Of a stretch of DNA of 25,780 bases, positions 1-25,780 are shown piece after piece. The position numbers and the translations under genes are program-made. Numbering within the stretch: position 1 is the first letter of the stretch; the number at the start of each line of letters is the position of its first letter. Where the stretch lies: positions 1 to 25,780 of the IMG/VR virus record IMGVR_UViG_3300047562_003877; one strand, given 5' to 3'. The notes below the pieces were generated by a model. That model was not told where the DNA came from, ran no database searches, and was given only the letters and a program-made list of their open reading frames with translations. The stretch comes from a virus.

Positions 1-879
1 AGTGGGATGGCTGTTTCAGAAAAGTGGGGATCTATCTACAATATTCCCCCTCGTTCTTTGACTACTATAAATAAAGCAATTATTGGATTAGAATCTGTTT
101 ATAACGTTTCTCCAGGTAAGGGTGGAGAGGATACTGAGAGCGTTGCAGAAATGAAAAGTAGGGCTTTTTCTCTGCTTCGCAGGCGTTCACTTGTGACGCA
201 AGAAGATTATATTAATGAGATTTTTAATATTCTGCCTCAATTAGATATCGTAGAATTAACTAATCTAGAGGAAAATATTGCCAATCAACTCTTGTTTGTA
301 ATAGGTTATAATAGCGCAGACATGGTTGAAACACAAGTCAAGCAATCAATTCTTGATTCTTTGCGACAAAAATCTCCGCTTGGTGTGACTATTTCTATAA
401 CAGAACCAACGTATACGCCCATCAAAGTTTCCCTCACGGCGGAGTACGATTCCAGAATAACTTCTAGTGATACCGTAGCTTATAGTATTCGAGATCTATT
501 AGTTGAAGAATATAAACCCACTACATATGGCCTTGGAGCGAGTCTAACTACTTCGGGGGGATTGAATCGAATTTTATTTTCATCGAGTATTTCTAATGTT
601 ACTAGATATGAGTTATATTTGTTAATTCCTCAGGGGGATAATCCTGATCTTTTTACAGATGCTTGCGACCCCCTATTTGACTCTTATAGAGATTTGGATA
701 CGAATATTTGTATAAGAAAAAATAAAGAGCTTTTATCTGATGCAGAAGATACGACAGATGTTTATTTTGCTGAGCCTCTTGAAACATTTAAAATTTATGA
801 ACTCGAAGTGGTTACTATAGATACCGCTGGAAACGCTCTTATATATAATTTTGATGAGCTCTATGAAATCACTATTTAA
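1..879 (+). CDS. Baseplate wedge protein, baseplate J/gp47-like (5' partial)
   Basis: The frame is open to the left edge, so the ATG at position 7 is probably internal and the N-terminus lies outside the window. The family signature of baseplate J-like proteins is visible at residues 39-68 (counting from that ATG): a GGEDTES box, then an Arg-rich stretch and a VTQEDY motif. The C-terminal half has the mixed alpha/beta pattern of this family (residues 85-180). J-like proteins form the wedges of contractile-tail baseplates and join the hub to the fibres. The stop codon overlaps the start of the P2 gpI-like gene, and J followed by I is the standard order in P2-like and related contractile tails, which supports both calls. 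Residues 205-290, rich in acidic residues with two Cys, are not explained by the family. Confidence 0.8.
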   Translation, partial: SGMAVSEKWGSIYNIPPRSLTTINKAIIGLESVYNVSPGKGGEDTESVAEMKSRAFSLLRRRSLVTQEDYINEIFNILPQLDIVELTNLEENIANQLLFVIGYNSADMVETQVKQSILDSLRQKSPLGVTISITEPTYTPIKVSLTAEYDSRITSSDTVAYSIRDLLVEEYKPTTYGLGASLTTSGGLNRILFSSSISNVTRYELYLLIPQGDNPDLFTDACDPLFDSYRDLDTNICIRKNKELLSDAEDTTDVYFAEPLETFKIYELEVVTIDTAGNALIYNFDELYEITI

Positions 880-3025
880 AACAGTATGGGATTCTCCATA
901 TATAGTTAGAAGAGACCCCAGATATAAAAGCTCCGCTCTCAGTATTATTTTTGATCTTAATGCTGAGAATAATAAAAGATCAGAATATTCTTTAGGGAGA
1001 TTTGAGCTCGGCAGCAATTCTTTAATTAAACAAGCCCCGCCGCCAAAAACATATGTTTCAAAGAAGTTGGCAAATGGAAAATATGGAATAATTTCTTCTG
1101 GAGATTTAAATCAAAATGAAACCGAAAATTGTAAATCTTTTCAATTAGTATGCTCAGATCCTGGTCATACCGATACTTCTTGCCCGAAAAATAAATGTAT
1201 AATTGGTGAAGTAGAATATAAGGAAGACCTCGAATTGTGGGAATTTCAGAGCTCTAATACTTTTTCTGTTGCAGCAGAGCCTCAACAGCAGAAACCTTTG
1301 AAATATTTTACAAAAGAGAGATTAAAAAGTAATCCAAGCTCTTATTATTCTGTAGATGATTTAATTATCGATAAACCAGCTACAAAGTCCTGTAGAATTA
1401 TAAATTCTTTCTCTATAGATTCCAGAAATTCTATTAAAATAAGTGTAGCTGCCGCGGCATTTATTAAAAAGTGCTCATATAGGGAAGCTTGTATAGAAAG
1501 TTCTCTATTAGAAGATGCTGATGAGAGTATTCGTTTATCAATAGTATCCCATATATATTCTTTAGGAGAAGTTTGGAGAGAATTTATTTTTTCACAGATT
1601 GAACCTGATTTTTATATAAATTTATCGGCCGCCCAGCTTTTATCTAATTATTTAGATATATTAGATGAACACAAAGAATCTATTTTAATCGTAGACTCAA
1701 GAAGATATAGTCAATCGAAACTTTTAGATTTTGACAATCCTCACGCAGATCCAATATACTCTCGTCTACCTGAAAATTATAGAAATAATGATGAGGAGAT
1801 TATTATTCTAGACGAAATAAGTGATCGAGTTAGATTGGATAATGATCTTGAAATTGGAACCGTTGTAACCATACGAAATTACAGCGAAGCATATAAATAC
1901 CTCCCAAGAGAGATAAAAGATCCTCAAGATATACTTAGATTTGGTGGCGATCCTTTAACAAAAGACCCTTTTTATACTCCAAAAGATATAAACTCCTGGA
2001 TATCTTATAAAGAAGATATCAAACCAAATATAGCACAATGGATTAGTTCTGGCGCTGCTTCTATATTATCTGATTCTAAAATTGCCGCCGATTTATTTTA
2101 CCATAAAACACTAGACCCTAATACTTGTAGTTCCGAGGCTCTAGACTGGATTTCACATCTTTTAGGATTTACTGGGGGGGTCTGGAATTCATCTTGGACA
2201 GATAAAATAAAAAGAGCGGTTCTTTTAAATGCATTTGGGTGGTCTGAAGATACTCTTATAGACCCCGACTCTGGATATAAAACTCTTAAGGGCGAGATAG
2301 TCTCTAATTTTCCTTTCAATTCTGAAAATTCAAATTGGATTGATGGAGAGGATAATTGGGGGCGGGTTAAATGGATAGATGAACAACCTTCAGAATATAT
2401 AAAACAGACAGATCCTTACACAGGACTAGAATTTTATGAGACCCAAGAAATTTCTAAAATTCTAATAAATAAAGAAAAATGGTTGGGGTTATTTCAAACA
2501 AAAGGAAATCTGATCAACTTAATCTGGTGGTTAAATGTTTTTGATATAAAAGATTCTAATCTAAATGAAGAGATTGTCGATAATGAACAAACTATAATTT
2601 ATACAGTTCCCCCGCTCAGACCAGGAACTTTTACTCTTGATAATAACGGCAAAAAAATTAAATCAACTCGTACTCTTTTAAATCAAAGAATTACTAGAAT
2701 AAATAATAACTTAGATGCTTCTAAGATTAATAAAATTTCCTCCCCCATCGTATTAAGTCCAGCACAAGCTGCAACTTCCGCCGATGTAGATTCATTGGAA
2801 AATCCTTTACTTGCGGGGATAACTCCACTTCAGGAAGAGATTTATACAGTAATACCTCTGAGCTTTAAATACTCAAGAGTTGACGAAGTATGGAATCAAC
2901 TATCTTATGTTGTAGAAAATTGGATGCCTGTCTATACGAATATTAAAGTTCAATATCAGTATATGGCGGCTGATTATACCGCTGCGGATGATATTTTCTT
3001 CGATCCATCAACTCCTGAAACCTGA
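854..3025 (+). CDS. Tail protein I-like (P2 gpI family) baseplate protein
   Basis: The gene codes for about 723 residues, much longer than P2 gpI (roughly 180). The family-like part is near residues 425-570: an LDWISHLLGF segment, a Trp, a basic helix, then a second segment with TKGNLINLIWWLNVF. This matches the 'LDWLA..LG....W......R' and 'RGT...L...L' pattern of phage tail protein domains. It is a presumed baseplate component acting next to the J-like wedge encoded just upstream. Residues 94-116 contain four Cys and one His (C94, C101, H106, C111, C116), a possible metal site or disulfide cluster. The overlap with the upstream gene implies coupled translation. Possible starts are TTG 851, ATG 854 and ATG 863. 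I chose 854 because it is the first ATG, but no Shine-Dalgarno sequence decides it. The N-terminal 400 residues are unassigned. Confidence 0.7.
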   Translation: MSSMKSLFKTVWDSPYIVRRDPRYKSSALSIIFDLNAENNKRSEYSLGRFELGSNSLIKQAPPPKTYVSKKLANGKYGIISSGDLNQNETENCKSFQLVCSDPGHTDTSCPKNKCIIGEVEYKEDLELWEFQSSNTFSVAAEPQQQKPLKYFTKERLKSNPSSYYSVDDLIIDKPATKSCRIINSFSIDSRNSIKISVAAAAFIKKCSYREACIESSLLEDADESIRLSIVSHIYSLGEVWREFIFSQIEPDFYINLSAAQLLSNYLDILDEHKESILIVDSRRYSQSKLLDFDNPHADPIYSRLPENYRNNDEEIIILDEISDRVRLDNDLEIGTVVTIRNYSEAYKYLPREIKDPQDILRFGGDPLTKDPFYTPKDINSWISYKEDIKPNIAQWISSGAASILSDSKIAADLFYHKTLDPNTCSSEALDWISHLLGFTGGVWNSSWTDKIKRAVLLNAFGWSEDTLIDPDSGYKTLKGEIVSNFPFNSENSNWIDGEDNWGRVKWIDEQPSEYIKQTDPYTGLEFYETQEISKILINKEKWLGLFQTKGNLINLIWWLNVFDIKDSNLNEEIVDNEQTIIYTVPPLRPGTFTLDNNGKKIKSTRTLLNQRITRINNNLDASKINKISSPIVLSPAQAATSADVDSLENPLLAGITPLQEEIYTVIPLSFKYSRVDEVWNQLSYVVENWMPVYTNIKVQYQYMAADYTAADDIFFDPSTPET

Positions 3026-3073
3026 ATTTATAGATAATTTCGATTATATTGATTGCCCTAGAGTATAAAAGCT

Positions 3074-3092
3074 GTTTAAAGTTGCTATATAC
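3074..3092 (+). promoter_or_regulatory. Putative phage promoter, GTTTAAAGT-N4-TATA type
   Basis: GTTTAAAGT (3074-3082), four bases, then ATATAC (a TATATA is also present one base to the left). This lies in the only sizeable gap of the left block (3026-3106), about 14 bases before the ATG of the gpV-like gene. The same arrangement precedes three minus-strand genes. If TATA acts as a -10 element, the 5' leader would be under about 12 bases. Confidence 0.6.
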
Positions 3093-3106
3093 TATCTAAA
3101 CTTTGA

Positions 3107-4186
3107 ATGCAAACCTCTAATCTAGTAGAGCTGGTGGCCTCACTGAGTAAAGAGGTTGCTCAGTTAAGAAAAGAAATTCGATATGGAAGTCAGATTTATC
3201 CACAAAAAGCAATAATTCATAGCGTTTCTGACCCTTATAACCTAGGGAGAGTTAAAGTAATTTTCCCGACTACGCACCCCTCTGCTGTATCTGATTGGTT
3301 ATATACACTAGGATTTAGTAGTGGAAGAGTACCTGAACAATATATTGGCACATCTGGAATTGCTATATTTTTAGATGGAAACGAGGCTGATGGAATTTTC
3401 ATTGGAGTTATAGGAGACCAACCAGAATCTTCGGCTATACAGGGAAATCCTTTATCTATTCCAATTATTGATACAAGAGTAAATAAATCAATACCAGAGT
3501 GTAATAAAGCTTCACAAGGTCAGATGATCCTGTTTACAAATACAATATCAGTTGATCTAAAGGTATGTATAAGAAGAAATACGATTGATAAAAAAGATCA
3601 AGATTCTCTTGAAAAAGAATTGTACTCCTGGAAGAGTATTACAAACTCTTTAGAATTAGGTATAGGAGAATACGGTGAATCTAATACAGATAATACTCTT
3701 TTAGGAGATACTAGAACAAACAAAAGATGGTCTGAATGTACGCCCGCACTCGAGGGAGAAAGAAGATTATATTCTGAAGATCGGTCACTTCCACAAGCGG
3801 AGTATATTTGCAGAAAACAGCCAGGAGAAAAATATGTGTGGATGCCGGGCAATAGTCTGCCTATTTATGCTATGAGAAATCTGCCGCCGTGCACAGAATC
3901 TTTTATGGGAGCTATGGCGCTTTTAGATGACGGATTAAATTCTGAACTTATTGTATGCGCGCGCTATCAATCAAAAAATAACTTAAAGTGGGTTAAATTC
4001 AAAAGAGATCCAGTTCGTCCTGCTGCAAAAACAACTATATCTACAGAGGATATTATAGAAAATAAAGACTCATCTATTGCTCCGGAGGCTGTTATTACTA
4101 GTCTCTCAGAGATAGATTTTACTGGCAATATCCCAACAATTATGAACATAATAAATACGATCAAGGAGGCTGTAGGTGGAAATTAA
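3107..4186 (+). CDS. Baseplate spike/assembly protein with gp5-type OB fold (gpV-like)
   Basis: The gene codes for 359 residues. Residues 1-26 are a predicted helix. Residues 30-105 carry the OB-fold signature of T4 gp5 and P2 gpV (SDPYNLGRVKVIFP at 41-54, then a Trp and a GDQPE-type end). The protein should be the central spike or hub-spike adaptor of the contractile tail. It does not continue into an obvious repetitive beta-helix. Instead there are three copies of a module with paired Cys and a following Trp: C132/C154/W175, C211/C235/W245 and C262/C284/W295, with Cys-Cys spacings of 22, 24 and 22. Similar short modules occur in tail fibres, so the spike may be decorated. A promoter-like motif lies just upstream and there is no clear Shine-Dalgarno sequence. 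The 3' end overlaps the next gene by 11 bases. Confidence 0.75.
   Translation: MQTSNLVELVASLSKEVAQLRKEIRYGSQIYPQKAIIHSVSDPYNLGRVKVIFPTTHPSAVSDWLYTLGFSSGRVPEQYIGTSGIAIFLDGNEADGIFIGVIGDQPESSAIQGNPLSIPIIDTRVNKSIPECNKASQGQMILFTNTISVDLKVCIRRNTIDKKDQDSLEKELYSWKSITNSLELGIGEYGESNTDNTLLGDTRTNKRWSECTPALEGERRLYSEDRSLPQAEYICRKQPGEKYVWMPGNSLPIYAMRNLPPCTESFMGAMALLDDGLNSELIVCARYQSKNNLKWVKFKRDPVRPAAKTTISTEDIIENKDSSIAPEAVITSLSEIDFTGNIPTIMNIINTIKEAVGGN
4163..4169 (+). promoter_or_regulatory. Strong Shine-Dalgarno site for the GTG-started gene at 4176
   Basis: AAGGAGG is followed six bases later by GTG (4176). It lies inside the end of the gpV-like gene. It decides the GTG start and is the only near-perfect Shine-Dalgarno sequence I noticed before a gene in the window. 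Confidence 0.8.
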
Positions 4187-6053
4187 TAAGGAATCTATTA
4201 TTAATCTTCTTGAGCGAAGAGACTTAGATTTGCTTCCTCCTGAGTCGAGGTCTCTACTGATTGGTTTATTCTCAGATGGGCTACAGGGGCTGATGGATGC
4301 GGCGGTTGTAAATAATATTGATAAGATTCCTGCTCCTATTCGAGAGATTGTAGCACCATATCTGTTAGAGATTGATTGGAATAATGTTCCAAGTCAAATA
4401 GCTTCCGCGTTTAATTCCCTTTTTAGAGAAGACGGCCCAGGATTAATGGGATCTATAAAAAATCTATTAGGTTCAATTGATCTTTCTAATTTTAATATAG
4501 GTGAGTTTTTTCAAAATTTTAATTTAAATCTAGGTGGAATAAATCTTAATTTTAACGGAATAAGAGATGTAATCGGAATGATTTCTTCTGGTAAATTGGG
4601 AGGAATTTCTCAAGTTCTTAGCGACTTTGGTGGTATAGATTTATTAGGATTAATCCCCGGGTCTGGAATTATCAAAACAGCTTCAACAATTTTTGGGGTT
4701 CTTTTTAAAGAAGGAGATATTTTATCTAATTTATTTGGCGGCGGCGGACTGGGTATCACAAGTATTCTTGGAGCCTTGGGAGTAAGTGATACTATAACTG
4801 GTTTAATTTCTCCGATATTAGGTATTTTCGGTCTTGGTGGTTTAAAATCTTCTTGTCCTTGTGACCCCAAATGTAGAAAAACTGATCATTTAGTATCTGA
4901 AAATGGAATAAGACTTCTAGAAGAAGAAAAATGTGAAACAGTAATTTCAAACTCGTCTTCGAGTTATTATTCTGGTGGCGGCTCTGGTAGACCTGACCCT
5001 TCTTTTACTAATGGAAACCTTTTATCTAATGCATTTGGTCTTGTTACGACTCAGCTGGGTGCTGGTTTAATCCCTCAGAATGTTCTAAATCTTACGGCGG
5101 CAATACTTGAACTACCCCGCTTGGGGTCACTTGGAGCCCATTCTCAATCTGCTCAATTTGCAGATTGGCCAGATTTTATGAATGAGTATTCTTATTCAAT
5201 GAAAACAATAGAACATGGGTTTAAAATAACCGACAATAACCTCACGGGTGTAGAAAAAATTCTTCGAGTTTTCCTTGATGGGCAGTTTTTTGATTCTGCC
5301 TTTGAACAAAAAAGAGACGATCAAGTAATTGAGACTCTTTCTGATACCGCTAATGCTGTAAAAGAATTATATACTATGGTAAAGATTCTTGATAGAACAA
5401 AGAGAGGATCTTCCGGAGTTTATAAAGCTCCTGCTGTAGCAGTTAAAAAAATGATTAAATCTCATACAAAATTAATTAATTTTAGAGCCGCAAATTGGGC
5501 TAAGCACCTTAAAAAAATTAAAGATTTTCTTGAATTAGGATTATCTCTATGGAAAGAACTTCAACCTGGAAAATCTTACGACTCTCAACAAGAAAAAGAA
5601 CCCGGATCCTCTGAGAACTCAGGCGTAGATACTCCGTTTAATTTAGAAGAGATGAATAATGACACCTCAAGATTTAATACAGAATATTATAAAGCTATGT
5701 CCGATATGGTACATACCGATAATGATGCAGAGATTAATGACATTTTTGAAAAAATAGGTTTAAAGGATAATGGGGAGTCCGAAGAAAAATTATCCAAATT
5801 CAGGAAGAATTACGAGAATACACTTAGAAGATTAACTCAAGAAAGAATTTCTGAACAAACAGGTATACCCGCTAATCGAGATCCCTCTATGAAAGGGTAC
5901 ACACCGGTTTCTTCTGATTCAAGAAGACAATCTATATCTGCTCAAGACCTCCAAAGGCTTAGCGAAGAAACTGGATTAAATGATTTTAATACCCTAGTTA
6001 AAACTTTATTGGATGAACAGGCAGCAGCTGAACGAAGAAAAGAAAACTGTTGA
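4176..6053 (+). CDS. Unknown glycine-rich virion-type protein, 625 aa
   Basis: I do not recognise a family. It starts at GTG behind a strong Shine-Dalgarno sequence and overlaps the spike gene. Residues ~85-225 are rich in Gly, Leu, Ile, Asn and Phe, with alternating hydrophobic Gly-rich segments that could pack as a multilayer structure or as membrane-active helices. A Cys cluster (CPCDPKC) follows near residue 230, then a Ser/Gly-rich linker. The C-terminal half (from ~residue 300) is mostly charged helices with likely coiled coil. Its place between the spike and terminase genes suggests a tail or baseplate component. A tape-measure-like role is conceivable, but 625 residues is short for a myovirus and the long Gly-rich core is atypical. 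Function is left open. Confidence 0.6.
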   Translation: MEINKESIINLLERRDLDLLPPESRSLLIGLFSDGLQGLMDAAVVNNIDKIPAPIREIVAPYLLEIDWNNVPSQIASAFNSLFREDGPGLMGSIKNLLGSIDLSNFNIGEFFQNFNLNLGGINLNFNGIRDVIGMISSGKLGGISQVLSDFGGIDLLGLIPGSGIIKTASTIFGVLFKEGDILSNLFGGGGLGITSILGALGVSDTITGLISPILGIFGLGGLKSSCPCDPKCRKTDHLVSENGIRLLEEEKCETVISNSSSSYYSGGGSGRPDPSFTNGNLLSNAFGLVTTQLGAGLIPQNVLNLTAAILELPRLGSLGAHSQSAQFADWPDFMNEYSYSMKTIEHGFKITDNNLTGVEKILRVFLDGQFFDSAFEQKRDDQVIETLSDTANAVKELYTMVKILDRTKRGSSGVYKAPAVAVKKMIKSHTKLINFRAANWAKHLKKIKDFLELGLSLWKELQPGKSYDSQQEKEPGSSENSGVDTPFNLEEMNNDTSRFNTEYYKAMSDMVHTDNDAEINDIFEKIGLKDNGESEEKLSKFRKNYENTLRRLTQERISEQTGIPANRDPSMKGYTPVSSDSRRQSISAQDLQRLSEETGLNDFNTLVKTLLDEQAAAERRKENC

Positions 6054-7674
6054 GATGATGTCAAAGAGATATAAATCTCTTAATGCTGAAGAACGAAGAG
6101 AACTTCTTCGTTTAAAATGTCGTACCGATTTTATTACCTATGCAAGATTTATTACAGAAAACGAGTTTAAACCTTTTAAAGTTCATAAACTTCTATGTGA
6201 CTTTATTCAAAAAATTGCAGATGGAGACCCTGACTACACTAGAACCGTCGTTAGTTTACCTCCCCGTACTGGTAAATCACTACTGGTAAGTCGAATCTTA
6301 CCTTCTTGGCAGATAGGAAGAAACCCTAAGGCTCAATTCATTATGAGCTCATATGCTCTAAACCTGAGTACAGAAAACTCCAGAGCCGTTCTTGATTATG
6401 TAACTTCTGAGAAATTTATATGGATTTTCCCAGAGTGTATAATTGAAAGAAAAAATTGTAATCTTACTGCTATTCGTACAAACAAGGGAGGATTAATTAA
6501 AACGGCATCGGCTGGAGGTAACGTAACTGGATTTGGGTTTGGTAGTATTGAAGAAGACGATTTGCCCGGCATTGGATTGCTGGATGACTTGCTGCCGGAT
6601 GGAAACTCGATGACAGTTATGGACAGCACTTTTAATTGGGTACAAACTCAGTTTTTAACTCGAGCTCTACCGAACAATGCAATTATCTCCATGGGAACTA
6701 GATTTCATCACGATGATGTTACGGGCAGATTAGTTGCGGCGGCTTCGGACATCTGGAAAGTTTTAAATGTAAAGGCTATCTGTGATGACGAAGAAAATGA
6801 TCCTCTTGGTCGAAAACTAGGTGAGTCTCATTGGCCGGAATTCTTCTCTGAGGTGGCATTAAATTTGATCCGAAGAAATATTGGTGAGAGAGACTTTACT
6901 GCACTATATCAGGGTTCTCCAACTGTAGAAACTGGATCTATTTTTAAAGATTATTGGTTGGGTTATTTTTCGGATCTAAGAGAAAGATATTCATATAAAT
7001 TCGCCACTATTGATACCGCCTATCAAGAAAAAGATTCTAAGGGGGATTATTCTTGTATTTGTATTTGGGGATTTGAACGAGCAGAACAACGTTTATATTT
7101 ATTAGATGTAGTCTTAGAGCGCCTAGATTTTCCAAATCTACAAAAGGTAGTCACCAAGGTGGTAGAAGAATGGAAACTGAGAGCGATATATATTGAAGGG
7201 AGGAGCAGTGGTCAGCCTCTTATCCAAACTCTAAGACGCTTTATGAGAATTAGTATAAAAGAACTCAATCCAAATAAAGATAAAGTTCTTCGAGCAAACT
7301 CAGTTGCTCCAATTGTAGCCGCCGGAGTTGTATATGTAAATGAAAATATAAAAGATTTTGATGAGCGGGTTAAAGAGCTAATGAATTTTCCCTATATCAA
7401 GAATGATGATTTTGTTGATGCTTTTGTGTATGGAATAGTTGTTGCCCGCGATGAACTTGGTGTGAAAATTATTGATCCAGATGGAACTCCCACTCTAGCG
7501 CAAATACAGGATGAGTATGGCGTTGCAGGATCAAGAAGAATGCAAACAATCAACGAAATTGAAGATTATAATAAGGTCATTGGACATAAAATCAAAGAAA
7601 TCCCAGTAAAAACAAGACCTAAAATTAAACTTAGCGGCACAGAAAAACATGCATCAAGACTCAGATTTAGATAG
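6013..7674 (+). CDS. Terminase large subunit
   Basis: ATPase-nuclease motor that packages DNA into the prohead. The ATPase half shows Walker A LPPRTGKS (residues 82-89), a Walker B-like GLLDD (188-192) and a coupling motif SMGTRFHHDD (226-235). The nuclease half shows the acidic triad of RNase-H-like terminases: D334 in ATIDTAY, E395 in IYIEGRSSGQ, and D466/D469 in NDDFVDA. The length (553) is normal. The ATG at 6013 gives a 41-base overlap with the upstream gene. ATGs at 6055 and 6058, just after that gene's stop, are alternative starts, and none has a clear Shine-Dalgarno sequence. It lies among tail genes rather than beside a portal gene. No small subunit is visible in the window. Confidence 0.93.
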   Translation: MNRQQLNEEKKTVEMMSKRYKSLNAEERRELLRLKCRTDFITYARFITENEFKPFKVHKLLCDFIQKIADGDPDYTRTVVSLPPRTGKSLLVSRILPSWQIGRNPKAQFIMSSYALNLSTENSRAVLDYVTSEKFIWIFPECIIERKNCNLTAIRTNKGGLIKTASAGGNVTGFGFGSIEEDDLPGIGLLDDLLPDGNSMTVMDSTFNWVQTQFLTRALPNNAIISMGTRFHHDDVTGRLVAAASDIWKVLNVKAICDDEENDPLGRKLGESHWPEFFSEVALNLIRRNIGERDFTALYQGSPTVETGSIFKDYWLGYFSDLRERYSYKFATIDTAYQEKDSKGDYSCICIWGFERAEQRLYLLDVVLERLDFPNLQKVVTKVVEEWKLRAIYIEGRSSGQPLIQTLRRFMRISIKELNPNKDKVLRANSVAPIVAAGVVYVNENIKDFDERVKELMNFPYIKNDDFVDAFVYGIVVARDELGVKIIDPDGTPTLAQIQDEYGVAGSRRMQTINEIEDYNKVIGHKIKEIPVKTRPKIKLSGTEKHASRLRFR

Positions 7675-7722
7675 TAGTCTGGTAAAATATAACTAGTAAA
7701 CGTTTATATTATAACTAATATT

Positions 7723-8046
7723 ATGGAATTCAACTACCGCGTAGTTTTTCTTAAACAAAAAGGCTGCGCAGCTTGCTCAGCAATGGAGCCTATTTGGGTG
7801 GAAGCAGCTAATGAACTCACTGAAGAAAATCCTGAATTAGGAATTGGCTTTGGAGAATGGGATGTACTACAAGATAACTGGGCTTTATGTGATGCCATTG
7901 AAGGTTGTGATGGCACTCCCAATTTTGTTGTTTTTGATAGTGGCTCTCAGCAGTTAGGCATAAATAACGAAGGTATTTTATCAAAATCAGAATTAAAAAG
8001 TTTTATTTTGTCCGCCATTGAAAAATATAACGGGGGGTCTGTATAA
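7723..8046 (+). CDS. Thioredoxin-like protein with CAAC active site
   Basis: The gene codes for 107 residues with a thioredoxin-fold layout: a beta strand ending in VVFL, the redox motif C15-A-A-C18 followed by a helix, a WDV strand, and the conserved cis-proline in GTPNFVVF (T65-P66). The usual WCGPC is replaced by GCAAC, so redox potential and partners probably differ from host thioredoxin. It is a presumed cytoplasmic thiol-disulfide oxidoreductase. Phage thioredoxins can serve in nucleotide reduction or as polymerase processivity factors, but the context here (between terminase and sigma factor) suggests late expression. The 48-base gap upstream is AT-rich with no Shine-Dalgarno sequence. 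The next gene starts two bases after the stop. Confidence 0.8.
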   Translation: MEFNYRVVFLKQKGCAACSAMEPIWVEAANELTEENPELGIGFGEWDVLQDNWALCDAIEGCDGTPNFVVFDSGSQQLGINNEGILSKSELKSFILSAIEKYNGGSV

Positions 8047-8048
8047 AT

Positions 8049-8741
8049 ATGACTAAAACTCGTAGTTTAAAACCCCGTACACAAAGAGATAAAGATATAG
8101 CCTCTCAAATGTGGAAGGCTGAGCAAATTGCCAGAAAAATTTCCTCTTTTACAGGTCTTCCTATCGAGGAATTACGCGATGCGGCCAGAGAATATATCGT
8201 TAAAATTCATTCTACATGGGAACCTCAAAAGGGTGCAAACTTCTCTACGTGGGTAAATAGATGTTTACATTATCACATGCTCAACTATCTTCGTGATAGA
8301 TCTAGACTCATAAGAATTCCTAGATCTTATTCCGACCTATATTTAAAAATGCGAAAGCATATAAGGTCTAATCCAGATTTAAAACCCAAAGACTTAGCTC
8401 GACTTCTTGACGCTCCAATCGATAAAGTACAAGCTACTCTAGGTGCTTACTCGATGAAATTTAGTTCTAATATCGAGAAAGAATCTAATCATATAAGCTA
8501 TAATAATAGCTTATCATCTTCTAATGAACAGCTCGATGTTTATTTTGAAAACCATAAGGAGATTTTATATAGAATTTCAGAATTGGATTCTAAAGATGAG
8601 GAGTTTTTGATCGATTATTTTGTCAAGAAAAGAGCAGTAAAAACAATGTTGCGAAAATACTCCCGATTTGTATCAAAACAAGAAATGCAAGAGTATGCTG
8701 ACCAACTAATTCAAAACTTATTGCAAGACAAAAATGCCTAA
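8049..8741 (+). CDS. Phage RNA polymerase sigma factor (sigma-70 region 2 type)
   Basis: The gene codes for 230 residues. Residues ~40-95 match sigma-70 region 2: LRDAAREYIVKIH, a 'W-x-P-x-K-G-A-N-F-S-T-W-V' segment (equivalent to F-D-x-x-R-G-x-x-F-S-T-Y), then YLRDRSRLIRIPRSYSD (80-96), the region 2.4/3.0 signature with R-x-I-R-I-P. Residues 110-140 (LKPKDLARLLDAP) look like a region 3-type helix-turn-helix, and residues 175-205 could be a degenerate region 4. It should direct host RNA polymerase to phage promoters, as T4 gp55 does for late genes. The GTTTAAAG-N5-TATA motifs in this window are candidate targets; that link is inference. It overlaps the next gene by eight bases. Confidence 0.78.
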   Translation: MTKTRSLKPRTQRDKDIASQMWKAEQIARKISSFTGLPIEELRDAAREYIVKIHSTWEPQKGANFSTWVNRCLHYHMLNYLRDRSRLIRIPRSYSDLYLKMRKHIRSNPDLKPKDLARLLDAPIDKVQATLGAYSMKFSSNIEKESNHISYNNSLSSSNEQLDVYFENHKEILYRISELDSKDEEFLIDYFVKKRAVKTMLRKYSRFVSKQEMQEYADQLIQNLLQDKNA

Positions 8742-9570
8742 AAAAGAAACAGTTTATATTGATGGCGTAGAATATAATAAAAAATCTTTCGAGGAATATT
8801 GGAGATTATTATCTGCCCAAAGAATCGGCACACGATTTAGCGGTAAAGACCATCGATTTCTTCAACAAGCAGCCTCTCGTAACGGAGCTTGGGAAAAGGT
8901 AATGGCGCGAGGGCCAAACTATTACTTTAAACCCGTTTTGAAGAAATTTCACGGTCGCAAAGTAAGAGGAATTGCACTAATATCTCCTAATTCTTCTAGG
9001 GAGATTTGGATCGGTAAAGCACGAGTAATAGATGCCGTATTTCCTAAACCTCAAACTCCCGAAAGTATTCATAAAGAAAATAAAAAACTTGCTCTACAAG
9101 CTCTGCGACAAATAATTGAACCGCAAATGTCTAGCTTTAGACGCTCGATTAAAAGACAAATCAGAAATAAAAACGGCCCCAAAATTCGATGCGCCATTAC
9201 TAAAGAAAGTCTTGATCATGGAGAGTTTCATATTGATCATGCCTATCCCTTTAAAAACATCGTAGAAGATTGGTGTAGAGAAAGTCGAGTGGATTTAGAA
9301 TCTTTAGAAGTAGTGTGTAGAGGGACTAAATGTTATCTGAAAAATACAAATCTAGCCGAATCATTTTTTGATTACCATTTAATGGTTGCTAAACTCCAAC
9401 CGACAACAGCGGCGGCGAATCTTCGTAAGGGCGCAACTTATGGAGCTCCGGTTGATGTTTCAGTTAAAAGTTTCGTTCAAGAAGATCATTCCACATCTTT
9501 AGAGCCTCAGCCTCTACAAGTTTCTGTTGATGAGCCCGAATCAAATACGGTTGATATTCAGCAGGTTTAG
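8734..9570 (+). CDS. DUF3223-like plus HNH-like domain protein
   Basis: The gene codes for 278 residues. Residues ~30-103 resemble the DUF3223 (DCL-type) fold: a conserved SGKD..FL segment, a W-E-K helix, then F-x-x-x-R and a Ser/acid-rich strand ending in VIDAVF. Residues 150-220 contain C153, the H166-I-D-H169 motif followed by P-F, C195 and C200, N204 and a final F-F-D-Y-H215, which fits an HNH-like metal-dependent nuclease or a structural zinc fold. The nuclease reading is an inference from the motif. The last ~35 residues are acidic, low in complexity, and coded antisense to the end of the convergent gene at 9464-9997. The start overlaps the sigma gene, so the two are probably co-translated. 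Confidence 0.62.
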   Translation: MPKKETVYIDGVEYNKKSFEEYWRLLSAQRIGTRFSGKDHRFLQQAASRNGAWEKVMARGPNYYFKPVLKKFHGRKVRGIALISPNSSREIWIGKARVIDAVFPKPQTPESIHKENKKLALQALRQIIEPQMSSFRRSIKRQIRNKNGPKIRCAITKESLDHGEFHIDHAYPFKNIVEDWCRESRVDLESLEVVCRGTKCYLKNTNLAESFFDYHLMVAKLQPTTAAANLRKGATYGAPVDVSVKSFVQEDHSTSLEPQPLQVSVDEPESNTVDIQQV

Positions 9571-9997
9571 CTAAGGTTTTATTAATAAAGGCTAAGCTTG
9601 GACTTATTTGAGAGGTAGACATTTTCCCCCCAAGTATTTTTTTATCTCTGGGAGGTAATGTTTTTAAAATAGTCTCAGTGGAGATTGCATTTGGAACTTT
9701 TTGCTCAAATTGGGTTTCAAAAGTTTCAAGAGTATCGGTAAATCGATATAGTATATCTTGTACTTGCTTTGGAGGTATATCTATCTCCAATTCCATCAAT
9801 GCTAGGGATTTTATATACGATTTTGAGTTTTCTATATACTCATCTGCTACCGTTTTGGTCACATGGGCCAAAAAATATCTTCGTGCTCGTTCTTTTAGTT
9901 CCAAGATAGCCTGTTCTTTATTTGCTATAGCCTCAATATCTTTTTGTTTATTTCTAAGGCTATTGATTAATAGTCCAGCAAATGCTTTAATTAACAT
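9464..9997 (-). CDS. Unknown helical protein, 177 aa
   Basis: I do not recognise a family. The protein is almost entirely helical and charged, with likely coiled coil at residues 10-50 and a Pro-rich segment near residue 75. Its ATG overlaps the stop of the large hub gene (ATGTTAA, 9991-9997), which implies translational coupling and membership of the minus-strand structural operon. It is the last gene of that block. Its 3' 107 bases are antisense to the end of the DUF3223/HNH-like gene. A small tail-associated or chaperone-like role is possible but unsupported by motifs. Confidence 0.65.
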   Translation of the reverse strand: MLIKAFAGLLINSLRNKQKDIEAIANKEQAILELKERARRYFLAHVTKTVADEYIENSKSYIKSLALMELEIDIPPKQVQDILYRFTDTLETFETQFEQKVPNAISTETILKTLPPRDKKILGGKMSTSQISPSLAFINKTLAKPAEYQPYLIRAHQQKLVEAEALKMWNDLLERNF

Positions 9998-12900
9998 GAT
10001 AAAGCTGATACAAATCTTTTAGCAATCTCCTGAGCTGCGGCGTTGCGAATTTCATCAGATTTAGGAGTAGGATTTTCCCCTTTTTGTTCAACAATAATTT
10101 CTGTTCCTGCAACCTCAAGAATACTGACATTATATTTTTGAGTAGCATCTATTTTACCGGGTCTCCATTTATAATTAAAAGCTCCAAATTCTTTGGATAG
10201 AGCGAGATCATAGATTGTAATTTCTTTAAGTGGAGGTATGATTCCAGAGCGGCCGTTATAAATATCCAAATGTATTTCAACTGCATAAAATCCCTCCGAT
10301 TTTCTATCCTTCAACCACTGGAGAACCTGTTGTAGGGACATTTTATCAGATTTGGATGGGTCTAAATAAGAAACCTCATATCCCGCATTTCTCAGTGCTG
10401 ATGCTATAGCAAGAGTCACTATCGGGGTATAGTCTCTTTCACCTGGGGCTCCCGCCTTTTTAAGATTTCTATGTCCAGCTGTTAATGCTATTTTCTTGAC
10501 TCTCTCGGTGGTTGATACTCTATTACTCCAATCATTTTTATTTGATTTTTTGGAAATATATCTCCATCCCCCTGAAGGAGGAGGAAGGCACCCTACGAAT
10601 TCAGAGACACTTGGGCCTGTTCTTGTACATTTACCAAATTTACTGTAAAATTCTTGAATTGATTGATCGGGAGTCCATCTTCTAGCGGTAGAATCTCTGC
10701 CAAACCAGTGTCCTCCATATTTATTTCCTGCTTCTCCCCACCAACTTGCATCGCCATTGGAATAAGATTTTAAATTTACAAAGTTCGGAGAAGCTAAAAT
10801 TTCTTTATTTATACCCAATTGTATAAGAGCTTCATGATCAAACGCTAACTGAATACCATCATAAACTATAGAGGCCTTACTTGAAAAGTCTTCATCTATT
10901 CTGCCATTTCCTACTGGTTCAAATTGTACTCCATTTCCAGCATATACTATATCTTTTAGTTTACTAGACCCATTACTACCATAGTTTGCTCCTAATTTCT
11001 CAGTATATAATATTCTATTAAAAATGGCTCTAGCTACTAGAGCATGACCAATTTTTCCGTCTTTTGCTGTGGCCTCTGCGGCAACAATCTGAAATAATAT
11101 TCTTTGATCTTCATCACTCAGACTTAATTTTCCTGGCTCTAATTGGCAAGGCTGAATAGAAGATACGTTTGCCGAACTCAAGATTGTGGGGTCTCCTGTA
11201 CCATTTAACATCATTTCTTCGGTAACCGCGCATCGAGTATGACAACTCGGTTTTCCGTTATCATTCCAGCATAAATCTCCATAAGCTCTGATATAATCTA
11301 CATACTTACTATATTTCCCTCGAATACTTAGGTCATAAGAATAACTCTCCCAGCTTGGAACGATTTGTGAATTATTTATTCCAAAAACACTCGAGGCATT
11401 TATTTTAACTCGCAAATCCCCCTGGGCCCAATTGAATTGAACAGTTTTGATTAACCAATTCTTAAAATATTCCGGCAACCAAACTCCTGGGTCAATACCA
11501 ATCTGCCGATCAGATTTAAGCCATGCTTGATACAGCCCTACAAAACTCAGAATTGTAAATTTTGGTAAAATCCTAAGGGCTCTTGGCACTCCTTTAAATT
11601 CTGTGTCAATATTGAATCCTGTTCCTCCCCCAGGAGCGTTTTGCCCTGTGTTTGAATTTGATTGTCCACCTGGACTTATTGAAACTCCATCTAGATTTAT
11701 TCTTACATTATCACCCGGCTGATGTAAGTTTGTGTCTGATCCACGCGTAACTCGATATTCTCTGCCCACACTCGTTGTATTTTGATGAGTTACATCTGGA
11801 GAAAGAGGAGTATTATCAAATCTAATTTCAAAATGAAGGTGGGGGCCGGTGCTCCGCCCAGAGTTACCACTATATCCTAAAAGAGTATCGTGACCGACAA
11901 TTTGCCCTACAGAAACTAATGGCGGAGCGCTTAGGTGGGCGTAACGTGTAGAATATTTACTATCTCCATGCTTGATTTCAAGCCAATGACCATATCCTTC
12001 ACCGCCGTCGTTTCTAATGAGAGACACCACGCCCGGACCCGCGGCATATATCTCAGTTCCATTTGGAGCACTAATATCAATACCCGCGTGCATTCTCCCC
12101 CGTCTTTGGCCTTTATGACTAGTAATTAACCCACTCATGGGCCATTTAAATTTTAATAAAGCTGTAGACCGCGGCAAAGAGGGGGCTGTAGAATCTTCTT
12201 CTTCGCCTTCTCCGGTTCCTCTCTCCAAATAATTTATTGTCGAGGTTGATATATTTGCATTTCTTAAATTTTTTGCTACGGTTGTTAGAACATCCTGAGC
12301 CTTTTTAGAGGATATTTTTGCTCGATTTCCTGCTACTCCTGCGTATAGACTTGAACCGGCAGGACGCTTTTTGTCTGGGTCTTCCATTGCGGTTGTTTTG
12401 GGGTCGGTTCCGCTTGCTCTTAATTGTGGGCCGGGGGCCTCAGCATAAGTCAACGAAAAAGAAGCAAATTCTCTTGCTAAACCCTGAGCCGCTTCTTCTT
12501 TTGTTGCACCGCTTGCCCCCACTAGATAAGCTCCAATCTCTGGTCTTTTTACAAAAAGAAGATACTTTAATAAACTATCCTGGGTAGACCTAGAGAATTT
12601 TGTACTAAGAGGCAATCCGCTATATTGAATAGCTCTTCTTAAAGTATCTCCAATAAATTGAGGATATCCTACAGCACCGATCTCTTTTAGACCATTTACA
12701 GTTCCAGTTTGATTTTGGCGTTTACGTATTTCCTCAAGACTAGTACTTGCTGCAGATTTGCCAAATTGAGCACTAAACGTAGAAGCACTGCCGCCTCGCC
12801 TTACTCCCTCTGAGTCTCTTCTGACAACATTTATAGATTCCGTACCCCCTTCACCAGAAGATATAAGATTCTGTAGAGGTTTAAGAGCACTATTCGGAAT

Positions 12901-14700
12901 TTTTTTGAGTTGCTCGGGAGTTATATCTCCACTTGGAACAAATTTAGATTCAGCTGCTCCCTCAAGAGGAGCTGTTTCGTTCGTGGGTACTCCACTTTCT
13001 GGGGCGTTAGGTACTCCTGGGTCATAAGTTTCTGGAGCACTCATGGTAAACGCAACGAGCGGGTCTATAAAAATTTTACTGTTTTGTAATATAACATAGT
13101 AAGATAAATTCTGTTTCTTAGACTCGACAGTTTTACCGAGAACGCTTCCCATTTTTATTTCATATCCTTTTTCTATTCCTGAATCAGCTTCAAAGAGGCT
13201 CAGATCCGCAAAAATATTTAATTTACTAACTAAATTTGAAGTCATGCCTCGAAGATATAGAACAAAATCAGTTCTAGCAGATATGGATTTTCCATTACCT
13301 TCGGCAAGATCGTTTACTTCTGTAATTCTTCCAGATAATATAATACTAGCGGCTTTTTCTTCAAATTCTCCAATATAACCTGGATTTACTTTTTGATATG
13401 ACTTTTTTTCTAATAATTTATCAGTTTTTTTCTCTAAGATTAATACTTTTTCGTTGTAGCTCGTAAAGTATTTATCTCGTGTGGACTTAAACCCCTCCCA
13501 AGTTCCTCGAATAGGATTTGAAGTTTGAGAATCTTTAAACTCTATATCTAGAATTTTATTACTATATTTAACAGATTTAATTTCATGTATATTTTTTTCT
13601 TTTGGTAAGATTACTTCCCATACTGAATCCTTTTGATCTAAACTTGGCAGATAATCCGATCCACCATCTGCTCTGCTTGTGCCATCTACATTTTGTCCAT
13701 ATTCTAGATTTCTTCCGACCATACTGGAATCAATAACGGCCGAAACCTTAAACCCCTCGTAAAGAGGTTTTCCTAAATAAAAGACTGAGCATCCCGGCCA
13801 AGTATCTGCACGTGTACAAACATGAAGAGTATTGTACATATCCTTAGTAGGCAGACTTAGATAGTTTCCTCCTCTTTTATTTTTAACAATATCATCTAAA
13901 AGTTGTTTAATAGTTATATTGCTTTTTAAAACTCTTCTATCAAGTCTGTCAGGATTATCATAGTCTGCTACGCAAAATTCCATATTAAAATCATTTCTGG
14001 CAGCGAGCTCCGCTAGAGCTTTCTCCACTTCCAGCTCATTATCAATCGACACATTAACAAGTCGATCTTGAAAAGTGATTCCGAAATTGCCTTGCCCATT
14101 TAAAGTAACGGAAGGATACTCTTTACCGTGTCCTGCACTCGACCCGCTCAACCGAAATAAATAATCTGTTCCAAAGGTATATCCATTATATGCTTCATAC
14201 CATAGACTGATCATTATCATTGCCGGCTGATCATATTGCCCCCTAGTATTTGATATTTGAGCATTAGCATTATTAGTAGGAATCCAATTTGCAATATCAA
14301 TTAGTTCATAATCCCAACAATCATTTTGCTCAGGGGTTTCTCCCTCATTACATTTTCTTCTTAGAATGCCATCTCTTCCATCCGCTTTTCCACTTTGATA
14401 AGAACGATTTCCAATAGCTGCGCCAGCGACATCCAAGAGAGCTGGCCATGTAACTCCAGTGAAAAACGGGTCGGTTATTGTTACATTACAAGTATTACCC
14501 GAGCCGGTAAAACTCATAATACCATTAGCACTTTGAGTAGTCTCTGAGTTCATGGACGCATTATTGGGATCCCAACCAAGACTAATACTAAGATCTTGAA
14601 TATATTTTTCGTCAAAAACCACCCCTAGATTGGTGTTGAAAAACTTATACAAAACCTTGGCTCTGCATCTATATAACCGATTGCCGTTTAATGATACCAT
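9991..14700 (-). CDS. Giant baseplate-hub-like protein with four peptidoglycan-hydrolase-like domains
   Basis: The gene codes for 1569 residues. Residues 1-560 are beta-rich and hub-like (gp27-type, inferred). Residues ~603-760 resemble lambda-lysozyme/GH104-type domains: ISSGEGGTESIN with candidate catalytic E617, GYPQFIGDTL, FSRSTQD, and a LAREFAS end. Residues ~850-970 are an M23 (LytM) endopeptidase with H871/D875 in HAGID and H954/H956 in GPHLHFE. Residues ~1035-1140 look like a returning hub segment (ALRILPKFTILSF, GDLRVKI). Residues ~1195-1345 match SleB/CwlJ cell-wall hydrolases (IVAAEA with E1209, NRI, VQFEP, GGHWFGR). Residues ~1402-1567 match Amidase_3 (H1410 in TAGHR, E1421, H1477 in EIHLD, E1538). 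It probably digests the cell wall during injection. It is translationally coupled to the next gene and lies five bases after the previous one. Confidence 0.85.
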   Translation of the reverse strand: MVSLNGNRLYRCRAKVLYKFFNTNLGVVFDEKYIQDLSISLGWDPNNASMNSETTQSANGIMSFTGSGNTCNVTITDPFFTGVTWPALLDVAGAAIGNRSYQSGKADGRDGILRRKCNEGETPEQNDCWDYELIDIANWIPTNNANAQISNTRGQYDQPAMIMISLWYEAYNGYTFGTDYLFRLSGSSAGHGKEYPSVTLNGQGNFGITFQDRLVNVSIDNELEVEKALAELAARNDFNMEFCVADYDNPDRLDRRVLKSNITIKQLLDDIVKNKRGGNYLSLPTKDMYNTLHVCTRADTWPGCSVFYLGKPLYEGFKVSAVIDSSMVGRNLEYGQNVDGTSRADGGSDYLPSLDQKDSVWEVILPKEKNIHEIKSVKYSNKILDIEFKDSQTSNPIRGTWEGFKSTRDKYFTSYNEKVLILEKKTDKLLEKKSYQKVNPGYIGEFEEKAASIILSGRITEVNDLAEGNGKSISARTDFVLYLRGMTSNLVSKLNIFADLSLFEADSGIEKGYEIKMGSVLGKTVESKKQNLSYYVILQNSKIFIDPLVAFTMSAPETYDPGVPNAPESGVPTNETAPLEGAAESKFVPSGDITPEQLKKIPNSALKPLQNLISSGEGGTESINVVRRDSEGVRRGGSASTFSAQFGKSAASTSLEEIRKRQNQTGTVNGLKEIGAVGYPQFIGDTLRRAIQYSGLPLSTKFSRSTQDSLLKYLLFVKRPEIGAYLVGASGATKEEAAQGLAREFASFSLTYAEAPGPQLRASGTDPKTTAMEDPDKKRPAGSSLYAGVAGNRAKISSKKAQDVLTTVAKNLRNANISTSTINYLERGTGEGEEEDSTAPSLPRSTALLKFKWPMSGLITSHKGQRRGRMHAGIDISAPNGTEIYAAGPGVVSLIRNDGGEGYGHWLEIKHGDSKYSTRYAHLSAPPLVSVGQIVGHDTLLGYSGNSGRSTGPHLHFEIRFDNTPLSPDVTHQNTTSVGREYRVTRGSDTNLHQPGDNVRINLDGVSISPGGQSNSNTGQNAPGGGTGFNIDTEFKGVPRALRILPKFTILSFVGLYQAWLKSDRQIGIDPGVWLPEYFKNWLIKTVQFNWAQGDLRVKINASSVFGINNSQIVPSWESYSYDLSIRGKYSKYVDYIRAYGDLCWNDNGKPSCHTRCAVTEEMMLNGTGDPTILSSANVSSIQPCQLEPGKLSLSDEDQRILFQIVAAEATAKDGKIGHALVARAIFNRILYTEKLGANYGSNGSSKLKDIVYAGNGVQFEPVGNGRIDEDFSSKASIVYDGIQLAFDHEALIQLGINKEILASPNFVNLKSYSNGDASWWGEAGNKYGGHWFGRDSTARRWTPDQSIQEFYSKFGKCTRTGPSVSEFVGCLPPPSGGWRYISKKSNKNDWSNRVSTTERVKKIALTAGHRNLKKAGAPGERDYTPIVTLAIASALRNAGYEVSYLDPSKSDKMSLQQVLQWLKDRKSEGFYAVEIHLDIYNGRSGIIPPLKEITIYDLALSKEFGAFNYKWRPGKIDATQKYNVSILEVAGTEIIVEQKGENPTPKSDEIRNAAAQEIAKRFVSALSC

Positions 14701-14705
14701 CTAAT

Positions 14706-15407
14706 TTAGACAATACTATCTACAATTGCTAACGCGGGAGTATCTAATCCATTAACAGATGGGTCTTCTAGAGTTACAATCTGACCAACATAGAAGCCGG
14801 AGCCCGAAGTCAGAGTAGTAAACTCCCCTAATTCAACAGAGCCTCCAACGATATCTAATTCTACTGTTGCAACCTCACTGTCATCTACTTCTGTACTAGT
14901 TAACTCAAGTGCAGTTTCAACCCCATTCGTATATCCAGAGCCACCATCGAACACTGTAAAGGTTACAATGCCACCGAACGCTGTAGATTGTACGGGGACA
15001 ATAGGAACTGTTTCTCCAATGATTCTAGAGATAGTTTCAGAGAGATTATAGGTTGCTACTTGAAAATGATAATCTTCTTCTCCGGTAATACCCACATAGC
15101 GGGCAACGTTTAAAACTCCGCTACTAAGAGCCAATTTATCCGCTTCGGGAATAGAGGCATCTTCAGACAGAGCATTGCACACTAATTCTAGAGCTTCATA
15201 TGCATACTGCTTTGTACTAAATCCCATAGAAGGCCCGCAGTTATTATATTTAGTGATAAGTGATAAGAGTTTGGCTTCTTGAGATGAGTCTAGAATTTCT
15301 ATAACTTGCACGTTAGTTCTAAGGTCTTCTAGGAACTCGGCAAAAAATTCTTTATAAGAAAATGTGATTCCAATAGACCGTTTTAGTTTTTTATTTAATA
15401 CAACCAT
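14706..15407 (-). CDS. Virion structural protein with GSGY repeats
   Basis: The gene codes for 233 residues. Residues 1-135 are helical and of unknown family. Residues ~140-233 are beta-rich with repeated units holding GGSGYTNG and GSGFYVG, each followed by a hydrophobic strand. Such repeats are common in phage tail, fibre and baseplate proteins. It is the first gene behind a promoter-like motif at 15424-15442 and lies directly before the giant hub gene, so it is probably a tail or fibre-attachment component. No enzyme motif is seen. Confidence 0.65.
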   Translation of the reverse strand: MVVLNKKLKRSIGITFSYKEFFAEFLEDLRTNVQVIEILDSSQEAKLLSLITKYNNCGPSMGFSTKQYAYEALELVCNALSEDASIPEADKLALSSGVLNVARYVGITGEEDYHFQVATYNLSETISRIIGETVPIVPVQSTAFGGIVTFTVFDGGSGYTNGVETALELTSTEVDDSEVATVELDIVGGSVELGEFTTLTSGSGFYVGQIVTLEDPSVNGLDTPALAIVDSIV

Positions 15408-15423
15408 GAGCTAAAAATCTTTT

Positions 15424-15442
15424 GTTATATTAGCCTTTAAAC
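15424..15442 (-). promoter_or_regulatory. Putative phage promoter, GTTTAAAGG-N4-TATAAC
   Basis: Read on the minus strand: GTTTAAAGG (15442-15434), CTAA, TATAAC (15429-15424). The ATG of the downstream gene is 16 bases further on. The arrangement equals that before the fibre, tail tube and gpV-like genes and would drive 15407 to 9464. The upstream gap 15443-15473 also holds a short CAGAATTCTG palindrome after the previous gene. Confidence 0.62.
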
Positions 15443-15473
15443 AGGGTTGTTGGAGAACCACAGAATTCTGTTT

Positions 15474-16157
15474 TTAACAGGGACTAATATCTATAAAAAG
15501 TCTAACCCCACCTCCACCAAAGCGAATATGTACTAATTTAAACTCTACAATATCCTCATTAGCGGGATTTACAAATCCTCTTTCTTTTAAACTTGTAAAA
15601 TTCAATGTGTCATAGTCAAAAATGGGAATGTCGATTTCTGCGTTCATTCTATAAATTTCATTCAGCAATAACGGCTTAGGAGAATTACCTCCATCAAATC
15701 CATCCCATCTCGGTATTACAAATGTTCCACTGGGAGTAATAATCGTTGTATCCCAATGCTCCTCCATCGAGCCAAAAGCGGTTATAGGTTTGGCTACCAT
15801 AACCGGAGCTCCTGAAGGAAAAGTTATTTGTCTATTCCCTTCTGATATTACTACATTATCTACTAAACTAAAATCAGACCTAACTGTAAACGCAAGATCG
15901 TCTAAGAAAAAGTCGGGAACTGTTAAAAATGTTCCATAAAAATCATTAAGATTAAAAGAAGCAACAGGAGTTTCATTTATATGCGATTCGATATTTATAT
16001 TATTAGTGAAAGAACCACTATCTTGAATTCCAAAATTGTTAGCTCCACTGAAATAATTACCCATATCTAAACTGGCGTTTAAATCAAATTGTACATTACC
16101 AGGATTATTAATACGGTGACAAATGCCAGGGGACTCATTAATATTAAATAAAATCAT
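15474..16157 (-). CDS. Unknown beta-rich presumed structural protein, 227 aa
   Basis: I do not recognise a family. The protein is rich in Asn, Phe, Ser and Gly with alternating strands (for example residues 20-90), followed by a region with several aromatic and proline residues (residues 130-190) and a Gly-rich strand near the C-terminus. It has no signal peptide, membrane helix or enzyme motif. Its start overlaps the end of the 1465-residue fibre/appendage gene by 14 bases, so it is probably co-translated. A fibre-tip, adhesin-like or fibre-assembly protein would fit the position, but this is inference. Confidence 0.55.
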   Translation of the reverse strand: MILFNINESPGICHRINNPGNVQFDLNASLDMGNYFSGANNFGIQDSGSFTNNINIESHINETPVASFNLNDFYGTFLTVPDFFLDDLAFTVRSDFSLVDNVVISEGNRQITFPSGAPVMVAKPITAFGSMEEHWDTTIITPSGTFVIPRWDGFDGGNSPKPLLLNEIYRMNAEIDIPIFDYDTLNFTSLKERGFVNPANEDIVEFKLVHIRFGGGGVRLFIDISPC

Positions 16158-19100
16158 AATCGTCGTCTATTTCTATAACCAAAGATGCATGAAACTCTCT
16201 GCAATCTGATACCGGAATACCATTTAATTCATGAAAATTCAACTGAATCATATCGCTATCCTCAAATTCCGCAGCATTTGTATTCGTTACGCCAATAGTA
16301 GTATATGCGCTCGGGTTTGGAATTCCGTTTGCATCTACAACTTCATTTATTTGTATAAATTGTCCCGCTGAATGAAAGGGATAATCAAGACTATAACTAC
16401 CATTTCTAGTCTTACCTATTACTATTTCTAAATTAAGACTTCCCCTTTCATTGCCGGCGCCCATTAGTCTAACTATTCTCCCTTTTACTGGGCAGGGAAT
16501 TCTAACAGGCACTATTGAGCTTGGTACGGCGATATTTACAGTACCAAAAGTAGTTCTTTTGGTGAATTTTTGATTTAAATATGTTTTAATTTGAAGAGGA
16601 GTTGCCGCAACATCGTTTTTTATCGAAACTTCAAAATCTTCTTGTTTAGAAATTTGAATAAGACCCGGTTTTGTTGAAGTTGAATAAATTTGAGAAGATG
16701 TATCAAAAGACCCAGAAAAACTTGTATTTTCATCGATTACGATTTGCCGTCCAACCGCACCGCTAAGAATAAGTTGATTTCCCACTGATACATTATTTGC
16801 ACTTATATTTCCATTTAGTGAAGTGATATCTCCGATTACTTGTAACGTTCCCGCATCTAATAGCCCCGTAATACTAGCTGTATTACCAGCGACGTCACCA
16901 CTAATTTCTATATTTTTGGCACTAATATCTTCTGTTACGTTTAAATTATTATTACAATTTATGTTTTCAATAACTGTTAAGGACTCAGTTACTTCTATCT
17001 CTTTTGCTTCCAGTCCCTCCGTTATTGTTGCGGTTTCTGCTTCTATAGTAGTTTCGACTTTTATTTTTTCTGCATCTAAATTTCCTCTTGAAGTAAGTTG
17101 TTCTAATACGGTTAGATTTTTAAAAACGGTTATATTCTGCTGCTCAAATGGATCAGAATCTCCTCGCCCTACAAGAGTCTCTTCCCCAGTCTTTAAATCT
17201 AATATTCTATTTCCAATATATTGATTTCCTTCTTCATCCATCCCTGTTGCATATATCTTGCCAGCAGCAAGTTCGGTTTGTGCTTTTAAAAGTTTAATCT
17301 TATTATCGTTTATATTTTTGGTTTGAAACTGAGGAATTGAGCTATCATAATTTAAATAACCTACATATTCCCAAGTATGACCAGAACAACGAATGACACT
17401 TGGTTTATTAAATTCAGCTAAAAGTGTATTAGCAAACAATAAATCTCTATTTGGAGTTAGGTCTAGACTGGGTAATAGAGCGTTTGCACCAGATTGTCCC
17501 AAATATAATACTAATATTTTATATAAATCTTCTTTATGTAAAAGATTATTTGAAAGGCTGTAGGAATTGAAATCTGGAGCATCTTCAGGATCTATATCTA
17601 GAATTTCTCCAAGAATTGAATCTTCGACAATATCATCATAATAGCGAATTTTTTTGTCATCATTTGAGTATCCAGAAGAGAATAAACATTCGTAATTACT
17701 TTCAGTTTCGGTATTTAAGAGTCTCGAAATATAAAATAATTTATCTTTCTCATTTTTAAACGGTTGAGACGCTTCATCTAAAACTCCACCCTTTCTAAGT
17801 ATATAATTTGTTATTGGTTCACGTTTGATATCTTCAGAAGAATCTGGTTTTTCGATTAAAAAGTAGTAAAATTTATCTTTTTCTTCTCTTCTATCTACAA
17901 ATCTTCGTATATAAATGGGTTTTCCTGTGATTCCAAATACAAAGTTATTTCCCGCATTATTATTCCAAGTAGTACTATACTGAGTAAGATATTGTACATC
18001 TAGAACAGTTTCCCCCGTAGTTAAATTTGTATTAATATTATTTATTCGTGCTTTTGTTTCTAACTGGCTTACTGAGTTGTCTATTCTAATAATTGAACCG
18101 ATAAGAGTGTATCCATAGTTTCTAACTTCACTGGTAAGAGTAATAGTCCCCGTTCCCAAATCATTGTTAGAATCTGTTAAAGTTGTTCCATTTTCTTTTA
18201 GATATCCGATATAAAAAGCTTCTGCGTCTTCAGGAGTTGAAGGCAATGGTTTTGGCTTTCTTATTCCTACTAGATTAAATCCCTGGTCTTGCGGGTAGGC
18301 TCCTCCTCCATTCTTATTATCTATAAACCCCTGAGAATATAACGATATATCTCCAAAATTAGAAGTACTATTTGTAATTGAAAATTCTGCTCCTCCCTCA
18401 GCAATATAATGAATAGCAGGTCCAATACAAAAACAACTTACTAACTGGGAATAAGCCCTATTATTTACTTTATATCCAAAATGCTTCCAATCTTCCTTAT
18501 ATTTTTTTCCCCCCACCTCGTTTACGTCTATAATAAAGGCGTTGGGGTCATTTTGTAAACTAATTATCGTAAATTGTGCAGCTAAATAAGATCTTAATCC
18601 GTTTACTTCATCTCCATCTCCGTCAATACCACAAAGTCCAAACTGAGACCTTAAAGAGGCACTAAAAATATATGGACTACAACCCCTTACACTATTTAAT
18701 TGTTCTGGAGAAAAAATACTATCTTCAATCGGCGTTGTTAGACCTAGTACAATGCTTACTTCCTCATTTATTACTTCGATATCATCATCAGAATAGTTTG
18801 TAGAAAACTCTGTTTGAATCGGTGGTAGTCCTTCTATTAAGTCTTTTATAATAGCGATATAAATAAAGATGGCTGCTTGGATGTCAGCATTTCTTCCTTC
18901 AAAAGTAATTCCATTTAAAGTAAATTCTTCGATCCTTGACTCGATATTGTCTAAGTCTACATACTTCCCCGAATTAATGATTGATTTGATTATATAAAAA
19001 TATACAGTGTCTATTTGAGACTTATAATAAAAAACAGCCTCTTGTCTTTCTATATTACTAGAAATAGATAAAATGTGCTCATTATAGAATCTAGACCCCC

Positions 19101-20541
19101 AAGAAAAAACATTTTTATTTGTTAAAGCTTTAAGATCTTTTTGAATGCTTACTAATAGACTATGAATTTCAGTCTCAAATATTAAAGAATACGTTAAACC
19201 CTGTATATAATTTGTATTTAATATTGTTTGTTGTTCTATCCAATCCTCGTTTTCCTCAATTATTCTTGAAGAAAATAAAGCCCGTGAATAAATGGAACCG
19301 TCAGAAAATGCTGTATTTATTTGAGTATAATAGTCTTCAAGATCAACCTTTGTACAGAATTCAAACGCAGAAAGTTTATGATGAGATTCTTTAAATTCGG
19401 TATGATCTTTTATAGTAAATCCACTAAAAAAGTTTCCTCCAGTCATTCTAAAAATAGCGCCTCTACCCTCAAGATTATTTCCAGGGTCTGGAACATAAGT
19501 GGGTCGAATTATTACTTTTCGAAGATCGTCTCCTACAATACTAACTCCCCGTGGTAAAATAATTCCAGTCTTATTTAAAGAATTAAATCTTTGTAAATCC
19601 GCCGGAGTTGGTTCTTCTATAGGAAAACTTGTTATATTATACCTTCCAAAGTTCGTAAGCAGGGGGTCACGAGGATCGATTGCACAGATGAGTGTATCAC
19701 TAACAATATTAATTAATGTTTCGATTTCTTCTTTTATATCATCTAATGGTGCTCCTACAATATTTATACTAAAATCTGTTTCTTCTCCGTTATTTTCAAT
19801 TGCGTTATATAAATTATTTTTTAAATCTGTAGTTAGAATCGCGTTAAAACTGGTTCTTAAATTGGCGTCTGAATATCGGCTTATAAAATAATTTTGAGGG
19901 GGACTATTGGAATCTTCTACTATAATATTAGAATCTAGAGTAATTAGGGATTTGGCAAATTTTAAACTATATTCGTTTCCCCCTGATTTTAAATCTTTTA
20001 TCAAAGAATTTACAAAATATTCTATATCTAATTTTAAATTATTATCTGTAAGAGAAAGAGTCTCAACTGCGCTCTCTTTATTTATTGAAATTAAATATGA
20101 TGCGTTTAAATAATCATCGTAATAGGAAAAAATATTTAATTCAGACCTTGGACCATTTTGAACATTGTATTCTCCAGGGGCCACGTTGATAGATATTCTT
20201 TCATAAATATCATTTTGTATCGACGAGTTCAGGGGATTTTTCTTAAATGAGACTCTTGCTGCTTCTGCTAACGCCCTCTCTATAGTTTTAAACGGACGTA
20301 ATTTAGAATTTCCCCTATTATTTTTAGAATCAGAAGCAAGAGGACTACTATTATCTACATATAATTTGCTTTGATTTTGTCCACCGAGCTTTTCTGCCCA
20401 AGACTCTAAATCAATCTTAGTCAAATTTTCTGCATCTGAAGAAAGATATAATGGAGTCCACCCATCATCAGTCCCTGTAGGATTTATTGAAAAATCATTA
20501 GTAGGCAGATTATATCTTAAAGACCCAGGCTGCATTGTCAT
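16144..20541 (-). CDS. Large tail fibre/appendage protein with cyanophage-type signatures
   Basis: The gene codes for 1465 residues. The signatures I associate with cyanophage virion proteins are LYVDN followed by RPFKTIERALAEAARVS (residues 60-98), an APGEY segment (121-125), GVSIVGDDLRK with RPTYVPDP (332-353), and FRMTGGNFFSGFTIKD (364-379). These resemble the start of a parallel beta-helix. Residues ~130-330 look like an insertion between these parts. Residues ~1135-1270 are a run of short repeats (hydrophobic, Asn, Ile-Thr-Val pattern) like a fibre shaft. The last ~180 residues form a beta-rich head with an acidic end. Presumably it is host-recognising and on the virion surface. The ATG is at 20541 with a second ATG at 20535 (MTM), 13 bases behind a TATAAT. 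The first 18 codons are duplicated at 21688-21743. Confidence 0.75.
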   Translation of the reverse strand: MTMQPGSLRYNLPTNDFSINPTGTDDGWTPLYLSSDAENLTKIDLESWAEKLGGQNQSKLYVDNSSPLASDSKNNRGNSKLRPFKTIERALAEAARVSFKKNPLNSSIQNDIYERISINVAPGEYNVQNGPRSELNIFSYYDDYLNASYLISINKESAVETLSLTDNNLKLDIEYFVNSLIKDLKSGGNEYSLKFAKSLITLDSNIIVEDSNSPPQNYFISRYSDANLRTSFNAILTTDLKNNLYNAIENNGEETDFSINIVGAPLDDIKEEIETLINIVSDTLICAIDPRDPLLTNFGRYNITSFPIEEPTPADLQRFNSLNKTGIILPRGVSIVGDDLRKVIIRPTYVPDPGNNLEGRGAIFRMTGGNFFSGFTIKDHTEFKESHHKLSAFEFCTKVDLEDYYTQINTAFSDGSIYSRALFSSRIIEENEDWIEQQTILNTNYIQGLTYSLIFETEIHSLLVSIQKDLKALTNKNVFSWGSRFYNEHILSISSNIERQEAVFYYKSQIDTVYFYIIKSIINSGKYVDLDNIESRIEEFTLNGITFEGRNADIQAAIFIYIAIIKDLIEGLPPIQTEFSTNYSDDDIEVINEEVSIVLGLTTPIEDSIFSPEQLNSVRGCSPYIFSASLRSQFGLCGIDGDGDEVNGLRSYLAAQFTIISLQNDPNAFIIDVNEVGGKKYKEDWKHFGYKVNNRAYSQLVSCFCIGPAIHYIAEGGAEFSITNSTSNFGDISLYSQGFIDNKNGGGAYPQDQGFNLVGIRKPKPLPSTPEDAEAFYIGYLKENGTTLTDSNNDLGTGTITLTSEVRNYGYTLIGSIIRIDNSVSQLETKARINNINTNLTTGETVLDVQYLTQYSTTWNNNAGNNFVFGITGKPIYIRRFVDRREEKDKFYYFLIEKPDSSEDIKREPITNYILRKGGVLDEASQPFKNEKDKLFYISRLLNTETESNYECLFSSGYSNDDKKIRYYDDIVEDSILGEILDIDPEDAPDFNSYSLSNNLLHKEDLYKILVLYLGQSGANALLPSLDLTPNRDLLFANTLLAEFNKPSVIRCSGHTWEYVGYLNYDSSIPQFQTKNINDNKIKLLKAQTELAAGKIYATGMDEEGNQYIGNRILDLKTGEETLVGRGDSDPFEQQNITVFKNLTVLEQLTSRGNLDAEKIKVETTIEAETATITEGLEAKEIEVTESLTVIENINCNNNLNVTEDISAKNIEISGDVAGNTASITGLLDAGTLQVIGDITSLNGNISANNVSVGNQLILSGAVGRQIVIDENTSFSGSFDTSSQIYSTSTKPGLIQISKQEDFEVSIKNDVAATPLQIKTYLNQKFTKRTTFGTVNIAVPSSIVPVRIPCPVKGRIVRLMGAGNERGSLNLEIVIGKTRNGSYSLDYPFHSAGQFIQINEVVDANGIPNPSAYTTIGVTNTNAAEFEDSDMIQLNFHELNGIPVSDCREFHASLVIEIDDDYDFI

Positions 20542-20617
20542 ACTAAAAGCTCAAATTATATTGAACTTTAAACAGGTTTAAGCAATTTAAGTCTGGGCCT
20601 TTTTAGTTAATTAATAG
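20486..20617. repeat. 132-bp direct repeat, copy 1
   Basis: It matches 21688-21819 at 131 of 132 positions (the only difference is G at 20508 versus A at 21710). It spans the first codons of the fibre gene, the fibre promoter, the phoH-fibre spacer and, at 20611-20617, the last seven bases of phoH. It is the copy still joined to the intact fibre gene. Confidence 0.97.
20555..20573 (-). promoter_or_regulatory. Putative phage promoter of the fibre gene, GTTTAAAGT-N4-TATAAT
   Basis: Read on the minus strand: GTTTAAAGT (20573-20565), TCAA, TATAAT (20560-20555), then 13 bases to the ATG. It is the best match to a consensus -10 box among the motif's copies. A CTTAAAC half-site directly upstream makes an imperfect inverted repeat with GTTTAAAG. 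It is duplicated exactly at 21757-21775. Confidence 0.7.
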
Positions 20618-20720
20618 CTCTAATTTCAGGGCGCTGCAATAATTTTCACAATAACTTGACCTAGATTCTTGCAGATAACCTCTAAGCTTCTGCCCTCACC
20701 ATCAAGCTGAAGCCGTCTAA
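20618..20720 (-). mobile_element. Probable truncated start of a second integron cassette
   Basis: On the minus strand this piece begins right after the attC crossover G with TTAGACGGC, which fits the TTRRRYNNC start of a cassette. The TTAGAC belongs to a different attC pairing from that of the upstream cassette, as expected for a neighbour in an array. It contains only a very short ATG-started frame and ends abruptly at copy 1 of the repeat. GGTTATCTGCAAGAA within it (20680-20666) nearly repeats the sequence at the start of the methyltransferase cassette. Confidence 0.5.
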
Positions 20721-20787
20721 CGTTCAAGCTCACCGGCGGCAATGGAGCACAGTGGAATTGCCGTCCGAGTACAGCGCCTTGTTATGT
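20715..20787 (-). other. attC: attC-like integron recombination site
   Basis: Read on the minus strand, a 73-bp imperfect palindrome runs from ACATAAC (R'', 20787-20781) to GTTAGAC (R', 20721-20715), the latter a perfect GTTRRRY. Between them are AAGGCGCTG and CTTGAACG arms and a central stem CGGCAAT/ATTGCCG with one unpaired A beside it, as expected for extrahelical bases. It lies 41 bases after the methyltransferase stop, in the normal gene-to-attC orientation. G+C is 40/73, well above the surrounding phage DNA. The predicted cut is between 20721 and 20720. Confidence 0.82.
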
Positions 20788-21685
20788 GCTAGTACGCTAT
20801 AGCTTCTTTATATAAGTTGATAAGCGCTTCACTTCTCAATCGGAATTTTGTTCCGTGATTGCTGTGTTTCATTTTGGGTCATTGCCTTTTCCCTTGTAAC
20901 TGATGTTGGATTAGAAATACGATTTTCTGCCATTTCACAATATTCAGGTGAAATATCTATGCCAACATATTGCCTACCAAGATTACTTGCCGCCAATGCA
21001 GTAGTACCAGAACCCATAAAAGGGTCTAAAACAATATCAGCGTTAGTTGATGATATGATTCTCTCAATTAACTCAACAGGAAATGGTGCAGGGTGTTTAT
21101 TTTTACTTTCTTGACCAAATTCCCATATATCACCATGCGCATTTGCTTTTTTTGCAAGTTTGAATTTTGGTTTTGCTATTAAGTAAATAACCTCGTATGT
21201 AGGGAGAAAGTATCCTGGATTAAAATTTATTCCCCCTTTCCTTCGCCAAATTATAATTTGACGAACCGGAAAACCAGAAACAATATCATTTCTATCTTGT
21301 AGCAATCCTGCTTGAACCCTCCATTTATGGTTATAAAAAATAGCTCCATTTTCAGGGATTATTCGCAACATTTCTGTCAAACATGCCCGTTGCCATTCGA
21401 CATATTCATCGTGCGGCATATTATCGTTGTAATGTGAGTAGCCATTTATTAAGGCAGCATTTGACCACTTACCACCTCTACCGTCCTTCATACCGTTACC
21501 AGTAGAGTTTTTCAGGTTGTAGGGTGGTGAAGTTACGACCAGTTCAATACTGCCATCAGGAATTTGCTTCATTACATCCACTGTGTTGCCACAAATAAAC
21601 TTATTTAGAAAATCTAGGGGATATTTCAGTTTGTCGTTACTACCCATTTTGCCCTATTTCTATCGTAAGGTTTTCTTGCACATAA
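20721..21685 (-). mobile_element. Integron gene cassette (965 bp) carrying a DNA methyltransferase
   Basis: The boundaries follow from the G^TTRRRY rule. The 5' end is G^TTATGTGC (minus strand, G at 21686), and the 3' end is the G of the attC R' (20721). If circularised, the joined site GTTATGTGC is the exact nine-base reverse complement of the attC outer arm GCACATAAC. In true cassettes the 5' TTRRRY is part of the cassette's own attC, so this match is a strong internal check. Promoterless single-gene organisation is also typical. Confidence 0.8.
20829..21647 (-). CDS. DNA methyltransferase, beta-class N6-adenine/N4-cytosine
   Basis: The gene codes for 272 residues. The catalytic motif IV TSPPYNL (residues 39-45) comes before the SAM-binding motif I DPFMGSGTT (208-216), with VGIDISPEY after it. 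This order is that of the beta group. SPPY occurs in both N4-cytosine and N6-adenine enzymes, so the target base is undecided. Residues 46-150 hold the likely recognition region. No restriction endonuclease is nearby, so it is an orphan, probably shielding phage DNA from host restriction. The ATG has an AGGG (21655-21652) six bases upstream. Transcription could come from the duplicated fibre promoter at 21757-21775. The gene sits alone in an integron-like cassette, which suggests acquisition from a bacterial integron array. Confidence 0.93.
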   Translation of the reverse strand: MGSNDKLKYPLDFLNKFICGNTVDVMKQIPDGSIELVVTSPPYNLKNSTGNGMKDGRGGKWSNAALINGYSHYNDNMPHDEYVEWQRACLTEMLRIIPENGAIFYNHKWRVQAGLLQDRNDIVSGFPVRQIIIWRRKGGINFNPGYFLPTYEVIYLIAKPKFKLAKKANAHGDIWEFGQESKNKHPAPFPVELIERIISSTNADIVLDPFMGSGTTALAASNLGRQYVGIDISPEYCEMAENRISNPTSVTREKAMTQNETQQSRNKIPIEK

Positions 21686-21743
21686 CCATTGAAAAATCAT
21701 TAGTAGGCAAATTATATCTTAAAGACCCAGGCTGCATTGTCAT
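21660..21743 (-). pseudogene. Truncated fibre-gene start fused to cassette DNA (27 codons)
   Basis: The first 18 codons of the fibre gene (MTMQPGSLRY...FS, one synonymous difference) run out of repeat copy 2 into the insertion, add MVMCKKTLR and stop at TAG (21662-21660), 12 bases before the methyltransferase ATG. It keeps the fibre start codon and promoter, so it may act as a translated leader upstream of the methyltransferase rather than being inert. Confidence 0.75.
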
Positions 21744-21819
21744 ACTAAAAGCTCAAATTATATTGAACTTTAAACAGGTTTAAGCAATTTAAGTCTGGGC
21801 CTTTTTAGTTAATTAATAG
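21688..21819. repeat. 132-bp direct repeat, copy 2
   Basis: It is identical to 20486-20617 except for one base. Its right end includes the true 3' end of phoH (21813-21819), so it is the copy still attached to phoH. It carries the second copy of the fibre promoter. Confidence 0.97.
21757..21775 (-). promoter_or_regulatory. Duplicated fibre promoter in front of the methyltransferase
   Basis: GTTTAAAGT-TCAA-TATAAT, identical to 20573-20555. On the minus strand it points into the 27-codon leader and then the methyltransferase, so the inserted gene probably gained phage-timed expression. Confidence 0.65.
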
Positions 21820-22544
21820 AGGTCAGAATACCGATAAATTACAGACCTAACAAATCCACTGCGACATATATCATCTGCGGTAAAATTAATAACTCCAACG
21901 TCATCTAATCCTTTAAGACGATTTGTAGCATCTGTTAATCCATCGTATCCATATTTAGCACTTAAATCTCGTTGAACAGAATCACCAATTAAACTGGCTC
22001 TTGAGTTAGAACCCAACCTAGTTAGTATAGTTAAAACCGAAGAAGGAATCGCGTTTTGCATCTCATCGGCAATTACAAAACAGTTATTTAAACTTCGACC
22101 CCTAAGATGTTCAATAGGTAAAAATTCTATAATTTTTTTATCAAGTAAGTAATCAGCTTTAGCAGGAGGCATAAATACCCCCAGAGCATCTTTTATCGGA
22201 GAGATGTGGGGTCCTATTTTATCTTTTACTTCTCCTGGTAAAAACCCTAGTCCTTGCTCTCCCACTATATCTACAATCGGTTTTACATAGTAGATTTTAT
22301 CTATCTCTCGGTTTTCTAAGAATTCTACGGCTACATAAACTGATAATAGAGTTTTTGCTGTACCTGGTGGGCCTGTTAGTATCGTTAGGGTATTTTTTCT
22401 CAAAGAATCTAGTGCATCTTCTTGGGAGTAATTACGGGCGAATAATCTCTTATTATCAAAATATTTTCTATCTGGAACTCCATCTTTTATAAATTGAGCG
22501 GCCTGTTTGGTCTGTAATTTCTGTCTACGAGTTAATTTGGCCAT
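21813..22544 (-). CDS. phoH: PhoH-like P-loop ATPase
   Basis: The gene codes for 243 residues. Walker A GPPGTAKT is at about residues 58-65. The PhoH signature GFLPGEVKDKI with following P-I-D-L-type residues is at ~99-120. Walker B VIADEMQN is at ~156-163, and a sensor-like LIGDSVQ follows. PhoH-like ATPases are widespread in cyanophages and other marine and freshwater phages. The cellular family is induced by phosphate starvation, but the phage role is unsettled; RNA metabolism has been proposed. It lies upstream of the fibre gene, now separated from it by the methyltransferase insertion. Its last seven bases are duplicated. The 147-bp gap upstream has two hairpin-forming sequences but no good copy of the phage promoter. 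Confidence 0.93.
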   Translation of the reverse strand: MAKLTRRQKLQTKQAAQFIKDGVPDRKYFDNKRLFARNYSQEDALDSLRKNTLTILTGPPGTAKTLLSVYVAVEFLENREIDKIYYVKPIVDIVGEQGLGFLPGEVKDKIGPHISPIKDALGVFMPPAKADYLLDKKIIEFLPIEHLRGRSLNNCFVIADEMQNAIPSSVLTILTRLGSNSRASLIGDSVQRDLSAKYGYDGLTDATNRLKGLDDVGVINFTADDICRSGFVRSVIYRYSDLY

Positions 22545-22574
22545 TGGGTTGCTAAAAATAAATACGACAAATTA

Positions 22575-22612
22575 CCCCCAAAGGTCTTAACCTCTGTTTA
22601 AACTTCTGGGGG
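22575..22612 (-). promoter_or_regulatory. Hairpin in the phoH upstream region
   Basis: CCCCCA-AAG (22575-22583) can pair with CTT-C-TGGGGG (22603-22612) with one bulged base. The loop contains GTTTAAAC. In the minus-strand transcript it would lie about 30-70 bases before the phoH ATG. It could be an attenuator, an RNA-stability element or a protein-binding site. There is no U-run, so a simple terminator is unlikely. Confidence 0.4.
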
Positions 22613-22635
22613 GATATATTGAGTTTCTGAAATAC

Positions 22636-22677
22636 ATTGAGTCTAGAATCTTCTTTCTATTAAAATCTAGACTCAAT
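22636..22677. terminator. Perfect 12-bp inverted repeat after the gene at 22692-23495
   Basis: ATTGAGTCTAGA (22636-22647) and TCTAGACTCAAT (22666-22677) form a perfect 12-bp stem with an 18-base loop, 15 bases past a minus-strand stop. No T-run follows on either strand, so factor-independent termination is doubtful; an operator or processing site is equally possible. GTTTAAAGA at 22688-22680, between the stop and the hairpin, is half of the phage promoter motif but lacks TATA at the right distance. Confidence 0.4.
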
Positions 22678-22691
22678 TATCTTTAAACAAG

Positions 22692-23495
22692 TTAGAAGAT
22701 AATTTCAAAAGAAAAATCTCCTCTAGTAGAAAAAAAACTACGATAAAGATAATATCCTTGTAAAAGAGACCCTCCAGAAGAAATAGAAATATTTGAATTT
22801 TCTTGTGTGGGTACTTCTATAGAACTGGTTGATATTCTTATTCCTTTTATTTTTACCGGTGAGAATAGATATATATATCTATTTTCAAGGAATTCTGGGA
22901 CTTGAAAGATGGTATCAATCTCCCAAGTCGGGGTTAATGAGGAAAAATTTAGGTCTGTATTACTCGTTAAAGAATTTAGAGTGGAACTCCCCGCAATTAT
23001 GGGACGTTTTAAATTAGTTACTACAAACTCGGAATTAATAGTAGTAGTTCCATCTATAATTAATACTACTCTCCAATAAATTTTTGTTTCTGCCTCATAA
23101 GATGATGTTATTAGATTATAAGTATATCCTGATTGAATATTAGAGGCAACTAAAAATAGATCTTCTGAATTATTTATTCCAGAATAAAGATTTACAACTA
23201 CCGAAGAGGTAGAATTTAAACCTACAATATTAAAAGTAAATTCTAATAAGGAAGAATTATTATCTCCGACATATAGGTCTAAAGCTTTAGACTGTTCATT
23301 TATTTGAAAATTTTCAATACTATCTCTTCCTCCTGTATCTAAAAACGATAGTAAATCTACAAGTTTGTTATGCTTATCTACATAGTAGGCACCATTATTT
23401 CCTTTACCATTACCATTAAAATTTGGAGGAATCGGAATATCATTAATCCCAGATATAACTGGAATTTTAAATTCATCAAGATTAAAATTTGTCAT
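22692..23495 (-). CDS. Unknown beta-rich presumed virion protein, 267 aa
   Basis: I do not recognise a family. The protein is rich in Ser, Asn, Thr and Ile with alternating strands throughout. Residues 20-35 hold an IPIPPNFNGNGKGNNGAYY segment. Residues 75-165 resemble an Ig-like or carbohydrate-binding beta-sandwich. No signal peptide or catalytic motif is seen. The start overlaps the stop of the upstream gene by four bases (ATGA), so the two are coupled. Position between tail tube and PhoH genes suggests a tail accessory or decoration protein. Confidence 0.55.
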   Translation of the reverse strand: MTNFNLDEFKIPVISGINDIPIPPNFNGNGKGNNGAYYVDKHNKLVDLLSFLDTGGRDSIENFQINEQSKALDLYVGDNNSSLLEFTFNIVGLNSTSSVVVNLYSGINNSEDLFLVASNIQSGYTYNLITSSYEAETKIYWRVVLIIDGTTTINSEFVVTNLKRPIIAGSSTLNSLTSNTDLNFSSLTPTWEIDTIFQVPEFLENRYIYLFSPVKIKGIRISTSSIEVPTQENSNISISSGGSLLQGYYLYRSFFSTRGDFSFEIIF

Positions 23496-23833
23496 GGTAA
23501 AAAAGTTACATTATCAAAAAATACGTCTTCTAAGCGCGGCAAAAATGGTACAAACCTTTCTGGATTTTTTCTAATTGAGTACGTAATATTCTTCGCACAA
23601 TCTCCCAAATAAGAAGCCTTTTGATAACGTATAGAAAAAATTCCTGTTGATACACACTCAACGGTCTCCCAATCATCTGCTTTAAATTCTTTGGTTGTTT
23701 TATTTTTTATACATTTATATCTACAAAGAGTTTCAAATGAATTATGATATCTTAAAACATAATCATCTAAGGAATAAATTCTCCTAGGATTATAAGCGAT
23801 ATAATTTGAAATTAATCTTTCTAAATCAGACAT
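23492..23833 (-). CDS. Unknown protein, 113 aa
   Basis: I do not recognise a family. The N-terminus is helical (MSDLERLISNYIAY), followed by mixed strands with four Cys (in LCRYKC, VEC and GDC) and a Pro-rich end. It is tightly packed: two bases after the preceding gene and a four-base ATGA overlap with the next. Size and position are compatible with a tail completion or connector-type protein, but no motif supports a choice. Confidence 0.55.
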   Translation of the reverse strand: MSDLERLISNYIAYNPRRIYSLDDYVLRYHNSFETLCRYKCIKNKTTKEFKADDWETVECVSTGIFSIRYQKASYLGDCAKNITYSIRKNPERFVPFLPRLEDVFFDNVTFLP

Positions 23834-23835
23834 AT

Positions 23836-24288
23836 TTAAACCGTTCTAATGGTCAAACCATTCAAAAAAAAGTCATCACCAACTAAGATTTTTCTAGAAG
23901 AATTAAATTCTAGCCTTATAAATTCTTTTTGTACTATATAGTCCTTGCTTTCTTTTATTTTTAAAATCAATTCAACACTTTGTTTTTGATTCAAATCCAC
24001 AACTGGACTAAAATATAAATCAAAAATCCCAGTATTTCCGTCTAGAAGAAAATTTAATGAGTCCAGGTCATTATTTAGACTCTTATTTATTCCTACACCA
24101 GAATAAGGATATAGAGTATAATGAGTGTCTAAGGTCGCACTCCCCGAATATTTTTCTAAAAATACTTGGATATAATCAGTACAAATTCTTGTATTTAGTT
24201 TAAATCTAAGTATAAGTGGAGTTTGCTCATCGAAAAATGCTTCGGTGAGTTGAAAACAACTTAACTTAGGTTTTCTTACTAAATACAC
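23836..24288 (-). CDS. Unknown beta-rich protein, 150 aa
   Basis: I do not recognise a family. It starts at GTG (24288); no in-frame ATG lies upstream before the divergent plus-strand gene, whose ATG is nine bases away. The middle (residues 25-120) alternates strands and resembles a small beta-sandwich. The end has a DDFFLNGLTIRTV strand pair. It is the first gene of a three-gene coupled run (24288 to 22692). The start is less certain than for its neighbours because of the GTG and the lack of a Shine-Dalgarno sequence. Confidence 0.52.
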   Translation of the reverse strand: MYLVRKPKLSCFQLTEAFFDEQTPLILRFKLNTRICTDYIQVFLEKYSGSATLDTHYTLYPYSGVGINKSLNNDLDSLNFLLDGNTGIFDLYFSPVVDLNQKQSVELILKIKESKDYIVQKEFIRLEFNSSRKILVGDDFFLNGLTIRTV

Positions 24289-24297
24289 TGATTTAAA

Positions 24298-24447
24298 ATG
24301 GTAGATAAAAATAAACTTGCCGAACTTATTGACGCTTATGCTATTGCAAAATCTTCGGGAAACGCCTCATTATTAGAAATGGCACTTGATCGCTTAAAAG
24401 TAGCGGTTGACTCTTTATATGAATCCACTGAATCTACAGATGAATAA
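24298..24447 (+). CDS. Small acidic helical protein, 49 aa
   Basis: ATG at 24298, stop TAA at 24445-24447. The translated product (MVDKNKLAELIDAYAIAK...) is a continuous amphipathic helical pattern with an acidic Ser/Thr/Glu tail, unlike a random frame. It overlaps the next plus-strand gene by eight bases, which supports a real two-gene unit. No Shine-Dalgarno sequence or clear promoter is visible. It starts nine bases from the divergent GTG at 24288. Function unknown. Confidence 0.5.
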   Translation: MVDKNKLAELIDAYAIAKSSGNASLLEMALDRLKVAVDSLYESTESTDE

Positions 24448-24739
24448 TAATACCTTACCAAAGACTGCAGAAATTGGTGAAATGATCGCCTTATCAAACA
24501 GAGCAATAATGGTTTGGTGCGGGGATCAATGGCATCTTCTTGGAGGAGAATATCTTTCTTTAAACAATTACAATCGAGCAATATCCTATCTTTTAGATGC
24601 TTGGGGACAAGAAACCTCTATATTAACCCAAGATCTATCTTCTATTCTAGACGAATCAGAAAAACCTAAACAATATATAGATGCTTTTATCTATCATTGC
24701 GAGTATGCTAACAATCTGATCTCCAAATTTATTAGTTAA
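24440..24739 (+). CDS. Unknown small protein, 99 aa
   Basis: The ATG at 24440 overlaps the end of the 49-residue gene (ATGAATAA) and is preferred to the in-frame TTG at 24407 and ATG at 24419, which lie within that gene. The product is mainly helical, with WCGDQWHLLGGEYLSLNNY (residues ~26-44) as a distinctive aromatic core and a helical C-terminus. The stop overlaps the stop of the convergent tail tube gene by eight bases. No family recognised. As the only plus-strand genes in the right block, this pair may be expressed at a different time from the virion genes. Confidence 0.55.
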   Translation: MNNNTLPKTAEIGEMIALSNRAIMVWCGDQWHLLGGEYLSLNNYNRAISYLLDAWGQETSILTQDLSSILDESEKPKQYIDAFIYHCEYANNLISKFIS

Positions 24740-25178
24740 TAGTGAATTCGTGCGCAACAAATCCCAACTCAAGCATCGAAACATTAGAGGAAGTTCTGTC
24801 TACTTGTGCAAAGTTTAACTGTGTTACTTGAGCATCAGTAATAGTGATCTGAAATTGTCTCTCTCCTGTTTCAATATTTGCGTTACAATCTACAACATCT
24901 ATTTGAATGGTTACAGATTCGCAGGTATATTGTTTCCACCAATCTACAAGAGCTTTATGCTCTACTGGATCGAAAGGAACGCTCATGGTTACCTGTTGTA
25001 ATTGTCTTGGACCTCTTAGGTTGTAGATAATATTACTCTGACCATCAGCGTATGTAGAGGTCTGAGCATTATCTTTAATACCAGAGAAGTTGGTGAAATA
25101 ATGCGGACCACCGGGGACGTTACTGATACTTACTTTATATTGAGAATTAGTTAACGGTCTTAAAGCGGGTGCTGCCAT
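24732..25178 (-). CDS. Tail tube protein (T4 gp19-like family)
   Basis: The gene codes for 148 residues from ATG 25178 (MAAPALRPL); an in-frame TTG at 25184 is less likely. Family-like features are an early Y-K-V-S-I strand, the FTNFSGI segment, an S-T-Y-A-D-G-Q loop, then a Pro-Arg turn with the VTMSVPF strand, a VDWWKQY helix, and a final FVAHEFTIN strand. These follow the gp19/Hcp-like tube layout of contractile tails. Six-fold rings would stack to form the inner tube. A promoter-like motif lies 17 bases upstream, in keeping with high expression. Confidence 0.8.
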   Translation of the reverse strand: MAAPALRPLTNSQYKVSISNVPGGPHYFTNFSGIKDNAQTSTYADGQSNIIYNLRGPRQLQQVTMSVPFDPVEHKALVDWWKQYTCESVTIQIDVVDCNANIETGERQFQITITDAQVTQLNFAQVDRTSSNVSMLELGFVAHEFTIN

Positions 25179-25195
25179 AATCAAATATATAACAA

Positions 25196-25214
25196 TTTAT
25201 ACTATACTTTAAAC
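25196..25214 (-). promoter_or_regulatory. Putative phage promoter of the tail tube gene, GTTTAAAGT-N4-TATAAA
   Basis: Read on the minus strand: GTTTAAAGT (25214-25206), ATAG, TATAAA (25201-25196). The upstream gene's TAA stop (25211-25209) lies inside GTTTAAAG, so coding and promoter sequence share bases. Confidence 0.65.
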
Positions 25215-25780
25215 ATAGCCCTTTTCTACATGAGTTTCTTTCTGGCTGGTATTAATGAAATATGGTTTAAACCATCCCCAATAGCCGGACTCTTTAACAT
25301 CGATAACAACTGGTTCGGAATATACAACCTTATGTAAAAGTCGATATACGAAATAATAATGATGGATTAGTTCATCTAGATCAAACTCAGAAATAAGACC
25401 TGTGCTTAGTCCTGTTTCAAAAGTATGTTGCCGGTTTTTAGCCTGAGAATAATATTTAATATAATCTTTGTGATTTTTAGCGGGATCATGGCAATCAATC
25501 TGATGTAGAAGAATCTTAGATGAATGTAAGATCTCACCAGGCGTAGTAAATTCATCAATTCTTAGAGCAGATACAGACTTTTCAATATTATTATAGTCAA
25601 TACTGATTCGATTAAACCCGATCTCATCTATAACTCCGTATAGATTATCGTTAATCTTATTATGAAGCTCTTGACTTCGAGAAAGAGCCTCTTGAGTTTT
25701 CTTAATTTCTTTTTGCTCGTCTAAAGTACGCTCAATAAAGTCGATAGTTCCACCTTCTGGAGAACCAAATTGTGCTTTAG
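25209..25780 (-). CDS. Unknown protein, C-terminal 190 residues (partial at window edge)
   Basis: An uninterrupted minus-strand frame enters from the right edge and ends at TAA 25211-25209. The visible part begins KAQFGSPEGGTIDF, continues as charged helix with likely coiled coil (DEQKEIKKTQEALSRSQELH), then helices rich in His, Tyr and Asp, and ends with a WGWFKPYF segment. No family is recognised. It precedes the tail tube gene on the same strand and is probably part of the same tail or neck region. Its start is outside the window. Confidence 0.7.
   Translation of the reverse strand, partial: KAQFGSPEGGTIDFIERTLDEQKEIKKTQEALSRSQELHNKINDNLYGVIDEIGFNRISIDYNNIEKSVSALRIDEFTTPGEILHSSKILLHQIDCHDPAKNHKDYIKYYSQAKNRQHTFETGLSTGLISEFDLDELIHHYYFVYRLLHKVVYSEPVVIDVKESGYWGWFKPYFINTSQKETHVEKGYV

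Follow-up and report, generated by a model that had tools for sequence, protein, structure and literature searches.

Why should a single protein of a phage tail carry four different domains that look able to cut the bacterial cell wall, and are all four what they seem to be? This question is raised by one long reading frame of the window, by which we mean the whole stretch of DNA analysed, a single metagenomic virus fragment with a record of 25.8 kb. A preliminary description made from the letters had read the frame as a hub protein bearing a lysozyme-like domain, an M23 endopeptidase, a SleB-type hydrolase and an amidase. The frame at 9991-14700 is present and intact: it starts with ATG and runs for 1569 codons without an internal stop, its N-terminus can be aligned with that of its relatives, and both of its flanking genes are syntenic. 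A direct search of IMG/VR for close relatives against which to check the frame returned none. The observation of a four-domain protein holds, and along its chain one meets hub, lysozyme-like, M23, hub, SleB and amidase in this order, with SleB and the amidase forming a C-terminal tail. The parts are as follows.

9991 to 14700, minus strand: predicted baseplate hub with four peptidoglycan-hydrolase-type domains, 1569 amino acids (single open frame; synteny with S-TIM5-like relatives)
13051 to 14700, minus strand: hub, N-terminal half, residues ~1-550 (family profile match 6-546)
12448 to 12885, minus strand: lysozyme-like domain, residues 606-751, with E617 (47 homologues, model core)
11797 to 12096, minus strand: M23 peptidase in the usual order, residues 869-968, with H871, D875, H922, H954 and H956 (PF01551)
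11230 to 11622, minus strand: hub, C-terminal half, residues 1027-1157 (38-46% identical to 13 relatives)
10684 to 11121, minus strand: SleB/CwlJ-type hydrolase, residues 1194-1339, with E1209 and H1331 (homologues, profile)
10111 to 10515, minus strand: Amidase_3-like domain, residues 1396-1530, with H1410, E1421, H1477 and E1529 (below the Pfam cut-off; invariant residues)

The relatives with which this protein can be compared are supplied by the placement of the virus, for which three further genes matter.

6013 to 7674, plus strand: terminase large subunit
9464 to 9997, minus strand: conserved neighbour downstream of the hub (weak homologue at the same place in four relatives, E 3e-7 to 2e-5)
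14706 to 15407, minus strand: conserved neighbour upstream of the hub (homologue upstream of the hub gene in each of the six relatives compared; a structural protein of the virion in S-TIM5)

The suspected link to cyanophages is borne out by the terminase, which is 63-64% identical to those of S-TIM5, S-TIM54, S-TIM61 and S-TIM66, all isolated on marine Synechococcus, the next best phage being at 32%; this kinship also suggests where the host of the window virus is to be sought. Homologues of the terminase, a sigma factor, PhoH, both flanks of the hub and other tail genes of the window are found around S-TIM5-type hubs. Terminase and synteny together thus place the virus in the S-TIM5 (Aurunvirus-like) group, and it would be a contractile-tailed cyanomyovirus. 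In both the terminase tree and the hub tree the window is a long branch (with a midpoint root only), and it appears to form a separate lineage within or beside that group. Elsewhere in the window, the overlapping frames at 3107-4186 and 4176-6053 correspond to one protein of about 1000 amino acids in S-TIM54 and several relatives, while S-TIM5 is split at another point, and a DNA methyltransferase gene (20829-21647) has the tail fibre gene on one side and that of PhoH on the other, a place where neither S-TIM5 nor S-TIM54 has it.

We compared about 50 distinct relatives, namely the S-TIM isolates and some 45 IMG/VR records, among which the few cut or broken records fit the common plan as far as they can be read. 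Two stretches of the window protein, residues ~1-550 and ~1030-1165, are conserved among them, the second being found in every relative whose record extends that far. The segment at 1035-1140, previously taken for the hub, does belong to it, but the hub is split and this segment is only its second half. Because both stretches are conserved hub, the lysozyme-like and M23 domains lie nested inside it. The fold was approached through an AlphaFold2 model made for one relative, L024, and not for the window protein (pLDDT 68, pTM 0.43). In Foldseek this model matches VgrG/Pvc8-type spikes, Mu gp44 (1wru), T4 gp27 (1k28_D) and the baseplates of phage E217 and cyanophage A-1(L), with E-values of 5e-7 to 7e-4 and probabilities of 0.8-1; these probabilities near 1 go with low overall TM-scores, which are to be expected because the query has several domains and modest confidence and the hub chains are much shorter. 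Through its homology to the modelled relative, the window protein is thus predicted to be a hub of the gp27/gp44/VgrG type. The records of S-TIM5 and S-TIM54 list their hub homologues as virion structural proteins, and a search for hub relatives in bacterial genomes found none. We also observed that window positions 13051-13410 (residues ~430-550) align with a degenerate M23-like barrel of the relatives, which has no catalytic residues, gives partial Pfam M23 matches and stands ahead of their insert. Two records have irregular hubs: L011 has an in-frame TAG (10143-10145) within the second hub half, after which the reading resumes in frame, and in L050 the hub is likewise broken, with N's in its sequence.

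How secure, then, are the four enzymes? Profile searches domain by domain uphold the four-enzyme reading unevenly, since M23 exceeds its Pfam cut-off, SleB and the amidase fall under theirs, and the lysozyme-like domain has no match in Pfam. The M23 is certain from its sequence: PF01551 matches with E 5.6e-27 and 94.2 bits against a cut-off of 28.7, many PDB chains match down to E 8e-19, and the H(x)nD, AHL and HxH residues follow in the usual order, with H922 to be added to the four residues (H871, D875, H954, H956) already named.

For the SleB-type domain, the isolated domain of the window reaches only E 0.01 and 16.9 bits with Hydrolase_2 (PF07486), under the cut-off of 27, but a homologue from phage S-H25 passes it with 30.9 bits. 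E1209, the residue originally proposed, is invariant in 19 sequences (the window and 18 aligned homologues from viral contigs), and a profile of the family run against all solved chains has as its top match the spore cortex-lytic enzyme SleB, 4f55 (E 3.9e-4), together with 4fet. Both the conserved glutamate and the structural kinship expected of a SleB/CwlJ enzyme are therefore found, and the assignment, which we draw from homologues with invariant active-site residues, agrees with the first reading.

The same kind of evidence argues for the amidase. Amidase_3 (PF01520) matches residues 1404-1485 with E 0.0072 when the full chain is searched and E 1.7e-4 when the fragment is searched alone, in which case the score of 22.1 bits is under the Pfam cut-off of 27, so that we label the domain Amidase_3-like only; every homologue tested was likewise under the cut-off, with a weaker match than the window or none, and the profile matched no solved structure. 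In an alignment of eight sequences, which includes hub relatives, Microcystis phage Ma-LMM01 and Synechococcus phage S-H9-1, residues H1410, E1421, H1477 and E1529 are invariant throughout. The putative zinc ligands H1410, E1421 and H1477 are in register with E. coli AmiA, AmiB and AmiC, a comparison that is weak. Three of the four residues first proposed thus stand; the fourth, E1538, lies outside the conserved motif and was rejected in favour of E1529 as the conserved glutamate.

Of the four, the lysozyme fold is the least secured, being predicted from homologues and from a model. E617, the residue first named, and the GEG motif around it are invariant in 47 aligned viral homologues (48 sequences with the window) at 28-45% identity, and some of these homologues are recorded as lysozyme or lysozyme-like. 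The core of the model has a pLDDT above 90, and in it a helix (29-43) ends at E617 and is followed by strands 48-54 and 60-67 in a beta hairpin, which is the placement of the glutamate seen in the lysozyme superfamily. A comparison with the PDB gave nothing significant (best E 1.8), and we call the domain lysozyme-like only. Among the predicted viral proteins of BFVD, a SAR endolysin transglycosylase is the top match that bears a functional name (E 1.3e-3), and several gp5-type proteins also match. The idea that the domain is a diverged Phage_lysozyme2 found no support and was rejected (probability 3%).

Seen among its relatives, the protein is peculiar in a way other than the one first proposed. 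That it is a hub-borne tail lysin with four different hydrolase-type domains holds good; the contrast with tail lysins having one or two domains does not survive within this lineage, where two or three hydrolases per hub are normal. In 29 relatives the order is hub, permuted M23, hub, Phage_lysozyme2, and in 13 others an amidase precedes the permuted M23; the Phage_lysozyme2 at their end is related to the lysozyme that phi29 carries in its tail enzyme gp13 (3csr, E 6.7e-14). The set of the window, with lysozyme-like and M23 inside and SleB and amidase at the end, is the sole case among the relatives judged. What is peculiar to the window is thus that it has four cutters, and that these are of a different make from the sets of its relatives. 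Since relatives on ordinary marine Synechococcus use two enzymes, four alone need not mean the unusually thick wall that, beside a broad host range, had been suggested as a possibility. The amidase shows at least six changes on a tree of the hub core (inserts removed) of 44 relatives, and therefore comes and goes; moreover, one amidase family occupies two sites, inside the hub in the relatives and C-terminal in the window. From this turnover and these two locations it follows that the hub stays fixed while the enzyme sets behave as parts that can be exchanged on it.

The usual inner occupant deserves a word of its own. In the M23 of the relatives the HxH motif stands ahead of HxGxD and LAHL, and these residues are nearly all conserved (in L024, H559/H561, H609/D613 and H669); the domain lies at L024:9609-10061 (residues ~540-690) and in the equivalent region of about 45 relatives. 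When an M23 profile was doubled end to end, all 25 sequences matched it continuously across the join, with a score about equal to the sum of the half scores, and the relatives' M23 profile matches the solved structure of a phage lysin in swapped order. The domain thus looks circularly permuted. It could instead be a composite of two M23-like domains, given the degenerate barrel just upstream. A literature search on circularly permuted M23 found no paper, and a review of the family contains no mention of circular permutation (PMC9662197). If true, the permutation would give a much-studied enzyme family an arrangement new to it.

Taken together, these results make it highly likely, in our opinion, that the window protein serves a phage of the S-TIM5 group as its central baseplate hub and carries four wall-cutting domains. 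A trimeric hub would sit at the tail tip, and contraction would drive it through the outer membrane; the four domains would then cut the peptidoglycan below the tail and open a hole for the tail tube. Judging from the known activities of the families, the glycan strand would be cut by the lysozyme-like and SleB-type domains, the peptide by M23 and the amide bond by the amidase.

The strongest rival accepts the hub and supposes that one or two of the domains, likeliest the lysozyme-like or the amidase-like one, are wall-binding modules that do not cut, which would leave effectively a two- or three-enzyme lysin. The weak formal matches of precisely these two domains speak for it, and degenerate, non-cutting M23-like folds are known (PMC9662197). 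We nevertheless hold it to be unlikely, for binding modules would not need active-site residues that are invariant over 48 (lysozyme-like), 19 (SleB) and 8 (amidase) sequences. That an assembly or sequencing error has fused the hub gene with an independent SleB-amidase gene is a concern with any single metagenomic fragment that has no close relative, the more so as SleB and amidase stand in separate reading frames in L070. We judge such an artefact improbable, because in the relatives, too, a C-terminal enzyme follows the hub in one chain from the same point, there is no internal stop, and the downstream neighbour is in its usual place. One might finally see in the protein an endolysin-like lysis enzyme that acts late in infection and does not belong to the tail, its domain types being common to endolysins; but the two halves of its hub are both related to baseplate hubs, the relatives are recorded as virion structural proteins and the gene adjoins tail genes, and we give this last idea hardly any credence.

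Returning to a hub with four active enzymes, we think it reasonably probable, with less assurance than for the hub itself, that hubs of the S-TIM5 type serve as a standing platform that offers enzymes two sockets, a nested and a C-terminal one, in which unrelated sets, up to four active enzymes in all, are exchanged, and whose usual inner occupant is a circularly permuted and active M23. A fixed scaffold with differing cutters would indicate that phages swap their entry tools freely. One hub with two attachment sites and differing sets would amount to a natural experiment on which activities are needed at entry and whether they depend on the host wall, and four different cutters in one chain would be a source of ready-made modules.

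How does this compare with known systems? Hydrolases of several kinds in the tail are common among these cyanophages, and four on one hub chain were found in no other case among the cyanophage proteins compared. In Microcystis phage Ma-LMM01, gp94 and gp95 are adjoining baseplate genes with a homologous amidase and an M23; these are two separate proteins, with no SleB seen. Proteins of the Kyanoviridae type (Syn33_015, S-H25 and the IMG/VR records L070 and L084) join a homologous SleB with Amidase_2 or M23 in one protein, and differ in having two hydrolases per protein and another scaffold. In L070 a separate amidase-like stretch (1816-2445) lies just upstream of the protein with SleB and M23 (2621-5209), which puts three of the window's four types in neighbouring frames. 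In other cyanophage proteins the lysozyme-like domain is joined with M23 or with an Amidase_5/CHAP-type domain; the latter pairing is found in the "late control gene D protein" of S-CAM7 (L056:5221-7134), a name that probably hides a tail lysin.

Beyond the cyanophages, phi29 gp13 (3csq) and the tail-associated lysin of phage NF5 (9m7n) resemble the window protein as tail-tip enzymes that pair a lysozyme with an M23, but they have two enzymes only, and their lysozyme belongs with the last domain of the relatives, being of another family than that of the window. We know of no split gp27-type hub around these enzymes. T4 gp5-gp27, Mu gp44 and VgrG have the hub fold in common with the window, and T4 gp5 also puts a lysozyme at the tail tip; they carry one lysozyme or none, and no enzyme pair nested within the hub chain. 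Finally, S-TIM5, S-TIM54, S-TIM61, S-TIM66 and the some 45 IMG/VR relatives are like the window in their split hub, in both insertion sites and in their gene neighbourhood, and differ from it in what these sites hold: the permuted M23 inside, joined in about a third of them by an Amidase_3-like domain, and Phage_lysozyme2 at the end.
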